Source: Marinimicrobium alkaliphilum (GTDB taxonomy: Bacteria; Pseudomonadota; Gammaproteobacteria; Pseudomonadales; Cellvibrionaceae). From it: DNA of 64,000 bases. Below are positions 1 to 64,000 of this stretch, piece after piece (position 1 is the stretch's first letter; each line of letters begins with the position of its first letter). The position numbers and the translations under genes were made by a program. The stretch lies in NCBI RefSeq assembly GCF_003259155.1, contig NZ_QGMQ01000001.1, positions 248,001 through 312,000 on the forward strand. Direction: 5' to 3'. Below the pieces are notes generated by a model. The model searched no databases, was not told where the DNA came from, and saw only the letters and a program-made list of their open reading frames with translations.

Positions 1-2
1 TG

Positions 3-734
3 ATGGGCGGCGTGGCCCTGGCCTTTGCTCTGGCCCTGGTGCTGATGCTGGTGCTCGGCGGCCTGTTGATCCGGGTTCTGGGTCTGCCCCAATCGGGCTA
101 TCTGCCTTCGCTGATCCTGCCGAACAACGGCAATATGGGGTTGCCGGTGTGCCTGTTTGCCTTTGGCCAGACGGGCCTGGCTCTGGGTCTGGCGGCCTTT
201 CTGGTGATGATGCTGTGTACGTTTACCCTCGGTATCCTGCTGGTCTCGCGCCGCTCCGGGCGCTGGTACCAGCGGGTCCAGGAGCTTGGCCGCCAGCCGG
301 TGCTGTACGCCATGGTGATCGCCATCTACCTGCTGGTCACCGGTCACTCGATGCCGCGCTGGCTGGGCAATACGGTGGATCTGCTCGGTGACTTCACCAT
401 TCCCTTGATGTTGATCACCCTGGGCGTATCCCTGGCCAACTTGAAGGTCGGCGCCTGGCAGCGCAGCCTGCTCTTCAGTGTGGTGCGGGTTTTGGGTGGC
501 ATGCTGGTCGGTTGGTTCTCCGGCTGGCTGCTGGGGCTGGAGGGGGTCGCGCTCGGGGTGGTGATCCTGCAATCGGCCATGCCGGTGGCGATTCTCAACT
601 ACCTGTTGGCCTTGCAGTACGATCGCCATAAAGAAGAGGTGGCGGCCATGGTGGTGATCTCCACGGCGCTGGCGTTTGTGATTTTGCCGATGATTCTCTA
701 TTGGGTGTTGCCTTGGGGGGCCGGCCTCCAGTAG
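3..734 (+). CDS. AEC family transporter, C-terminal part (gene cut by window edge)
   Basis: This is the C-terminal 243 residues of an auxin-efflux-carrier (AEC) type inner-membrane permease. The protein is almost entirely hydrophobic helices. It carries the family's conserved N-N-G-N-M-G-L-P turn near residue 41, which marks the broken helix of the substrate site, and ends with a SAMP-type motif (QSAMPVA) near residue 192. Family members are usually 300-320 residues, so about 65-70 N-terminal residues lie before the window; the methionine at position 3 is probably internal. Bacterial AEC proteins export or import small organic acids such as malate, but the substrate cannot be told from sequence. 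It lies 40 bp upstream of purU on the same strand. Confidence 0.85.
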   Translation: MGGVALAFALALVLMLVLGGLLIRVLGLPQSGYLPSLILPNNGNMGLPVCLFAFGQTGLALGLAAFLVMMLCTFTLGILLVSRRSGRWYQRVQELGRQPVLYAMVIAIYLLVTGHSMPRWLGNTVDLLGDFTIPLMLITLGVSLANLKVGAWQRSLLFSVVRVLGGMLVGWFSGWLLGLEGVALGVVILQSAMPVAILNYLLALQYDRHKEEVAAMVVISTALAFVILPMILYWVLPWGAGLQ

Positions 735-774
735 GCTTTGCGCTCTATTGTCTTAATCGCGGGAAGCCCCATTG

Positions 775-1635
775 ATGGCCGGTGTCAAAGAAATCGTACT
801 TACTTTCAGTTGTCAGGATTCCAAGGGACTGGTGGCCGCCGTCGCCACGCTTTTTGCTACGCTGGGATTCAATATCAAGGAGTCCTCCCAGTTTGAGGAC
901 GTGGACCGCAAGCGCTTTTTTATGCGCACCGTGTTTGAGTGCCCACCGGGATACACCCTGCCGCAAATCCAATCCCTGTTTCAGCCGCTGGGCGAACAGT
1001 ACCAGATGCAGTGGGACATTTTTGATGTCGACTGCAAGCCGCGGGTGCTGATTGCCGTATCCCAATGGGGCCACTGCCTGAACAGTCTGCTCAACAGCTG
1101 GAAAAACGGCACCCTGCCCATCGATATTGTCGGGGTGGTGTCCAACCACGAAGTGATGCGCGATCTCACGGAATGGTATGAGTTGCCGTTTCACTACCTG
1201 CCGATCACCAAAGACAACAAGCCCGAGCAGGAAGCCCGGATCTGGCAGATGGTGGAGGACAGAAAGGCCGACTGCCTGGTGCTGGCGCGTTATATGCAAA
1301 TCCTGTCGGACGATCTGTGCCAGAAGCTCAATGGCCGCGCCATCAATATCCATCACTCCTTCTTGCCCGGCTTTAAAGGCGCCAAGCCCTATCATCAGGC
1401 CTATGACCGCGGCGTGAAGTTGATTGGCGCCACTGCCCACTACGTCACTGCAGATCTGGACGAAGGGCCGATTATCGAACAGGCCGTAGAGCGGGTATCC
1501 CACGTCAATTCACCGGAGCAGATGGCCGAGATTGGCCGGGATATCGAAGCGGTGGTCCTCAATCGGGCCCTGCGCTGGCACGCCGAGCACCGGGTGCTGC
1601 TCAATGGCAATAAGACGGTGGTGTTTTCGCGCTAA
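775..1635 (+). CDS. purU: Formyltetrahydrofolate deformylase
   Basis: PurU hydrolyses 10-formyltetrahydrofolate to tetrahydrofolate and formate in the cytoplasm. This balances one-carbon pools and supplies formate for PurT-dependent purine synthesis. An N-terminal ACT domain (about residues 5-85) is followed by a formyltransferase-fold domain. The catalytic triad is visible: Asn and His in INIHHSFLPGF and Asp in DLDEGPII. Length (286 aa) is typical. A TTG at 772 lies directly before the ATG at 775; I chose the ATG. It has no clear operon partner; the TetR gene downstream has its own operator region. Confidence 0.97.
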   Translation: MAGVKEIVLTFSCQDSKGLVAAVATLFATLGFNIKESSQFEDVDRKRFFMRTVFECPPGYTLPQIQSLFQPLGEQYQMQWDIFDVDCKPRVLIAVSQWGHCLNSLLNSWKNGTLPIDIVGVVSNHEVMRDLTEWYELPFHYLPITKDNKPEQEARIWQMVEDRKADCLVLARYMQILSDDLCQKLNGRAINIHHSFLPGFKGAKPYHQAYDRGVKLIGATAHYVTADLDEGPIIEQAVERVSHVNSPEQMAEIGRDIEAVVLNRALRWHAEHRVLLNGNKTVVFSR

Positions 1636-1694
1636 GGCGTTGGAAAATCTATCGGGTTGATAGAAAAGCACCATAGCCTTCCCGTTGCATTATC

Positions 1695-1708
1695 AGACGA
1701 CCGGTCAT
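1695..1708 (+). promoter_or_regulatory. Operator-like palindrome upstream of the TetR gene (copy 1)
   Basis: The sequence AGACGACCGGTCAT contains the 8-bp palindrome GACCGGTC and lies 8 bp before the TetR start codon, where a bound repressor would block transcription or initiation. Almost the same string recurs at 2432-2445 (one base different) and 2499-2511, around the start of the next gene. Short palindromes next to the regulator's own start are typical of TetR autoregulation. That this TetR protein binds here is inference. Confidence 0.6.
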
Positions 1709-1715
1709 ATATTAG

Positions 1716-2315
1716 ATGGCAATGACGAAACGCGAACAGAAAAAAGACCTGCTACTGGATACCGGCTTGGCCGTAATGGCCGTTCACGGCTACAACGGTA
1801 CCAGTATCAAGGACATTGTCGACGCCGCTGAGGTGCCGAAGGGGTCTTTCTATACCTACTTCAAAAGCAAGGAAGATTTTGCGCTGGCGGCGCTTGAGCG
1901 CGCTACCGAGGCGCGGGAGCAGGAGAGCCGTATCCTGTTGCAGGACCGGGACATTCCGCCATTGGAGCGCCTGGTCCGGTATTTTCGGGATTATTCAGGT
2001 TCTTGCGATAGCGGTGTAACCGGCGGCTGCTTTATTGGCAATATGTGTCAGGAAATGTCGGATTCCAGCGAGCTGATTCGCCTGAAGGTCCGCCAGCTGC
2101 TGCGCAACAATACCCATGCCATTGAAGATGTGCTGGAGGAGGCCCGGCTCGACGGCAGCCTTTCCAGCCCAATGTCTTCCGCGGTATTGGCCGAGTTTCT
2201 GTTCAACGCCTGGGAAGGTACGGTCATGCGAATGAAGGCGTCGCGGTGCCGTGAGCCCCTGGATGCGTTTCTTTCGCTGTTACCGGTCGTGGTGGGGCAG
2301 ACCCGCGACGACTGA
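1716..2315 (+). CDS. TetR/AcrR family transcriptional regulator
   Basis: This is a 199-residue dimeric repressor-type protein. The N-terminal helix-turn-helix (about residues 25-60: TSIKDIVDAAEVPKGSFYTYF) is classical for TetR. The C-terminal part has cysteines near residue 105 (GGCFIGNMCQE), resembling the NemR-like branch that senses electrophiles or small organic ligands. The ATG at 1716 is preceded by a palindromic operator-like site (1695-1708). The same site occurs twice at the LpxR-like gene 165 bp downstream, so the two genes may form a small regulon. The ligand is unknown. Confidence 0.9.
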   Translation: MAMTKREQKKDLLLDTGLAVMAVHGYNGTSIKDIVDAAEVPKGSFYTYFKSKEDFALAALERATEAREQESRILLQDRDIPPLERLVRYFRDYSGSCDSGVTGGCFIGNMCQEMSDSSELIRLKVRQLLRNNTHAIEDVLEEARLDGSLSSPMSSAVLAEFLFNAWEGTVMRMKASRCREPLDAFLSLLPVVVGQTRDD

Positions 2316-2431
2316 TACTACCCGGTTCACTGGCAATCTTTCTCGTCCCATAACCACAATAACGCTCGAACCCTGACCATTGGCCGAAGGCCGATCAGGC
2401 ATGGGTTTGCCTCGAGTTGAGATCACATTGA

Positions 2432-2445
2432 AGACGACTGGTCAT
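2432..2445 (+). promoter_or_regulatory. Operator-like palindrome before the LpxR-like gene (copy 2)
   Basis: AGACGACTGGTCAT differs in one base from the copy at 1695-1708. It lies 35 bp upstream of the LpxR-like start codon, in promoter position. It is probably bound by the adjacent TetR protein; this is inferred from repetition and placement. Confidence 0.55.
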
Positions 2446-2480
2446 CTATTTATGGCTAATCAGCAGAAGAGTGTGGGGAA

Positions 2481-3527
2481 ATGGACTATTTTATTAAAAG
2501 ACGACCGGTCACTTATTTGGTGGCTTTAATCCTGTTGCTGTCTGCCCATGGGGTTCTCGCCGAGCCGGAGCGCGCCAGTTGGGCGCTCGCGATGGACAAT
2601 GACATTCTCGCGCTGGGCGGCAAGGATCAGGACTATACCTACGGTTTTAACTTTACCTATACCGGCCTCGCCGCCAAGCGGGGCTGGTATTCACTGGATG
2701 CGCCGCTGGGCTGGATTGACTCGGTGCTGGGCGTTGAGGGTCTGTCCTCCCAGGGCGTGAGTAAGCACAGCATTGAGGTCGGCATGTTCGGGTTTACCCC
2801 CAACGATATTGAGGCCGCCGACCCCCTGCCGGGAGATCGCCCTTACGCCAGTCTCGTGTACTGGTCCAATGCCCGGGAACAGCTCGATGCTCGTCAAGGC
2901 GTCGCCTGGAAGAGCACATTGGCCGTGGGTGTCCTGGGGTTGGATCTGGTCGGCCAGGTGCAAAACGAGTCGCACGCGCTCTTTGACAGCACGCCGGTGC
3001 GGGGTTGGTCCCATCAAGTGAGTAACGGCGGTGAGCCGACAGCGCGCTATACCCTGGCCCGGCAACAGCACGTGGCCACTGTATTGAACAATCTGGAGGT
3101 CAAGAGCACGGTTCAGGGCTCGGTGGGCTATCTGACGGAGGCCAGTTGGAGCCTGTCGGTGCGCGGCGGCCGCTACCACACGGCCTGGTCTTCATTTAAT
3201 CCCGAGCTGGTCAGTTACGGTGAAAAATCGTCTTACACCAACAGCAGCCTGTCGGTAGACGAGCACTATTTTTGGGGCGGCGTGTCCGTCAAAGCGCGTG
3301 CTTACAATGCGTTTTTGCAGGGTCAGTTCCGGGACAGCACCGTCACCCTCGACCGGGACGAGCTGCGCACGCTGCTGGTGGAGGCCTGGCTGGGATACAC
3401 AGTCGCCTTCTCTCAGGGCTACCGGGTCAGTTACGTGTTGCGGGGGCACAGCTCTGAAATCAGACAAGGGGAGGGCGACAGAAACCTGCTCTGGGGCGGT
3501 CTGATTCTTTCGCGCTCGTTTCGTTAA
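2481..3527 (+). CDS. LpxR-like lipid A deacylase family outer membrane protein (DUF2219)
   Basis: This is a 348-residue outer membrane beta-barrel with a signal peptide (charged KRRP then a hydrophobic run ending near residue 27, GVLA/EPER). LpxR enzymes remove the 3'-acyloxyacyl chain of lipid A at the outer membrane. Family signatures present are the Asn-Asp pair in MDNDILALGG followed by D-Y-T-Y-G-F, the DRPYASLVY strand and the GWSHQVSN segment that covers the active-site His region. The canonical histidine position appears shifted (GWSHQ rather than GWHxQ), so activity should not be assumed. An SD-like GGGGAA precedes the ATG. A third operator copy lies inside codons 7-11. The gene ends 3 bp before a strong hairpin. 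Confidence 0.82.
   Translation: MDYFIKRRPVTYLVALILLLSAHGVLAEPERASWALAMDNDILALGGKDQDYTYGFNFTYTGLAAKRGWYSLDAPLGWIDSVLGVEGLSSQGVSKHSIEVGMFGFTPNDIEAADPLPGDRPYASLVYWSNAREQLDARQGVAWKSTLAVGVLGLDLVGQVQNESHALFDSTPVRGWSHQVSNGGEPTARYTLARQQHVATVLNNLEVKSTVQGSVGYLTEASWSLSVRGGRYHTAWSSFNPELVSYGEKSSYTNSSLSVDEHYFWGGVSVKARAYNAFLQGQFRDSTVTLDRDELRTLLVEAWLGYTVAFSQGYRVSYVLRGHSSEIRQGEGDRNLLWGGLILSRSFR
2499..2511 (+). promoter_or_regulatory. Operator-like palindrome inside the LpxR-like coding start (copy 3)
   Basis: AGACGACCGGTCA repeats the upstream operator-like string but lies within the first codons of the LpxR-like gene, encoding the RRPV of the signal peptide. Its centre is 67 bp from copy 2, about six helical turns, which would permit cooperative or looped repressor binding. 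The match could be partly constrained by coding. Confidence 0.4.
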
Positions 3528-3530
3528 AAG

Positions 3531-3562
3531 CGCCACCGGCTGTGGCGAGACAGCCGGTGGCG
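3531..3562. terminator. Bidirectional terminator hairpin between convergent genes
   Basis: A perfect 13-bp stem (CGCCACCGGCTGT paired with ACAGCCGGTGGCG) closes a 6-nt loop. It lies between the stop of the LpxR-like gene (3527) and the stop of the aer gene on the other strand (3569). On the minus strand it is followed by CTTTTAAC, a short T tract; on the plus strand there is no T tract. Confidence 0.75.
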
Positions 3563-3568
3563 ATGCCA

Positions 3569-5188
3569 TCAGTGAGTTGCCTGGCCTCTTCTGGACTGAT
3601 TGCGCTCACGTAGGCGTTTCACCAAGCCGCCGACCCCGCCGATATGAGTTCTCAATTCAGACAGCGCGTGCTGTGCTTCCTGCACCCGGGCCTTGGCGTT
3701 CTCGCCCAGCCCGTGAATACTCGCGATCCTGTTGTTGATTTCCGAAGATGAGTCGCGCTGTTGGCTGGCCGCTGCTGCGGTGTTGTCACACAGGTGTCGA
3801 ATCTCCTCGATAAACGCGAGTATCTCTCCGAGCATCTGGGCCGACTCGGTGGCATTTTCCTGGGTGACCTTGGAGTGCTCACCGCACCGTTCCATGCTCT
3901 GCGTGGCCGAGACGATCGACTTGTCAAAGTTACTGACCAGCGCTTCAATCGTTTTGGTGGATTCGGCCGTGCGCAGCGCCAGCTGTCGGACTTCGTCCGC
4001 CACCACAGCAAACCCCCTGCCGGCCTCGCCCGCCCGCGCGGCTTCAATCGACGCATTGAGGGCAAGCAGGTTGGTCTGATCAGTAATGTCGCTAATCACT
4101 TGTAGGGCGACATTGACCTGCTTGCCGGCGTCGGCCAGGCGACTGACGTTATCGGCGGCACTGTCCAGCTCCGCCGTCAACTGGTCCATGCTGTTGTTGG
4201 TGTCAGTGGTAAATTTCTTACCTGCGCTGATCTGTTCGTGGGCGTGCTTGACCCGGTGTAACATCTGCTCGGCGTTGCCGGAGACGGTTTCGGCACTGGA
4301 CGACGTCTGCTGACTGGCAGTGGCGATACTGCCGGTTTGTTCGGACTGTTTGTGTACAGCGTCGTGGGCTTGCTGGCCGTGGCCCATGGTCAATTCCGCA
4401 CCCCGGTTGAGACTGTGCAGAATATCGTCAATGCGCTTGACCACTGCATCCAACTCGGCCCGTTGCTGTGTAAGTGCCAGGTCCAGGCTCCCTATATCAT
4501 CGGTTCGGCCTGTAAAGATCTTTTCCGCCAGAGTGTCGTTGACTACGGAGCGCGCTTGTTTGACCAGCCGCATTAGCGGGTTGATCTGCAGGCAAAGCGC
4601 GGCCAGGGCGAGCGCGCCGATGGCGGCACTGGCCAGCAACTGGGCCAGCAATGACTGCGTGCTGATTAGCGCCAATGCCTGCGCGCCCAGCGCCACAATG
4701 AGTAGCAGACAAAGCTGTACTCTAAGCGACGGGCTGCGCGCGAGCTTGTACGCTGGAGGCTCGCCGTTACGGGGCTCATTTTTCTGTAGCCCTGTGTAGA
4801 GCGCCTCGGCACGGGCTTGCGCCTCCGGGGTCAGTTGGCTACGTACGGACTGAAACTCCTTGATCTGGCCCTGTTCGTCCATGACCGGAATGGCATAGGC
4901 CTGAACCCAATAATGGTCGCCATTTTTACAGCGGTTTTTAACCGCGCCCAACCAGGAACGGCCAGACTTGAGACGTTGCCACATCTCTTTAAAGGCTGCT
5001 CGGGGCATATCCGGATGACGGATAATATTGTGGTGTTGACCGACCAGTTCGTCGGCATCGAAGCCGCTGATGTGAACAAACTCCTCATTGATGTAGGTAA
5101 TCTGCCCCTTGGCGTCGGTGGTAGACAGAATATTGGCGGTATGGGAGACCGGCACATTCCGCTGTGTAACTGGTGAATTGACCCGCAT
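3569..5188 (-). CDS. aer: Aer-type aerotaxis/energy-taxis receptor (PAS-MCP)
   Basis: This 539-residue chemoreceptor has an N-terminal cytoplasmic PAS domain (about residues 15-115; the conserved segment NRCKNGDHYWV is present), a short membrane region (about 155-205) and a C-terminal methyl-accepting signalling domain with the hairpin tip NLLALNASIEAARAG. This is the layout of Pseudomonas and E. coli Aer, in which FAD in the PAS domain reads redox state and steers swimming through CheW/CheA. The N-terminus (MRVNSPVTQR) and spacing agree with the Aer family. The upstream intergenic region has a perfect FNR/Anr box (5388-5401), in keeping with known Anr control of aer in pseudomonads. Confidence 0.92.
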   Translation of the reverse strand: MRVNSPVTQRNVPVSHTANILSTTDAKGQITYINEEFVHISGFDADELVGQHHNIIRHPDMPRAAFKEMWQRLKSGRSWLGAVKNRCKNGDHYWVQAYAIPVMDEQGQIKEFQSVRSQLTPEAQARAEALYTGLQKNEPRNGEPPAYKLARSPSLRVQLCLLLIVALGAQALALISTQSLLAQLLASAAIGALALAALCLQINPLMRLVKQARSVVNDTLAEKIFTGRTDDIGSLDLALTQQRAELDAVVKRIDDILHSLNRGAELTMGHGQQAHDAVHKQSEQTGSIATASQQTSSSAETVSGNAEQMLHRVKHAHEQISAGKKFTTDTNNSMDQLTAELDSAADNVSRLADAGKQVNVALQVISDITDQTNLLALNASIEAARAGEAGRGFAVVADEVRQLALRTAESTKTIEALVSNFDKSIVSATQSMERCGEHSKVTQENATESAQMLGEILAFIEEIRHLCDNTAAAASQQRDSSSEINNRIASIHGLGENAKARVQEAQHALSELRTHIGGVGGLVKRLRERNQSRRGQATH

Positions 5189-5387
5189 GGTATGTCCTCG
5201 CTGCTCTGGCCAAGCCCGACGGTGAGGTCGGGGTGTTTTGGGGCGTTGGAGTGGAGGCCGCGCGCGGGGCGCCGGCAGATAACGCTGGTACCCAAAACTG
5301 GCGCATATTAATTCGTTATTCTTGACGCTTTTATAACAATTGTCGCTAATGATTAGATAGCTGAGCGCTATTGAGTGTGGGAAATTA

Positions 5388-5401
5388 TTGATTTATATCA
5401 A
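5388..5401. promoter_or_regulatory. FNR/Anr box in the 351-bp aer intergenic region
   Basis: TTGATTTATATCAA is a perfect match to the FNR/Anr consensus TTGAT-N4-ATCAA. It lies between the divergent aer (start 5188) and the small membrane-protein gene (start 5540). For the plus-strand gene a -10-like TTCTAT at 5425-5430 would place the box near -42, close to a class II position. For aer a TATCTA at 5359-5354 would place it near -47. Which gene it controls is therefore open. I see nothing else in 5189-5539. Confidence 0.75.
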
Positions 5402-5539
5402 TTTTTGGCATTCTGTTTTTCTTGTTCTATCTCAAAATGGGTAGGGAGTTCCGGGTGCTAATCGGTGTGTAGCAGGGACTGGCCAGGATCTGTCTCTGAC
5501 TATACTGAAGAGAGCATCCATACAAATAGGGGAGGACGA

Positions 5540-5953
5540 ATGTACAAGCTGACGTTCACTGGCGACCTGGTCACCGGCTTTCAGCGGAAGGAGACCATCG
5601 AGAACCTTGCCGAGCTGCTGGGTATCGGCACCGATGAGGTGCAGCAGCGTTTTTTCTCCGACACGCCAGTGGAGTTCAAGCGTGTGGAGTCCGAGGATGA
5701 GGCCACCCGCTGGCGTGAAGACTTTGCCGACGCTGGTGCTTTGCTGATCGTGTCGCCCGTCGATGAAGACATTCCGGGTGGCTCCTACTACGCCGGCGCC
5801 GACCCGGCCAATACTGTGGTGGAAGAGCCGACGATTGCTTCGGTGACTGCCCGCCTGCCGGCTGTGCGCCGACGCAATCAGGCGCTTATGGGGTTGGGGG
5901 TGTTGGCGGCTGTGCTGATACTGGTCGGTGTGATTTTTGCCTATCTGTTTTAG
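5540..5953 (+). CDS. Small tail-anchored membrane protein, function unknown
   Basis: This is a 137-residue protein I do not recognise. The start is ATG 5540, preceded by a strong GGGGAGGA ribosome site; an in-frame start at 5465 has no such support. The first about 80 residues are charged and soluble-looking (MYKLTFTGDLVTGFQRKETI). A linker follows, then a basic patch (RRRNQ) and one C-terminal transmembrane helix (about 115-136) ending three residues before the stop. Its plan, a soluble head plus C-terminal membrane helix, resembles that of the DUF6164-like gene at 17965. The upstream FNR box may regulate it. Confidence 0.75.
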   Translation: MYKLTFTGDLVTGFQRKETIENLAELLGIGTDEVQQRFFSDTPVEFKRVESEDEATRWREDFADAGALLIVSPVDEDIPGGSYYAGADPANTVVEEPTIASVTARLPAVRRRNQALMGLGVLAAVLILVGVIFAYLF

Positions 5954-5973
5954 TCCCGGTCTCTGAGCACAAA

Positions 5974-6001
5974 AAAACCGGCGGGTTTCCCCACCGGTTT
6001 T
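5974..6001. terminator. Bidirectional rho-independent terminator
   Basis: A 12-bp stem (AAAACCGGCGGG with CCCACCGGTTTT, one mismatch) and 4-nt loop lie between convergent genes ending at 5953 and 6042. The stem is flanked by an A run on one side and carries T residues on the other, so it can act in both directions. Confidence 0.8.
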
Positions 6002-6041
6002 CAGGTCGTGACGTCCTTGAGCAGGACGCCGTAGTTCGCGT

Positions 6042-7409
<1,368 letters not shown>

Positions 7410-7508
7410 AAGTGCCTCTTTTGTTATTTAGCGAGCTTATTCAACGTTTTATCAGGACTACCAAAGCTGGCAGCTTTTTTGAGCTTGGGCGCAGGAGGCA
7501 TTTCTGTC

Positions 7509-7600
7509 GTCCCACTTTTCGGTCCTGCCCTAAAGTGCCCCTCACCACTTTTCTCAAAAAGGTGGGACACACCCGGTTTCGGCGGGCTGTAGCAGGACCG
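7509..7600. repeat. Interleaved inverted repeats in the 292-bp gap before the ABC operon
   Basis: Within the non-coding stretch 7410-7701, GTCCCAC (7509-7515) pairs with GTGGGAC (7562-7568) and CGGTCCTGC (7520-7528) pairs with GCAGGACCG (7592-7600). The arms interleave, so the two helices could form only as a pseudoknot or as alternatives. It may be a structured leader of the export operon or chance. A weak AGCT hairpin followed by six T lies near 7460. Confidence 0.35.
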
Positions 7601-7701
7601 TGGGGTATTGTTTGATCTGTCGCAATGGCGCGTTGAGTCAGAGCGCGCTATGGTTGCAAGCGGGCTCAGGGGGCTTGTGGGCAAGGATAGGGAGTCGGTC
7701 A

Positions 7702-8412
7702 GTGACCAAAGAAACCGTTTTTTCCACTCGGAATCTGACCCGGGTGTTTCGCATGGGCGAAGTAGAAATCCACGCTTTGCGGGGCGTGGATATGGATCTT
7801 TATGCCGGCGAATTCGTGGTGTTGCTGGGCGCCTCGGGCAGCGGTAAATCCACGCTGCTGAATATCCTCGGCGGCCTGGATGCCGGCACCAGCGGCGAGG
7901 TGCGCTACCGGGACCTGGATCTGAGCCGGGCCAATGAGCGCCGCCTGACCGAGTTTCGTCGCCATCACGTGGGCTTTGTGTTCCAGTTCTACAACCTGAT
8001 TCCCAGCCTGACGGCGCGGGAAAACGTCGCCATTGTCACCGAGATTGCCCGCGATCCCATGACGCCCGAGGAGGCCCTGGCGCTGGTGGGGCTGGAGCAG
8101 CGCCTGGATCACTTTCCCGCCCAGTTGTCTGGCGGTGAGCAGCAGCGGGTGGCCATTGCCCGGGCCATCGCCAAGCGTCCGGATGTGCTCTTGTGTGACG
8201 AGCCCACCGGCGCCCTGGATTCCAAAACCGGCATCAAGGTGCTGCAGGTTTTGCAGGACATCAATCGACGTTTGGGCACCACCACGGCGGTGATTACCCA
8301 CAATGCGGTGATCGCCGAGATGGCCGACCGCACCCTGCGTCTGAGCGACGGGCGGGTGAGTGAGGTGATCGACAACCCCAACCCGGTCGCCCCCGACCGG
8401 CTGCACTGGTAA
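7702..8412 (+). CDS. ABC transporter ATP-binding protein (MacB/LolD type)
   Basis: This is a 236-residue ATPase of the LolD/MacB/FtsE class. It shows Walker [10 protein letters not shown] (about 43-51), signature LSGGEQQ (142) and Walker [10 protein letters not shown] (163). I chose the GTG at 7702, with AGGGAG 7 bp upstream, because the frame upstream of it (from 7600) looks non-coding. It is followed 6 bp later by the FtsX-like permease. With the adaptor protein at 12993 this would be an inner-membrane mechanotransmission system acting on a periplasmic or outer-membrane substrate, not a classical pump through the bilayer. The substrate is unknown. Confidence 0.92.
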
Positions 8413-8418
8413 GCCGGC

Positions 8419-10779
8419 GTGCGGGCGCTCACCCTCAAGTTATTGCGCAACCTCTGGCAGCTCAAGGGCCAGGGGGCCGCCATTGCCACGGTGATTGCGA
8501 TCGGTGTGGCCATGTATGTGATGTCCTTTACGTCTCTGGAGTCCCTGCGCGCCAGTCAGCACAGCGTCTATCAGAACCAGCGCTTTGCCCATGTGTTTGC
8601 TCACCTCAAACGCGCGCCTGAATCGATGGCCGAGCGGCTGCGGGACATTCCCGGCGTGGCCACCCTGGAGACCCGGGTGCAGGCGCCCATCAATATCCAG
8701 ATGCCGGACTTTGACGAGCCCATCACGGGTATGGCGTTGTCGATTCCCGACGGCCGGCAGCCCCAGCTCAACCGTCTGTATCTGCGCGCCGGGCAATTGC
8801 CCGAGGCGGGCCGGGATGAGCAGATACTGGTGAGCGAAGCCTTTGCAGACGCTCACCAACTGCAACCGGGTGATCGCCTGGCGGTGGTGGTCAACGGTCG
8901 CTATCAGCGGCTATTGATCAGCGGCATTGCGCTGTCCCCGGAGTTTATCTACCAGATTCGTCCCGGCGAGATCATGCCGGACTTTGCCCGCTACGGCATT
9001 GTCTGGCTCAATCGCAACGCCCTGGAGGCGGCCTTCAATATGGACGGCGCCTTCAACAGTGCGGTGTTGAGTCTGTCGCCCGGTTACAGCGCCGGGGGGG
9101 TGATAGCGGCGCTGGATCAGTTGCTCGAGCCCTGGGGCGGCACCGGCGCCTACAGCCGGGACGATCAGTTGTCGCACCGCTACCTGGAGGAGGAACTGAC
9201 CCAGCTGGAAACCATGGCGCTGTTTCTGCCGTTGATTTTTATCGGGGTATCGGCGTTTTTGCTCAATGTGGTGGCCGCGCGCCTGATTCGCACCCAGCGC
9301 GAGCAGATTGCGGTGCTCAAGGCCTTTGGGTATTCCAGCTTTACCGTGGCGGCTCACTATTGTTTGTTGGTGTTGGCGATTGTACTGGTGGGGTCAGTGA
9401 TCGGCGTGGCGCTGGGGGCCTGGATGGCCAGCGGCCTGGCGACCTTGTATCAGGACTTTTTCCGCTTCCCCTGGCTGGAGTTTCAGTTGCGTCCTGCCGT
9501 GGCGCTGACCGCCATTGTCATTGCCGGCGGCGCGACCCTGTTGGGAACCCTGAACGCTGTGCTGCGGGCCCTGCGCCTGCCGCCGGCGGAGGCCATGCGC
9601 CCGGAGCCGCCCGCGCGCTTTCGCAAAACCCTGATTGAGCGCCTGGGGATCGGCTGGTTGAGTCAGCCGGCGCGTATCATCCTGCGCAACCTGGAGCGCC
9701 AACCCTGGAAGGCGGGCTTTTCCGTGCTCGGGATTGCTCTGGCGGTGGCCATGGTGATGCTCACCAGTTTTACCCGCGGCTCGGTGGCCTACATGATGGA
9801 CGTGCAGTTTCGCCTGGCCCAAAAACAGGATGTCACCGTCAATTATATTGAGCCGGCGGCGAGTCGCACGCTTTACGAACTGCGCGCATTGCCTGGCGTC
9901 ACCTACGCTGAAAGTTTTCGCTCGGCGCCGGCGATTTTACGTTACGGCCACCGGGAGTATCGCGGCGCGCTCCAGGGGTTTGATCCCGACAGCCGACTCT
10001 TTTCCGTGCTCGACGACCAACTGCGCCCCATTGCCATACCCAAAGAAGGGGTCTTGCTGACCGATCATCTGGCGCGCATGCTTGGCATTGGCGCGGGCGA
10101 TCAGCTGCAGGTAAATATTCAGGAAGGCCGGCGTCCGGAATTGATGATTCCGGTGGTGGGGCTGGTGACCGAGTTTGTCGGTGTGGGGGCCTACATGCAC
10201 CGGGATACCCTGACCCGTCTGTTGGGCGAGGGCGACACCATCAGCGGGGCATTTCTGGCGGTGGATAGCGAGTATCAGCTTGAACTCAACCGCCGTCTGG
10301 AGCAGGTGCCGCGTATTGCCGGCGTCAATTTGCGGGATAATATGCTCGAGGCTTTTAACCAGACCATGGATGAAACCATTCTGGTATTTACGCTATTCAG
10401 TTTGGTGATGGCCGGTGCCATTGCCTTTGCGGTGGTCTACAACAATGCCCGCATCGCCTTTGCCGAGCGCGCCCGGGAATTGGCCAGCTTGCGGGTGCTG
10501 GGTTTTACCCGGCGGGAGACCGGTTGGATTCTGTTGGGTGAGTTGCTGCTGCTGACGCTGGTGGCCTTACCGGTGGGCTTTCTGTTGGGCTATGGTTTGT
10601 GCGCGCTCCTGGCGTGGGGGATGCAGACGGATCTGTATCGGGTTCCCTTGGTGATTACGCCGCAGACCTATGTGTTGGCAGCGGGCGTGGTGTTGGTGGC
10701 GACCTTGTTGTCGGCGGTGGTAATCGGGAAGTCGTTGGCGCGGTTGGATATGGTGCGGGCGCTGAAGGCGGCGGATTAG
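8419..10779 (+). CDS. FtsX-like ABC transporter permease (duplicated FtsX core)
   Basis: This 786-residue inner-membrane protein has the double FtsX/MacB_PCD layout: a first membrane helix (about 20-37), a large periplasmic domain, a three-helix FtsX block (about 265-385), a second single helix (about 430-450), a second periplasmic domain and a final three-helix block (about 655-785). The GTG start at 8419 lies 6 bp after the ATPase stop, indicating translational coupling. Such double permeases work as monomers with two ATPase subunits. The partner adaptor is 2.2 kb further on, behind an antisense lipoprotein gene. Confidence 0.9.
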   Translation: MRALTLKLLRNLWQLKGQGAAIATVIAIGVAMYVMSFTSLESLRASQHSVYQNQRFAHVFAHLKRAPESMAERLRDIPGVATLETRVQAPINIQMPDFDEPITGMALSIPDGRQPQLNRLYLRAGQLPEAGRDEQILVSEAFADAHQLQPGDRLAVVVNGRYQRLLISGIALSPEFIYQIRPGEIMPDFARYGIVWLNRNALEAAFNMDGAFNSAVLSLSPGYSAGGVIAALDQLLEPWGGTGAYSRDDQLSHRYLEEELTQLETMALFLPLIFIGVSAFLLNVVAARLIRTQREQIAVLKAFGYSSFTVAAHYCLLVLAIVLVGSVIGVALGAWMASGLATLYQDFFRFPWLEFQLRPAVALTAIVIAGGATLLGTLNAVLRALRLPPAEAMRPEPPARFRKTLIERLGIGWLSQPARIILRNLERQPWKAGFSVLGIALAVAMVMLTSFTRGSVAYMMDVQFRLAQKQDVTVNYIEPAASRTLYELRALPGVTYAESFRSAPAILRYGHREYRGALQGFDPDSRLFSVLDDQLRPIAIPKEGVLLTDHLARMLGIGAGDQLQVNIQEGRRPELMIPVVGLVTEFVGVGAYMHRDTLTRLLGEGDTISGAFLAVDSEYQLELNRRLEQVPRIAGVNLRDNMLEAFNQTMDETILVFTLFSLVMAGAIAFAVVYNNARIAFAERARELASLRVLGFTRRETGWILLGELLLLTLVALPVGFLLGYGLCALLAWGMQTDLYRVPLVITPQTYVLAAGVVLVATLLSAVVIGKSLARLDMVRALKAAD

Positions 10780-10815
10780 ATGGGATTCGCATCGAGCTTC
10801 AGGCCGGAATGTAAA

Positions 10816-10837
10816 CCGCCGCCCAAGCGGGCGGCGG
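10816..10837. terminator. Hairpin between convergent permease and lipoprotein genes
   Basis: A perfect 9-bp GC-rich stem (CCGCCGCCC with GGGCGGCGG) and 4-nt loop lie between the permease stop (10779) and the lipoprotein stop (10865, minus strand). On the minus strand it is followed by TTTAC. The lack of a long T tract makes termination plausible but not certain. Confidence 0.5.
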
Positions 10838-10864
10838 TAGTCGGATCAAGCTTCTAGTAGGCTC

Positions 10865-12730
10865 CTAGTATTCAAACTCGGATTGTTTGAGAATCTGTAC
10901 TTCGACGCCTTTTATATCGCTGACGAAAAGAACAATTTCTTCACGTTGGAGAACGAAATCAGGGTTAGGTGCCGGCAAGGTGTTGGTTGCCGATGTCGCA
11001 TTGGCGGCGACCCTGGGGTCACCCAGTGCGCGCTCGAAACGATCCAGGCCTTGAGTACCTTCGCCGCCCGCATAGTGACGCCAGACGTCGTAGCCCCAGA
11101 CACTGTAACCCTGAGGCAAGGTCCAGCTCAGGGCGAAAGCTTCACCCTCAAGCGTTGCCTCGGTAATGGTCGGGACACCCTCTGCAGTGATCGGGGCACC
11201 TTGCCTGACGAAAATCGACACCGTTTCCTCTGGCTGGCGAACTTCCGGGTTTTCGCTGGTCACTGTGTAGCGAGTCACTCTAAACTCTTCGCCTCTTTGC
11301 ATGGCCACCAGCGTAAATGGGTTTTCCAACACGAACCCGATACCAAAACCATCGTCGCAGTTGTCGGTTTGGCCAACTGCCCGCCCCGGCGATGAAAGCT
11401 CTAAACTATTCTCGCCTTCCAGACCGGGGCCGGTAAAGACGAACACCTGATCTGTGCTGCATGCGTCGTAGCCGGCAAAGGTACGGGGCTCTACGCCCGC
11501 ACTCAGAAACGCGCCCGCCGCAACGGTTCCGCTCAAAAGTTCCGCATTCGCGAACTGATAAGTTGGATTGAGGGATGCATACCAGGGGTTGCCATCGCCA
11601 ACCATTTGCCAATTGGCGTTGCTGCCGTCATCGCGGAACAACAAGGGACCATTATTTTCCGTCGACACCCACAACTCGACCTCGTTGGGCGAACCTGGGG
11701 TAACACTGGCAACTCCCCAATTGAGGAAATCATTGCGTAATTCGTCCGCCAGGTATTGCGCTTCCTCTTCGTCAGTCCAGATGCCAATCACTGACGCCTT
11801 GTCGAGACCATTAATCAGTAAGTCTTCGGCGAGCAGCGCGCCCACTTCAGTCGCAAATCCGCCATCACGCTCTGCAACGGGAATGCTCGCCAACTCTATC
11901 AGCCCTTCCAGCACCGATCCGGCACCGAGAATCAGCTCAAAATGGTTCGCCAGCGAACTCCCCGCCGCCAGCGGTTCGGTGCCGCTCTCTGGATTGGCGA
12001 AGTCATTGGTTATGCTATCGCCGCTCACTTTATTGCGAATGGTGGCTACGCCAGTGTCCTGGTTGATGCTGATGTCCAGCACATCCAGCACCGCATCGAA
12101 ACCGGAACGGTTTGCACTGAATGGCGACGTTAACACGTTGAAATCACCGCTCAGCTCGAATGCTTCAAAAACAGGCTGCAAGCGGGCCGCCAGTCTGCCC
12201 GCTTCCTCCAGCACGGCCGACTCTGTCAGCAGGCTGAAGTTGGGCGCATTGAAGAAGGTGGTCGGGCTCTCGCCCGTCACATTCCCCACCACGAGATCGG
12301 TGAGTGGGGTAATGTTCACGGTACCGCCGAGATTGTCCGCAAAGGCGACTGACAAAAGCTGATACGCCTGGCCGCCCGAGACTCCCGATACATAAAGTAA
12401 GTAGGGTGGGTTCAGTGTGGACAGGTCGAGCTGGTAACGGCCGTTTTCGGCAATATTGCCAGATACAGCGTTGCCTTCGCTGTCCTTCGCGGCGACAAAG
12501 CCGGAAATTGGCGCACCTGCTGCAGCTGTTCCCGCAACGGCTGTCTGGGGGACGGCCGGGGGCTCACTGACCACGGGTGGGGGATCGGTGGTTACAGGAG
12601 GGGGATCCGTGGTCACAGGAGGGGGGGTAGTCGTCGACGGAGGGGGTGACGATGATGAACCACCACAGCCGAACAAACCGAGTGCAAGCAATATAAGCAC
12701 ACTGTATTGCAATCCCGTTGAAAATTTCAT
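10865..12730 (-). CDS. Large proline-linker lipoprotein, function unknown
   Basis: This is a 621-residue predicted lipoprotein with lipobox LFGC (Cys22). A repeated linker of PPPVTTD units (about residues 30-60) is followed by a beta-rich segment near 65-120 that looks like a carboxypeptidase-regulatory (transthyretin-like) domain (GAPISGFVAAKDSEGNAVSG). A long region of no recognised family comes next, and a C-terminal part (about 530-620) with fibronectin-like strands (FALSWTLPQGYSVWGYDVWR). It is antisense to, and separates, the ABC genes and their presumed adaptor gene. Surface anchoring is predicted. No catalytic motif was seen. Confidence 0.75.
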   Translation of the reverse strand: MKFSTGLQYSVLILLALGLFGCGGSSSSPPPSTTTPPPVTTDPPPVTTDPPPVVSEPPAVPQTAVAGTAAAGAPISGFVAAKDSEGNAVSGNIAENGRYQLDLSTLNPPYLLYVSGVSGGQAYQLLSVAFADNLGGTVNITPLTDLVVGNVTGESPTTFFNAPNFSLLTESAVLEEAGRLAARLQPVFEAFELSGDFNVLTSPFSANRSGFDAVLDVLDISINQDTGVATIRNKVSGDSITNDFANPESGTEPLAAGSSLANHFELILGAGSVLEGLIELASIPVAERDGGFATEVGALLAEDLLINGLDKASVIGIWTDEEEAQYLADELRNDFLNWGVASVTPGSPNEVELWVSTENNGPLLFRDDGSNANWQMVGDGNPWYASLNPTYQFANAELLSGTVAAGAFLSAGVEPRTFAGYDACSTDQVFVFTGPGLEGENSLELSSPGRAVGQTDNCDDGFGIGFVLENPFTLVAMQRGEEFRVTRYTVTSENPEVRQPEETVSIFVRQGAPITAEGVPTITEATLEGEAFALSWTLPQGYSVWGYDVWRHYAGGEGTQGLDRFERALGDPRVAANATSATNTLPAPNPDFVLQREEIVLFVSDIKGVEVQILKQSEFEY

Positions 12731-12992
12731 TCTTTAACCTCTCAAGGCGCGCCCCGAACCTGCGGGGCATTACTAGCGTTTGGCTCGTCGAGCTGGTGGA
12801 TGGATTCACGTTGAGGCCGGGAGAATCCGGCCTGCGAAGGCAATGGTAAGGTAGGGGATGTCTTGCGGCATCATCAATATTGGGTATGGAATGATAATCC
12901 CCCGAGGAAAGACCGTATTTGCCTTAAGGGGTGAGTTGAGCGTAACTTGATGGCTAGGTTTAAATGGTAAGAAAGTCTATGTGGGGATGGAT

Positions 12993-14183
12993 ATGAAATT
13001 GCCGGCCAAGCGTGTATGGGTCTATGCCGCCAGTGGGGTGTTGGTGGTGTTGGGAGTGGTGTGGGGGTTGCGGGCGCCGGCGGTGCTGGTGGATTCGGCG
13101 GAGGTGCGGCGGGGGGATTTTGCCCAGTCGGTGGAGGAGGAGGGGCGGACGCGCCTGCCGGATCGGTATCAGGTATCGGCGCCGGTGTCGGGGTATTTGA
13201 GTCGGGTGTTGTTGGAGCCGGGAGATGGTGTCGAGCAGGGCGAGGTGTTGTTTCGGGTAAACCCTGCGCCGACGGTACCTTTGGATGCTCGCGCCCGGTC
13301 TCAGGCGGACGCGGGCCTGGCGCGCTCTGAGTCGGCGTTGGCAGCGGCGCGCACACAGGTGGAATCGGCCGAGGCGCGTGAGGCCCTGGCGGCGCAGGAA
13401 TTGGCGCGGGTGAGCCGTCTGGTGGCCAACGGGCATCTGCCCGAGGAGGCCCTGGACCGGGCGCGGGCGGAAGCGCGCCAGGCGGATGCGGCCTTGCGCT
13501 CGGCGCGCTTTGGCGTGGATGTGGCCCGCTATGAGCGGGATGCGGCGCGGGCCAATGTGGCGCTGGCCGGCGGTGAGGCACTGGATCAGCCGGTGGCGGT
13601 GAATGCGCCCATTGCCGGGGTGGTACTTATGCGCGAGCGCCAGAGTGAGGGCATGATCCAGGCCGGGGAGCCGGTGGTGACTCTGGGCAACCTCGATAAC
13701 CTGGAGATTGAAGTGGATGTGCTGTCGCCCGATGCGGTGCGCTTGCGTCCCGGCATGCGGGTGGAGATTGAACGCTGGGGCGGTGAGGGCAACCTGCCCG
13801 GGCGCGTGCGGCGAGTGGAGCCCGCCGGTTTTACCCGCTTTTCAGCGCTGGGAGTAGAAGAGCAACGGGTCTGGGTAATTGTCGACTTTGATACCGAGCG
13901 CGAGCACTGGCAGCACCTGGGCGATGGCTACCGTATCGAGGCGCGCTTCATTCTCTGGGAGGGAGAGGATGTGCTTCAGGTGCCCGCCAGTGCATTGTTT
14001 CGCGAGGGGGACCGCTGGGCAACTTTCGTTCGGGTCAACGGGCGGGCTGAACGCCGCACGGTGGTGCCCGGCCGACGCAGCGGTCTGATGGCGGAAATCC
14101 GCGAGGGCCTGGAGGAGGGTGAGGTGGTGATTCTGCATCCGGGGCAGGACATTGACGAAGGGACGAGGATCACAGTTCGGTAA
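12993..14183 (+). CDS. HlyD/MacA-type periplasmic adaptor protein
   Basis: This is a membrane-fusion protein of about 396 residues: one N-terminal helix (about 8-25), a lipoyl half-motif (VSAPVSGYLSRVLLEPGDGV), a long coiled-coil hairpin rich in Ala, Arg and Glu (about 95-185), the second lipoyl half (VNAPIAGVVLMRERQSEGM) and a beta-barrel domain. It probably couples the FtsX-type ABC system at 7702-10779 to an outer-membrane partner. The start is uncertain: GTG 12981, ATG 12987 and ATG 12993 are in frame; GTGGGG at 12981-12986 best serves ATG 12993. The 250-bp gap upstream holds no recognised feature. Confidence 0.9.
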   Translation: MKLPAKRVWVYAASGVLVVLGVVWGLRAPAVLVDSAEVRRGDFAQSVEEEGRTRLPDRYQVSAPVSGYLSRVLLEPGDGVEQGEVLFRVNPAPTVPLDARARSQADAGLARSESALAAARTQVESAEAREALAAQELARVSRLVANGHLPEEALDRARAEARQADAALRSARFGVDVARYERDAARANVALAGGEALDQPVAVNAPIAGVVLMRERQSEGMIQAGEPVVTLGNLDNLEIEVDVLSPDAVRLRPGMRVEIERWGGEGNLPGRVRRVEPAGFTRFSALGVEEQRVWVIVDFDTEREHWQHLGDGYRIEARFILWEGEDVLQVPASALFREGDRWATFVRVNGRAERRTVVPGRRSGLMAEIREGLEEGEVVILHPGQDIDEGTRITVR

Positions 14184-14242
14184 ACGAGAACTCGGGTATA
14201 CTTCTGTTACGCCAGAAAATTTCCGGTAAATTTAAGGAACAA

Positions 14243-14959
14243 ATGATGATGTTGCGATTGAACGGGTCACTGATCACTACTCTGTTGGCGGGATTGCTGT
14301 TGGTGGGCTGCTCTGCCAACCTCAGTACCCTGGATGATCTTTTGGCTGAGCGTGAACCCACCCAACGCGAGCGCGTGATGGGGATCAGAGAGGCGCTGGA
14401 GCTGGGTGCGACTCGGGCTGCGGGGGAGTTGTCCCAGCGGGGTGGTTACGCAGAGAGTTCTCTCTACCGGATTGAGTTACCGGAGGAGCTGCAGAGCATT
14501 GCCCAGCGCCTGCGTCAGTTCGGTATGGGAAATCAGTTAGACGAGGTTGAGCGGCTGATGAACCGTGCCGCCGAGCACGCCGCCGGCGAAGCGCGGGAGG
14601 TGTTTGTGGATGTGGTGCGGGATATGACCGTGACCGACGCCCTGGGCATCATTCGTGGCCACGAGACCGCGGCAACGGAATACTTTCGCGATCGCAGCGA
14701 AGGGGTATTGAAGCAACGCTATCAGCCCATTATCGAAAGTAATCTGCGCCAGATCGGGTTTTACAGTTACTACCAGGATTTTCTGTCTGTCTACCAGCAA
14801 CTGCCGCTCAGCAACAAGCCGGATATCGACCTGGAGCAGCACGTGCTCAACCGGAGTCTGGATGGACTCTTTCGCCAGGTGGCGGTGGAAGAGGGGCTGA
14901 TTCGGGAAGACCCGCTCGGCCGGGGCTCGCGCCTTATCGAACGGGTCTTCCGTCAGTAG
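14243..14959 (+). CDS. DUF4197 family lipoprotein
   Basis: This is a 238-residue predicted lipoprotein with lipobox VGCS (Cys23). The core A-L-G-I-I-R-G-H-E-T-A-A-T-E-Y-F (about residues 132-147) is the hallmark of DUF4197, a helical periplasmic family of unknown function. The N-terminus has three ATG codons in tandem (14243, 14246, 14249), with AAGGAA upstream of the first. The stop codon TAG is formed by the first bases of a REP-like palindrome (14956), so the repeat inserted at or defined the 3' end. Confidence 0.85.
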   Translation: MMMLRLNGSLITTLLAGLLLVGCSANLSTLDDLLAEREPTQRERVMGIREALELGATRAAGELSQRGGYAESSLYRIELPEELQSIAQRLRQFGMGNQLDEVERLMNRAAEHAAGEAREVFVDVVRDMTVTDALGIIRGHETAATEYFRDRSEGVLKQRYQPIIESNLRQIGFYSYYQDFLSVYQQLPLSNKPDIDLEQHVLNRSLDGLFRQVAVEEGLIREDPLGRGSRLIERVFRQ

Positions 14960-15048
14960 GTCGGATTAGCCGCAGGCGTAATCCGACACTCGGACTCGCC
15001 ATAGCCTTCTTCTGTCGGATTACGCCCTTGCGGGCTAATCCGACCTAC
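14956..15048. repeat. Inverted pair of REP-like palindromes
   Basis: Two copies of a roughly 32-36 bp element face each other: GTAGGTCGGATTAG...TAATCCGAC at 14956-14989 and its reverse complement at 15013-15048. Each element is itself a hairpin (GTCGGATTA with TAATCCGAC) and the pair can form a larger cruciform, the layout called BIME in enterics. It lies between convergent genes and may serve as a transcript end. Four more copies occur at 23009-23220. Confidence 0.88.
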
Positions 15049-15079
15049 GGGCAGCGCGACGTCGCGTATCCGATAACCT

Positions 15080-15682
15080 CTACGCCGCCTGTTTTTTGGC
15101 AATTTTCGCCACGTGCTCCCCTTGGAAGCGGGCGATGGTCAGCTCGTTCTCCGAGGGTTGACGGCTACCGTCGCCGTCCGCCAGGGTTGCGGCACCGTAA
15201 GGACTGCCACCGGTGATTTCGTTCATGATGGTCAGGTTTTGGCAGGTGTAGGGAACACCGACGATCACCATACCCTGGTGAATCAATGTCGTGAAGAAGC
15301 TCATAATGGTGGTTTCCTGGCCGCCGTGCTGGGTACCGGTCGAGGTGAACACGCTGCCCACTTTGCCCACCAGTGCTCCTTTGGCCCAAAGACCGCCGGT
15401 CTGGTCGAGAAAGTTGCGCATCTGGCCGCACATATCCCCAAAGCGGGTGGGGGTGCCGAAGATAATTGCGTCGTAATCCGCCAACTCCTCCGGTTTCGCA
15501 ATCGGCGCATCCTGATCGAGTTTGGCGCCCGCTTTTTTGGCCACCTCTTCGGGCATGGTGTCCGGCACCCGTTTCAGCGTAACCTCCACGCCCTCAACTT
15601 TTTTGGCGCCTTCGGCAACGGCTTTGGCCATGGTTTCGATATGGCCCCACATGCTGTAGTAGAGTACGAGTACCTTGGTCAT
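15080..15682 (-). CDS. wrbA: NAD(P)H:quinone oxidoreductase, WrbA type
   Basis: This 200-residue flavodoxin-fold protein reduces quinones by two electrons at the expense of NAD(P)H, limiting redox cycling. The N-terminus [18 protein letters not shown] and the FMN loop [20 protein letters not shown] are diagnostic of WrbA. Of the tandem ATG codons at 15685 and 15682, the second gives the usual WrbA N-terminus and a 6-bp gap to the AGAGGAG site. It is transcribed alone, with a 176-bp upstream gap holding no recognised motif. Confidence 0.95.
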
Positions 15683-15858
15683 CATTGACTCCTCTGGTTT
15701 GGGTTGACTCCCTGTAAACCTAGCAGGGTTTACACGTATTGCTGCCCACCACCGTCTGAGCTTACGAAGCTTTACTGGATATACAGGTTTGAACCGGCAA
15801 TTTGGCAACTTGCGCGACAGTTACTCGTAGCGGTAAGACCGCTGTCACACCGGTCCAT

Positions 15859-17724
15859 TTAAGGCGTGTGCTCTCGAGCCTCCCAGTCCTTCTGAACCCG
15901 ATCATAATAATCGCGCATAATGTACCAGGCCTTTTTCTTCAGTCCCCGATCTGACAACAGGCCTTTGCGATTCCAGCCTTGCTGGTGCACAGGGTGCATG
16001 CGGGTTGGCGAACGGAAGTCGACGAGGATCCAGGGCACAACACCGCGTAGCTCAGGCATACTGTCAAACATTTTTACCTGTTGGATATGAATGTCTTCAT
16101 GGTATTCCTCGCTCCAGGAGTGGGCCGCATGCTTGGGCTCGGCAGTACTTCCCAGCAATGCTTCCCCGCCGAATTCAGAAATAATCAGAGGCTTATCGAA
16201 ATCTGATACCCATTTCATCACCCCCGGTTGCTCTGGCCAGGGCCTGTACCAACCAAAATACTGATTGATGGCCACCAGATCGAAGTGCTCAAACGCTGCA
16301 TCTGTAATCTCTGTGCGATCATCGTGGTACTCAAAGGTGTTGGATGCCTGGGCCACCAGGCGGGTGCTGTCCAGGGACCTCACCAACTGAGAGAGCCGGG
16401 CAATGGCGGCATTTCGTTCCGGCGAGGGGTAGGTTTCGTTGGCGGCACTCCAGATAATGACGCTGCTGCGATTTTTGTCCCGGCTGATCATTTCCCGAAT
16501 CATCAAATCCATCTTGCGCTGGATCACCGGACTGGCGAAATCGATATGCTGGTAGACTGGCACTTCGCTCCACACCAGCAAACCCAGTTCATCGGCCAGG
16601 CGGACCATGTGTTCGTTATGGGGATAGTGGGAGAGCCGCACGAAATTGCTGTTCAATTCCTTTGCCCAACCCAACAGCATCTGGGCATCGGCTTCGGAGA
16701 AAGCGCGCCCCTTGCGCTGCGGAATCTCCTCGTGGATGTTGATCCCACGCAGGAATATCGGCTGGCCGTTGAGCAGTATTTCCTTGCCTTCCACTTCAAT
16801 GGTACGAAAGCCAATTTTCTCGCGCGTGCTGTCGGTCGCGCTCGCAATCTGAACGTCATAAAGCTTGGGGTTTTCCGGTGACCACAATGCCAGTTCCGCC
16901 GGGAGGTTGATTTCGGCGCGCCCCTTGCTGTCGGTGCGAAAGGTTTTATCGATCCCGGCCTCGGGGATGGACAAACGAATTGTCTGCCGGAGGTTGGCGC
17001 CATCCAGCTGCACCCAACCCGCAATGGTGCCGAGGTCGCCGCGCTTCAGCTGAATCTTGTAATCCTTGATATAGGTTGCGGGCGTCTCAACCAGATCGAC
17101 ATCACGAGTAATGCCGCCATAGTTGAACCAGTCAAAGCCAAGCCCGGGAATACCGTCACGGATGCGCTCGTTATTGGCGCGTACAATCAGGCTGTTCTCG
17201 CCTTTGATGACGCGATCGGTAAGCTCTATCTGAAAGGGGGTAAACCCGCCTTCGTGCTCCCCCAGAAACTCGCCATTCAGGTAGATCGACGCGCGATAGT
17301 TGATTGCCCCGAAATGAACAAAGAGTCTTTTATCACTCGGCGTGTACTCAAACTGGCGCTTGTACCACAGTGTTCCCTCGTAGTAGGCGAGCTCCGGCAT
17401 TTGAGAATTAAAATCACCCGGTACATGCAATCTCGGCCCGCCGTCAAAGCCATACTCTACAAAGTCACTGTCACTTTCGGGCTTCCGGTCCTGATACAAG
17501 GCGATCCAACTGCCCTTACCGGCATCGAACGGATCAATGATCACCTCCCACAGACCGTTCAGGCTGGTGGTAGTGCGGCCTGGCAGATTGATCATACTGA
17601 GCTCAACACGGTTTTCATTTGCCGCTTTTGCCAGAGAAGCAGAGGGGAAGCAAATGGCTATCAACAGTGCAATGCAGATTATTGCCGCCAGCGGGGGCTG
17701 CCGGTCTTTGGTCACCTGTGGCAT
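15859..17724 (-). CDS. Secreted glycoside hydrolase family 2 enzyme (beta-glucuronidase/galactosidase-like)
   Basis: This 621-residue exported enzyme has a signal peptide (about 1-35), a jelly-roll sugar-binding domain (about 45-220), an immunoglobulin-like domain (about 225-315) and a TIM barrel. The acid/base is Glu430 in SAANET and the nucleophile Glu517 in ISEFGG; the RGINIHEE and RLSHYPHNEHM barrel segments are intact. The overall pattern is closest to beta-glucuronidases. It is about the usual GH2 glucuronidase length (600 aa). No transporter or polysaccharide locus surrounds it, so it probably acts alone on uronic-acid-containing oligosaccharides in the periplasm or outside. Substrate specificity is inferred. 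Confidence 0.9.
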   Translation of the reverse strand: MPQVTKDRQPPLAAIICIALLIAICFPSASLAKAANENRVELSMINLPGRTTTSLNGLWEVIIDPFDAGKGSWIALYQDRKPESDSDFVEYGFDGGPRLHVPGDFNSQMPELAYYEGTLWYKRQFEYTPSDKRLFVHFGAINYRASIYLNGEFLGEHEGGFTPFQIELTDRVIKGENSLIVRANNERIRDGIPGLGFDWFNYGGITRDVDLVETPATYIKDYKIQLKRGDLGTIAGWVQLDGANLRQTIRLSIPEAGIDKTFRTDSKGRAEINLPAELALWSPENPKLYDVQIASATDSTREKIGFRTIEVEGKEILLNGQPIFLRGINIHEEIPQRKGRAFSEADAQMLLGWAKELNSNFVRLSHYPHNEHMVRLADELGLLVWSEVPVYQHIDFASPVIQRKMDLMIREMISRDKNRSSVIIWSAANETYPSPERNAAIARLSQLVRSLDSTRLVAQASNTFEYHDDRTEITDAAFEHFDLVAINQYFGWYRPWPEQPGVMKWVSDFDKPLIISEFGGEALLGSTAEPKHAAHSWSEEYHEDIHIQQVKMFDSMPELRGVVPWILVDFRSPTRMHPVHQQGWNRKGLLSDRGLKKKAWYIMRDYYDRVQKDWEAREHTP

Positions 17725-17964
17725 CCTGTTACGACCTCGTTATTGTGTGTTGGTGTATCGCCAGGGCATTGGCGTCAGGTTACATAAAGCAATCCTATAA
17801 ATATGATATATCGCATAAAGTTAGCATACTGCCTCTTCAAATTCCAGATGGCTTCTGGCGGGAGTCCCGGTATCGTTCGCTGTCTTGGTTGTCTGGTCAC
17901 AGCCTTCGGTCATGGGTATCATGGCGCCATTCCTCCACACCTTAAATAATGGGTATTTCTGACC

Positions 17965-18342
17965 ATGGCGACATTGCTGTTCAAGCTCAACAACGTACCC
18001 GAAGATGAAGCGATTGAGGTGCGGCAGTTGCTGGAGGAGGGGGGCTTCCCCATCTACGAGACCCAGGCCGGGTTCTGGGGGCTGGGCGTGTCGGCTATCT
18101 GGCTGTCGGATAAGTCCCGGGTAGCCGAGGCCAAGGCCGCCATTCGTGCCTATCAGGAGGAGCGGGCTCGCACGCAACAAGCCCTGCACGCGGAACAGCG
18201 GGCACGGGGTGAGTCGCCCACTATTGGGCAGAAGTTTCTCGCGCATCCGATTCGCTTTCTGGCGGCGTTGCTGGCCATCCTTTTCGTCCTCGGTCTTACC
18301 CTGATTCCCTTTTATGGTCTGATGTCACAAGCGACGGCATAG
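17965..18342 (+). CDS. DUF6164-like membrane-anchored protein
   Basis: This is a 125-residue protein of unknown function. The N-terminal about 60 residues form a small alpha/beta unit (MATLLFKLNNVPEDEAIEVR, then GFWGLGVSAIWLSD), followed by a charged helix and one C-terminal transmembrane helix (about 95-117). This matches the DUF6164 pattern as I recall it. It sits alone between the GH2 gene (divergent) and the multiheme cluster; the 217-bp downstream gap contains an FNR-type promoter for that cluster. Confidence 0.7.
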   Translation: MATLLFKLNNVPEDEAIEVRQLLEEGGFPIYETQAGFWGLGVSAIWLSDKSRVAEAKAAIRAYQEERARTQQALHAEQRARGESPTIGQKFLAHPIRFLAALLAILFVLGLTLIPFYGLMSQATA

Positions 18343-18406
18343 GGCGTCAATAGCCTCTTTTGGTGAGCGAACTACCCCTGATGAGGTAGAGTTTTCAGCC
18401 CTTTTC

Positions 18407-18448
18407 TTGATGTTCATCAGATCCCCTTCTGTTTACCTTTGCTATAGT
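18407..18448 (+). promoter_or_regulatory. FNR/Anr class II-type promoter of the multiheme cluster
   Basis: TTGATGTTCATCAG (18407-18420) matches the FNR consensus in 9 of 10 defined bases. A -10 element TATAGT, preceded by the TGC of an extended -10, lies at 18443-18448. A transcription start 7 bp after the -10 (about 18455) puts the box centre at -41.5, the class II FNR position, and no -35 is present. The decaheme cytochrome gene begins at 18560. Low-oxygen activation is inferred from this geometry. Confidence 0.7.
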
Positions 18449-18559
18449 TACTCCAAGCTGTACCGGTCGCGATAGGCCTCGCCCCAGGGCTGAGCGTCTT
18501 CGCGTCATACCTATAAAGTAATAATGGTCGCCGCCTCGGTGGCGGACAAGGAGTGAACA

Positions 18560-19474
18560 GTGGGCAAGGGCTTACGCGTCTGGCTGTGGATCAGCATACT
18601 CGTCGGGGGATTGTTCAGTGCCGCGCCGTTAGTGGCGGGCGACGATTACCTGGGCCGGGGTGCGGATGGCTGCCTGATGTGTCACCAGGACTATACTGCG
18701 ATCCTGCGCTCGCCCCACGGCGATGGCGCACATCCCCATTCACCTTTTGCCGAAGGGCAACACAGTTGTGAGAGCTGCCACGGCCCCAGTGCCAGTCATT
18801 TGGGGCGTCTGGATGATGGCAGCCGCCCGCTCACCGGTATTCCCTTTGGCAAAGACCATCCCATCGAGGCGCAGAATGCCATCTGCCTGACCTGTCATGA
18901 GCAGGACGCGGGCCATCATTGGCACGGCAGCCTGCACAACTTTGCCGAGGTGCGCTGCGCCGATTGCCATCAGGTCCACAAGGCGCAGGACCCGGTCATG
19001 AGCCGCACGGGTCAGATGGGCGTGTGTCTGGATTGTCATCAGCAGCAGCGCAGCGACATGCATCGCCCCTCCAATCACCCCATGCGCAGCGGCCAGATGG
19101 TGTGTACCGACTGCCACACGCCCCACGGTGGCGCGGGTCCGGCGGAGCTGCCCCGGCTGTCGGTCAATGAGAGTTGTTATGACTGCCACGCGGAGAAGCG
19201 CGGCCCCTTTTTGTGGGAGCACGCCCCGGTGGCGGAGGATTGCACCTCATGCCATCGGCCCCACGGCTCCAACCACCGGGATCTGTTGACCGCGCGCACG
19301 CCGCAACTGTGTCAGCAGTGCCACCTGGCCCAGTTTCACCCGAGCAGCTTTGAGTCCGGTGCGGGCCTGCCGCCCCACGGCGGTTCCAGCAATATGGTGG
19401 GGCGCGACTGCATGAACTGTCACACCCAGGTGCACGGCTCCAACCATCCTTCGGGGGCGGGTTTGACCCGGTAG
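18560..19474 (+). CDS. Decaheme c-type cytochrome (DmsE/MtrA family)
   Basis: This is a 304-residue exported cytochrome with a signal peptide (about 1-27) and exactly ten CXXCH motifs (CLMCH, CESCH, CLTCH, CADCH, CLDCH, CTDCH, CYDCH, CTSCH, CQQCH, CMNCH) at regular spacing. This is the DmsE/MtrA/PioA plan, in which a heme wire is threaded through an outer-membrane barrel. The GTG start at 18560 has AAGGAG 6 bp upstream. The barrel gene follows 3 bp after the stop. Maturation needs the Ccm system, which is not in the window. It probably passes electrons from the periplasm to the outside. Confidence 0.93.
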   Translation: MGKGLRVWLWISILVGGLFSAAPLVAGDDYLGRGADGCLMCHQDYTAILRSPHGDGAHPHSPFAEGQHSCESCHGPSASHLGRLDDGSRPLTGIPFGKDHPIEAQNAICLTCHEQDAGHHWHGSLHNFAEVRCADCHQVHKAQDPVMSRTGQMGVCLDCHQQQRSDMHRPSNHPMRSGQMVCTDCHTPHGGAGPAELPRLSVNESCYDCHAEKRGPFLWEHAPVAEDCTSCHRPHGSNHRDLLTARTPQLCQQCHLAQFHPSSFESGAGLPPHGGSSNMVGRDCMNCHTQVHGSNHPSGAGLTR

Positions 19475-19477
19475 GCC

Positions 19478-21655
19478 ATGAGACGATTGCAGGGTTTGGG
19501 ATTATCACTCTTGTGTTTCAGCGCCGCGACCCAGGCGGAGGGCCTGAGTGGCGGCGTGTCGGTCAACCTGGGCTATCTCTCGGACGATGCGCCGCGCTTT
19601 GGTCAGTACTCCGGCGTGCAGGAACAGGGAGGCTACCTGGGCGTAGACCTGAATCTGGAGTCTGATGCGGATTACCGGCAAAGCCGGTATTGGTTATTGG
19701 ATGCGGAGCGCCTCGGGCTGGATGACTACCGGGTCAGCGCTGAAGCGGGCGAGCGCGGCGCCTACCGGGTGCGGGTGGACTACCAGGCGCTGGTCAATAA
19801 TGCTATCGAGGGCGCCCAGTCGCCGTTCCGGCCGGGCAACCCGCTGACCCTGCCCAACGACTGGCAGGTGGAGGGCAACAATACCGCCGGCCTTCTGCAA
19901 CTGGACGAAAGCCTGGCCCCCGTGGATTTCTGGCAGGAGCGCGGACGCCTGCGCCTGGACTACCGCCATGACCTGGGTGAGCAGTGGCGCTTAAACGCCG
20001 AGCTGCGACGCGAGACCAAAACCGGCAACCGTATTCTCGGTGGCGTGACCGGCTACAGCGGCGGCAATAACCGCGCGGCCCTGCTGCCTGCGCCGGTGGA
20101 TTACGAAACCCATATCGCCGATCTGGGACTGACCTATCAGGGCGACGGTTATCACTGGGGTTTCGCCTATCACGGCTCCTTTTATCGCAGCGGTGATACG
20201 GGACTGGCCTGGCCCACACCCTTTGGCCAAAATCCCCAGTGGGCCGATGGCGTCGGTTATCCGAACGGCAACAATCAATTGGCGCTGGAGCCGGACAACC
20301 AGTATCACCAGTTGCGACTCTTTGCCGGCATGCCGCTTTTCGAGACCACCCGGGCGCAGCTGGACCTGGCCCACGGACGCATGACCCAGGACCAGGATTA
20401 CCTGCCGTACACTCTCAACCCGGCGCTGACTGTCAATGAAGCGCTACCGCAGACTTCTCTCGATGGTCGAGTGGATACCACTCACGCCAACTTGCGCCTT
20501 ACCAGCCGGCCAGCACCGCAATGGCACCTGAGCCAGCGGCTGCGCTATCGCGACCGCGACAACCGGACGCCTCAGGCGGTGTATCAGCGGGTGCGCGGCG
20601 ATGCGGAAAACCAGCAGGCGTTTGAGTCGGGACGGATCAATCGCCCCTACAGCCTGACCACCACCGAGTTTGCCAGTGACGCCGCCTATCGCCTGACCCG
20701 GCGGGTGCGCCTCAATGCCGGCTATGAATACCAGCACACCGAGCGCGACTACTCGGAAGTGCGCCGCCTGGAAGAGCATGCGCTGAAGCTGGGCGCACGT
20801 CGCACTGCCAGCGCCACTACCGCCGTCAGTGCCGAACTGCAACACCGTCAAAGGCGCGGCAGCGAGTATCTGGACACCTTGCCCTATGTACAGACCCATG
20901 TGCCCGGCACCATCGGCGAGGATGATTTTGAAAACCATCCGTTGTTGCGCAAATACTACCTGGCGGACCGCGACCGGGATCAACTGCGTTTGCGCGCCGA
21001 CTGGTTTCCTACGGCGGAATTCAGCGCCGGGCTCAACTTTATCTACAATCGCGACGATTACCAGGACGTGGTTTTCGGACTGGACGATTCCATCATGCGT
21101 TCCTGGATGCTGGACTGGAGTTATGCTGCCGCCGAGGGCGTGCAGCTCAGCGGTTTTGCCAGCACCGACCGCTATGCCAGCGAACAGTTTGGCCGTTCCT
21201 TTCGCGGCAACGTGCCCACGGATGTGGACGATCCGGAACGCGACTGGCAGGTGGCCGCCCGCGATCGTTTTGATACCTACGGCCTGACCCTGGCCTGGGA
21301 CAATGTCCAGGACCGCCTCGACTGGGATTGGCTCAGCGGGCCGTTGAATCTGTCACTGGAGTGGGTCAACTCCCGCTCCCGGGGTGAGATGAACACCTAT
21401 GCCGGACCGGCACTCAACCATGAGCCGCTGCCGGTACTGCGGACTCACTTGAATCACTACCGGGTAAACGGGGATTATCAAGTCACCGACCAGTCCGCGG
21501 TTCGTTTGAGTCTTGAGCACGAGCGCTACACCAGCGCGGATTACGCCCTGGATGATATCGCGCCAGATACTGCCGCCAATGTACTGACCCTGGGGCACCG
21601 CAGCCCCCGCTACAACGTCACCTGGGTAGTGCTCGGCTACCGCTACCAGTTTTAG
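19478..21655 (+). CDS. MtrB/PioB-family outer membrane beta-barrel
   Basis: This 725-residue barrel with a signal peptide (about 1-20) has many alternating amphipathic strands separated by DYR/RYRDRDN-type turns and a terminal aromatic residue (YRYQF). This is the decaheme-associated outer membrane protein family (MtrB, DmsF, PioB), which insulates the decaheme cytochrome across the membrane. The CXXC pair seen near the N-terminus of Shewanella MtrB is absent. The start lies 3 bp after the cytochrome stop, and the flavocytochrome gene follows 9 bp after this stop, so the three are surely one operon. Confidence 0.9.
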   Translation: MRRLQGLGLSLLCFSAATQAEGLSGGVSVNLGYLSDDAPRFGQYSGVQEQGGYLGVDLNLESDADYRQSRYWLLDAERLGLDDYRVSAEAGERGAYRVRVDYQALVNNAIEGAQSPFRPGNPLTLPNDWQVEGNNTAGLLQLDESLAPVDFWQERGRLRLDYRHDLGEQWRLNAELRRETKTGNRILGGVTGYSGGNNRAALLPAPVDYETHIADLGLTYQGDGYHWGFAYHGSFYRSGDTGLAWPTPFGQNPQWADGVGYPNGNNQLALEPDNQYHQLRLFAGMPLFETTRAQLDLAHGRMTQDQDYLPYTLNPALTVNEALPQTSLDGRVDTTHANLRLTSRPAPQWHLSQRLRYRDRDNRTPQAVYQRVRGDAENQQAFESGRINRPYSLTTTEFASDAAYRLTRRVRLNAGYEYQHTERDYSEVRRLEEHALKLGARRTASATTAVSAELQHRQRRGSEYLDTLPYVQTHVPGTIGEDDFENHPLLRKYYLADRDRDQLRLRADWFPTAEFSAGLNFIYNRDDYQDVVFGLDDSIMRSWMLDWSYAAAEGVQLSGFASTDRYASEQFGRSFRGNVPTDVDDPERDWQVAARDRFDTYGLTLAWDNVQDRLDWDWLSGPLNLSLEWVNSRSRGEMNTYAGPALNHEPLPVLRTHLNHYRVNGDYQVTDQSAVRLSLEHERYTSADYALDDIAPDTAANVLTLGHRSPRYNVTWVVLGYRYQF

Positions 21656-21664
21656 GGAGAACCT

Positions 21665-22963
21665 ATGTCACCGCGCATGTACAAACTGTTGGTGTGGTTG
21701 ATTGCGATACTGCCGGGCCTTGTGGCCCTGTTTTTTATGCGTTCCCCGGACACCGCTTCGGTGGGTGGCGTGCTCAACTATCTGGGACGCTTGACCGGCA
21801 TTGTCGGGCTGTCGACCATGCTTATGGCGGCGATTCTGTGTTGCCGGGTGCCCGGCTTTGATCGGCCTTTCGGCGGGCTGACTAAAATGTGGAAACTCCA
21901 CCACCAGCTCGGCGCCGTGGCCTTTCTGTTATTGCTGGCACACCCCCTCTTGTTGGCCTTTGCCGCCGCCGAGGTTTCTTTGACTGCGGCAGTCGCAACG
22001 TTGACGCCCACCAGCCAGAGCCTGTGGTTGGGCTGGATCGCGCTGGTGCTGATGATGGTTTTTCTCGCCCCGAGTTTCGCCTTTTTTGGCCACCCGGATT
22101 ATCAGCGTTGGAAATGGGTGCATCGGCTCAGTGGTCCGGCGATTATTCTGGCATTGATTCATACGGCGTTGCTGATGCGCACCTTGCCAGCGCCCTGGGA
22201 TACGTTGGTGTGGGTGGTGTACGTAGCCGCTGCGGTGGGTGCGCTGGCTTACCGATTTGTGTTTTCTCGGGTAAAAGGAAGGCAGCCCTATCAGGTCATG
22301 CAAGTGGAACGCTCGGCCAATAATGTGGTGGAAATCAGCTTGCAGGCCGAGCGCTCACGTCTGGATCATGAGGCGGGGCAGTTTGTGTATTTGACGCCGT
22401 TCGATAAAACCCTGACCAATGGTTACGCCGAAGAGCACCCCTATACGATTTCCTCCGCGCCGGATGAACCTCTACTGCGTATTGCGATCAAGGACTTGGG
22501 GGATGCCAGTCGCGCGATCCAGACGATCGCCGTGGGCAGTCAGGTGAAAGTGGAGGGGCCGTACGGCGGTTTCTTTCCGCCTACCGAGCTGGGGCCGTCC
22601 CTGTGGGTTGCTGGTGGCATTGGCATCACGCCGTTTCTGGGAAAGGTACGGGAGTTGGCTCGCGGTGAATTTTCCGGTGATGTGCATCTGGTGTATTGCG
22701 TGCAGGACGAGTCCCGGGCGTTGTTCCTGGAGGAGTTGAGCGGCTACGCCCAGGCACTGCCGGGCTTTCATTTGTCGATGCATTATTTTTACCGGGAGGG
22801 GCCGCTGGATGAAGCCTTTCTCAACCGGGTGTGTGACGATGTTGCCGAGCGCGAAGCGTTTATTTGCGGGCCGACACCGTTGTTGAGTTGTGCCCGTAAT
22901 GTGTTGCTTGGCGCCGGCGTGCCGGCACGCCGGATTACGACGGAGGAGTTTGAGCTTCTTTAG
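21665..22963 (+). CDS. Ferric-reductase-like transmembrane flavocytochrome b (NOX/FRE fold)
   Basis: This 432-residue inner-membrane enzyme has six helices (about 7-205) carrying paired histidines (WKLHHQLG...LAHPLL and WVHRLSG...LIHTALL) that would bind two b hemes. An FAD domain follows (HPYTISSAP, about 260) and then an NAD(P)H domain (VAGGIGITPF, about 315; CGPTPLL, about 405). Family members move electrons from cytosolic NAD(P)H across the membrane. Its place directly after the decaheme and barrel genes makes it the likely electron donor to the periplasmic hemes. The start ATG 21665 has GGGAGA upstream. Confidence 0.9.
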   Translation: MSPRMYKLLVWLIAILPGLVALFFMRSPDTASVGGVLNYLGRLTGIVGLSTMLMAAILCCRVPGFDRPFGGLTKMWKLHHQLGAVAFLLLLAHPLLLAFAAAEVSLTAAVATLTPTSQSLWLGWIALVLMMVFLAPSFAFFGHPDYQRWKWVHRLSGPAIILALIHTALLMRTLPAPWDTLVWVVYVAAAVGALAYRFVFSRVKGRQPYQVMQVERSANNVVEISLQAERSRLDHEAGQFVYLTPFDKTLTNGYAEEHPYTISSAPDEPLLRIAIKDLGDASRAIQTIAVGSQVKVEGPYGGFFPPTELGPSLWVAGGIGITPFLGKVRELARGEFSGDVHLVYCVQDESRALFLEELSGYAQALPGFHLSMHYFYREGPLDEAFLNRVCDDVAEREAFICGPTPLLSCARNVLLGAGVPARRITTEEFELL

Positions 22964-23008
22964 TGGTGGGGTAGCGCAAGCGGCGTTTTTTCGTTTGGGT
23001 GCCTCAGT

Positions 23009-23220
23009 GTCGGATTACGCCCTTCGGGCTAATCCGACCTACACGAAACCGTGTGCTGCTGTCCAAGTAGGTCGGATTAGCGCAGCGTAATCCGACACAT
23101 AGGGCACCCAAATTAGAACAGTGTGCTGCTGTCCAAGTAGGTCGGATTAGCGTAGCGTAATCCGACAAAAACGCTCGATGTTTCCAGTAGGTCGGATTAG
23201 GCGCAGCCGTAATCCGACAC
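23009..23220. repeat. Cluster of four REP-like palindromes
   Basis: Copies lie at 23009-23042 (inverted), 23067-23098, 23137-23166 and 23187-23220, all with the core GTCGGATTA...TAATCCGAC. The second and third copies share a further 16 bp of upstream sequence (GTGTGCTGCTGTCCAA) and stand exactly 70 bp apart, so this unit was tandemly duplicated. The cluster fills the 292-bp gap between the flavocytochrome and cytochrome b5 genes and may attenuate or stabilise the transcript. No associated transposase lies in the window. Confidence 0.9.
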
Positions 23221-23255
23221 TAAGGCACCGAATCCAAAATCCGAGGAGATCACTT

Positions 23256-23609
23256 ATGAAAAAAACCGTTTTCGCCGCTTTCATCGCCTTCTGGTCGTCC
23301 ATCGGCACCCTGGTGCTGGTTGGCAGCCTGTCCGCCCACGCCGTATCGGAAGCGGAAGGGGAGTTGTCGACCTACACGCTCGAGCAAGTGGCCGAGCACA
23401 ACACCCTCGGCAGCTGCTGGATGGTCATCGAAGGCAAGGTCTACGACTTCACCGGCTACATTCCGAGACATCCGACACCACCGGTGGTCATGGAAGGTTG
23501 GTGTGGCCGCGAGGCGACGGAAGGCATGCGCACCAAAGGCTATGGCCGCGACCACAGCCCGGCAGCCTGGGGCCTGATGGAAGATTACCTGATCGGTGAG
23601 TTGGAGTAG
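23256..23609 (+). CDS. Exported cytochrome b5-like heme protein
   Basis: This 117-residue protein has a signal peptide (about 1-30) and a single cytochrome b5 domain (about 37-117). The usual HPGG heme motif is changed to HPTP (RHPTPPVVMEGWCG), but the first axial His is kept and the second is present in GRDHSPAAW. It is therefore expected to bind one b heme in the periplasm. ATG 23256 with GAGGAG upstream was chosen over an upstream in-frame start in the repeat region. It may belong to the redox cluster upstream, or be expressed alone because REP elements intervene. It ends 2 bp from the convergent P-ATPase. Confidence 0.85.
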   Translation: MKKTVFAAFIAFWSSIGTLVLVGSLSAHAVSEAEGELSTYTLEQVAEHNTLGSCWMVIEGKVYDFTGYIPRHPTPPVVMEGWCGREATEGMRTKGYGRDHSPAAWGLMEDYLIGELE

Positions 23610-23611
23610 CG

Positions 23612-25897
23612 CTAGTCGGCACGGGCCGATGAGACCTGCCGACGAAAGCGGCCTTTAAGCAACATGGAATTGCCAATGACCGACAGCGAGCTGGCGGTCA
23701 TGGCAATCACACCCACCATCGGATGCAATAACCCGGCGGCGGCAATCGGAATGGCGGCGGCGTTGTAGCCGCTGGCCCACCAGAGATTCTGCACAATTTT
23801 GTCGAAGGTGGCGCGCGACAATTGCATGGCTTCGACGACCCCGGTCAACTCGCCTTTGACCAGGGTGACATCGGCGGCTTCGATGGCCACGTCGGCGCCC
23901 GCACCGATGGCGATGCCCACGTTGGCCTGTTTGAGTGCCGGGGCATCGTTGATGCCGTCGCCCACCATCGCAACATGGTCGCCAAAGCGTTCCTGCAGGG
24001 CGCGCACGGCATCCACCTTGCCCTCGGGCAGCACTTCGGCCTGAACTTCGTCGATACCCACTTCCCGAGCCACGGCATTGGCGGCGCGTTCGTTATCGCC
24101 GGTAATCATGACTACATGCAATCCCAGTTTGTGCATGGCGGCGATGGCGTCGGCGGAGTCTTCCTTGATGCTGTCGGCGACTGCCAGTAGGCCGCGGGCC
24201 TTACCGTCGACGGCAACAATGACACTGGTGCGACCTTCGTTTTCCAGCTTCTCCAGGGACGCCTGCAAGGCTTGCAGTCCTTCCACCCCCTGTTCGTCCA
24301 GCAGTCGGCGGTTGCCGATCAGCACCTGCTTTCCGTCGACGTCACCACTGACGCCGCGGGCCGCTTCGGATTTGAATTGCTGCACATCGGCGGGCTTGAC
24401 GTCACGCTCCTGGGCGCCCTCGACAATGGCGCGGGCGATGGGGTGCTCCGAGGCGTTCTCCAGGCTGGCGCCCCAATAGAGCAGGTCTTTTTCGTCCGTG
24501 CCTTCGGCGGGCACGACATCGGTCAGCGTCGGCTGCCCTCGGGTGATGGTGCCGGTTTTGTCCAACACCACGACTTTGATGTCCTTGAAAGTCTGAATGG
24601 CTTCCCCGGAACGGATCAGTATGCCCCGTTGCGCGCCCAGGCTCGAACCCACCATCAGGGCGGTCGGGGTCGCCAGACCCAGGGCGCAGGGGCAGGCAAT
24701 GACCAGTACCGCGATGGCCGCCAGGGTGGCCAGGATTGGCGTTGTCAGCGTGGGGTCAACCCAGGGCAGAAAGCCTTCACCCCAATAGAGGACGGGACGC
24801 AGGCTGTCGCCCAGCACTGCCCAGGCGATAAAGCTGAGAACAGCGATGCCGATCACGATGGGCACAAAACGGGCGGTCATCCGGTCGGCAAAGTCCTGAA
24901 TGGGCACGCGCGAACCCTGGGCCTGCTCCACGAGTTTGATGACCTGGGAAATAAAGGTGTCTTTGCCCACTTTGGTGGCTTTGATCCGCAGTCGCCCCTC
25001 TTTGTTAATGGTGGCGCCCAATACGGTATCGCCCGACTGACGCAGCACCGGAATGGATTCGCCGGTGGCAATGGACTCGTCGATATGGCTTTCGCCGTCG
25101 ACCACTTCGCCGTCGGTGGGAATCTTGTCGCCGGGGCGAACCACCATAATGTCGCCGGACTGCAGATCCTCAACCGGGATCTCCTCTTCCTTGCCGTCGC
25201 GCTCGACCCGGGCGGTTTTCGCACTCAGGGTCATCAGCCGGCGAATGGCCTGAGACGCCTGGCCCTTGGCCCGGGTCTCCAGATAGCGACCGAGCAGATG
25301 GAAGGTCATGATGGTGGCGGCCATTTCCATAAAGGAGGTCATGGCAAAGAAGAAACCCAGCAGCCCGATAAAGTAGGGCGGCAGACTGCCCATGGAAATC
25401 AGCACATCCATATTGGCGTTGCGGTTGCGCAATGCCTTCCAGGAGGCCTTGTGGGTGGCCCAGCCACCTTTGAGAAAGACCACGGGAAATGCCAGCACCG
25501 CAATAATGGCCAGGTAACCGGGAATCGGTTGCCAGAACATGTGCGGCATCATGATGATCATGATCAGCGTAGTGGGCACCGCGGCGAACCACAGGCGCTT
25601 CTTGGCCTGGGTGAGGTAGGCTTCCTCGGCGCCCAGGTCGTGACTGTCTTCGGCTTCGGTGGTGACCTTCGCCACATCGTAGCCGGCGTTTTCCACCGTG
25701 GTGCGCAGGCGCTCGGCCTCTGGGCCGCCGGATTCGACCGCCACCGTCACCTTGTGATTGCTCACATTGGTGTTGATTGAGGCAATGCCGTCCAAGCGTT
25801 CCAGGCTCTTGCGCACAATGCCTGCGCAGTGGTCGCTGCCCATGCCGGGCACGGTGATAATAAAGCGCTGGGACTGATTGTCGGCATTGTCGTTCAC
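23612..25897 (-). CDS. Heavy-metal P-type ATPase, copper type
   Basis: This is a 761-residue P1B-type ATPase that would export Cu(I) from the cytoplasm. Visible are one N-terminal HMA-like domain, the transport motif CPC (402-404), the phosphorylated Asp446 in DKTGT, and the C-terminal YN...M-x2-S-S signature of the copper (P1B-1) class. The HMA metal site is degenerate: GMGSDHC has Ser21 where the first Cys of CxxC should be, so this domain may not bind Cu(I) normally. The start is a GTG (25897) with AGGGGAG upstream. A 9-bp inverted repeat lies just upstream (25933-25962). A second, complete copper ATPase lies at 28362. Confidence 0.9.
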   Translation of the reverse strand: MNDNADNQSQRFIITVPGMGSDHCAGIVRKSLERLDGIASINTNVSNHKVTVAVESGGPEAERLRTTVENAGYDVAKVTTEAEDSHDLGAEEAYLTQAKKRLWFAAVPTTLIMIIMMPHMFWQPIPGYLAIIAVLAFPVVFLKGGWATHKASWKALRNRNANMDVLISMGSLPPYFIGLLGFFFAMTSFMEMAATIMTFHLLGRYLETRAKGQASQAIRRLMTLSAKTARVERDGKEEEIPVEDLQSGDIMVVRPGDKIPTDGEVVDGESHIDESIATGESIPVLRQSGDTVLGATINKEGRLRIKATKVGKDTFISQVIKLVEQAQGSRVPIQDFADRMTARFVPIVIGIAVLSFIAWAVLGDSLRPVLYWGEGFLPWVDPTLTTPILATLAAIAVLVIACPCALGLATPTALMVGSSLGAQRGILIRSGEAIQTFKDIKVVVLDKTGTITRGQPTLTDVVPAEGTDEKDLLYWGASLENASEHPIARAIVEGAQERDVKPADVQQFKSEAARGVSGDVDGKQVLIGNRRLLDEQGVEGLQALQASLEKLENEGRTSVIVAVDGKARGLLAVADSIKEDSADAIAAMHKLGLHVVMITGDNERAANAVAREVGIDEVQAEVLPEGKVDAVRALQERFGDHVAMVGDGINDAPALKQANVGIAIGAGADVAIEAADVTLVKGELTGVVEAMQLSRATFDKIVQNLWWASGYNAAAIPIAAAGLLHPMVGVIAMTASSLSVIGNSMLLKGRFRRQVSSARAD

Positions 25898-25932
25898 GGT
25901 GAACTCCCCTGTTGGTTTACCAAGACCTTAAC

Positions 25933-25962
25933 TTGGCACAACCGGGAAGGTCTTTGTGCCAA
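25933..25962. promoter_or_regulatory. Inverted repeat upstream of the first copper ATPase
   Basis: TTGGCACAA (25933-25941) and TTGTGCCAA (25954-25962) are a perfect 9-bp inverted repeat with a 12-bp spacer, 36-65 bp before the GTG start on the minus strand. A second, outer-shifted repeat AAGACCTT/AAGGTCTT (25922-25929, 25947-25954) overlaps it. The spacing does not fit a CueR box or a sigma-54 promoter. It is probably an operator for an unknown regulator. Confidence 0.5.
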
Positions 25963-25993
25963 ATCAAGTGATCGTCTTAACCCTAGCAGAGGT

Positions 25994-26815
25994 TCAGCGT
26001 TTACGCCGATAGAGCAACATGGTCAGCGGGCCGAAAATGACGGTCAGGGTGATCGGCGTGACCAGACATAACGCCAGCTGTCCCGGTGTCAATCCGCCAT
26101 CCATAATGCCACGCAACGCCGTTACCAAATGGGTGACCGGGTTAAAGGCGACAATGGTCTGTAGCACCGAAGGCATTGTGGCCGGGTCCACGTAGATATT
26201 GGAGGCGAAAGTTATCGGCATCAGGAAGATCCAGCTAACCGTCATAACCGCGCCCGGTGTGCGCAGAATTAACCCCAAAGTGGTAAATACCCAACTGAGA
26301 CCAAAGCCGAAAATATTGAGCAACACAAACGCGAGGATGACGCCGACAATCCCGGTCTCGGGGCGATAGCCCAACAGCAACCCGACCAACACCACAATGG
26401 TGGAGGCGATGGTATAGCGCAGGACATCGCCGAGCATGGCGCCGACGATAGGGGAGGGGCGCCAGATGGGCATGGATTTAAAACGGTCGTACACACCCTT
26501 ACCGATATCAGTATTTAACGTCACACCGGTGTAGAGCGAGGTGAAGATCATGGTTTGGGCGAGGATGCCGGGTAACAGAAACTGCAGGTAATCGCTGGTG
26601 GATCCGGCCAGGGCGCCACCAAACAAATAGGTGAACATCACCGTAAACATGATGGGCGTCACCAGCACATCGAACATCTGCTCCGGCACATACTTTATTT
26701 TTAACAATGCCCGCCAGCCGAAGGCCGTGGCGCAGGTCAGCATGCTCGCGCGCGGCGGTCGTGCCCGGCGGGAAATGGCGCTGTGCAAGGTGGTTGAAGT
26801 CCCTTCCTGGTTCAT
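25994..26815 (-). CDS. ABC-2 type transporter permease (DrrB-like)
   Basis: This is a 273-residue inner-membrane permease with six hydrophobic segments and the ABC-2 pattern ([41 protein letters not shown]). The coupling-helix motif [10 protein letters not shown] is typical of DrrB, the membrane half of the daunorubicin-type exporter. The start codon overlaps the ATPase stop by 4 bp, so the two are translationally coupled. The exported compound is unknown; genomic neighbours are metal-resistance genes. Confidence 0.9.
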
Positions 26816-27786
26816 GCCTGCACCTCCTGTTCATTTTGAGTGGTTTCCGGTTCCGCGGGGTGACCTGTCAGCGCCAGAAACACTTCGTCCAGGCTCGGCT
26901 GGCCCATGGAGTAGTGACTGAGTGCAATACCGGCTCGGGGCAATTCCGCCAGGGCGTAGGTGGCGGCAGTGGTGTCGGTAAACTGCACGGACAGGGCGCT
27001 GGGGTCGGCTTCAATATGCACGGGCACTGACAGAGCCTGCGCCAATTGCTGCTGAGCCGCCTCCCGCTGCGCCGGATCGGCGAGGTGAATATGCATCACC
27101 CCCGAGCCCACCGACGCTTTCAGCTCCTTGCTGGTGCCCTCGGCAATGACCTTGCCGTGATCAATCACCGCAATGCGGTCGGCCAGTTGATCGGCTTCTT
27201 CCAGATACTGGGTGGTGAGCAATACGCTGGTGCCGTCGTTGACCAGTGCCCGCACAATGTCCCACACCTGATTGCGCGAGCGCGGGTCCAGCCCGGTGGT
27301 GGGTTCGTCGAGAAAAATCAGATCGGGCGTCACCACCAGGGAGGCGGCGATATCCAATCGGCGGCGCATTCCGCCGGAATAATATTTCACCTGCTTGTGG
27401 CTGGCTTCTTCCAGGTCAAAGGCCTGCAACAATTCTTGTGCTCGCGCCTTGGCACCTTTGCGGCCGAAGCCGAGCAGGCGTGACAACAGCAGCAGATTCT
27501 CCCAGCCGGACAGATCCTCGTCGATGGACGCAAATTGCCCGGTCAGGCTGATACGCGAGCGCAGCGCGTCGGCTTCGGTCACTATGTCATGCCCCAGCAC
27601 CCGGGCGCGACCGCCGTCGGGTGGCAGCAGTGTGGCCAGCATACGCACGGTGGTGGTTTTGCCGGCGCCGTTGGGGCCCAGTACGCCGTACACAGTGCCG
27701 GCGGGCACCTGCAGGTCGATGCCGTTGACGGCCTGGGTGGCGCCGAAATGTTTGATCAGCCCTTCGACCTCAATCGCATGAGTCAT
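26812..27786 (-). CDS. ABC transporter ATP-binding protein (DrrA-like)
   Basis: This 324-residue ATPase has Walker [11 protein letters not shown] (37-46), signature [12 protein letters not shown], Walker [13 protein letters not shown] and the DrrA-type C-terminal extension. ATG 27786 has an excellent AAAGGAGG site. It forms a 4-bp overlapping pair with the permease at 25994. The CueR-like gene ends 103 bp upstream on the same strand, so read-through from the metal-responsive promoter is possible but not shown. Confidence 0.92.
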
Positions 27787-27889
27787 CTGCTGTCCTCCTT
27801 TTGGGCCCACAATATATGCTTTTCGGCGAACCAATGCTGCCAATCCACCGGCAAAAATTGTAGTTTTTTGTAGCGCCGAATTGACGGCG

Positions 27890-28348
27890 TTACCGATTTC
27901 CGGTGTTGGCCAATGACGCCAGTATCGGGCAGTCCGGTCGGTCATTGCCTTTGCAGCGGTGTATCAGGTCACTCAAGGTGGCTTTCATGGCTTCCAGTTG
28001 TTGAATGCGCGCTTCGATATCGGTGATGTGGGTTTGCGCCAACTGTTTGACTTCGGCACTGCGGCGTCCCTGATCCTGCCACAGTGCCAGCAGTTGACCG
28101 ATCTGTTTGATCGAAAAACCCAGGTCACGTGCCTGCTTGATAAAACGCAACTGGTGAATGTCCCGGTCATTGTACACCCGGTAGTTGGACAGGGTGCGTT
28201 TGGCTGGGTCGATCAATCCGCTTTGTTCGTAGTGGCGGATCATCTTGGCGCTCACCCCGGAGGCGTCCGCGGCCTCACCGATATTGTACAGACCTTGCTC
28301 GCGTGCCTCGGCGGTTGCCAGTTTCGGTTCGGGTTGTCGACGTTTCAT
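27890..28348 (-). CDS. MerR-family copper-responsive regulator (CueR-like)
   Basis: This 152-residue protein has an N-terminal MerR winged helix ([25 protein letters not shown]), a dimerising coiled coil and the C-terminal metal loop C-x7-C ([14 protein letters not shown]) that in CueR holds Cu(I) between two cysteines. It follows the second copper ATPase by 13 bp on the same strand and is probably co-transcribed with it. The ATPase promoter at 30676-30706 has the MerR-type 19-bp spacer, giving a complete sensor-target loop. An N-terminal extension of about 19 residues precedes the usual CueR start. Confidence 0.93.
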
Positions 28349-28361
28349 CAGGCGCCTCTGG

Positions 28362-30635
28362 TTAGCGGGTGGTCAGTTTACTACGCTTCAGGCGCAGGGC
28401 ATTGCCCAGTACAAAAGTACTCGACAGGGCCATGGCGCCCGCCGCGAAAATCGGCGATAACAGAATCCCGTAGAGAGGATAGAGTAACCCTGCGGCCACG
28501 GGAATCAGCGCGGTGTTGTACGCAAAGGCCCAGAACAGGTTCTGTTTGATATTGCGCAGTGTCGCGCGGGAAATGGCAATGGCTTTGACCGCTGCGGACA
28601 GGTCGCCCTTGACCAAAACCACATCGGCGCTGTCGATGGCGATATCCGTTCCGGTGCCCATGGCGATGCCGACATCGGCCTGGGCGAGGGCCGGGGCATC
28701 ATTGATGCCATCGCCCACAAAGGTGACGCGCTTGCCGTCGGCTTGTAATGCCTTGATGGCATCGATCTTGCCGTCGGGCATCACTTCGGCGATCACCCGA
28801 TCAATTTTCAATTGCTTGGCAATCGCCTCGGCGGTTTGGCGGTTGTCGCCGGTCATCATCACCACCTCAAAGCCTTGTCGGTGAAGCGCCGCAATGGCAT
28901 AGGCACTGGTGTCTTTGAGTGTGTCGGCCACGGCAATCAGGGCGGCCAACTGTCCATCGATGAGTGCGTAGATGGGTGTTTTGCCTTCGCGAGCCAGGGC
29001 CTGGGCCTGTTCGGTAAAAGGATTATCGACGATACCCCGGGCGCGGGCAAAACGGTCGGCGCCGATGGCGACTGCTTTGCCATTGACCTGTGCGTGGATG
29101 CCAGCGCCGCTTTCGGTATTGACCTGTTGCGCTTGTGGCAGCGCAAGGTCCTTTGCGCGAGCAGCAGCGACAATGGCTTGGGCGATGGGGTGCTCCGAGC
29201 GTGATTCCACCGCCGCAATGATGGCCAGGAGCGCGTCCGGGTCAAAGCCCTCGGCAGTGATAAAGTCGGTCAGCGCGGGTGCGCCCCGGGTCAGGGTGCC
29301 GGTTTTATCCAGAGCAATGACGTCTGTGTTGCGCAGCGCCTGCAGTGCTTCACCGTGACGAAACAGAACGCCCATTTCCGCCGCCCGACCGGTGGCCACC
29401 ATGATCGACGTAGGTGTGGCCAGGCCCATGGCACAGGGGCAGGCGATAATCAGTACCGCCACGGCGTTGACCAGTGCCAGGGACAGCGCCGGTGCCGGGC
29501 CGAACACCAGCCAGGTCACCAGTGTGAGCAGGGCGATGCCCATGACTGCCGGCACAAACCAGAGAGTGACGCGGTTGACCAGTGCCTGAATGGGCAGGCG
29601 CGAGCCCTGGGCGCTTTCCACCATCTCGATGATCTGGGCAAGCAGGGTGTCCTTTCCGGTTTTTGTCACGGTGAAGGTAAAGCTGCCGTTTTTGTTCAGG
29701 GTACTGCCGATGACCGTGTCGCCAGGGTGTTTGGCGGCGGGAATGGGTTCGCCGGTGAGCATGGATTCGTCCACATAGGATTCGCCCTCAATGATTTCGC
29801 CATCCAGCGGGATTTTTTCACCGGGGCGCACCCGCACCTGTTCACCCACCGCGACATCGTCGGGTGCGACCTCGACTTCTTTGCCGTGGCGCAGCACCCG
29901 GGCGTTTTTCGCTTGCAGTCCGACAAGACGCGCGATGGCCTGGTTGGTTCGGCCCTTGGCATTGGCCTCCAGCAAACGCCCGAGCAGAATCAGGGTGACG
30001 ATCACCGCGGCAGCCTCAAAGTAGACATTGACGCTGCCTTCGGGCAGGGCGCCGGGGGCGAAGGTGGCGATCACGGAATAACTCCAGGCGGCACCGGTGC
30101 CCAGCGCCACCAGTGAGTTCATATCCGGACGTCGGTGCCAGAGCGCAGGGATGCCCAACCGGAAGAACAGTCGACCGGGGCCAAATAGCACCAGGGTGGT
30201 CAAGGCAAACTGGATCAGCCAGTTGCTCTGTCGGCCGAGGATCCCCTCAATGGCGTGGTGTAGCGGTGGGATAAAATGGCTGCCCATTTCCAACACAAAC
30301 ACGGGCAGCGTGAGTGCCAGGGCCCACCAGAACGCGCGCCGTAGGCGTTGATAGTCGGCGTCGCGGGCTTCACGTTGTTCGGTATCGGCCCGGACCCGGG
30401 ATTCAATTGGGGTGGCATCAAAGCCGGCTTCCCGCACTGCCCGTTGCAGTGCCTCCACATCCCCGGTGGTATTGCTCCAGCTCACCCGGGCGCGCTCACT
30501 CGCAAAGTTGACGCTGGCTTCATTCACGCCAGGCACGCTTGCCAGCGCCTGTTCCACGCGTCCGACACAGCCGCCGCAGTGCATGCCGGTAATGGTGAGC
30601 TGGGTACTCGCAGGGTCGCGTTTGGAGTGGTTCAT
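28362..30635 (-). CDS. copA: Copper-exporting P-type ATPase (CopA-like)
   Basis: This is a 757-residue Cu(I)-exporting ATPase with one intact N-terminal HMA domain (GMHCGGC, Cys20 and Cys23), CPC at 399-401, Asp443 in DKTGT, and C-terminal YN and M-A-L-S-S motifs of the copper class. It contrasts with the paralogue at 23612, whose HMA site is degenerate. A CueR-type promoter lies 41-71 bp upstream and the CueR-like gene follows, so this is the likely copper-inducible efflux pump. Confidence 0.95.
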
Positions 30636-30675
30636 AGGATCTGCCTGTCGCCGATAAGGGTGCTCTGGAGCTATA

Positions 30676-30706
30676 AGACTAAAGCTTGACCCGGTGGTAA
30701 GGTCAA
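30676..30706 (-). promoter_or_regulatory. CueR-type promoter of copA
   Basis: On the minus strand, a -35 TTGACC (30706-30701) and a -10 TAGTCT (30681-30676) are separated by 19 bp, the over-long spacer that MerR-family activators correct by DNA distortion. Between them lies the dyad TTGACC-N9-GGTCAA (30686-30706), partly like CueR boxes of E. coli and Pseudomonas copA. The ATG is 41 bp downstream. Confidence 0.75.
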
Positions 30707-30731
30707 CATCTGTGTTAGTCTAGCCCACGGC

Positions 30732-30758
30732 TTGACTCCTGAGTCCCTTGACTATACT
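30732..30758 (+). promoter_or_regulatory. Candidate sigma-70 promoter for the ATP-grasp operon
   Basis: TTGACT (30732-30737) and TATACT (30753-30758) are near-consensus elements, but the 15-bp spacer is short. They lie 45-71 bp before the ATP-grasp start and back to back with the CueR promoter. Confidence 0.4.
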
Positions 30759-30802
30759 CATCGGGGAAGTCTTCACTCACCGGCAATAGGAGTAGTTTTG
30801 CC

Positions 30803-32044
30803 ATGGCCAGTTCCAACGAACACCCGCGCGACCCGAATAAAGGCTATATCGCCCTGCTGGGCTGGAGCCTGAATGCTGTCGAGGCCATCGACAAATTTGA
30901 CCGTCGCTATGTGGTGGTGGCACCAGACTGGGCCGAAGAATATTGCAAAGAGCATGACATTCCCTATATTCCCTGGAATTTTGAGCGTTTAAACGAACGC
31001 TCCGTGGAAATTGCGCAGACCCTCAAAGACAAAGGTGTGGATGTCGCTATCCCCTTGTTTGAGGAAACTGTTGAATGGGCCGGCGCCATTAACTCAGTGC
31101 TTTTGGATAACCCGCGTCTGCTCGGTCAAGCCATGCTGATGCGTGACAAATCACTGATGAAGCGACGAGCGCAGCTCGGTGGCATCCGTGTGGGCATTTT
31201 TGAAGAGGCTCACGATCGCGAGGACGTGGTGCGCTTTCTCAAACGGGTTAATCAGACACTGCTCAAACTCGATGGTGACCCCAACGATCCGATTCACGTC
31301 AAGGCCTTTGATAAGGCCGGCTGTCTCGGACACCGGTTGATTCGCACCCCCGATGATGTCGATGGTATTCCCGACGATGAGTTTCCCTCGTTGATGGAAT
31401 CGCATCTGGACGGTTGGGAGTTTGCCGTGGAAGCCTGGGTTTACAATGGCAAGGTGCGGTTCTTGAATATCTCTGAATATGTCACCCTGGGCTACTCGGT
31501 GTTTGTACCGGCCACGCCGGATCTGGAAAAGTATCGCCCGCGCATTACTCAGGAAATCGAAAAACTCATCAAGGCGTTTGATATTGAGTTCGGCTTTATT
31601 CATCCGGAGTATTTTGTCACCAGTGACGGTGAAATGTACTTTGGCGAAGTCGCTTACCGGCCGCCGGGTTTCAAAGTGTTTGAGCTGCTTGAAAAGGTCT
31701 ATGACTTCAATGCCTATCAGGCGATGGTGGTGACTTTTGACCCCAAAACCACCGAGGAAGAGCTTGACGCGTTTTTCCCCCGTGAAGTGGTGGATGCCAA
31801 GGCCCACGCGGGCTGTTTTGGGGTCTATCCGCGCCGCCGGGTGGTGAGCACTCTGGAGATTCCCGAGGAGACCGAGGATCACCCCTACTACGAGTCTCAC
31901 GACCTTATGACGCCTCTTGAACAGACGGTGACCAAACGTACGGCTTTTGGTACGCACTGGGGTTTGTTATATTTCGTAGGTGAGGATCCCTACGTGATGA
32001 GGGATCTGCTCAAGCGTCAAGAGGAGCTTGATTTCTACGTGTAG
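30803..32044 (+). CDS. ATP-grasp carboxylate-amine ligase-like protein
   Basis: This 413-residue cytoplasmic protein has an ATP-grasp fold. The pre-ATP-grasp domain (about 10-110) leads to MRDKSLMKRRAQLGG, the nucleotide-binding strand PIHVKAFDKAG, the acidic strands MESHLDGWEFAVEAWVYNG and the metal-binding end YFGEVAYRPPGF, where the usual E-x-N is replaced by E-V-A-Y. Such enzymes form amide or thioester bonds via acyl phosphates. I do not recognise the subfamily or the substrate. The next gene begins about 16 bp after the stop and forms a two-gene unit with it. Confidence 0.8.
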   Translation: MASSNEHPRDPNKGYIALLGWSLNAVEAIDKFDRRYVVVAPDWAEEYCKEHDIPYIPWNFERLNERSVEIAQTLKDKGVDVAIPLFEETVEWAGAINSVLLDNPRLLGQAMLMRDKSLMKRRAQLGGIRVGIFEEAHDREDVVRFLKRVNQTLLKLDGDPNDPIHVKAFDKAGCLGHRLIRTPDDVDGIPDDEFPSLMESHLDGWEFAVEAWVYNGKVRFLNISEYVTLGYSVFVPATPDLEKYRPRITQEIEKLIKAFDIEFGFIHPEYFVTSDGEMYFGEVAYRPPGFKVFELLEKVYDFNAYQAMVVTFDPKTTEEELDAFFPREVVDAKAHAGCFGVYPRRRVVSTLEIPEETEDHPYYESHDLMTPLEQTVTKRTAFGTHWGLLYFVGEDPYVMRDLLKRQEELDFYV

Positions 32045-32060
32045 ACTGCCGAGGGTTGTT

Positions 32061-34118
32061 TTGACTACGCACAACAATACACAAGACGGTGCCAAGCTCG
32101 ACGGTCTTTTGCAGAAACTGGATCAGGCTGTAGCGGCCCTGGCGCAGGCCAAGGCCTTTGCCAAGCCGCAGAAATTACCCCTGGTGTTGGACCTGACACG
32201 CCGGGTCCTGCTGAAACCGGGGGGCTTCGATGCGGTGGAAGCGCGGGCGCTGGTGTTGGAAGAGGCCGGGGTCTTCGAGGGCACCGACTGGGCCACACCG
32301 CAAATTCTGATTCCGGCGCTGGCGACGGCGTCGTTAAAAAGTGCCGACAGCCACTGGCTGGTGCTTGAGGCGCTGAATGAGTTGCGGTTGCTTGCGGTTG
32401 CCCGCGGCGAATTTCTGCATCCGCACATGTCGGCCGAGCAGGCCCGCCATTACCTCAATCAGGTGATGGCGCTCAACCTGGATTTGCTCTTCGGCACACC
32501 TAGCGAGGCCGAGCGCGAGACCCAGGGGCGTCTGGCATTGATTTCTCGCGGCCTGTTTCAACACTTCAGTGCCCGTTTGGGCATTGAGGCGATCATTGAC
32601 CGGTTGATCGAGGAGATCTGGCGAATACTCGATCAACGCCCCTTGCAGACTGAAAGTGTCAAGCAGATGATCACACAAGTGGCCGTCTGCAGGCAGGATC
32701 CGTCACTGCAGCTGGGCCCCAGCGGCCAAGGTGCCGAGCGATTGGTCAGCAGTCTGTTCAGTCCCACCCGGGGCTGCCAGGAGGATCCGGGGCTCGGTGT
32801 CTATCATGAGCGTCTCGCTGGCATGGACGATTCTCTGTTGCAGAACGAGGCGGTGGGTTTTGCCCGATCGATGCACGATACCGGACTCGTCTCCCCCTAT
32901 CATCCGGTGTTTATCCGCTTTATCGCAGAACACAAAAACACGCTTCTGGTCGATGCACTGGGCTTGTCGAGCACCGGTAAGGATTGTTTCCTGTGTTATC
33001 ACGAACTGGTGCAGGAATTGATCGAGGTGGCGGTTCACCCGGAGACGGCGCAGGCGGTGTACGGTCTGGCACTGGTGCTGGAACGGGGCATTCTGTACCA
33101 GCCTCCGGTAGCGCCGGGGCTATGGCGGCAGATGGGGCTGCCACTGAGTGATGTGGCACGCGAACGCCTGATCCTGGCCTACGGCGAGGAGGTGGCGCCG
33201 GAGCAGCGGTTGCTGGCCGGGGTTATTCTTTTGCTTGGCTTGCCTTTGGGGGTCGGCCAGGGCGATAACCCCACCTGCCAGTCGGCCCGCGCCCTGTCCA
33301 TGTGGGCCTACAATGATCCTGACTATCTGTTGCAGACCGTGGCTTGGGCGGCCCGGGATGACGACGTCGTTATGCATTTTGAAGGCGACGAGGTCTCTTC
33401 CAGCGCGAGACAAGCCGGCGTTGCAGAGGCGGTCAGCCTCGATCTGGATCCGGTTTCGCTGTTGGTGGTCCCGCACCTGGATCGCATTTATGCGGAAATG
33501 GTGGAGCTTTGCGCCGGACGCGAGGGGGACCCCCATCGCTGGGTCAATCCGGAGTTTCACGGCTGGTGGGTCGGCCGCGGTTTTATGATCAATGTCGATG
33601 TGCCTACCGGGCATCTGTACGAGCCAGAGCGCTTTTATCGCCATTTTTATGCGTTCTTCCACCCTTTTTACAATGGCAATCAGCCTCTGGTCCATCCCCA
33701 GCCAGCGGGCATTGCGGTCACCGACAGTGCCGCGCGCTTTATCGGCTGGCACGCCATTACCATTTTGCGGGTTGCGCTCGACCCGGATCGGTTGATGCGG
33801 GTCTATTTTTACAATCCCAATAACGATAGCGGTCAGAACTGGGGCAACGACGTGGTTGTGAGCACCTCGGGCAAGGGTGAGCGTTTTGGCGAAGCGTCGC
33901 TACCCTTTGAAGAATTCGCTTCCCGCTTGTATATCTTTCACTACGATGAGCGGGAAGTGGGAGACATTGACAGGGTTGCTCAAAGCGATGTCGACGCGAT
34001 CATGGCGCTGGTCTTGGGGAGTTGGGGCGCCGAGCGCTTGCCCGAGAGCAGCCCGCTGCAGGCACATGCCGGCCCGTCAGCGATCCCCGGTAAGGGGCAC
34101 GAAGCGCACCGGGAGTAA
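32061..34118 (+). CDS. Large protein of unknown function with papain-like Cys/His/Asn arrangement
   Basis: This is a protein of about 685 residues that I do not recognise. The first about 390 residues are helical, without signal peptide or membrane helix. In the C-terminal part three segments look like a clan CA (papain/transglutaminase-like) active site in the right order: Cys406 at the start of a helix (GDNPTCQSARALSMW), His564 at the start of a strand (IGWHAITILRVA) and Asn585 after the next strand (RVYFYNPNND). A conserved-looking EFHGWWVGRGFMINVDVPTG lies between. TTG 32061 with GAGGG upstream is the better start; TTG 32028 overlaps the ATP-grasp gene. Its pairing with an ATP-grasp ligase suggests bond making and breaking on one substrate. 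The last 42 bp overlap the convergent pcm gene. Confidence 0.7.
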   Translation: MTTHNNTQDGAKLDGLLQKLDQAVAALAQAKAFAKPQKLPLVLDLTRRVLLKPGGFDAVEARALVLEEAGVFEGTDWATPQILIPALATASLKSADSHWLVLEALNELRLLAVARGEFLHPHMSAEQARHYLNQVMALNLDLLFGTPSEAERETQGRLALISRGLFQHFSARLGIEAIIDRLIEEIWRILDQRPLQTESVKQMITQVAVCRQDPSLQLGPSGQGAERLVSSLFSPTRGCQEDPGLGVYHERLAGMDDSLLQNEAVGFARSMHDTGLVSPYHPVFIRFIAEHKNTLLVDALGLSSTGKDCFLCYHELVQELIEVAVHPETAQAVYGLALVLERGILYQPPVAPGLWRQMGLPLSDVARERLILAYGEEVAPEQRLLAGVILLLGLPLGVGQGDNPTCQSARALSMWAYNDPDYLLQTVAWAARDDDVVMHFEGDEVSSSARQAGVAEAVSLDLDPVSLLVVPHLDRIYAEMVELCAGREGDPHRWVNPEFHGWWVGRGFMINVDVPTGHLYEPERFYRHFYAFFHPFYNGNQPLVHPQPAGIAVTDSAARFIGWHAITILRVALDPDRLMRVYFYNPNNDSGQNWGNDVVVSTSGKGERFGEASLPFEEFASRLYIFHYDEREVGDIDRVAQSDVDAIMALVLGSWGAERLPESSPLQAHAGPSAIPGKGHEAHRE

Positions 34119-34856
34119 GTTCTCCCGGGTGACCTCGCCGTCCTTGTCCTTGGTGATCAGCAGCAACTCCTGGGTCAGTTCAGCATCGCCCACGGGGATG
34201 ACCAGGCGCCCGCCGGGCTTTAGTTGGTCCACCAGCGGTTGCGGCACATGAGGTGCGGCGGCGGTCACCATGATCCCGTCGTAGGGCGCGCGCTCGGGCC
34301 AGCCGGCGTAGCCGTCGCCCGCCAGTACCGTGATATTGCGGTAACCCAGCTCTTCCAGTACTGCCGAGGCGCTCTTGGCCAGCGGCTCGACGATCTCGAT
34401 CGACACCACTTCCCGGGCCAACTCCGCCAATACGGCGGCCTGATACCCCGAACCGGTACCGATTTCCAGCAGCCGGTGCTCGGGTTCGACTTCGAGCAGC
34501 TCGGTCATTAGCGCCACAATATAAGGCTGGGAGATGGTCTGGCCTTCCGCGATCGGGAGGGGCGAGTCCCGGTAAGCCGCAAAGGCGAGATTGGGACTGA
34601 TAAAGTGTTGGCGCGGTACCCGCTCCATGGCGTTCAGCACCCGTTGATCGTCAATACCGCGCGCCACCAACTGGTTGCGTACCATCTCCAGTCGACGTTC
34701 TTTCATGCCCGCCTCCTCGGTAAACTCGGGTAGACGCACGTGCTCGGTGCTGTGCTCAGCGCTCAAGAGCACGCGGCTCTCGCCGGCGTGCCCGGCCAGT
34801 GTCCCGGTCAGGCCTACAGCGGTCAGGATACCTGTTAACCATCGATCGAGTCGCAT
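34077..34856 (-). CDS. pcm: Protein-L-isoaspartate O-methyltransferase with export signal
   Basis: PIMT methylates isoaspartyl residues in damaged proteins using S-adenosylmethionine, starting their repair. The catalytic part (about residues 50-259) has the PIMT signatures DSPLPIAEGQTISQPYIVA, the SAM motif LLEIGTGSGYQAAVLAEL and GDGYAGWPERAPYDGIMVTAAA. Unlike cytosolic Pcm (about 208 aa), it carries an N-terminal hydrophobic leader (about 1-26, ending LAGHAGES) that looks like a cleavable signal peptide. Action in the periplasm is therefore likely, although SAM supply there is unexplained. Its 3' end overlaps the upstream convergent gene by 42 bp. Confidence 0.92.
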   Translation of the reverse strand: MRLDRWLTGILTAVGLTGTLAGHAGESRVLLSAEHSTEHVRLPEFTEEAGMKERRLEMVRNQLVARGIDDQRVLNAMERVPRQHFISPNLAFAAYRDSPLPIAEGQTISQPYIVALMTELLEVEPEHRLLEIGTGSGYQAAVLAELAREVVSIEIVEPLAKSASAVLEELGYRNITVLAGDGYAGWPERAPYDGIMVTAAAPHVPQPLVDQLKPGGRLVIPVGDAELTQELLLITKDKDGEVTRENLLPVRFVPLTGDR

Positions 34857-35016
34857 AGGGTCTGCTCCGTATCTTCATTCACTATAGCACCCCTGTGCCT
34901 GCACGCAGGTCGCGCTGCCCGCGGGGCATCCTGAACTGCACGGGGAACGTATTCTTTGATAGACTCAGGTCTGCGTCACAAGCGCACATCACTATCTTCC
35001 ACAAGAGGATATCACT

Positions 35017-35664
35017 ATGCAAGACAGCACGACTGGCTCGACCTCACCCTCCGATGACCCGCTGCATCCGCATCATACGCCGGTGGGCTTCTCCGACAAA
35101 ATTGCCTTCCGCCTGACGAAATTTCTGCGTTTCTTTGCTGATTCCTTTTTTGCCAAACGCTACGGCCACCGGGCTGTGGTTCTGGAAACGGTCGCGGGTG
35201 TGCCGGGCATGGTCGGCGGCATGATCAGGCACATGCGCTCCTTGCGCCGGCTTGAGGACGACCGGGAATGGATCCATACGCTTCTGGATGAGGCGGAAAA
35301 CGAGCGGATGCACTTGATGACCTTCGTCGAAATTGCCCAGCCGAGTTGGTTTGAGCGGATGATTATTCTGTTGGCCCAAGGTATCTTCTTTGTCAGCTTT
35401 TTCTTGCTCTATGTGATCTCCGGGCGCACCGCGCACCGTCTGGTGGGTTACTTTGAGGAAGAGGCGGTATACAGCTATACCGAGTATCTGGCGGAGGTCG
35501 ATAGCGGGCGCATCGAAAATATCCCGGCGCCTCAGATCGCTATCGATTACTGGCAACTGCCAGCGCAAGCGCGCTTGCGGGATGTGATTATCGCCGTGCG
35601 CGAGGATGAGGCGGGACACCGGGATGTGAATCATCACTTTGCCGACAGCTTCGACAAGCGCTAG
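35017..35664 (+). CDS. aox: Bacterial alternative oxidase
   Basis: This 215-residue membrane-associated diiron quinol oxidase reduces oxygen to water without pumping protons and is insensitive to cyanide and nitric oxide. All six iron ligands are visible: Glu57 in LETVAG, Glu96 and His99 in NERMH, Glu148 in FEEEA, and Glu198 and His201 in REDEAGH. The bacterial type lacks the plant regulatory N-terminus. An AGAGGA site precedes the ATG. It stands alone. The upstream 160 bp show no FNR box; in other marine bacteria AOX responds to nitric oxide through NsrR, which I could not confirm here. Confidence 0.95.
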
Positions 35665-35770
35665 ACGAACTTTCTGCACCCTTTCGCCGCACTTTGGCCG
35701 TACCTCCCCTTAGCAGTAGATGATGCCTCGTGTAGGGGTGTTCAACTCAATCGAGCTGGGGGAGCGGGTT

Positions 35771-36604
35771 ATGGCCAATTTACGGGGGTATCCACTGGGC
35801 GCTGTCATGCTGGTGGTCTTGTTCGGGGGACTTACCGCCTGTGGCGGTAGCAGTGGCAGCGACACGCCGCCCGGGGGGACCAATGGCAACGGTAACGGCA
35901 ATGGTAACAGCAATGGCAACGGCGACCCGGAGCCGACGCTGGCCACTATTCAACAAACGATTTTCTCACCCATCTGCGCGACCTGTCATACGGGGGCAGG
36001 CGCGCCCGAGGGCCTGCGACTGGACAGCGAGCAGGCCAGCTATGACCATCTGGTAGAGCAGCCGGCGCAAGGCGTACCGGCGCTGATGCGGGTGGATCCG
36101 GGTAACCCGGATGACAGCTACCTGGTACGCAAGCTTGAAGGCGGCCCGGATATCGTCGGTGACCGGATGCCTCAGGGCGGGGCTTCACTCAGCAGTGCCC
36201 AGATCGCATTGATACGGGACTGGATCGCCAACGGGGCGGCGCGCGAGGGTACCGGTGACGGTGCGACCGGCGTGGTACTGGCGGGGGTTGAGGACAGTGC
36301 CAGTGGCGTCGAGCTCACCTGGCGTTTTTCCCGGTCTCTGGCGGAGCACGCGCAGGACCCCCACACCTGGCAGGTCTACCTGCGCACGGACGGTGCCACC
36401 CGGCCGCTGACGTCGGATGAGTATAGCTACTGGCTCGATGAACGGGCCCTGATTCTGAATCTGCCAACCCAGGCGGATGCGACGCTGGAGGTTCTCTTCA
36501 ACGACCCGGCCAGCGGTCTCTGGCTGGATCATCGTGGCCGTGTCATTGATGGCGACGGCGATGGTCAGGACGGCGGACGCTACCGTTATGTCTATCCGCA
36601 TTGA
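35771..36604 (+). CDS. Monoheme c-type cytochrome lipoprotein
   Basis: This is a 277-residue predicted lipoprotein: lipobox LTAC (Cys24), a short (NG)n linker (about 37-51), then a c-type heme site CATCH (about residue 69) in a segment (ICATCHTGAGAPEGLRL) like the domain found before Planctomycete-type cytochromes. A beta-rich C-terminus follows (about 170-277: SGVELTWRFSRSL, TWQVYLRTDG). ATG 35771 has GGGGGAG upstream; an in-frame start at 35720 lacks one. Its last 17 bp overlap the next gene, so the pair is coupled. It probably passes electrons at the outer membrane; the partner is unknown. Confidence 0.82.
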   Translation: MANLRGYPLGAVMLVVLFGGLTACGGSSGSDTPPGGTNGNGNGNGNSNGNGDPEPTLATIQQTIFSPICATCHTGAGAPEGLRLDSEQASYDHLVEQPAQGVPALMRVDPGNPDDSYLVRKLEGGPDIVGDRMPQGGASLSSAQIALIRDWIANGAAREGTGDGATGVVLAGVEDSASGVELTWRFSRSLAEHAQDPHTWQVYLRTDGATRPLTSDEYSYWLDERALILNLPTQADATLEVLFNDPASGLWLDHRGRVIDGDGDGQDGGRYRYVYPH

Positions 36605-37691
36605 TCCTTGGCGCGGATGCTGGGGGACGTTACTGGCGTTGTGTTGGCTGATTGCCGTGCCCGCCAGTGCCGAGCCTTACCTGGCGGTGCAGACCGGGCA
36701 TGCGTGCGCCGCCTGCCATGTCAACCCGACTGGCGGCGGTGCGCGCAATCGCTACGGTGCCTTTTTTGGCTCACAGAATTTACCGGTGAACGCCGGCGAT
36801 ATCGCCAGCTTTGACGATGGGCAGCTCAATGCTCTGCTGCGCATCGGCGGTGACCTGCGTTTCAATCTGTCGGAAACCGAGCGGGATGAGCGCGACGTGG
36901 ATCGGGGGTTCAATACCCACAGCGGGCAGGTGTATCTGACGGTCACGCCCGAGAACAGCCCGGTGCTGCTGCACCTGGACCAGCAGGTGACCCCAGGGGG
37001 GTCGCGCATGCGTGAGGCCTTTATCCTGGCGCGCGTTGGCGAACGCCACTACGTCAAGGCCGGTAATCTGTTTTTGCCCTACGGGCTTCGGCTGCAGGAT
37101 GACGCCGCCTTTATTCGTGAAGCCTCGCAAGTCAACTTTCAGAACAGTGAACAGGGTGTGGAAGTGGGGTTGGGCTTTGGACGCTCCCTGATCAATGTCG
37201 CGCTCACCAATGGTACCAGCAGTGCCAGTAATAACGATGGGCGCTTCCAGGCGGTTACCCGGGCGGAATATGTGCACGACGGGTGGCGTGTTGGCGCGGG
37301 CTACATGTTGAACGATGCGGCGGCGGGTGAACGGCATCTGGGCAATGTGTTTGGTGGGCTGCGCTGGGGAGACTACGGCCTGCTTCTGGAAGTGGCGCGC
37401 CTGGAGGATCAATCGGTGCTCAACGAGGAAGGTGAGCCCGAGGTCGCCCATGTCGGTTTGCTCGAAATCAACTGGCGTCCGGCGCAAGGCTATAACGTGA
37501 AATTCACCAACGAGTTTCTCGACCCCGATACCGGCACCGCGGACAACGAGCGCCGTCGCCATTCGCTGGTGTTTGAGTATACGCCGATTGCGCACCTGCA
37601 AGTGTTGAGCGGTTTTCGGCTGGTCGATGACCGCGGCATCGTGTCCGGTAACGGCCATCAGGTGTTTGCCCAACTGCATTTTTACTACTGA
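36588..37691 (+). CDS. Outer membrane beta-barrel with N-terminal CXXCH heme motif
   Basis: This 367-residue exported protein has a signal peptide (about 1-26, VPASA/EPYL) followed at once by a heme-like motif CAACH (about residue 36, in HACAACHVNPTGGGARNRYG). About 16 amphipathic strands typical of a porin-like barrel follow, ending in an aromatic residue (LHFYY). The start ATG 36588 overlaps the cytochrome lipoprotein gene by 17 bp. I know similar CxxCHxNPxGGGxRNxYG proteins only as uncharacterised barrels. Coupling to a lipoprotein cytochrome suggests an outer-membrane redox pair. Whether the motif binds heme is not shown by sequence alone. Confidence 0.8.
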   Translation: MSIRIDPWRGCWGTLLALCWLIAVPASAEPYLAVQTGHACAACHVNPTGGGARNRYGAFFGSQNLPVNAGDIASFDDGQLNALLRIGGDLRFNLSETERDERDVDRGFNTHSGQVYLTVTPENSPVLLHLDQQVTPGGSRMREAFILARVGERHYVKAGNLFLPYGLRLQDDAAFIREASQVNFQNSEQGVEVGLGFGRSLINVALTNGTSSASNNDGRFQAVTRAEYVHDGWRVGAGYMLNDAAAGERHLGNVFGGLRWGDYGLLLEVARLEDQSVLNEEGEPEVAHVGLLEINWRPAQGYNVKFTNEFLDPDTGTADNERRRHSLVFEYTPIAHLQVLSGFRLVDDRGIVSGNGHQVFAQLHFYY

Positions 37692-37705
37692 GTGCAGCCT
37701 TCGAG

Positions 37706-38926
37706 CTACCGATTGAAACTGTAGTCGACATAGAAACGCTGCTCATCCGCGCTCTCGTTGGCGCCTGAAAAGCGGCCGTAACGGATGTTGATCTGGTGTC
37801 GTCGAGTCATGCGGAACTGAAGGTCGAGATTGACCTCCTGCCCGAGGCGCTGCCCGTCAGTCGTGTCGGTGAACCAGTGGTGGCGTAAATCCATGCGCCA
37901 GGGGTGGTGACGCCAACTGAGCGCCAGGGAGTTGTCTCTCAATCCGGCCTCTGTCGCCATGGCCTGGCCGGTCAGTCCCTGGAACCGGTAGTTTGAGCCG
38001 AGGGGCGTAAGAAAGCGATTGCCCTCGTCGCTGCCCAGGTGTTCGTGGCGAACACCGATATCGAGCCTGCCGACACCAGCGGTGAAATCCAGTGCCCGGT
38101 AGGACGGGCGAGGGCGACCGGGTCGACCGGTCAGCGTCTGCTGCGCGCTGTCCAATTCGGCGCGATAGCGCAGCCGGGGCCCGCGATATGTGAAACGGTA
38201 GCGCGCGCCCAGTGTGTCGTTGGACAACTGGGGTGAATCCCGGTTGTCCTGCCGGTAACCATAGCCGACCAGTTGCATGTAATCCCATTCATTCCATTCG
38301 AGGCGTGCGAGATGACTGTCGTGTCGGTGACTGCTCAGCGCCAGACGATAGTCTGACGCGTAGCTGTTCGGCGGGTAGCTGTTTTCTACCGGTTGGTTGT
38401 CGATTCCTCGCGTGCGAAAGACGTAGGCGTAATCCATTCGTGAGCCGCTGCCCAGGGGGACACGAACGCTGAGGGCGTCGACGGTTCTTTCGTTCTGCCA
38501 AAAATCATCGCTCCCGATCAGGCGCTGGTTGTCATAGTCGAGGGTCTGCCGCCCGAGGTGCACCAGAGCGTGGTTGGCGCCGGCCGGGCGATAGCCAATC
38601 AGGAGGCGACTGAAGGGCGTCGCGCGCGGGTCTGGAATGACGGGGCGTTCCGTCGAATCGGTACCGGCGTTGTGATACCCGGACCAGCCCCGGGCGATGT
38701 GATCCAGCGCGACTTCGGTATGCCACTGGGCGTGCCATTGGGAACTCAGATGTCCGCGCAGCAGCACTGACGCCGCGCGCCCGTGCGGGCCTGTTTCGGG
38801 GTCGACGTAGCCCAGCCGAAAGCGGGCGCTGGGCTCAAAATCATGACTGACGTCAGCCCATACCATGGAATTGAGGCAGAGCAAGAGCAGTCCGCCGATA
38901 CCGCAGCGGGGGTAAAAATGTTTCAT
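37706..38926 (-). CDS. Porin-like beta-barrel, alginate-export-like family
   Basis: This is a 406-residue outer-membrane barrel with a signal peptide (about 1-24) and a C-terminal strand ending YVDYSFNR. The segment LGRQTLDYDNQRLIGSDDFWQNERTVDA-type pattern (about 120-148) is the mark of AlgE/alginate-export-like porins, although no alginate synthesis genes are near. It is the last gene of a four-gene operon with an ECF sigma factor (40247), anti-sigma (39570) and an LRR protein (38935), 8 bp after the latter, so it is a likely output of that envelope-sensing module. Confidence 0.8.
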   Translation of the reverse strand: MKHFYPRCGIGGLLLLCLNSMVWADVSHDFEPSARFRLGYVDPETGPHGRAASVLLRGHLSSQWHAQWHTEVALDHIARGWSGYHNAGTDSTERPVIPDPRATPFSRLLIGYRPAGANHALVHLGRQTLDYDNQRLIGSDDFWQNERTVDALSVRVPLGSGSRMDYAYVFRTRGIDNQPVENSYPPNSYASDYRLALSSHRHDSHLARLEWNEWDYMQLVGYGYRQDNRDSPQLSNDTLGARYRFTYRGPRLRYRAELDSAQQTLTGRPGRPRPSYRALDFTAGVGRLDIGVRHEHLGSDEGNRFLTPLGSNYRFQGLTGQAMATEAGLRDNSLALSWRHHPWRMDLRHHWFTDTTDGQRLGQEVNLDLQFRMTRRHQINIRYGRFSGANESADEQRFYVDYSFNR

Positions 38927-38934
38927 ACGAAAAG

Positions 38935-39567
38935 TTACCAGTCGTCTTCGTTGCCGTCGTGCAGAATGGTCGTGCCGGGCATAGCGTCCATGTCGTCATA
39001 GAGTTCGTCGGACATGGGATTCTGGCGCGCGTCCATGTACTGGAGTGCAGGGAGTTGATGGATGTCGATATGTTCGAGTTGGTTGTTGAAAATGTACATG
39101 CGCTCAAGGGCCGGCAGGCTGGCGTAGGTCAATTGGGTCAGGCGGCAGGCGTTGGCGTTGAGCAGGCGCAACTGCGGAAGCTCGCCCAGTGTCAGCCGGT
39201 CCATCGGGTTGCGAAATGCGTAGAGCTCTTCGAGCGCGGGCAGCGAGTCCAGGCTCAGCAGGGTGAGCCGGTTGCGCGCCAGGTTGAGATGCTGCAGCCG
39301 GGGCAGTGTCGGGCCGGGCCAGCTAGCAATGTCATTGCGGTGCAGGGACAGGCGTTGTAACTGCGGAAATTGTTCAAGGCCGGCGATGGAACGGATACCC
39401 CGGTTATGACACTCGATGTCGGTTACCGCATCCGGCGTGCGCCACTCGTGCGTTGCGGCCAGTTCATCCAGGCATGCTTGCAACGCCGTATCGGGGACAG
39501 AGGGTAAGTCGGCCCGGGCTCCGGATACCAGAACCAGTGTCAACAGCCAGGCGAGAGTGAGTTTCAT
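38935..39567 (-). CDS. Exported leucine-rich-repeat protein
   Basis: This 210-residue protein has a signal peptide (about 1-19) and about six leucine-rich repeats of 20-22 residues (LQRLSLHRNDIASW, LQHLNLARNRLTLL, LEELYAFRNPMDRL, LRLLNANACRLTQL, LERMYIFNNQLEHI, LQYMDARQNPMSDE). This solenoid should bind protein or glycan ligands in the periplasm. It lies 2 bp after the anti-sigma gene and 8 bp before the porin-like gene. A role as sensor or partner of the anti-sigma factor is inference from this order. Confidence 0.88.
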   Translation of the reverse strand: MKLTLAWLLTLVLVSGARADLPSVPDTALQACLDELAATHEWRTPDAVTDIECHNRGIRSIAGLEQFPQLQRLSLHRNDIASWPGPTLPRLQHLNLARNRLTLLSLDSLPALEELYAFRNPMDRLTLGELPQLRLLNANACRLTQLTYASLPALERMYIFNNQLEHIDIHQLPALQYMDARQNPMSDELYDDMDAMPGTTILHDGNEDDW

Positions 39568-39569
39568 GG

Positions 39570-40250
39570 TCAGGAGTCCTCCAGGCGCACGCAGACGCCG
39601 CGGGCGAGTTGTTGGTCACTGGGCATGTCCAGGGCGGAGCCGCCGGGCTCCTCCAGGGTCAGCAGCAAGTGATCGGCATCCTGGACCAGGCGCCAGTGGG
39701 CGTCGCTCAGGGCCAGCCTTGCCTCGGCTTGCTCGAACACGTGCAGGGAGCGGGCCTGGCCATCGCGTCGCGAGACCGCCCAGAGCTGAACGCTGGCAGC
39801 GTCCGGCAGGGTATCCACCTGCCATTGCAGATGCATCCGGCGTTCGGCTTCAGAAGCCAGGGCGGTGACATAGGCCTGACCGGCGTTGTCGAGCAGCACC
39901 GCAACGTAATCGGTCTTGGCGGGGGCAGGGGTCTGAGGGAGAAACACCAGCAGGGCAAACAGCGCCAGGGCCGCGAGGCTGGCCGGTAACCAGGTCCAGA
40001 AGGCTCGACGGACGGGCGTTGCACGCGGGGACGCGGTTCCCAGACGGGCCTGAATTTTTCGCCAGGTGTGCGCCGGTGGCGGGCGTTCCAGATCGGTGTC
40101 TTCGAGGCCCATGAATTGATCCTCCCAAAACGTCACCTGTGCCCGCAGGGCCGGCTTATGGGTGAGCGCGATGGCCAGTGCCTGGCGCTCCTTTGGGGGC
40201 AGGGTACCGATGACATACTCAAAGCTGCGGTTATCAGTCATCGTCTTCAC
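39570..40250 (-). CDS. Anti-sigma factor, RskA-like
   Basis: This 226-residue single-pass membrane protein has a cytoplasmic N-terminal anti-sigma domain (SFEYVIGTLPPKERQALA, about 9-26, the ZAS-like YxxGxL pattern without zinc ligands), a transmembrane helix (about 87-105) and a periplasmic RskA-type domain (WAVSRRDGQARSL; ARLALSDAHW). It overlaps the ECF sigma gene by 4 bp. It should hold the sigma factor inactive until an envelope signal triggers release. Confidence 0.88.
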   Translation of the reverse strand: MKTMTDNRSFEYVIGTLPPKERQALAIALTHKPALRAQVTFWEDQFMGLEDTDLERPPPAHTWRKIQARLGTASPRATPVRRAFWTWLPASLAALALFALLVFLPQTPAPAKTDYVAVLLDNAGQAYVTALASEAERRMHLQWQVDTLPDAASVQLWAVSRRDGQARSLHVFEQAEARLALSDAHWRLVQDADHLLLTLEEPGGSALDMPSDQQLARGVCVRLEDS

Positions 40251-40810
40251 CGCCTCAACACATTTTCTTCAAGACATTGCCGCAAAGCGCGACCGCCCCG
40301 GCGCAACCAGGATTTGACAGTATTGAGGGTGGTATCCAGGCGCTGGGCCAATTCTTCCCGGGTGTAGCCTTCCAGATAGGCCAGGCGTATGCAGTCCCGG
40401 GTGCGGGGGTTCAAGGCCGCGAGGCAGTGCTCGATGCGCGCACGGGTTTGATGCCTCTCGACCTGCTGCTCAAGCGGTGCCTCCGTGCTCGGGGGATCAA
40501 CCTCAGCGGAGGACAGATGACGCTGCAGGCGCTGTTCCTTGTCGCGGCGATCCAGCGCCCGATAGCGCAAGATACTGGTGATCCAGGTGAGAGGGGCGGC
40601 CTGATCGGGGCGATAGCGATGGGCGTTTTGCCAGATCTGAACAAAGGCGTCCTGCAACACTTCCTCGCACAGCTCGTCAGACTGCAGAATCCGGTAGGCA
40701 ATGGCGTTCAGGTAGCCCCCCAGGCGCTCAAACAGAGCGCCCAACGCCGCTTGGTCGCGGATCGCGCACCGGGCGATCAAATTCACGAGTTCTGTGTCTC
40801 TCGGTGTCAT
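40247..40810 (-). CDS. ECF sigma factor (SigK/RpoE-like)
   Basis: This 187-residue sigma-70 family protein has region 2 (LGGYLNAIAYRILQSDELCEE..DAFVQIW, about 28-60; TWITSILRYRALDRR, -10 recognition) and region 4 (LNPRTRDCIRLAYLEGYTREELA...TVKSWLRRG, about 135-180, -35 recognition). It starts the operon sigma, anti-sigma, LRR protein and porin, all with 8-bp or smaller gaps. Autoregulation is usual for such modules, but I could not define its promoter motif from one locus. Confidence 0.92.
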   Translation of the reverse strand: MTPRDTELVNLIARCAIRDQAALGALFERLGGYLNAIAYRILQSDELCEEVLQDAFVQIWQNAHRYRPDQAAPLTWITSILRYRALDRRDKEQRLQRHLSSAEVDPPSTEAPLEQQVERHQTRARIEHCLAALNPRTRDCIRLAYLEGYTREELAQRLDTTLNTVKSWLRRGGRALRQCLEENVLRR

Positions 40811-40895
40811 ATAAACTCAGCCGTCAGTTTTTTTATTGTCTTTGTGTCAGGTTATACGATTCTGCCCTGGATCAGGGGTGCAGTTTATTGAGAAC

Positions 40896-41339
40896 TCAAT
40901 ATTCAATGGTCAGGATAAGAGTATCTTGATAGATACCCGCCGGCGCATTCTGACCGCCGGGAATAAGACCATAAATATGCTCGACAGCCGTAGGGTCAGC
41001 GGTGCCGCTGATCGTTACGGTCCCCTCGGCGCCGTCACCCCAGATAATCTGATGGGTGGCGCCAGTATAGAGATTATAGGCCAGTGTGTCGGTGTTGCTG
41101 ATCAGCGTTCGGGGGTCATAACTCATGGATGTGCCCTGGCTCAGGCTCAGGTTGTAGCCGGTTTCCTGTTCACAGCTGATTTCAATGTCGCCGACTGTAT
41201 CGACCGCTTGACTATTCAGTGGGTCATAGCTTCCGAACGCAATGGCGGACGTCGTCACCGTGCAGCTGTAGCCGGGAGCGGCGGCGAACAAGAGTGTCAG
41301 GCTCAGCGCGAGCGGCGGCCATTTAGTCAGTGCATACAT
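40896..41339 (-). CDS. Spore coat U domain protein, last gene of Csu-type pilus operon
   Basis: This is a 147-residue exported protein with a signal peptide (about 1-26, GYS/CTVTT) and one SCPU domain. The first Cys lies in CTVTTSAIAFGSYDP and a second in IEISCEQETGYNLSLS; the end is LILTIEY. Such domains are subunits of archaic (Csu) pili. ATG 41339 overlaps the usher stop by 17 bp. In Acinetobacter the last gene, csuE, encodes a larger two-domain tip adhesin; here it has only one domain, so it may be a tip or minor subunit. Confidence 0.85.
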   Translation of the reverse strand: MYALTKWPPLALSLTLLFAAAPGYSCTVTTSAIAFGSYDPLNSQAVDTVGDIEISCEQETGYNLSLSQGTSMSYDPRTLISNTDTLAYNLYTGATHQIIWGDGAEGTVTISGTADPTAVEHIYGLIPGGQNAPAGIYQDTLILTIEY

Positions 41340-43965
41340 GAGTGCCCAGCTCCGGTAGTGGATCTTCGCTCTCGGTCGGGTGCTCCAGCGTAAACCGGCA
41401 GCGTCCCGAATGCCAGTGGACGGTAAAGCTTTCGCGCTCTTCCATGTCGGCAATGTAGGTCAACCCATCCCAGCCCACTGTAAAAGCAGCGCCGCTGTGG
41501 TCAGCGATCACCTGCGCCCCCGTGGGCAGATACTGCCCTTGGGCATCGATCAGAGTCAGTACCGCAGCGCGACGTTTGTGCAGGTCAAAGTTGATCACCA
41601 GACCCCGCCGAAATCCTGGTACCAGGGGAGTGCGCTCACGGTTTTCCAACTGGATATTCAGGGGAATATCGCGCTCATCCAGCCTGATGCGATTGTCTTC
41701 GAAGGCGCGCAAGCCGGTGACCAAGGTGGTGCCGTCGCGCCGGGTGTCTGCCACATGGAGATTCTCCCGGTAGACCGGCAGGCCCTGCAGGCCGGGCGTT
41801 GTGACTACGGCGAAACTGCCGTAAATCCAATCGGAGGCAAATACCCGCCGGTCGAGTAAGGCTAAACCGCCGCGGGCATTGGCGCGGTAGGCCTCACTGC
41901 TCTGGCGTTGCACCATGGCCGCCCGGTAACTGCCAACGGATGTCCGCCACTGGGTATGCAGCTCTTGATCTCGCCGGTCTCCCAGGTAGCGGTTGGCACG
42001 AAAGCCGAATCCGCCGTTGGCGTCGGGGCTGCGACGACCCCCGATACTGGCGACCTGCTGATTGTTGCTCGCCCGCAGGCTGCTGGTGGCTGAGATCCGG
42101 CGACCCAAAGGGACCATCAGCGAGGCCCGGAATTGAGTGTCCCGGGATTGATTTACGGCCTGTGAAACGTGGACGTTCAGCGCGGCGCCGGCAATACGCG
42201 TGCTGTATCCCAGGGCCACGATTTCATCGCGCCGGCCCTGCTGTTGACGCTCCAGGTAGTTGCCTGACAATGCGCCCCAGTTACCCAGCCGGATACTGGC
42301 GTAGGCCTGGTATGTATGCGTTCGGTCCTGGGGGGCGAGAGTGTGTCCGAGCTGCTGAAAATTGTCGCTGGTGATACGTCCACGGACACCGAGAGCGCCG
42401 TGCCGGCGGGAATGTTCCAGCCGGAGGTCTTGAAGGGTACCGGTACCCGCCGCCGTGCGGCTTTGGGCTGCAGACCAGTGCAGCATACCGTACCCGGCCA
42501 GAGAGATACTGGTTGCCAACCCGTAGACGTCCAGTGATTCACTCAGTTCGGCCCGGAGTTCACCGGTCAACCAGGGGGTCAGTCCCAGGCGATGTGTGGT
42601 ACTGGCGAAGGACTGCTCATATTGATGGCTTTCCTGACCGTAGGCCGAGCGCAGTTTGCCGGCGGTCAGGTTGTAATCGTAAAGCCCCGGTCGCAGCAGA
42701 GCGCTGCTCCCGTAGAAGGGCTGGGAGGTGACGGTCTCGCGTCCCAGCAGATCCCGGGTGATCAATTGAACATTGCCCGCACCGGTAATCACCGGCAGGT
42801 CGTCGATGACGAAGGGGCCTGCGGGAACCTCAATGCGGGCCCTGCGGGTATTGTCGATGTACACATCCACCGTGGAGGCGGTGATCGCTTCTCCGGACAT
42901 TGACGGTTGCGGAAAGGTGACCAAATCGGGGCGGGTGGAAAAGTTGGTGCCCCAGCTAACACCGCCATAGCGCACCCGATTACCCCAGCTGCCGGTTTCC
43001 GCTACATCGTCGCCGACAACCAGGGTGGTCATGCGCTCAGTGTTGTCATGGCGCAGTGTCGTCTCCAGGCGCAACCATTGCCCGTCGCCGTAGGTCTCCC
43101 GATAGAGCCCGGTTTGAGTGAGTAGCGCCCCTGCGTTGAACAGGCCCAGTTCGAAAAGCCCACCCCGGTGCGTGTAGCTGTCCATGGCGATCGGTTTGTG
43201 GTGTTCCAGGTTCAGGTCGTAATTGAAGAATGCGCCGGTATCGGAGCGTACCTGAACACTGGGTTGCTGTTGTCTCAGTTGCGGCCGGGAGCCGACAAAC
43301 CAGTGCGCTGGGATATCGAGCGCGAGTGTCAGTTGCTGCCGCTGCAACCGGTGACGGGTGCCCGTGAGTTGGCTAGCGGGCAGGTAGAATTCATTGTCGT
43401 AGCGGTAATAGGGCGGGGGCGGCAGTTTGATTCGCCACTGCCGGAGGGCGTCGACCGGCAGGAGCAGTTGATCGGTTTCGGTGATCAGTGCCAGCAGCAC
43501 AGTACCCTGAACTTGTTGGTTGACGGTCGCGACCAGCAGCAACTCCTCGGTGTCACCGATGTCCAGGTCGCTCACGCACAGGTTTTCCGTCAGCGTCTGA
43601 TCGATCCGGACGGCGTTGAGTCGCCGGTCGAGGCGCAGGTAGGGGATATCGATAAGCGCGTGATAAATATCGCCCTGGAATCGATATCCGACATAGTCCG
43701 TTGTGGGAATTCCCAGCAGCCGGACATCCAGCTGCCGAATAAAAAAATGTTCTGATGAATCACTTTGCAGAAAAAAATACGGCGGTGCCGCGCACTCCCC
43801 CAGTAGCGCGGGCAGCCAGTGCGCGCGCAACTCGGGATCGCTCAAGTACACCAGCGAACCCGGGTCGGCCGCTACTGGCTGGGCAAGCGACAGACTCAAA
43901 AGCGCTAGCAGTGGAAAGGCAGGGTTGATACGCCTAATCCACGAGCTCCAGGGACACATTGGCAC
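41323..43965 (-). CDS. Chaperone-usher pilus outer membrane usher (CsuD-like)
   Basis: This 880-residue outer-membrane usher assembles and exports pilus subunits. A signal peptide (about 1-34) is followed by the N-terminal periplasmic domain (LVYLSDPELRAHWLPALL), the barrel with plug domain (DVYIDNTRRARIEVPAGPFVIDDLPVITGAGNVQLI) and C-terminal domains (LVPGFRRGLVINFDLHKRRAAV; CRFTLEHPTESED). The sequence is of the archaic/Csu class, not FimD. It overlaps the chaperone gene by 32 bp upstream and the last SCPU gene by 17 bp downstream, a tightly coupled operon. Confidence 0.93.
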   Translation of the reverse strand: MPMCPWSSWIRRINPAFPLLALLSLSLAQPVAADPGSLVYLSDPELRAHWLPALLGECAAPPYFFLQSDSSEHFFIRQLDVRLLGIPTTDYVGYRFQGDIYHALIDIPYLRLDRRLNAVRIDQTLTENLCVSDLDIGDTEELLLVATVNQQVQGTVLLALITETDQLLLPVDALRQWRIKLPPPPYYRYDNEFYLPASQLTGTRHRLQRQQLTLALDIPAHWFVGSRPQLRQQQPSVQVRSDTGAFFNYDLNLEHHKPIAMDSYTHRGGLFELGLFNAGALLTQTGLYRETYGDGQWLRLETTLRHDNTERMTTLVVGDDVAETGSWGNRVRYGGVSWGTNFSTRPDLVTFPQPSMSGEAITASTVDVYIDNTRRARIEVPAGPFVIDDLPVITGAGNVQLITRDLLGRETVTSQPFYGSSALLRPGLYDYNLTAGKLRSAYGQESHQYEQSFASTTHRLGLTPWLTGELRAELSESLDVYGLATSISLAGYGMLHWSAAQSRTAAGTGTLQDLRLEHSRRHGALGVRGRITSDNFQQLGHTLAPQDRTHTYQAYASIRLGNWGALSGNYLERQQQGRRDEIVALGYSTRIAGAALNVHVSQAVNQSRDTQFRASLMVPLGRRISATSSLRASNNQQVASIGGRRSPDANGGFGFRANRYLGDRRDQELHTQWRTSVGSYRAAMVQRQSSEAYRANARGGLALLDRRVFASDWIYGSFAVVTTPGLQGLPVYRENLHVADTRRDGTTLVTGLRAFEDNRIRLDERDIPLNIQLENRERTPLVPGFRRGLVINFDLHKRRAAVLTLIDAQGQYLPTGAQVIADHSGAAFTVGWDGLTYIADMEERESFTVHWHSGRCRFTLEHPTESEDPLPELGTHVCTD

Positions 43966-44680
43966 TCAAACTCTTTCGGCCCGCCTGTGCGCGGACGGTG
44001 ATATCGCTGCCTGCCTGCACGCGGTGGAGCATGTCGAATTGCCATGTCTGGCTGGAGCCGGGCAACAGGTAGGTCAGGCGATCTAGGGGGCCGGACAAGG
44101 GTTTGCCGGCGGCATCTTCCAGGGTTATCCGGTTAAGTTTTATATGGCGGCCGCCGGTGTTGGTGGCACGCACATGCAGCTTATGCGTTGTAGGGTCGAC
44201 CTGTGCCTGCCAGGCAAGGCGGCCTTCGGGGGCGTCGGTCGGAGTAAGGAACAAGGGAACACTCAGCTCCAGTGCCAGCTGAAGCCCAATGTGCGGTCCC
44301 TGGGGTGTGCTCGGGGGGATTTCCCGAAACAGAATACGGTAACTGGTTTCCGTATGCTCTGGAAAAGCTCGACGCAAGGCGACGCGAACCCGTTGTTGGC
44401 TACCGGGTTCGAGTCGAAAAATGGGGGGAGAAAGCAGTAGCTCGCGGGTAGGTTCCAGTTGATCCTGGCCATCCACCTGGTGCCAGGACATGAGTTGTGC
44501 CTGGAACTGCCTGACCCGGTTTCCCTGATTGCTCAGGGTCAACAGGGCAACGGGTTGGTCTTCTGTCAGGCTGGCGCCCACAGGGCTGATATGAACCCCG
44601 GCCGAAGCCGGGGTCAGAGTCAATAACGTGAGCATCAGGCCATACAGCCAGACAATCACAGGTGGGTTTATGCGTTTCAT
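43934..44680 (-). CDS. Pilus periplasmic chaperone (CsuC-like)
   Basis: This 248-residue exported chaperone has two immunoglobulin-like domains after a signal peptide (about 1-27). The G1 edge and subunit-binding features are present: ALLTLSNQGNRVRQFQAQLM, the PPIFRLEPGSQQRVRV segment and SYRILFREIP. It donates strands to pilus subunits and delivers them to the usher. It starts 11 bp after the pilin stop and overlaps the usher start by 32 bp. Confidence 0.92.
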   Translation of the reverse strand: MKRINPPVIVWLYGLMLTLLTLTPASAGVHISPVGASLTEDQPVALLTLSNQGNRVRQFQAQLMSWHQVDGQDQLEPTRELLLSPPIFRLEPGSQQRVRVALRRAFPEHTETSYRILFREIPPSTPQGPHIGLQLALELSVPLFLTPTDAPEGRLAWQAQVDPTTHKLHVRATNTGGRHIKLNRITLEDAAGKPLSGPLDRLTYLLPGSSQTWQFDMLHRVQAGSDITVRAQAGRKSLSANVSLELVD

Positions 44681-44691
44681 AGCAGCCAGTT

Positions 44692-45204
44692 TTAATAGTA
44701 GACGGTGGCGGTTACGGTATCGGTATAACTGCCCGCGGGTAAGCCGTTCTGAGTGTCAGTGACAATGCGTCCGTAAACCGAGTGCGGCTGAGCGCTGCCG
44801 GTACCTATTTCGGCTACCAGTGTGGTTTCGACACCGGTATCATTGCCCCAAACTTCGGTGTGGCCAAGGTCTTTATAGAGCTCGTAGATCAGGAAGTTTG
44901 TCGCGTCGAGCGCCATCCGGCGTTGTCCCACATCTTCATTGATCCCCGCGTTTAGACCGATATGGTAGGTCGCGTCATTGGTGCACGTGACTTCGATGAG
45001 AGTGGTCTGATCGACATTGGCGGCGACGGTAACGTCGACGTTTCCGAAGTCGAGGGGGTTGGTCGAAATGATGCAGCTGTTGGCGACTGCCGCTGAAACA
45101 GCAATTGTATCTGAGTCTGTTTCCGCACCCACTTGAGCATTAGCCCATGCCGGCGCCGTTATCAGAGCAGTTGCGATAGCGAGTTGCGTTAATGTCTTTT
45201 TCAT
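44692..45204 (-). CDS. Major pilin subunit, spore coat U domain (CsuA/B-like)
   Basis: This is a 170-residue pilin with a signal peptide (about 1-23, WANA/QVGA) and one SCPU domain (CIISTNPLDFGNVDV; IEVTCTNDATYHIGL; the end TVTATVYY). It is the first gene of the four-gene Csu-type operon running to 40896 and the probable main building block of an adhesive pilus used in biofilm formation. ATG 45204 was chosen (an in-frame start 15 bp upstream is weaker). A GEMM-I riboswitch lies about 140 bp upstream in its leader. Confidence 0.9.
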   Translation of the reverse strand: MKKTLTQLAIATALITAPAWANAQVGAETDSDTIAVSAAVANSCIISTNPLDFGNVDVTVAANVDQTTLIEVTCTNDATYHIGLNAGINEDVGQRRMALDATNFLIYELYKDLGHTEVWGNDTGVETTLVAEIGTGSAQPHSVYGRIVTDTQNGLPAGSYTDTVTATVYY

Positions 45205-45344
45205 TGTATCTGTCCCCAATTGAGAATGGCTTCGTATCGATACACGCTACGATAAGCTCACTGAACAACCGGTCGGGGGCAGAAGAACCGAGGACAAGTA
45301 AAAGTCAGGCAGACTTCATGTGGCGAACCACAATGCATAACACT

Positions 45345-45435
45345 CAGTGTCGGCGGTCCCGCTGTCATAGAGCATAGGCTCCGTAGACCGGTAACTTTGC
45401 GCACCCGCCTTTCGGTCGGGGATGCCTTTATCTTC
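45345..45435 (-). ncRNA. Cyclic-di-GMP riboswitch, GEMM-I class
   Basis: On the minus strand, upstream of the pilin gene, the RNA contains all core parts of GEMM-I in order: a 5' AAAGGCA strand; a stem CCCG..CC capped by a GAAA tetraloop and closed by GG..CGGG; the invariant GCGCAAAG followed by the tetraloop receptor CCGGUCUA; a second stem GGAGC/GCUC; and the closing UGACAGCGGGACCGCCGA. These match the Vc2 RNA of Vibrio cholerae position by position, apart from GGCAUC for GGCAAA. It should sense c-di-GMP and control the Csu pilus operon; on or off cannot be told. A small GUGG-UUCG-CCAC hairpin follows in the leader (about 45320). Confidence 0.88.
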
Positions 45436-45841
45436 GCTTCGCGTTACACACTTAATAACTAGGCGACCATTCACCCTAGCCCTGCAGGCGAGACCTGTCA
45501 ACGTATTAAAACCTGATCTCACTCACGCCGGCAGCCTTTGGGCAACCGACATGATTTTCAGGTGAATCCCGTTTTGGCGTTAACCCATTGGCATGCTTGC
45601 GATTAGCGCCCGTTTCAGATTCAGATTCCGGGGTCGCAAAGGACGATCATTTAAATTGGGTGCGCACTGAAAAAGTGCAGAATAGTGTGCACAGGCTCAT
45701 TGTTCAGGCGGTTTTGCTTTTGGTTGGTACCTGTCTTGGCGCCAATCCTGCGCTGGCCCCAGACAAGACGTGTATTTGGCGTTAAAATTGGCCTAATTTC
45801 TGCTTTGCTAAAGCCTTCCATGACTCACCCAAGGGACCCCT
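45436..45841. other. Non-coding stretch between riboswitch and chemoreceptor gene
   Basis: This holds the promoter regions of the Csu operon leader (minus) and the chemoreceptor gene (plus). No RNA gene or convincing coding frame is seen. A TTGGTACC-TGTC-TTGGC string near 45724-45740 is a weak sigma-54-like match, and AAAGTGCAG/GTGTGCAC near 45690 is a loose dyad. Confidence 0.4.
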
Positions 45842-47980
45842 ATGGCGCTATCCAGTGAAAGAATGCAGTTGTCGCGCGAAGAGCGACGCTGGTTGAAGTG
45901 GTTTGGTGGCACCGGCAAGCTGGCCATGGGCTGGTCGTGCTGGCTCAATCGGCAGCGCTACCCGCTGATGGAGTTGGCCTTCGAAAGTATTGCCGCCACC
46001 CGGACCAAATTGTTGCAACAATGGGTGGATGCCCAGTGGAGTCTGATTGCCGGTGTGGCAACGCAGCTGGATGGCCAGGGCGAGAATGCCAATCGTTACC
46101 TGAGCGCGAGCCTCAAGCGTCTGGGTGATTGTTCAGAGTTGTTCTGCGTCGATGCGGATGGGCGCGTGCTTTACGGTTCCCGTGAAGATTTTGTGGGCCA
46201 GTCGGTGCCCGACCGCAAGGCCCTGGCGGCGGGTCTGTCGGCTCCGTTTCTCCACGGGCCCTATGTCGACCCGCGCACGCTGGCACTGGGGCCCTCGAGC
46301 TCGCGCTTTCACGATGCGGTGACCCTGATGTTCTATCAGCCACTGACACTGTCCGACGGTACTCGCGGATGCCTGTGCGCGCGGATCCCCAACGACGTGA
46401 TGAGCGATCTGATTCAGCGCGAAGCCGGGCATATCTTTTCCGAGTCGGGTGACAACTACCTGTTCATGGCGGAATCCCGGTTTGACCCGAGTATTGCCCA
46501 GGGCACCGCTCTGTCGCGCTCGCGTTTTGAAGACAGCACCTTCGCCCACGGCGAAAACCTCAAGAGCGGTATTCACACCGACTGGGGTACGGTGAGTGTG
46601 CGCGATCATACCGAGTTTGAGATCCGCTTTACCGATCCGGCCACTGGCCGACTGCATCCCGGGGTGCGGGAAACCATCCGCAATGGCAGCAACCTGTTTG
46701 TCACTTACCCCGGCTACTCGGATTACCGTCATATTCCCGTGATTGGCAAGGGCGTGACTTTTGCGCTTACCGGTTCGCCGGACCGCTGGGGCATGATGTG
46801 CGAAGCCGATCTGGAAGAGGTTTACCGGTTCCGCTCCATGACCCAAACCAGCCTCTCCTGGCTGCTTGGGTTGCTGGTCGTGGTAGCGGGTATCAACGGC
46901 GCTCTCCACGGCTGGACGACGCTGCCTTTGTGGGCGGTCCAGAGTACGACGCTGGTGGCGGCCCTGGCCGCGGTCGGGCTCTACCAGCGCCTGGTGCCCC
47001 GGCGCCTGGCGCGGCGGCTGGGCAAGATGACGGAAATCATTCACGCCCTGACCGAGGGCGGCGGCAACCTGCGCCAACGTATTGATACCCAGCGCCTGGC
47101 GGCGGATGAGAGCGGCGACCTGGGGCGCTGGACCAACAGTTTTATCGATCAGCTCGATACTATTGTGGGGGAGGTGAAGCGGGCGGCGGACGAGGTCAAG
47201 GTCAACAGCGAAACCATGCTTGACCGCAATGCCGATGCCAATGCGACGTCCGTACAGGTCGCAGCGGCGATGGAGCAGATGTTGACGCTGGTCGAGCAGC
47301 AATTGCGGGAAATTGACAGCGCCTCGGACACGGCCAACAATCTTCAGCGCCTGATGGACGATGTCGTGGCTCAGGCGCAGACCCAGTTTTCCAGTGTCCG
47401 CGAAGGTACCCGCAGCATCCGCGATGTGGTGGACACCTCGGCGCGCACCATCGAAGCGCTGAATGCCCAAACCGGGGAGATCAGCGGTATGGTTTCACTG
47501 ATCACCGACATCACCAGCCAGACCAACCTGCTCGCACTCAACGCTGCGATTGAGGCGGCGCGCGCCGGCGAGCACGGGCGGGGGTTTTCGGTGGTGGCCG
47601 ACGAGGTGCGCAGTCTGGCCGCGCGCACCGCCAAAGCGGCCGACGATATCACCGCCAAGGTGGACGCCATTCAGAAAGAGGTCGGCGAGGCGGCCCGCTA
47701 TATGGAAACCAGTGTCGAGGATGTCGATCGGGGCTTGCGTCTGGCGGAGTCCGCGAGCACGGACAACAGCGAGTTGCAGTCGGTGGTGGCGCGTATGTTT
47801 GAGGTGATTCTGCACCTGCAAAACAACAGTCAGCGCCACGGTGGTCAGGCGCGCGAGGTCACGGAGGCGACCGAGGCGCTCAACGGGGTTATCCGGGCGC
47901 TACACACACGCTCCGATCACCTGCGGAACACCTCCTCGAAGCTGCATCAGCTCACCTCGGCTTTTCAGGTGACGGAGTAG
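45842..47980 (+). CDS. Methyl-accepting chemotaxis protein with N-terminal sensor lacking a leading membrane helix
   Basis: This is a 712-residue chemoreceptor. Residues about 45-330 resemble a double-Cache-type sensor ([50 protein letters not shown]). Two hydrophobic helices lie after it (about 337-358 and 361-384), then a HAMP-like linker and the signalling hairpin (tip [15 protein letters not shown], near 562). No hydrophobic helix precedes the sensor, so it would stay in the cytoplasm unless the N-terminal amphipathic stretch (residues 17-40) inserts. The signal is unknown. The DUF349 gene converges 3 bp downstream. Confidence 0.9.
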
Positions 47981-47983
47981 CCG

Positions 47984-50059
47984 TTACAAGCCCTGCTTGA
48001 GGCAGTGCTCAAAGCGCTGCCAGAGCGGGGCGTAATCCTTGTCACCGACGCCGGGTACGCTGATCCATTCCTGCACCAGTGCTTTCATGGACGTGTCGCG
48101 CTGGCTGCCCAAACCTTGCTGCAGTTGAGCGACCTGGTAGGTCATGCGCGCGGCTTTGTGTGCCTCCGGGGTCTCTGTATCGCTCAGGATTTCCGCGCGA
48201 ATACACAGTTCGCCCAGTTGCTCGACGCCTTTGGCCTGGTCTGCCGGGGTCAGGTTGGGGGCGTTGTCCAGGCGTGCGCGCAGGGTGTGCTCGGCGCCGT
48301 TGGGCCAGTGTTCCGCGTTGCTGAAGGCGGGCTCGGCCTGGGCCGCCGCATCGGTCTTGCCCGCGAGTGTTGCCAGTTCAGCCTGACGCACTGTCTCACT
48401 GGCATCGAGCATTGATTGCCAGCCTTGGGCTTTGGCCGATTGGCGCGCTTGCTGCTGCTCGCGCTCCGCCGCTTCCTCGGCTTTTATCTCGCCAAAAATA
48501 TCGTCGCAGGCTTTGCGAAACCGCTTCCACAGGGTTTGCTCGTCCCGTACCCAGGTGCGGCCGCTGTGTTTCCACTGTTGTTGCAGGTGCTTGGCGCCAT
48601 TGGCGGCGGCGGACTTGTCGTCGCTTTCCGCCAATGCCTGGGCTTCGTCCACCAGACGTTGCTTCTCGGTTTTGGCGGCCTGATAGGCTTCCGCCAGCCG
48701 GGCATGAATCGCATCCATGAGGGTGTCGAAGGTCTTCTGCAGTCTGCTATTGGCTTTGCGCGGCACCGGCCAGTAACTCTTCCACTCCTGGCGCGCTACC
48801 TTCAGAGTCTTTTCCACGTCTTTCCAGACGGGGGTGTCCCAATGGTAATCGTCAAGGTAGGTCTGTACCTGCTCGATCAACTCCTGACGCCGGCGCTGGT
48901 TCAGTTCGCGCTCGGCGGCCTGGGCTTCGAAGTATGCCCGGCAGGGCGCGTAGGCGGATTCTGAAGCCTCGTGGAAGGCCTGCCACAGGGCTTCATCGTG
49001 CTGTTGTACGCCCTTGCTGATCAGCTTCCATTCGTCCTGAAGTTTGTGAATTTTCTCGGCCAGATCCGGCGCTGACATGGGCGAACCGATCAGCCCGCGC
49101 ATGATCTCGATCAGCTCGTGTTTTTTGGGGGTGACGGCAAAGTCGTGCCAGTCACTGAGCTCCTCAATGGCCGCATCCAGGGTATCGAGTTTGGCTTTGA
49201 TGTGCTCGGGCAGCTTGCCCAGTTTTCCCTGCTTTTCGTGAACTTCCCGATGGATGCCGCGCGCCTTGCGCACTTCGCCGCGCCGGGCCGCACCGAGGCC
49301 GCGGTGCAGAGTCTCGGTGAGCTTGCGCAGCGCCTGTTTGCGGGCTTTATGTTCGGCCTGTGCTGCCTGCTGTTCAGAACTTTCTTCGGTCGCCTGTGTT
49401 TCAGTCTGTTCCGACGCCTGGGCCTTTTCCTCTGCTCTGGATTCAGCAGCCTGCCGGGCCTGTTCGGCGCGCTCGGCCTCCGCAGCCTCGGCATCGGCGC
49501 GGGCTTGTGCCTGCCGCTCGGCCTCTTGACGCTCGGTATCCCTGAGCACTGCCAGTTGCGCATTGTGGTTTTGCAGCAGGCGTTCGTTGCGTTCCACCAG
49601 GGCCTGAGGCAAGGCCAGCGGGTGGGTGTTCAGTGCCTGCCACTCGGTGCTCAGGTTGGTCAGTTTGGCCTCGAACAGGGGGTCGTTTTCCGGCGCGCCG
49701 AGCTTGTCCAGTTTGTCGCCAATGGCGCTGGCTTTGTCCAGCAGCGCTTGCCGCTGGGCCGTTTCCGCTTTGAAAGCATTCAGACGGGCCTTGGCCAGTT
49801 TGTAGACACCTTTGTCTTTGCCTTGTGCGAGTTTGACCAGCTTTTCTACCTGATCGCGCTCGGTAATGCGTTCGGCTGCCTGCAAACGGGTGTCGGCAGT
49901 GGCACCCTGAATCGCCAACTCCAGCAGCTGGTCGGGATCGCTGATCTGGCTTACGTCTACCGGTGCCGGCTCAGGTTTGGGCGCGGCCGGGGCAGGGGTA
50001 GGGGCCTCCGGGGGCGGCTCGGGTTTGGCTTTATTGCGCAAGCGCTTGAGTAAACTCAT
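47984..50059 (-). CDS. DUF349 domain coiled-coil protein
   Basis: This is a 691-residue cytoplasmic protein: a Pro/Ala/Glu-rich N-terminus, a long Ala/Glu/Gln helical region (about 175-245) and repeated DUF349 units with the W-K pattern (LQDEWKLISKGVQQHDEALWQAFHEASE; ARQEWKSYWPVPRKANSRLQKTFD; LQQQWKHSGRTWVRDEQTLWKRFRKACD). DUF349 proteins are widespread in this group and often described only as hypothetical; the function is unknown. It is first gene of nothing obvious: the PA14-like gene ends 24 bp upstream on the same strand, so it may be the third gene of the PMT operon. Confidence 0.88.
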   Translation of the reverse strand: MSLLKRLRNKAKPEPPPEAPTPAPAAPKPEPAPVDVSQISDPDQLLELAIQGATADTRLQAAERITERDQVEKLVKLAQGKDKGVYKLAKARLNAFKAETAQRQALLDKASAIGDKLDKLGAPENDPLFEAKLTNLSTEWQALNTHPLALPQALVERNERLLQNHNAQLAVLRDTERQEAERQAQARADAEAAEAERAEQARQAAESRAEEKAQASEQTETQATEESSEQQAAQAEHKARKQALRKLTETLHRGLGAARRGEVRKARGIHREVHEKQGKLGKLPEHIKAKLDTLDAAIEELSDWHDFAVTPKKHELIEIMRGLIGSPMSAPDLAEKIHKLQDEWKLISKGVQQHDEALWQAFHEASESAYAPCRAYFEAQAAERELNQRRRQELIEQVQTYLDDYHWDTPVWKDVEKTLKVARQEWKSYWPVPRKANSRLQKTFDTLMDAIHARLAEAYQAAKTEKQRLVDEAQALAESDDKSAAANGAKHLQQQWKHSGRTWVRDEQTLWKRFRKACDDIFGEIKAEEAAEREQQQARQSAKAQGWQSMLDASETVRQAELATLAGKTDAAAQAEPAFSNAEHWPNGAEHTLRARLDNAPNLTPADQAKGVEQLGELCIRAEILSDTETPEAHKAARMTYQVAQLQQGLGSQRDTSMKALVQEWISVPGVGDKDYAPLWQRFEHCLKQGL

Positions 50060-50083
50060 GGCTCTGACCTTTGACCCAGGGGG

Positions 50084-50665
50084 TCATCGTTGGATGGACA
50101 GCAGTTCGGAGTCTTCACCGAACCAGTAGCGTTGGCGCTGGTTCTGCAGGCCGTAACGCACACTCAACCCGGCCTGACCTCCCGCCTGAAAGTAGTTTAG
50201 TGTAAAGCGTTGCTCGCCTTCATCCAAGCGAATCCGGCAGCGCTGACTGCTGAGGGCTCGCGGGCGCGGAAAGCTGCATATATTGCGACCGTTGATATTC
50301 AGGGCAAAGCCGTCGTCGCTGGCCACCTCAAACTCGTAATTGCCCGCTTGATGGACGACAAATGTGGTCTCAATATCCACAAAAAAGTGCTCATCAAAAC
50401 CCAGTTTCCCCAAACGCGGGTGCGCAAACCGGCCGTTGTTGGCCAGGTCCAGATGATCGACCCAGCGGCTTTGGCGGGTCTCGATATCCCGCCGCTGATT
50501 CAGGCTGTTGATGGCACTGCGGTTCTTCTGGATATCCAGGCGCAGGTTGGCATCCACACGCGCCGGGATCATGGCGTTTATCGCCAGGATCAGCAGGACA
50601 ATCAGCAGGGCGCTCAAAAAGGTGTTGGGGTTGCACCAGCGTTGCAGTTGGTCAGTGTTGATCAC
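50084..50665 (-). CDS. Membrane-anchored PA14-like domain protein
   Basis: This is a 193-residue protein with one N-terminal transmembrane helix (about 15-35) and an extracytoplasmic PA14-like beta domain (about 95-180), recognisable by FVDIETTFVVHQAGNYEFEVASDDGF-type strands, the GFALNINGR turn and GEQRFTLNYFQAGGQAGLSVRY. PA14 domains bind carbohydrates. GTG 50665, 5 bp after the glycosyltransferase stop with AGGTGAG upstream, is the best start; an in-frame start at 50707 would overlap. It is probably a partner of the adjacent PMT-family enzyme. Confidence 0.82.
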   Translation of the reverse strand: MINTDQLQRWCNPNTFLSALLIVLLILAINAMIPARVDANLRLDIQKNRSAINSLNQRRDIETRQSRWVDHLDLANNGRFAHPRLGKLGFDEHFFVDIETTFVVHQAGNYEFEVASDDGFALNINGRNICSFPRPRALSSQRCRIRLDEGEQRFTLNYFQAGGQAGLSVRYGLQNQRQRYWFGEDSELLSIQR

Positions 50666-50670
50666 GGTGC

Positions 50671-52161
50671 TCACCTCACGTTGTTCAGTTGCCAGAAGTT
50701 GAACCACTCGCGCAGCTCAAACTGTTCCGGGGTGATCGCAATGCCGTAGGTAAGCGGTGCGAAAAAGGCGAACACGGCGATCACCAGGGCCACGAACAGA
50801 CCGAGGTTTATCAGAGTGTGGCGGTTGTTGGCGAGCAGGTCATCGCGGAAGAGATACTGGAACATCAAGGCCAGGTTGATCATGCCGAATATCAGCGCCA
50901 CCAGGTAGTGGTACAGGTACATGACCCTTTCAATCTGCATCACCGCGATCATGTAGCTCAGGTACAAGCCGGTAAACACACAAATCCAGCCGAACAGAGG
51001 CTTATCCTTGACCGGTTGGCGGTACACAAAACGGCTGACGATCAGGCTGATAGAAAGCACCAGCCCGAACACCACCGAGAACCAGACCACCGGGTTGGCG
51101 ACCAGGTAAATGTGGCGCACCCAGCTTTGTCCCTGGATGACATTTTTATCCCAGCGATAGCTGATGGATTTGGTGCCCAGCGGCCAGCCAACGGCAGCGC
51201 TGCCGTTTTCACCGGGCTTGCACACATCCAGGCGCGGCACGCCGTCGGCGTACTCGGCCATAAAGCGCCAGTGATCTTTCATGCCGGTGATAAAACCGCT
51301 CGGCGTATGGGTGCGACCCTCGCGGATGACGCTCAGGTATTCCGGGGAGGCTTTGTAGTGCATGTTGTTGGCAATGCTGGTGCCCATGGCAATGTGCAGA
51401 TAAAACACCCCGAAGAATACCGCCAGCAAGGGCAGCACGGCACTGGGCACGCTGGTGCACAGGCGCTTGAACACGGCGAGCAGGCGCCAGTGTTTGACGT
51501 TGTCCCACTGATCAATAAAGAACAGCACCACCATCAACAGCAGCAGTACGGCGCCATTGACTTTGACGGCAACGCCCAGCCCGACCAGGATTCCGAGGAT
51601 CGCGTAGTGATGTAAGCGAATGGGCTGGTTTTGAGTAGCACTGCGCACCAGGTAATAGAGCGCCGCGAGGATGAAAAACAGCTGAATACCCTCGAGCATG
51701 GCGGCGCGCGAGTGGACCACCAGTGCATTGTCGAAAATCAGCAGGCAACTGAAGGCCGCCGCCACCAACCGGTGTCCGGTGATGCGCCGGACAATGCCGT
51801 AAAAAAACAATACCGACAGGGCCATCATCAGGGTCGATGGCAGGCGCATGCCAGCGTAGCTGAAACCGCTGGGCAGGTCGTCGTGGGTGATGTAGGTTTT
51901 GCCGTTGAGTGCGGATTTGTCCTTGCCGCTGTTCACACCCAGCAAGGCCTCGCTCGCGGCCATCAGCATTTTGCCCAGAGGGGGGTGCGGCTCCATATAC
52001 ATGACACCGTCGATATGTTTCTGCGCGGCGGCGATATGGTAGTTCTCGTCCCAGAAAAGAGCCCGGGGCGAATTGTAGTTAGTCATATAGACTAAAAGTG
52101 AAATGATCAGCAGCAGCGCGGGAATCAGCCAGGGTGCGTATTTTTTTATTGTGCCCAACAT
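50671..52161 (-). CDS. PMT-family (protein O-mannosyltransferase-like) glycosyltransferase
   Basis: This 496-residue polytopic GT-C enzyme has about ten membrane helices. The first periplasmic loop carries the catalytic signature FWDENYHIAAAQKHIDG with the Asp-Glu pair, followed by EPHPPLGKMLMAA, as in PMT enzymes that move a sugar from a polyprenyl phosphate carrier to an acceptor in the periplasm. A long loop with WPLGTKSISYRWD and the C-terminal four-helix block match the PMT family. The next gene (PA14-like) begins 5 bp downstream. Acceptor and sugar are unknown. Confidence 0.88.
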   Translation of the reverse strand: MLGTIKKYAPWLIPALLLIISLLVYMTNYNSPRALFWDENYHIAAAQKHIDGVMYMEPHPPLGKMLMAASEALLGVNSGKDKSALNGKTYITHDDLPSGFSYAGMRLPSTLMMALSVLFFYGIVRRITGHRLVAAAFSCLLIFDNALVVHSRAAMLEGIQLFFILAALYYLVRSATQNQPIRLHHYAILGILVGLGVAVKVNGAVLLLLMVVLFFIDQWDNVKHWRLLAVFKRLCTSVPSAVLPLLAVFFGVFYLHIAMGTSIANNMHYKASPEYLSVIREGRTHTPSGFITGMKDHWRFMAEYADGVPRLDVCKPGENGSAAVGWPLGTKSISYRWDKNVIQGQSWVRHIYLVANPVVWFSVVFGLVLSISLIVSRFVYRQPVKDKPLFGWICVFTGLYLSYMIAVMQIERVMYLYHYLVALIFGMINLALMFQYLFRDDLLANNRHTLINLGLFVALVIAVFAFFAPLTYGIAITPEQFELREWFNFWQLNNVR

Positions 52162-52212
52162 GGTGCTTGTCTATGTCCTGTCGTGGGTTGGGAGAGGTGA
52201 CATAGAGTAGCC

Positions 52213-52244
52213 GAGCTATCGGTCATGTCAATGACCGATAGCTC
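52213..52244. terminator. Perfect 14-bp hairpin between ydiJ and the PMT gene
   Basis: GAGCTATCGGTCAT and ATGACCGATAGCTC pair perfectly around a 4-nt loop, 35 bp after the ydiJ stop on the minus strand. It lacks a T tract. It is most likely a transcript-end hairpin for ydiJ, or an operator for the PMT operon whose start is 51 bp downstream. Confidence 0.55.
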
Positions 52245-52279
52245 GTTGATGAGAAATGGTGCGAATTTTGGGCCGAAGT

Positions 52280-55200
52280 CTAGCGGCTATCGAGTGCTCT
52301 GAGCAGGAGCTGCGCCGGGTGGGGCAACTGCCGCTGGTCCTCACGCTTGACCTGACTGCGACAGGAGTAGCCGGTGGCAGTCAGTCGGCCCTGATTAGCG
52401 GGGTCAGTGACGATCTCAGCCCAGGACAGCTGGTAGATCTGGCGCGAGGTCTCACGGTTGGCGGCCTCATGTCCGTAGGTGCCGGCCATGCCACAGCAGC
52501 CGCTGTTGAGCACTTCCAGTTTCTGGCCCAAGGTGCTGAACAGGGTTTGCCAGTCACTGACAGCCGCTGGGGCATTGGTTTTTTCGGTGCAATGGGCCAG
52601 CAGGGCGTAGTCGCCCGCTTGGAATTGCGACGCCTGAGGCGCCAGGTGGTCCCGCTCACCGACCAGCCATTCCTGCAAGAGTTCTACCTTGGGCGCTTCG
52701 CCACCCAGCACTTTGGTGTATTCGGCCCGGTAGGCGAGAGTCATGGACGGTTCCAGACCCACCAGGGGAATCCCCGAAGTGGTCAACTTGTTCAGCAGCG
52801 TGGCATTGGTGCGCGCGGCCCGAGCAAATCCTTTAAGGAAACCGTGCACATGCAGGGGCTTGCCGTTGGGCTTGAAGGGGGCCACCAAAGGCGTGTACCC
52901 CAGCTTTTGCAACAGAGTCAGGGTGTCCAGCAGCAGTTGCGTTTCAAAGAAGCTGGTAAAGGCGTCCTGTACCAGAATTACCGCCTTTTCTTTTTGGGCC
53001 TGGCTCAGCGCGTCAATGTTGGCCAGGTCGGCATAACGTACCCCCATGTCTTGGAGCGCTTTGTCCAGGTTGACTCCGGTGAGAAGCGGGCTGTCCACCA
53101 TGCCGGCGGTTCTGGCAATAAAGCGCTGCATGAAAGCGGGTTTCATGAGGCCGTTATAGAGCCACGGCACCCGCGCCAGCGTGGGCATCACATACTCCAG
53201 TCCACCGATAAAGTAGTCCTTGAGCGGGCGCAGGTAACGGCCGTAGTAGAGCTCCAGAAACTTGCTGCGAAACTCGGGCACGTCCACCTTGATCGGGCAT
53301 TGGCCAACACAGGATTTACAGGCCAGGCAGCCACTCATGGCGTCGTGGACTTCGTGGGAGAAGTCGTAGTCGCCGCGTCTTTTACTCAGCGTGTTTTTGA
53401 GGCGCGTAGGCAGACTCAGCAGAAAGTTGCGCTGACGCAGGTTGGCGGTTTCTTCCAGCGGGTTGACGTCGCGTTCACTCAACTGTTTGAGCCACTCGCG
53501 CATCAGTGACGCACGGCCCTTGGGAGAGTGCACGCGCTCGCGGGTGGCCTTCCAGGAAGGACACATGGCGTCGTTGGGATTCCAGTTGTAGCACAGGCCG
53601 TTGCCGTTGCAGTGCATGCCTTCGCTGTAACCTTCCCATACCTGCACGGGGATTTTCCGGTCTTCCTGGCCGCGGGTGACCACACCGTCGATTTTGAGCA
53701 GTTGGGTGTCGGTGCTCGGGGTGGCAATCTTGCCCGGATTCAACTGATTATACGGATCAAATTCGGCCTTGATGCGCTGTAGTTGCGGGTACAGCTCGCC
53801 AAAAAACGCCGGCGCGTATTCGGAGCGCACGCCTTTGCCGTGTTCGCCCCAGAGCAGACCGCCGTACTTTTGCGTGAGTGCCGCGACTTTGTCGGTGACC
53901 CGGCGGATCAGCGGCTCCTGTTGCGGGTCCTTCATATCGATGGCGGGGCGGACATGCAGCACCCCGGCGTCGACGTGGCCGAACATGCCGTAGCTCAGCC
54001 CTTCTTCGTCGAGCAGGGCCCGGAATTCCACGATGAAGTCCGCCAGGTGCTCCGGTGGCACCGCCGTGTCCTCCACAAAGGGAATGGGGCGGGCCTCGCC
54101 CTTGGCGTTGCCCAGCAGGCCCACGGCCTTTTTACGCATCGCCCAGATCTTGCTGACCGAGGCCGAGCCCCAGGCCAGGCTGTAGCCGATCCGGCCGCTG
54201 CCGTCATCGCCGGCGGCGTCGAGTTGGTCCGTCAGGCGGCTGATGGCGGCCTTGAGGTCGTCCTCGCTGTCGGCGGTGTACTCTACCAGGTTGATACCCT
54301 GAATGGCCTCGCCGGTGTCCGAGGGCGGAAAAAACTCGGACACGCTGTGCCAGACGATGTCGTTCATGGCCAGGTTGAGGACTTTGGAGTCCACGGTCTC
54401 GATGGACGTGGGCTCGGCCTTCATCAGCTCGGTGGCGTCGCGCAGAGCCGCGTTAAAGTCCCGGTAGTTGACGTTTACCAGGGCCGAGACCTTGGGGATG
54501 GGCAGCAGGTTGAGCTTGGCCTCGGCAATAAAACCCAGGGTGCCCTCGCTGCCACAGAGCAGGCTGTTGAGGTCAAAGCGCCCGTCGGGGGTGCGGATAT
54601 GGGCCAGGTCGTAGCCGGTCAGGCAGCGGTTGAGCTTGGGGAACTTGGCGTCGATCAGCTCGGCGTTGTCGCGCTGCAGGTCATCGACTACCCGGTGGAT
54701 GTGCCCGACCCGGTCCCGGCGCTCACGGGTGGCATCGAGTTGCTCCTGAGTCAGGGGGCTGGACACCCAATCGGTGCCGTCGACCAGCACGGTGCGCAAT
54801 TCAAGGACGTGATCGCGAGTCTTGCCGTAGCGGCAGGAGCCCTGACCCGAGGCATCGGTGTTGATCATGCCGCCGATGGTGGCGCGGTTGCTGGTGGACA
54901 GGTCCGGCGCGAAAAACAGCCCGTGGGGCTTGAGTGCCGCGTTCAGCTGATCTTTGACCACCCCGCATTGCACCCGAGCCCAGCGTTCTTCGACGTTGAT
55001 TTCCAGGATCTGGTTCATGTGTTTGGAGGTGTCCACCACCAGACCGTCGGTGAGCGACTGGCCGTTGGTGCCGGTGCCGCCGCCCCGGGCGCTCAGGACA
55101 ATGCTGCGGAACTCGCTCAACTGGCTCAGCTCGGCAATGCGCACCAGGTCCCGGGTGCTTTTGGGGTAGAGCACCCCCTGGGGCAGCACCTGATAGATGG

Positions 55201-55336
55201 AGTTGTCCGTCGCCAGCACGGTGCGGTTGGCGTAGTCGGGGTTCAGATCCCCCTCGAAGCCGGTGGCCTTCAGGGCGTCGATAAAGGCCAGGTACTGGGC
55301 CTGGACGGGGGAGGTGTGGCGTATGCTCGGGATCAT
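52280..55336 (-). CDS. ydiJ: D-2-hydroxyglutarate dehydrogenase, YdiJ type (FAD and Fe-S)
   Basis: This is a 1018-residue fusion of a VAO-type FAD dehydrogenase and a GlpC-like iron-sulfur/CCG part. The FAD-binding segment ARGGGTGTNGQSLTDGLVVD lies near residue 85. A 4Fe-4S motif CLACKSCVGQCP (Cys670, 673, 676, 680) and a C-terminal cysteine cluster (NSGCCGMAGTYGHE) are present. YdiJ oxidises D-2-hydroxyglutarate, a by-product of serine synthesis by SerA, to 2-oxoglutarate. Length and order match YdiJ (about 1018 aa). It is transcribed alone. Confidence 0.93.
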   Translation of the reverse strand: MIPSIRHTSPVQAQYLAFIDALKATGFEGDLNPDYANRTVLATDNSIYQVLPQGVLYPKSTRDLVRIAELSQLSEFRSIVLSARGGGTGTNGQSLTDGLVVDTSKHMNQILEINVEERWARVQCGVVKDQLNAALKPHGLFFAPDLSTSNRATIGGMINTDASGQGSCRYGKTRDHVLELRTVLVDGTDWVSSPLTQEQLDATRERRDRVGHIHRVVDDLQRDNAELIDAKFPKLNRCLTGYDLAHIRTPDGRFDLNSLLCGSEGTLGFIAEAKLNLLPIPKVSALVNVNYRDFNAALRDATELMKAEPTSIETVDSKVLNLAMNDIVWHSVSEFFPPSDTGEAIQGINLVEYTADSEDDLKAAISRLTDQLDAAGDDGSGRIGYSLAWGSASVSKIWAMRKKAVGLLGNAKGEARPIPFVEDTAVPPEHLADFIVEFRALLDEEGLSYGMFGHVDAGVLHVRPAIDMKDPQQEPLIRRVTDKVAALTQKYGGLLWGEHGKGVRSEYAPAFFGELYPQLQRIKAEFDPYNQLNPGKIATPSTDTQLLKIDGVVTRGQEDRKIPVQVWEGYSEGMHCNGNGLCYNWNPNDAMCPSWKATRERVHSPKGRASLMREWLKQLSERDVNPLEETANLRQRNFLLSLPTRLKNTLSKRRGDYDFSHEVHDAMSGCLACKSCVGQCPIKVDVPEFRSKFLELYYGRYLRPLKDYFIGGLEYVMPTLARVPWLYNGLMKPAFMQRFIARTAGMVDSPLLTGVNLDKALQDMGVRYADLANIDALSQAQKEKAVILVQDAFTSFFETQLLLDTLTLLQKLGYTPLVAPFKPNGKPLHVHGFLKGFARAARTNATLLNKLTTSGIPLVGLEPSMTLAYRAEYTKVLGGEAPKVELLQEWLVGERDHLAPQASQFQAGDYALLAHCTEKTNAPAAVSDWQTLFSTLGQKLEVLNSGCCGMAGTYGHEAANRETSRQIYQLSWAEIVTDPANQGRLTATGYSCRSQVKREDQRQLPHPAQLLLRALDSR

Positions 55337-55566
55337 CGCGACTCGGTCTACTGCTGGATGGAATTGGGGCGCTATTCTACGCGTTTGGTGGTTTAGGCTC
55401 CAGTGAATTTACGTGGTGATTCGCCTGCTGGATGTGGTGTTTTTCGTCACGGTTATCTCACCTTGACAGCAAAGCGCCGGTTACCCGGGCCGGGAGACGG
55501 ACTCTATAAGGTTTTAATCCGGCCGGGTGGGAGGAGTTCGCTTCCGGACTCGCTGCAGCTGGGGCG

Positions 55567-55673
55567 CCGAGGCGAGGGATAGCCTTCGCGGACACGCCGT
55601 GAACCCATCCCTGGGGGCTCGACTGCCGCCATCCGGGCGGCAGACGGTCCGCGAAGGCTATCCCCCGCCTCGG
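55567..55673. repeat. Large hairpin repeat, copy 1
   Basis: Arms of 26 bp (55567-55592 and 55648-55673, one G-U compatible mismatch) flank a 55-nt core (55593-55647) that itself contains the sub-hairpin CTGCCGCC/GGCGGCAG. The core is 53 of 55 identical to copy 3 (56517-56571, reverse strand), while the arms differ fully. It fills most of the 300-bp gap between ydiJ and the MAPEG gene; nothing else was seen in 55397-55698. Confidence 0.85.
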
Positions 55674-55698
55674 CTCGGTGCCACCGATCTGAGCTGGG

Positions 55699-56106
55699 TC
55701 ACCTTCCTCCGTAATGGAGGGCGAGTAGCACCCACATGGTGAGCAGGATGAGGTTGCCGGTCAGGAAGGCGAAAAGGCGGTGGATGACGTTGTTGTAGGT
55801 GAGGTGGATGGCGCTGTGCACCAGGCGCGCGGCGACGAAGGCCCAGGCGAGCGCGAGCAGCGGCCCGCTGTGGATGCCGAGGGTCATGGCGGTGACGCAG
55901 GTGATGTAGAACAGTAGGGGTACTTCGAACAGGTTGCTGTAGTGGCGCGCGGCCTGTTCCTGGCGGATGGGGGGCGTGTCGCCGCTGTAGACCCGGAAGT
56001 AGCCGATGGAGATTTTGCCCTGGCGCACGGCGGTGATGCGCAGGGCCAATAGATAGAAGGCGATGGCGCAGGTGAGGGCGATTAGGGTGATCATCGGATA
56101 AATCAT
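55699..56106 (-). CDS. MAPEG family membrane protein
   Basis: This 135-residue protein has four membrane helices and the MAPEG pattern R-x-E-x2-x-N (RQEQAARHYSNLFEVPLLFY) followed by ARLVHSAIHLTYNNVIHRL. The family (membrane-associated proteins in eicosanoid and glutathione metabolism) includes glutathione transferases; bacterial members are mostly uncharacterised. A second ATG at codon 5 is an alternative start. It lies between two of the large hairpin repeats and shows no operon partner. Confidence 0.88.
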   Translation of the reverse strand: MIYPMITLIALTCAIAFYLLALRITAVRQGKISIGYFRVYSGDTPPIRQEQAARHYSNLFEVPLLFYITCVTAMTLGIHSGPLLALAWAFVAARLVHSAIHLTYNNVIHRLFAFLTGNLILLTMWVLLALHYGGR

Positions 56107-56175
56107 CAGGTGGGGTGTCCTTTTTCGAGCTGATTGTGTCTGAGTGTAGCTTGATTAGCTTTGGGGGGGGAATCC

Positions 56176-56286
56176 GGTCGTTGGCTGGGAGGGGGTATTC
56201 GGGACACGCTGTGAATACGTCCCTGTACGCTTGAAGTCGGCTTCCTGCCTCCTACAGTCCCGAATACCCCCTCCCAGCCAACGACC
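56176..56286. repeat. Large hairpin repeat, copy 2 (diverged core)
   Basis: Perfect 29-bp arms (56176-56204 and 56258-56286) flank a 53-nt core. The core begins CACGCTGTGAATACGTCCCTG, clearly related to CACGCCGTGAACCCATCCCTG of copy 1, but its second half has diverged. The arm sequences are unlike those of the other copies. Confidence 0.82.
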
Positions 56287-56406
56287 TACCTTCGCCGCAG
56301 TGATCCCGTTTGTTACTCAGCTCAAAAGTGTAGGGTTGGGTGGAGGGGGAGGGGTGATGAGGTCCGGAGCGGTGCTGCCTCTCCTCACCATCACCTGCTT
56401 CTTCTC

Positions 56407-56666
56407 CATCACAACTTTCTGGTTTTTGCCTGCCGCGCTAGGAGGAGATCGGTCGAGGGGGGCTTTGGTGGGGTTGGCGTCGAGCTGAAGCCGGAGGCGG
56501 GTAGGCCTTTCGTGGACCGTCTGCCGCCTGGATGGCGGCAGTCGAGCCCCCAGGGATGGGTTTACGGCGTGTCCACGAAAGGCCTACCCGCCTCCGGCTG
56601 GATCAAGCCCCCACCCCCTCGGCCGGCCGGGCTAGGGCGGCAGGCAAAAACCAGAAAGTTGTGATG
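56407..56666. repeat. Nested inverted repeat upstream of fabV, containing hairpin copy 3
   Basis: Outer arms of 30 bp (56407-56436 and 56637-56666) are perfectly complementary. Inside lies hairpin copy 3 with perfect 27-bp arms (56490-56516 and 56572-56598) around the conserved 55-nt core, and the sequence between outer and inner arms is also partly complementary. The whole can fold as one stem of about 260 bp. Its right outer arm runs into the -35 of the fabV promoter. The remainder of 56287-56735 holds nothing else I can recognise. Confidence 0.88.
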
Positions 56667-56688
56667 AAGAACAGCTCCCCTCTATAAT
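56659..56688 (+). promoter_or_regulatory. Sigma-70 promoter of fabV
   Basis: A consensus TATAAT (56683-56688) with TTGTGA (56659-56664) 18 bp upstream lies 48 bp before the fabV ATG. The -35 hexamer overlaps the end of the 30-bp outer arm of the nested inverted repeat. Confidence 0.65.
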
Positions 56689-56735
56689 GCGGGCACTTAG
56701 AGACACCTTAGGCCAACCGATCAACAGGACCTGAC

Positions 56736-57917
56736 ATGATTATCAAACCCAAAGTACGTGGATTCATCTGCACCAACGCCCACCCCGAAGGCTGCGCCGC
56801 CAACGTGCGCGAGCAGATCGACTACACCCGAGAGCAAGGCCCCGTCGAGGGCGGCCCCAAGAAGGTCCTCGTGATCGGTAGCTCCACCGGCTATGGCCTG
56901 GCCTCGCGCATTACAGCCGCGTTTGGCTCCGGCGCCGACACTCTGGGCGTGTGCTTTGAAAAGCCGCCCACCGAAAAGAAAACCGCCTCCGCTGGCTACT
57001 ACAACACCGCCGCCTTCCACGAAGAAGCGGAAAAAGCCGGTCTCTACGCCGAAACCATCAATGGCGATGCCTTCTCCGACGAGATCAAGGCCGAAGTGAT
57101 CGACAAACTGAAAAACGATATGGGTCAGGTGGACCTGGTGGTGTACAGCCTGGCTTCGCCCCGGCGCAAGGACCCGAAGACCGGTGAGGTCTTCTCCTCG
57201 GTGCTCAAGCCCATTGGCGAGGGCTATACGGCCAAGAACCTCAACACTGACACCTTGAAAATTACCGACATCACCGTTGAGCCGGCCACGGACGAAGAAA
57301 TCGAGAACACCGTCAAAGTCATGGGCGGCGAAGACTGGGAGCTGTGGATCGAAGCCCTGCAACAGGAAGGGCTGCTGGCCAAAGGCTGTCAGACCGTGGC
57401 CTATACTTACCTGGGCGATAAACTCACCTGGCCCATTTACGGCCACGCCACCATCGGCAAGGCCAAGGAAGACCTGGACCGTGCGGCCAAGGCGCTGACC
57501 GAGAAGCTCGCCGGTATCGATGGCGGTGCCCGGGTGGCGGTGCTCAAGGCCCTGGTAACTCAGGCCAGCTCGGCCATTCCGGTCATGCCGCTGTACATGT
57601 CTATACTGTTCAAGGTGATGAAAGCCGAGGGCAGTCATGAAGGGTGCATTGAGCAGATCCAGCGCCTGTTCACCGAGGGGCTGTACACCGGCCAGCCGCG
57701 CCTGGACGACGCGGGCCGCTTTCGGGTTGATGACAAAGAGCTGAACCCCGCGGTACAGGCCAAGGTTGAGGAAATCTGGCCCCAGGTGACCGAGGACAAT
57801 CTGTTCGAGCTGACCGACTACAAGGGTTACAACGACGATTTTCTCAAATTGTTTGGTTTTGGCGTCAAAGGGGTCGATTATGACGCCGACGTCAATCCGA
57901 TGATCAAATCCTTCTAG
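56736..57917 (+). CDS. fabV: Enoyl-ACP reductase, FabV type
   Basis: FabV performs the last step of each fatty-acid elongation cycle, reducing trans-2-enoyl-ACP with NADH. The 393-residue length, the N-terminus [19 protein letters not shown] and the Tyr-x8-Lys active site (in [16 protein letters not shown]) identify it against FabI. FabV enzymes are naturally resistant to triclosan. It is transcribed alone from a consensus promoter and followed by a small hairpin (57944-57966). Confidence 0.97.
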
Positions 57918-57943
57918 CGCCTTCCGGCTTTAATCGATTCCGC

Positions 57944-57966
57944 GTCCCGGCTATTACAGCCGGGAC
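57944..57966. repeat. Short perfect inverted repeat between fabV and the acyltransferase gene
   Basis: GTCCCGGCT and AGCCGGGAC form a 9-bp stem with a 5-nt loop, 27 bp after the fabV stop and 24 bp before the next start. There is no T tract, so it may be a weak terminator or a leader hairpin. Confidence 0.45.
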
Positions 57967-57989
57967 CGAACCGGGATGGAAGCGTAACC

Positions 57990-58907
57990 ATGGTGATTGT
58001 CCGACAGCTGCGTGGCGCATTCGTGACCCTGCTTTTAGGGGTAAGCATGGTGCTGGCGGTGATTCCTTTGCTGACCTTGGCGCTGGTGAAGATAATGTTG
58101 CCGCCACGCTCGCGCCACTGGTTGATGCCGGCACTGGACCGGATCGCCAGTGCCTGGATCGGTTTTAATTGTTGGCAGCAGCGCTGGAGTACCGGTACCC
58201 GGGTGGAGCTGAGCGGCGATTTGGCGCTGAGCCGGGATCAGTGGTACATGCTGATCGCCAATCACCAGTCCTGGGTGGATATTCTGGTAATGCTGCGTGC
58301 GTTGCACGGGCGTATTCCCTACGTGAAGTTCTTCCTGAAAAAGAGCCTGATCTGGCTGCCGGTGCTGGGCGTGGGCTGCTGGGCTCTGGACTTTCCCTTT
58401 ATGCGCCGCTACACCCGGGCAGAGATAGAGCGCAATCCCTCACTGGCAGGCAAGGATATCGAAGAAACCCGCGTGGCGTGCGAGAGATATCGGGACAACC
58501 CGGTGACCATCGTCAGCTATGTGGAGGGCACCCGATTTACCCCCGCCAAACACGCTCGTCAACAGAGCCCCTATCGGCACCTGCTGATCCCCAGGGCGGG
58601 GGGGCTCGCCTTTACCCTGAGTGCCATGAATGGCCAATTGCACACCTTGCTCGATGTGACCATCGCGTATCCAGAGGGGCGCCCGAGCTATTGGGAGTAT
58701 GTCTGCGGTAAGGTCGGGCGGGTCAAGGTCGATGTGCGCCTGCGCGATATCGATACCAGCCTACTGGGGGACTACAATAACGATGAGCGCTTCAAGGCCC
58801 ATTTTCAGGCTTGGCTCAACAGCCTCTGGGAAGAGAAAGACCGACGTCTGACACAGCTACTCGAACAGCCCGAAGGTCAAGTCAGGGTGTCCCCGGGCAA
58901 GCTTTGA
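57990..58907 (+). CDS. 1-acyl-glycerol-3-phosphate acyltransferase-like (YihG type)
   Basis: This is a 305-residue inner-membrane PlsC-family acyltransferase. An N-terminal hydrophobic segment (about 10-38) is followed by the catalytic NHQSWVD (H-x4-D, about 91-97) and the YVEGTRFTP substrate motif (about 175). Length and the GRIPYVKFFLKKSLIWLPVLG segment fit YihG, a second lysophosphatidic acid acyltransferase that shapes phospholipid acyl composition. It lies 18 bp before an LpxL-family gene, so both could respond to membrane lipid needs. Confidence 0.9.
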   Translation: MVIVRQLRGAFVTLLLGVSMVLAVIPLLTLALVKIMLPPRSRHWLMPALDRIASAWIGFNCWQQRWSTGTRVELSGDLALSRDQWYMLIANHQSWVDILVMLRALHGRIPYVKFFLKKSLIWLPVLGVGCWALDFPFMRRYTRAEIERNPSLAGKDIEETRVACERYRDNPVTIVSYVEGTRFTPAKHARQQSPYRHLLIPRAGGLAFTLSAMNGQLHTLLDVTIAYPEGRPSYWEYVCGKVGRVKVDVRLRDIDTSLLGDYNNDERFKAHFQAWLNSLWEEKDRRLTQLLEQPEGQVRVSPGKL

Positions 58908-58910
58908 GCC

Positions 58911-58916
58911 TATAAT
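58911..58916 (+). promoter_or_regulatory. -10-like TATAAT immediately before the lpxL gene
   Basis: TATAATGCGG here equals the first ten bases of the fabV -10 and discriminator. No good -35 is visible 17 bp upstream. If used, transcription would start near 58923, only 3 bp before ATG 58926, which supports the internal start at 58956 or a leaderless message. Confidence 0.35.
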
Positions 58917-58925
58917 GCGGCCCCA

Positions 58926-59903
58926 ATGAACAGCCCCGCCAACTTCTGGATGATTATGTCTGCCACGCGTCAATTTTTATCACTGATTTCTCCCCGCTAC
59001 TGGCCCTCCTGGCTGTTGCTGGCGCTCTGGTACCTGCTGGCTCAGACGCCTTATCGGTTCCAGTGGTGGTTGGCTCGGGTCCTGAGCCCCCTGCTGCGCC
59101 TCAACAAAAAGCGCCTGGGTATTGCCGAAACCAACTTGCGCCTGTGTTTTCCGGAGTGGAGCGAGCAGCAGCGCCGGCGCGCGTTGAGCGAAAATCTGTT
59201 TTCTACCGCCATGGCCATGATGGAGAGCGGCATGGCCTGGTTCTGGCCCAAGTGGCGTCTGCGTCGGCTGTATCGGGTCAAGGGGCTGCAGCACCTGGAG
59301 CAGGCTCGGCGTGATGGTCAGGGCGCGTTACTGCTCAGTCTGCACTTCACCACCCTGGATCTGGGGTGTGCCATGTTGTCTCAGCACTACGCCTTCGACG
59401 GCATGTACACGCCTCATCGCAATCCCGTGTTTGATTGGGTTCAGCGCAAGGGGCGGGAGCGTTACAGCAAAGAGTCGACCCAGGCGATTCCGCGCAACAG
59501 CGTGCGCACGATGGTGAGTCGACTGCGTCAGGGCAAGTTTGTCTGGTATGCACCGGATCGTGATCTGGGGCCGAAAGTGAGCATCTTTGTGCCGTTTTTT
59601 GGTGTTCCGGCGGCGACTGTCACCGCGACCGGTAGCATTGCCCGGATGGGCCGGGCCAAGGTGATTCCCTTTACCCAGCGGCGGTTGCCCAGCGGGCGGG
59701 GTTACGAGCTGGTGATTCATCCCCCTTTCGAGGCTTATCCCTCGGGGGATGGCTATCAGGACACGCTGCGGGTGAATCAGTTTATGGAGCGGGAGATAAT
59801 CAAGTGCCCAGAGCAGTATTTTTGGGCGCAGCCGCGCTTCAAAACCCGCCCGCCGGGTGCCGAGCCGCTCTATCCGCACAAGCGCAAGTTGGCGGGGCTC
59901 TAG
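58926..59903 (+). CDS. Lipid A biosynthesis acyltransferase, LpxL/HtrB family
   Basis: This is a 325-residue inner-membrane late acyltransferase that adds a secondary acyl chain to Kdo2-lipid A. An N-terminal anchor (about 25-43), the catalytic H-x4-D in SLHFTTLDLG, the GMYTPHRNPVFD segment and APDRDLGPKVSIFVPFFG are all typical. Comparison with E. coli LpxL, which begins a few residues before LHPRYW, suggests that ATG 58956 (MSATRQFLSLISPRYW) is the true start, giving 315 residues. It follows the YihG-like gene closely. Confidence 0.92.
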   Translation: MNSPANFWMIMSATRQFLSLISPRYWPSWLLLALWYLLAQTPYRFQWWLARVLSPLLRLNKKRLGIAETNLRLCFPEWSEQQRRRALSENLFSTAMAMMESGMAWFWPKWRLRRLYRVKGLQHLEQARRDGQGALLLSLHFTTLDLGCAMLSQHYAFDGMYTPHRNPVFDWVQRKGRERYSKESTQAIPRNSVRTMVSRLRQGKFVWYAPDRDLGPKVSIFVPFFGVPAATVTATGSIARMGRAKVIPFTQRRLPSGRGYELVIHPPFEAYPSGDGYQDTLRVNQFMEREIIKCPEQYFWAQPRFKTRPPGAEPLYPHKRKLAGL

Positions 59904-59910
59904 CTCCCCG

Positions 59911-60762
59911 CTAGGCTTCGGCGACAGCGCCTTTGTTGACGCCTTCGAAGGCCTGCACCCTAACGCTGTGTTCCGGGTGCTCGGCGCGACTGCGCTGGGC
60001 GATATGCCAGGCCAGTAGCTCCACGGTGCTGTCGGTTTCAATCAGATAACAGCAGCGCGCTGGCAGCGTCAACTCGAAGTCCCCCTGCGATGCCTGATAC
60101 GCAAACCGGCACACGTCGACGCCCGCCACCTGGGTCTGCTCGACCAGGTCATCCAGGCTGCCAATATAAATATCCCGCCAGCGCTCTGCCCACAGCTGTT
60201 CCAGCATTTGTGAGCGCTCCCCGTCGGCCCATATGTGCAGGCGCGAGCGGTGACCGTGGGCGATGCGTTGGCAATTGCCTGCGTGTTTCTTCAGGCCGTG
60301 GCTGTAGTGATAGCTGGCGCCGTCGATGACTTCGCTGACAAAGTCCAACTCAAGTCGTGCCACGCTGTCTGGGAACAGCGCTTTGAGATTGCTTACCGCC
60401 CAGCGGGCAACGCTTTCCGGGGTCAGTACATCGGCATCCACCAGGGCAATGGCGGAGCGGGGGCTGCGGGTATGCAACTGTTGCTCGTCGCGGCCAAAGG
60501 TCCAGGTGATATCGAGCAGATCGCCGTCTTCGCGGATGTGCAGGTTGGGGGCGTGCACCGGGATGGCGAGACGATGATCCAGTTCAGTGTCCAGCCATTG
60601 GCGAACGCGTTTTTTTACCAGGCCGAAGTCGCACACCATGCCCTGATCGTCCAGTTCGCCGTGCAGGCGAATATTGGCGAGCCAGGTTTCACCCAGCAGA
60701 CCGCGTTCCGGGTCCAGGAAACTGAAGTCCACATTGGTGAGGTTGTCGACAAATAGCAGCAT
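59911..60762 (-). CDS. 6-pyruvoyl-tetrahydropterin synthase (QueD)-family protein, two-domain
   Basis: This 283-residue protein is made of two related halves. The first has the QueD motifs DFGLVKKRVRQWLDTELDHRLAIPV, and the second SEVIDGASYHYSHGL and AHGHRSRLHIW with the zinc-type histidines. QueD makes 6-carboxytetrahydropterin in queuosine synthesis, but this double form, about 280 residues long, is usually annotated only to family and may do something else. ATG 60762 fits better than an upstream in-frame start at 60807. It converges with lpxL (7-bp gap) and is divergent to fliS. Confidence 0.8.
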   Translation of the reverse strand: MLLFVDNLTNVDFSFLDPERGLLGETWLANIRLHGELDDQGMVCDFGLVKKRVRQWLDTELDHRLAIPVHAPNLHIREDGDLLDITWTFGRDEQQLHTRSPRSAIALVDADVLTPESVARWAVSNLKALFPDSVARLELDFVSEVIDGASYHYSHGLKKHAGNCQRIAHGHRSRLHIWADGERSQMLEQLWAERWRDIYIGSLDDLVEQTQVAGVDVCRFAYQASQGDFELTLPARCCYLIETDSTVELLAWHIAQRSRAEHPEHSVRVQAFEGVNKGAVAEA

Positions 60763-60859
60763 ATTCGGGCCTGTAAGGGGCGTCATCAAAGGCGCCAATG
60801 ATATCACGTCAGGCCCGCCGATTCACGGTTGCGGCGGGTCTCAAATCGGGAAAGAGGGC

Positions 60860-60886
60860 TAAAGTTTTCCCCGGCATGGCCGTTAC
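60860..60886 (+). promoter_or_regulatory. FliA (sigma-28) promoter of fliST
   Basis: TAAAGTTT (60860-60867), an 11-bp spacer and GCCGTTAC (60879-60886) match the FliA consensus TAAAGTTT-N11-GCCGATAA in 14 of 16 positions with exact spacing. The fliS start is 46 bp downstream. This is typical of late flagellar genes. Confidence 0.8.
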
Positions 60887-60931
60887 CCCGGTTAGACCCA
60901 AGCATGGTGAATAACCGAGGACCCCACAGAG

Positions 60932-61318
60932 ATGAACACTTACCGCGCCGCGAGCCATTACTCTTCCGTCAAGGTCCAATCCAGTGTTGTGGACGCCTCA
61001 CCGCACCGACTCATTCAGATGCTGTTTGAAGGGGCGCTGGAGCGTATTGCCCAGGCCAAGGGCGCCATGCAGCAGAATCAGATTGCACGCAAAGGCGAGT
61101 TGCTGAGCAAGGCGATCAATATCGTTGCCGGTTTGCAGGGCAGCCTGGATGACAAGCAGGGCGGGGAGCTGGGGGCCGATTTGGATAGCCTCTATGACTA
61201 CATTATTCGGCGTCTGACCCAGGCTAACTACGAGAATGACCCGGCCATGCTCGACGAGTGCGGCCGGTTGCTGGGCGAGCTCAAAGGTGCCTGGGACGGG
61301 ATTGGAGATCGGGCGTGA
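60932..61318 (+). CDS. fliS: Flagellar export chaperone FliS
   Basis: This 128-residue helical protein binds flagellin in the cytoplasm and prevents early polymerisation. The N-terminus with YRAASHYSSVKVQSS, the helix SPHRLIQMLFEGALERI and the LYDYIIRRLTQAN segment are standard FliS. It has its own FliA-type promoter and overlaps fliT by 4 bp. The usual neighbours fliC and fliD are not upstream; a QueD-like gene on the other strand is. Confidence 0.96.
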   Translation: MNTYRAASHYSSVKVQSSVVDASPHRLIQMLFEGALERIAQAKGAMQQNQIARKGELLSKAINIVAGLQGSLDDKQGGELGADLDSLYDYIIRRLTQANYENDPAMLDECGRLLGELKGAWDGIGDRA

Positions 61319-61632
61319 AGAGCGCGAGTGCGACGCTGAGCCCGGCCCGGGAGCGGCTTCAGGCCGTGCCCTCACCGGATTATGCCGGTCCCGAGGGCAT
61401 CGCCCTGTTGCGCGATTTTCAACGGGACATGGCTGGAGCCTTGCAAACTGGTGACTGGCTTGCGGTTCGTCGACTGGATCGTGCCTGTGCTGGGCTCGTG
61501 GATCGTCTGGTGCGTGAAAACGCCTCAGACGGGGCGCTGTTGGTGGCCGCTCTGGAAGAGCTCAAGGGTGTCTACGCCAATCTGATCTTTCGTTGCGGGG
61601 AAGAAGTTGAGACACGTTTTCAGACAATGTAA
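61315..61632 (+). CDS. FliT-like flagellar chaperone
   Basis: This 105-residue, all-helical, acidic protein begins at GTG 61315, overlapping the fliS stop (GTGA). Sequence similarity to FliT is weak, as is usual for that family, so the call rests on size, helical pattern (DFQRDMAGALQTGDW, LVAALEELKGVYANLIFR) and its position between fliS and fleQ. FliT binds the filament cap protein FliD and, in enterics, the FlhDC regulator. Confidence 0.7.
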   Translation: MKSASATLSPARERLQAVPSPDYAGPEGIALLRDFQRDMAGALQTGDWLAVRRLDRACAGLVDRLVRENASDGALLVAALEELKGVYANLIFRCGEEVETRFQTM

Positions 61633-61762
61633 GCACGTTGTAGGTTTTTAGCGCCGCGTTTGACGGCGTACCCGGCCATTATTCTGATGGCTTTTTGACG
61701 CAAACCCTGCTTTTTGTGTCAATGGGATTGCCTGTCTCCTCAAAGACTGGGAAAATGCCCCT

Positions 61763-61801
61763 TGTGATGCAGCTCACACTGATTGTGTGAGCTGCATCAT
61801 G
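61763..61801. promoter_or_regulatory. CRP/Vfr-type site and 15-bp palindrome upstream of fleQ
   Basis: TGTGA-TGCAGC-TCACA (61763-61778) is a perfect CRP/Vfr site. A second, weaker copy TGTGA-GCTGCA-TCATG follows at 61786-61801. Together they make a perfect 15-bp inverted repeat (61765-61779 and 61785-61799, 5-nt loop), which could also act as a hairpin at the end of fliT. In Pseudomonas aeruginosa Vfr is known to repress fleQ. I see nothing else in the 377-bp gap 61633-62009. Confidence 0.65.
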
Positions 61802-62009
61802 TTCTCGCTTGATCACCCGATTTGATGTTGAAGTCTCGACGATTCATTGTCGAGCCCGTCCGCTGCTGGCTGGAAAATTGGGGGAGTGACCAAAATTTGG
61901 CGCACAGCGACGTTAAAAATGTCTACACTCGGAGTACTCAGGTGGCAATCCAGACAGGGACACCTGAATACCAACAACTATTACATGCAGTTATCAGGGT
62001 TGAAGCACC

Positions 62010-63446
62010 ATGTGGCGCAATAACAAGATCGTGGTGATTGACGGTGATCAGGGTCGTCGTTATCAATTATCAGTGGTTCTGGAGTTCTTGGGGATAGAAG
62101 CTCTGGAGGCCTGCAAAAATACGTGGCGCGACTGCGTCAGCAGTCAGCCGGGTGACGTTTTCGGCGTCATCATCGGTGACAGTGGCGTGCCTCAGGCGGA
62201 GCTCCTGGGATTGCTCAAGGAAGTCTATGGCTGGCACGACGAGGTGGCGGTGATGCTCCTGGGCGAGGGCCTGGATATCGACGATCGTTGGGATCAACCC
62301 TGGCGGCGCATGGTGATCTCCAGCCTGACCATGCCTTTGAGCTATACCGCTATGCTCGACACCCTGCACCGGGCCCAGCTGTACCAAGAGGCGCAGGTGG
62401 TGAGTAAGAAGCCTCCCATGCGCCGGCCGGTGCACCTGTTTCGCAGTCTCGTTGGCACCAGCCGTAAAATTCAGCAGGTGCGCGAGATGATGGGCCAGGT
62501 GGCGGATAAAGACGTCTCGGTTTTGATTACCGGAGAGTCGGGTACGGGCAAGGAGGTGGTCGCTCGCAACCTGCACTACAGTTCGCCCCGGCGCGACAAA
62601 CCCTTTGTGCCGGTCAATTGCGGCGCGATTCCGGCGGATCTGTTGGAGAGTGAGCTTTTTGGTCACGAGAAGGGTGCCTTTACTGGCGCTGTGAGTGCTC
62701 GGGCCGGGCGGTTTGAATTGGCTGAAGGCGGTACGCTGTTTCTCGATGAAATCGGCGACATGCCTCTGAATATGCAGGTCAAAATTTTGCGCGTGTTGCA
62801 GGAGCGCTGTTTCGAACGCGTCGGCAATAGCAAGCCCGTTGAAACCGATGTCCGTATCATCGCCGCGACCCACCGCAATCTGGAACAGATGATTGCTGAT
62901 GGCAGCTTTCGGGAAGACCTCTACTACCGGTTGAACGTTTTTCCCATTGAGCTACCTGCACTCAAGGATCGGGTGGAAGATATTCCGCTGCTGGTGAATG
63001 AGCTGGTGTCGCGCATGGAGAGCGAGCAGCGTGGATCGGTACGTTTCAATTCGGCGGCAATCATGTCTCTGTGTCAGCATGACTGGTCGGGTAACGTGCG
63101 CGAACTGGCGAACTTGGTTGAGCGCATGGCGATCATGAATCCCTACGGTGTGGTGGGCGTAAAGGATCTGCCGCCGCGTTACCGGCACGTGGATGCCAGC
63201 GAAGAAGATTTTGCGCCGGACACCGACAAGGTCAATGGTCACGCCGGGTTTGTCAGTGTCAATGATACGCCGCTGCTGCCCGAGCAAGGTATCGATTTAC
63301 GCGAGTTTATCGCCGGCATGGAGCGTGATCTGATTCAGCAGGCGCTCAATGACTGCAATGGCGTGGTGGCGCGTGCAGCGGACAAGTTGTGTATCCGGCG
63401 CACCACATTGGTGGAAAAAATGCGCAAGTACGAACTCCAGCGCTAG
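62010..63446 (+). CDS. fleQ: Flagellar master regulator FleQ/FlrA (sigma-54 activator)
   Basis: This is a 478-residue enhancer-binding protein: an N-terminal receiver-like FleQ domain (about 1-120) without a clear phospho-Asp site, a central AAA+ domain with Walker A GESGTGKE (about 175), the sigma-54-contact loop GAFTGA (222-227) and Walker B LFLDEIGD, and a C-terminal Fis-type helix-turn-helix ([20 protein letters not shown]). In Pseudomonas FleQ switches on flagellar class II genes and, by binding c-di-GMP, reverses its action on biofilm genes. The sigma-54 promoter before fleS is its expected target. Confidence 0.96.
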
Positions 63447-63525
63447 GTCCTCCCGGGGCGCCGGTCTTTTGACTGCGCCCCTATCCCTCCCAATATAACC
63501 CGCTGAAAAATAGAGAGTTTTTTTG

Positions 63526-63542
63526 TTGGCACTTGAATTGCA
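63526..63542 (+). promoter_or_regulatory. Sigma-54 promoter of fleS
   Basis: TTGGCAC (63526-63532) and TTGCA (63538-63542) match the -24/-12 consensus with correct spacing. It lies 81 bp before the fleS ATG, in the gap after fleQ, as in other polar flagellar systems where FleQ activates fleSR. Confidence 0.9.
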
Positions 63543-63622
63543 GTGACTCCTCAAAAGGGCGTTTCGCCCGATGTTATTTGACGCCTGAGAGGGCGTGAAG
63601 ACCGTCACAGAGGAGACACTGC

Positions 63623-64000
63623 ATGTCCGGAGTATCGGCTGCCCGCACCGTGGAAGCACCGGTGGATGAGCGCCAGCGCGATCTGCAATCCGCTTTTGAA
63701 ATGTTCAATGACATTTCAGAGCAATTGATGTCTTCCTACCAGTTACTTGAAAACCGGGTTGCCGAACTCAATCAGGAACTCACCAGTGTTACTCGTCAGC
63801 GAATGGAAGAACTGGCCGAGAAAGAGCGACTGGCATGCCGTCTGGAAAACCTGCTCAACTTTCTGCCCGGGGGGGTCATTGTGCTCGATCCCGCCGGTCG
63901 GGTATCTGAATGCAATCCGTCCGCCATCGACTTGCTGGGTGAACCGTTGCGCGGCGCCGTCTGGCGGGACGTGATCGCACGCAGCTTTGCACCGCGCCAG
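63623..64000 (+). CDS. fleS: Flagellar two-component sensor kinase FleS/FlrB, N-terminal part (cut by window end)
   Basis: The open frame from ATG 63623 (GAGGAG 10 bp upstream) runs to the window end, giving 126 residues. It has a helical N-terminus (SAFEMFNDISEQLMSSYQLL), a coiled coil (LNQELTSVTRQRMEELAEKE) and the start of a PAS domain (LLNFLPGGVIVLDPAGRVSE). This is the known layout of FleS, the cytosolic kinase that phosphorylates FleR to turn on basal-body and hook genes. Its place after fleQ and behind a sigma-54 promoter supports the call. Confidence 0.9.
   Translation, partial: MSGVSAARTVEAPVDERQRDLQSAFEMFNDISEQLMSSYQLLENRVAELNQELTSVTRQRMEELAEKERLACRLENLLNFLPGGVIVLDPAGRVSECNPSAIDLLGEPLRGAVWRDVIARSFAPRQ

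Follow-up and report, generated by a model that had tools for sequence, protein, structure and literature searches.

What supplies electrons to an MtrAB-type pair whose neighbor is a flavocytochrome resembling NADPH oxidases? As described so far, the known Mtr, Mto, and Pio conduits trade electrons either with the quinone pool or with a carrier in the periplasm. The question is raised by a locus in Marinimicrobium alkaliphilum, within the 64,000-nucleotide stretch of DNA that we analyzed (hereafter called the window). A sequence-only reading of this DNA had proposed an electron conduit from cytosolic NAD(P)H to the outside of the cell, and here we evaluate that proposal.

Components of the locus

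The earlier reading described mtrA, mtrB, and the flavocytochrome gene (FRE) as tightly packed. Rechecked coordinates reproduced this arrangement, with 3 bp (GCC) between mtrA and mtrB and 9 bp between mtrB and FRE (Table 1). Likewise, profile and structure matches confirmed a ten-heme cytochrome, an MtrB-like barrel, and a bis-His flavocytochrome with FAD and NAD motifs. Heavy-metal P-type ATPases are encoded downstream in the window.

Table 1. Features of the locus, with positions numbered from the first nucleotide of the window
Feature	Position	Strand	Details
FNR/Anr-type operator, putative, TTGATGTTCATCAG	18407..18420	+	upstream of mtrA; 1 mismatch vs TTGATN4ATCAA
mtrA-like ten-heme c-type cytochrome	18560..19474	+	304 aa, GTG start; TIGR03508 273 bits (cut-off 192); 6r2q_A E 8e-82
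mtrB-like outer-membrane barrel	19478..21655	+	725 aa; PF11854 468 bits; TIGR03509 436 bits (cut-off 240); 6r2q_B E 5e-53
FRE, NOX/ferric-reductase-type flavocytochrome	21665..22963	+	432 aa; two bis-His heme sites in its membrane helices; domains for FAD and NAD(P)H
Cluster of four REP-like repeats, GTAGGTCGGATTAG	23029..23200	.	between FRE and b5 in the window genome
Membrane-anchored cytochrome b5, bacterial b558 type	23256..23609	+	117 aa; PF00173; predicted periplasmic side

The mtrA product carries ten CXXCH motifs. Among solved structures it is closest to chain A of 6r2q, the MtrCAB entry from Shewanella baltica, and the product of mtrB matches chain B of that entry. The locus therefore holds both parts of an MtrAB porin-cytochrome pair, a decaheme protein of the MtrA type and an adjoining MtrB-type barrel. 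The MtrB homologue was said to lack the usual N-terminal CXXC. This absence is real, since its sole Cys is residue 13, but it is not diagnostic. Within the same order, many MtrBs that are linked to MtrC are also missing the motif, and we therefore dropped it as a hallmark of the system.

FRE contains the domains PF01794, PF08022, and PF00175 according to profile searches. Its assignment to the NOX/FRE class is based on two transmembrane bis-His heme sites, H79/H93 (H-x13-H) and H153/H166 (H-x12-H), which are invariant across 30 relatives, and on the C-terminal FAD and NAD(P)H domains. The solved structure closest to FRE over its whole length is that of the Streptococcus pneumoniae NOX, SpNOX (8qt6; PMC5676040, PMC11031084), to which an AlphaFold model of FRE (pLDDT 92) aligns with a TM score of 0.79 to 0.81 on the query. 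The two proteins share a six-helix core, two bis-His heme pairs, FAD and NAD(P)H domains, and a full-length fold, whereas their sequences are only about 21% identical. In addition, FRE carries HPYT where SpNOX has HPFT, such that its FAD motif (HPYTI) does not match the strict motif defining bacterial NOX, H[PSA]F[TS][LIMV] (PMC5676040).

Cytochrome b5 as a partner of FRE

For the b5 gene we used the start at 23256 rather than the longer open reading frame beginning at 23178. The predicted structure (pLDDT 92) has the b5 fold, two His ligands, and paired Cys residues that characterize the b558/b5 class. A solved relative is cytochrome b558 of Ectothiorhodospira vacuolata (1cxy), found by sequence with an E value of 4e-27. 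In the structural alignment the b5 domains are about 55% identical and share the two conserved Cys as well as the two ligand His. The 1cxy protein was solved in soluble form, whereas the window b5 is anchored to the membrane at its N terminus and belongs to a fixed gene pair. The 1cxy structure was released in 1999, and the FRE-b5 loci now give this bacterial cytochrome b558 a genomic home. The heme ligands H72/H100 and the pair C54/C83 are invariant in 24 relatives, and HPTP, previously regarded as an altered heme motif, turned out to be an ordinary variant within this subfamily.

The b5 gene had been listed as a gene that follows the conduit. It is indeed there and encodes a membrane-anchored protein, but it is not an add-on, because b5 follows FRE in 71 of 75 FRE loci; one FRE locus has a six-heme c protein in its place. 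Relatives carry b5 overlapping FRE or about 30 bp or less downstream. The distance in the window is 292 bp and, given this gap and the repeat cluster within it, b5 may have its own transcription here. A search of viral contigs revealed none that carry b5.

This near-constant partner, together with the link to MtrAB, sets FRE apart from SpNOX. It also bears on the possibility that FRE, like its closest full-length structural relative SpNOX, acts as a NOX that makes superoxide, with MtrAB or b5 merely incidental. We consider this extremely unlikely because of the fixed position of b5 and because the enriched FNR/Anr-type sites described below suit low-oxygen expression.

In most lineages, FRE-b5 is found without MtrAB, and thus it must have a separate role too. 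The module is often fused to FMN-binding domains in other lineages, and FMN_bind is present, in part weakly, in FRE-b5 relatives that lack MtrAB. No FMN_bind partner was found in the window gene set. Comparable features are seen in MsrQ-like flavinylated systems (PMC8238504), where a PF01794 protein, often with PF00175, delivers electrons to an extracytosolic carrier. Their FMN_bind domains recur in relatives of the window b5, although the window b5 itself has no FMN domain. The main text of the article describing these systems (Meheust et al. 2021, PMC8238504) mentions neither b5 nor Mtr.

Conservation of the set and the usual Mtr partners

At least 11 other records or genomes also carry the mtrA-mtrB-FRE-b5 set, among them the cultured Marinimicrobium agarilyticum, Proteobacterium 005FR1, Lacimicrobium, soda-lake and other MAGs, and one further genome (G383). 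The four genes stay clustered in marine and soda-lake bacteria that are unrelated to one another, and the order of the first three, whose conservation in relatives was a point raised by the sequence-only reading, is kept across genera and families. In Haliea the order is FRE-b5-mtrA-mtrB. The co-occurrence search that had been suggested was run on 391 genomes of the same order as the window genome. FRE is present in 12 and a strong MtrB in 25, and six genomes carry both (0.8 expected; hypergeometric P 3e-5, with relatedness ignored), five of them with adjacent genes. Exceptions exist within the MtrAB-type FRE clade, where the genomes of L048 and L051 lack MtrB; L043 and its neighbor L107 have MtrB elsewhere in the genome. 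No neighbors other than FRE, b5, and MtrAB recur across lineages.

FRE-linked MtrBs occupy three separate positions in the MtrB tree, and a single clade uniting them is rejected (AU p 7e-7). Therefore, the FRE-MtrAB pairing arose or re-formed more than once. Our literature search, which covered mostly papers available without subscription, returned none that joins MtrAB to a FRE/NOX protein or to b5.

The sequence-only reading had noted the absence of CymA, MtrC, and DmsAB and had suggested looking for similar sets without them. No protein of the MtrC family (TIGR03507) is encoded in the window genome and no DmsAB terminal reductase near the cluster in the window, but the genome does have a single NapC/CymA-family gene, which adjoins napAB. 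Among the 11 set-bearing genomes, none has an MtrC-family protein above cut-off, and all five controls were positive. For CymA the pattern is mixed: the NapC/CymA family is missing from six of the 11, among them the isolates Lacimicrobium SS2-24 and 005FR1, but is present in five. We also considered menaquinone synthesis as a discriminator and found it uninformative, since MenD was above cut-off in 0 of 15 genomes, MtrCAB controls included.

At MtrAB loci of the order, a tetraheme gene is present in 12 of 20 without a FRE link and in none of five FRE-linked loci. An MtrC-like decaheme gene is present in about 10 of 20 and none of five, respectively, where one of the 11 calls (L172) is unlikely to be MtrC, as it overlaps a reading frame for MtrA. 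By comparison, in the survey of Baker et al. 2022 (PMC8805035), almost every mtrCAB group included one or more members in which a CymA homologue was clustered. The window locus shares with the Shewanella MtrCAB/CymA system (6r2q) a decaheme MtrA in an MtrB barrel, encoded by neighboring genes for full-length homologues. Unlike that system, the 11 genomes have no MtrC, and an adjacent tetraheme quinol dehydrogenase is replaced by an NAD(P)H-type flavocytochrome and b5.

These distributions also bear on whether the quinol pool feeds MtrAB through NapC or an unrecognized inner-membrane protein, with FRE-b5 serving separately despite being cotranscribed. The five genomes with NapC and the occurrence of FRE-b5 elsewhere without MtrAB are in keeping with this idea. 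However, FRE is paired with several distinct MtrAB lineages, six genomes have no NapC-family protein at all, and NapC adjoins napAB both in the window genome and in Marinimicrobium. We judge a quinol feed of this kind to be unlikely.

The same two outer-membrane parts also occur in MtoAB/PioAB and DmsEF, and the model matched by mtrA is named for the DmsE family, but the window neighborhood of the cluster holds no MtoD, PioC, CymA, or DmsAB. In Fe(II) oxidizers, the Mto/Pio-type homologues of MtrAB conduct electrons inward. Marinimicrobium has been listed with pio/mto homologues (PMC10654088). Conceivably, then, external electrons could pass through b5 to FRE and reduce NAD+. This direction seems very unlikely on general grounds and by our own reasoning: known NOX/FRE enzymes move electrons outward from NAD(P)H, inward flow would have to work against the membrane potential, and we see no site at which uphill NAD+ reduction could be coupled.

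Regulation, candidate route, and implications

Upstream of 75 related loci, the palindrome of the putative operator ranks first of 1,024 5-mer inverted repeats, and only at a spacer of 4. A regulator of the FNR family, scoring above the NCBIfam cut-off, is encoded in the window genome. FNR/Anr probably activates the operon when oxygen is low. Control by Fur was rejected because, with six mismatches allowed, Fur-like sites precede only four of the 75 loci, barely over the shuffled background of 1.4.

The same contrast argues against an assimilatory use of the wiring, in which external Fe(III) or Cu(II) would be reduced for metal availability rather than to dispose of reducing power. Iron reductases are found among FRE-type enzymes, MsrQ-like flavinylated systems are linked to iron uptake genes (Meheust et al., PMC8238504), and the P-type ATPases noted above lie downstream. 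Regardless, the FNR palindrome is strongly enriched where the Fur signal is not, and no iron-uptake gene recurs next to FRE in the loci compared. An assimilatory role is therefore improbable in our estimation.

The coupling of FRE-b5 with MtrAB is well supported at the level of gene content and order, whereas we infer each electron step, the direction, the donor (NADH or NADPH), the acceptor, and the physiological role. We think it probable, if by no means certain, that the four genes encode a trans-envelope conduit in which NAD(P)H supplies MtrAB with electrons via FRE-b5, and that this conduit acts as an outlet under oxygen limitation or as an extracellular reductase. In FRE, FAD would receive hydride from cytosolic NAD(P)H, after which single electrons would cross the inner membrane via the two b hemes. 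The anchored b5 would accept these on the periplasmic side and deliver them to MtrA. Along the ten hemes of MtrA, which the MtrB barrel would enclose, they would cross the outer membrane and reach an acceptor outside the cell. Candidate acceptors include Fe(III), Mn(IV), humics, flavin, or a partner cell. FRE-b5 would substitute for CymA and, unlike in the Shewanella design, MtrC would not be needed. At low oxygen, the conduit would relieve surplus reducing power or serve as the extracellular reductase.

We lean only slightly toward the further view that electrons pass directly from NAD(P)H to the outside and bypass the quinone pool, with FRE-b5 as a general export module that was plugged into MtrAB more than once. 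As part of this view, and with the same slight preference, FMN-binding domains or a six-heme cytochrome would be the other outlets of the module.

Compared with known Mtr conduits, what looks new is an NADPH-oxidase-like feeder in place of the usual quinol-oxidizing one. Surveys keyed to MtrC or CymA overlook FRE-MtrAB loci. Because no protons would be pumped as electrons leave the cytosol, the conduit should conserve no energy by itself. If the proposal is true, these bacteria would carry out extracellular electron transfer without a respiratory chain, following a different energetic logic of redox disposal rather than energy conservation, and the set would offer a ready-made part to wire cytosolic NAD(P)H to electrodes.

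The gene set and its flavocytochrome

The window genome (3.79 Mb, rated 100% complete; Marinimicrobium agarilyticum is a family-mate) carries genes for a ten-heme cytochrome (mtrA), an outer-membrane barrel (mtrB), a NOX/ferric-reductase-type flavocytochrome (FRE) and a cytochrome b5 (b5). The tight packing proposed in the sequence-only reading was borne out, with gaps of 3 bp (mtrA/mtrB) and 9 bp (mtrB/FRE); 292 bp separate FRE from b5. REP-like repeats GTAGGTCGGATTAG occur six times in the window, where none are expected, and four copies sit in the FRE/b5 interval. A run of GAGACGAGA-type repeats lies inside the mtrB-FRE gap of isolate 005FR1 (L036, about 9298-9540). A few FRE loci of Halomonas and Marinobacter (L067, L075, L093, L111) likewise have a P-type ATPase nearby that is comparable to those immediately downstream of the set.

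Features in the window (window coordinates)
Feature	Position	Strand	Family or solved relative
Predicted FNR/Anr-type site (one mismatch to TTGAT-N4-ATCAA)	18407-18420		
mtrA	18560-19474	+	TIGR03508; 6r2q_A
mtrB	19478-21655	+	TIGR03509; 6r2q_B
FRE	21665-22963	+	PF01794, PF08022, PF00175
b5	23256-23609	+	PF00173
REP-like repeats	23029-23200 and 14956-15048		
Two heavy-metal P-type ATPases and MerR-type regulator	23612-25897 and 28362-30635	-	
Lipoprotein-like c-type cytochrome	35720-36604	+	
369-residue ORF	36582-37691	+	no Pfam or NCBIfam match

Four FRE histidines (H79, H93, H153 and H166) are invariant among 30 relatives, and the AlphaFold model (pLDDT 92, pTM 0.86) aligns along its full length with the NADPH oxidase of S. 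pneumoniae (Foldseek E 1e-23, TM 0.79 to 0.87; sequence-profile E 5e-44). These two observations argue that FRE is built for transmembrane NAD(P)H electron transfer, with electrons predicted to move from NAD(P)H through FAD and two b hemes across the membrane. A rival reading makes FRE a superoxide-making NOX.

In the b5 model, residues 2-30 form a single N-terminal helix, accompanied by a b5 domain; the top solved match is Ectothiorhodospira vacuolata cytochrome b558 (1cxy; 55% identity by structural alignment). Two cysteines (C54, C83) and both ligand histidines (H100 and, within HPTP/HPAP, H72) do not vary across 24 relatives. The 1cxy paper reportedly describes a disulfide bridge in cytochrome b558. 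The conserved cysteine pair would fit a periplasmic location, and the positive charge ahead of the helix would likewise place the b5 domain outside.

Pairing with MtrAB and missing partners

The neighbourhood is kept in relatives, in favour of the sequence-only reading: MtrAB adjoins FRE in the window, Marinimicrobium, 005FR1, Lacimicrobium, Haliea (ordered FRE-b5-mtrA-mtrB), genome G383 and six more MAG loci (L041, L042, L045, L046, L047, L102). Of the order, 391 genomes were compared: a strong MtrB is encoded in 25 of them and FRE in 12; both occur in six genomes versus 0.8 expected, as neighbours in five (relatedness ignored). All 11 tested MtrAB-linked FREs fall inside one supported set of 14 in the FRE tree. 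FRE-linked MtrBs occupy three places in the MtrB tree, and thus FRE has been paired with different MtrABs, a pattern with no easy explanation unless the two are functionally linked. A single clade of FRE-linked MtrBs was rejected (AU p 7e-7).

A competing account has quinol feeding MtrAB, with FRE a mere bystander. The MtrC family, which the sequence-only reading held to be missing, is absent genome-wide from all 11 set-bearing genomes versus present in 5/5 controls. The parallel claim for CymA held in part: the NapC/CymA family is absent from six of the 11, and the remaining five have a member, which adjoins napA- and napB-like genes in the window genome and Marinimicrobium. Because several of the 11 are MAGs (Lacimicrobium and 005FR1 are isolates), the evidence for absence is weaker in some genomes. 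At other MtrAB loci of the order, a tetraheme is nearby in 12/20 and an MtrC-like decaheme in about 10/20, versus 0/5 each for FRE-linked MtrAB (p about 0.04 for each in Fisher tests that ignore relatedness).

Nearly every mtrCAB group has at least one member with a CymA homologue (Baker et al., PMC8805035); that survey was keyed to MtrCAB, so MtrC-less loci would escape it. PF01794 "MsrQ-like" systems with FMN-binding partners, without Mtr, have been described (Meheust et al., PMC8238504). Our literature search found no paper linking MtrAB with a FRE/NOX protein and b5.

In the 369-residue ORF, a signal and a single heme motif (QTGHACAACH) are combined with an otherwise porin-like sequence, a layout resembling Cyc2-type fused cytochrome-porins. 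This ORF and the cytochrome gene preceding it may provide another route for electrons through the outer membrane, 13 kb from the set.

FRE-b5 across genomes and the proposed route

Scanning 84,980 species genomes with the FRE alignment, which detects only loci retaining two peptide patterns, returned 73 loci; the window and genome G041 bring these to 75 (Marinimicrobium and 005FR1 counted once). In 71 of them, b5 lies directly 3' of FRE (62 via HMM, 9 by eye), frequently overlapping its stop codon. The other four comprise two at contig edges, one frame-broken, and an Aquisalimonas MAG locus in which b5 is replaced by a c-type protein that has six hemes and a comparable N-terminal anchor (L057:3635-4957), suggesting that outlets may be exchangeable.

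About 40 b5s (Halomonas, Thioalkalivibrio, Marinobacter, Saccharospirillum and others) have a C-terminal extension matching FMN_bind, with some matches over the cut-off (L037, L062, L105) and others weak; all ten readable b5s adjoining MtrAB lack it. Since these downstream partners vary, from FMN_bind-extended b5 to plain b5 with MtrAB, FRE-b5 is best described as a putative export module with different outlets, MtrAB among them. Right behind FRE in five loci (L037, L062, L080, L096, L105), b5 is fused to at least one FMN_bind domain with SGAT-type flavinylation motifs; such b-heme and flavin hybrids receive no mention in the flavinylation survey (PMC8238504). FRE-b5 in Elusimicrobiota MAGs (L053, L069, L086, L088) is nested within the gammaproteobacterial FRE tree, reflecting either horizontal transfer or MAG contamination.

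Upstream of the 75 loci, TTGAT-N4-ATCAA is the commonest of all 1,024 inverted repeats whose 5-mer arms are 4 bases apart, occurring within one mismatch at 21 loci versus 0-2 at other spacers and 3 in a coding control (relatedness ignored). This palindrome and an FNR-family regulator encoded in the window genome would fit low-oxygen expression. Fur-like sites show barely any enrichment upstream of FRE loci; another rival keeps the same wiring for an assimilatory metal reductase.

The comparisons establish the component genes, how they are arranged, that the set recurs, which usual partners it lacks and the operator; from these we infer each electron transfer, its direction and the role of the conduit as follows. 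Electrons would pass from NAD(P)H to FAD and through the inner to the outer b heme of FRE, then to b5, and finally through the MtrA hemes within MtrB to an outside acceptor. A further rival has electrons flowing inward through the conduit. Outward electrons through FRE would follow the membrane potential and pump nothing; for this reason, the outward route likely discards reducing power or reduces something outside the cell when oxygen is limiting, rather than conserving energy.
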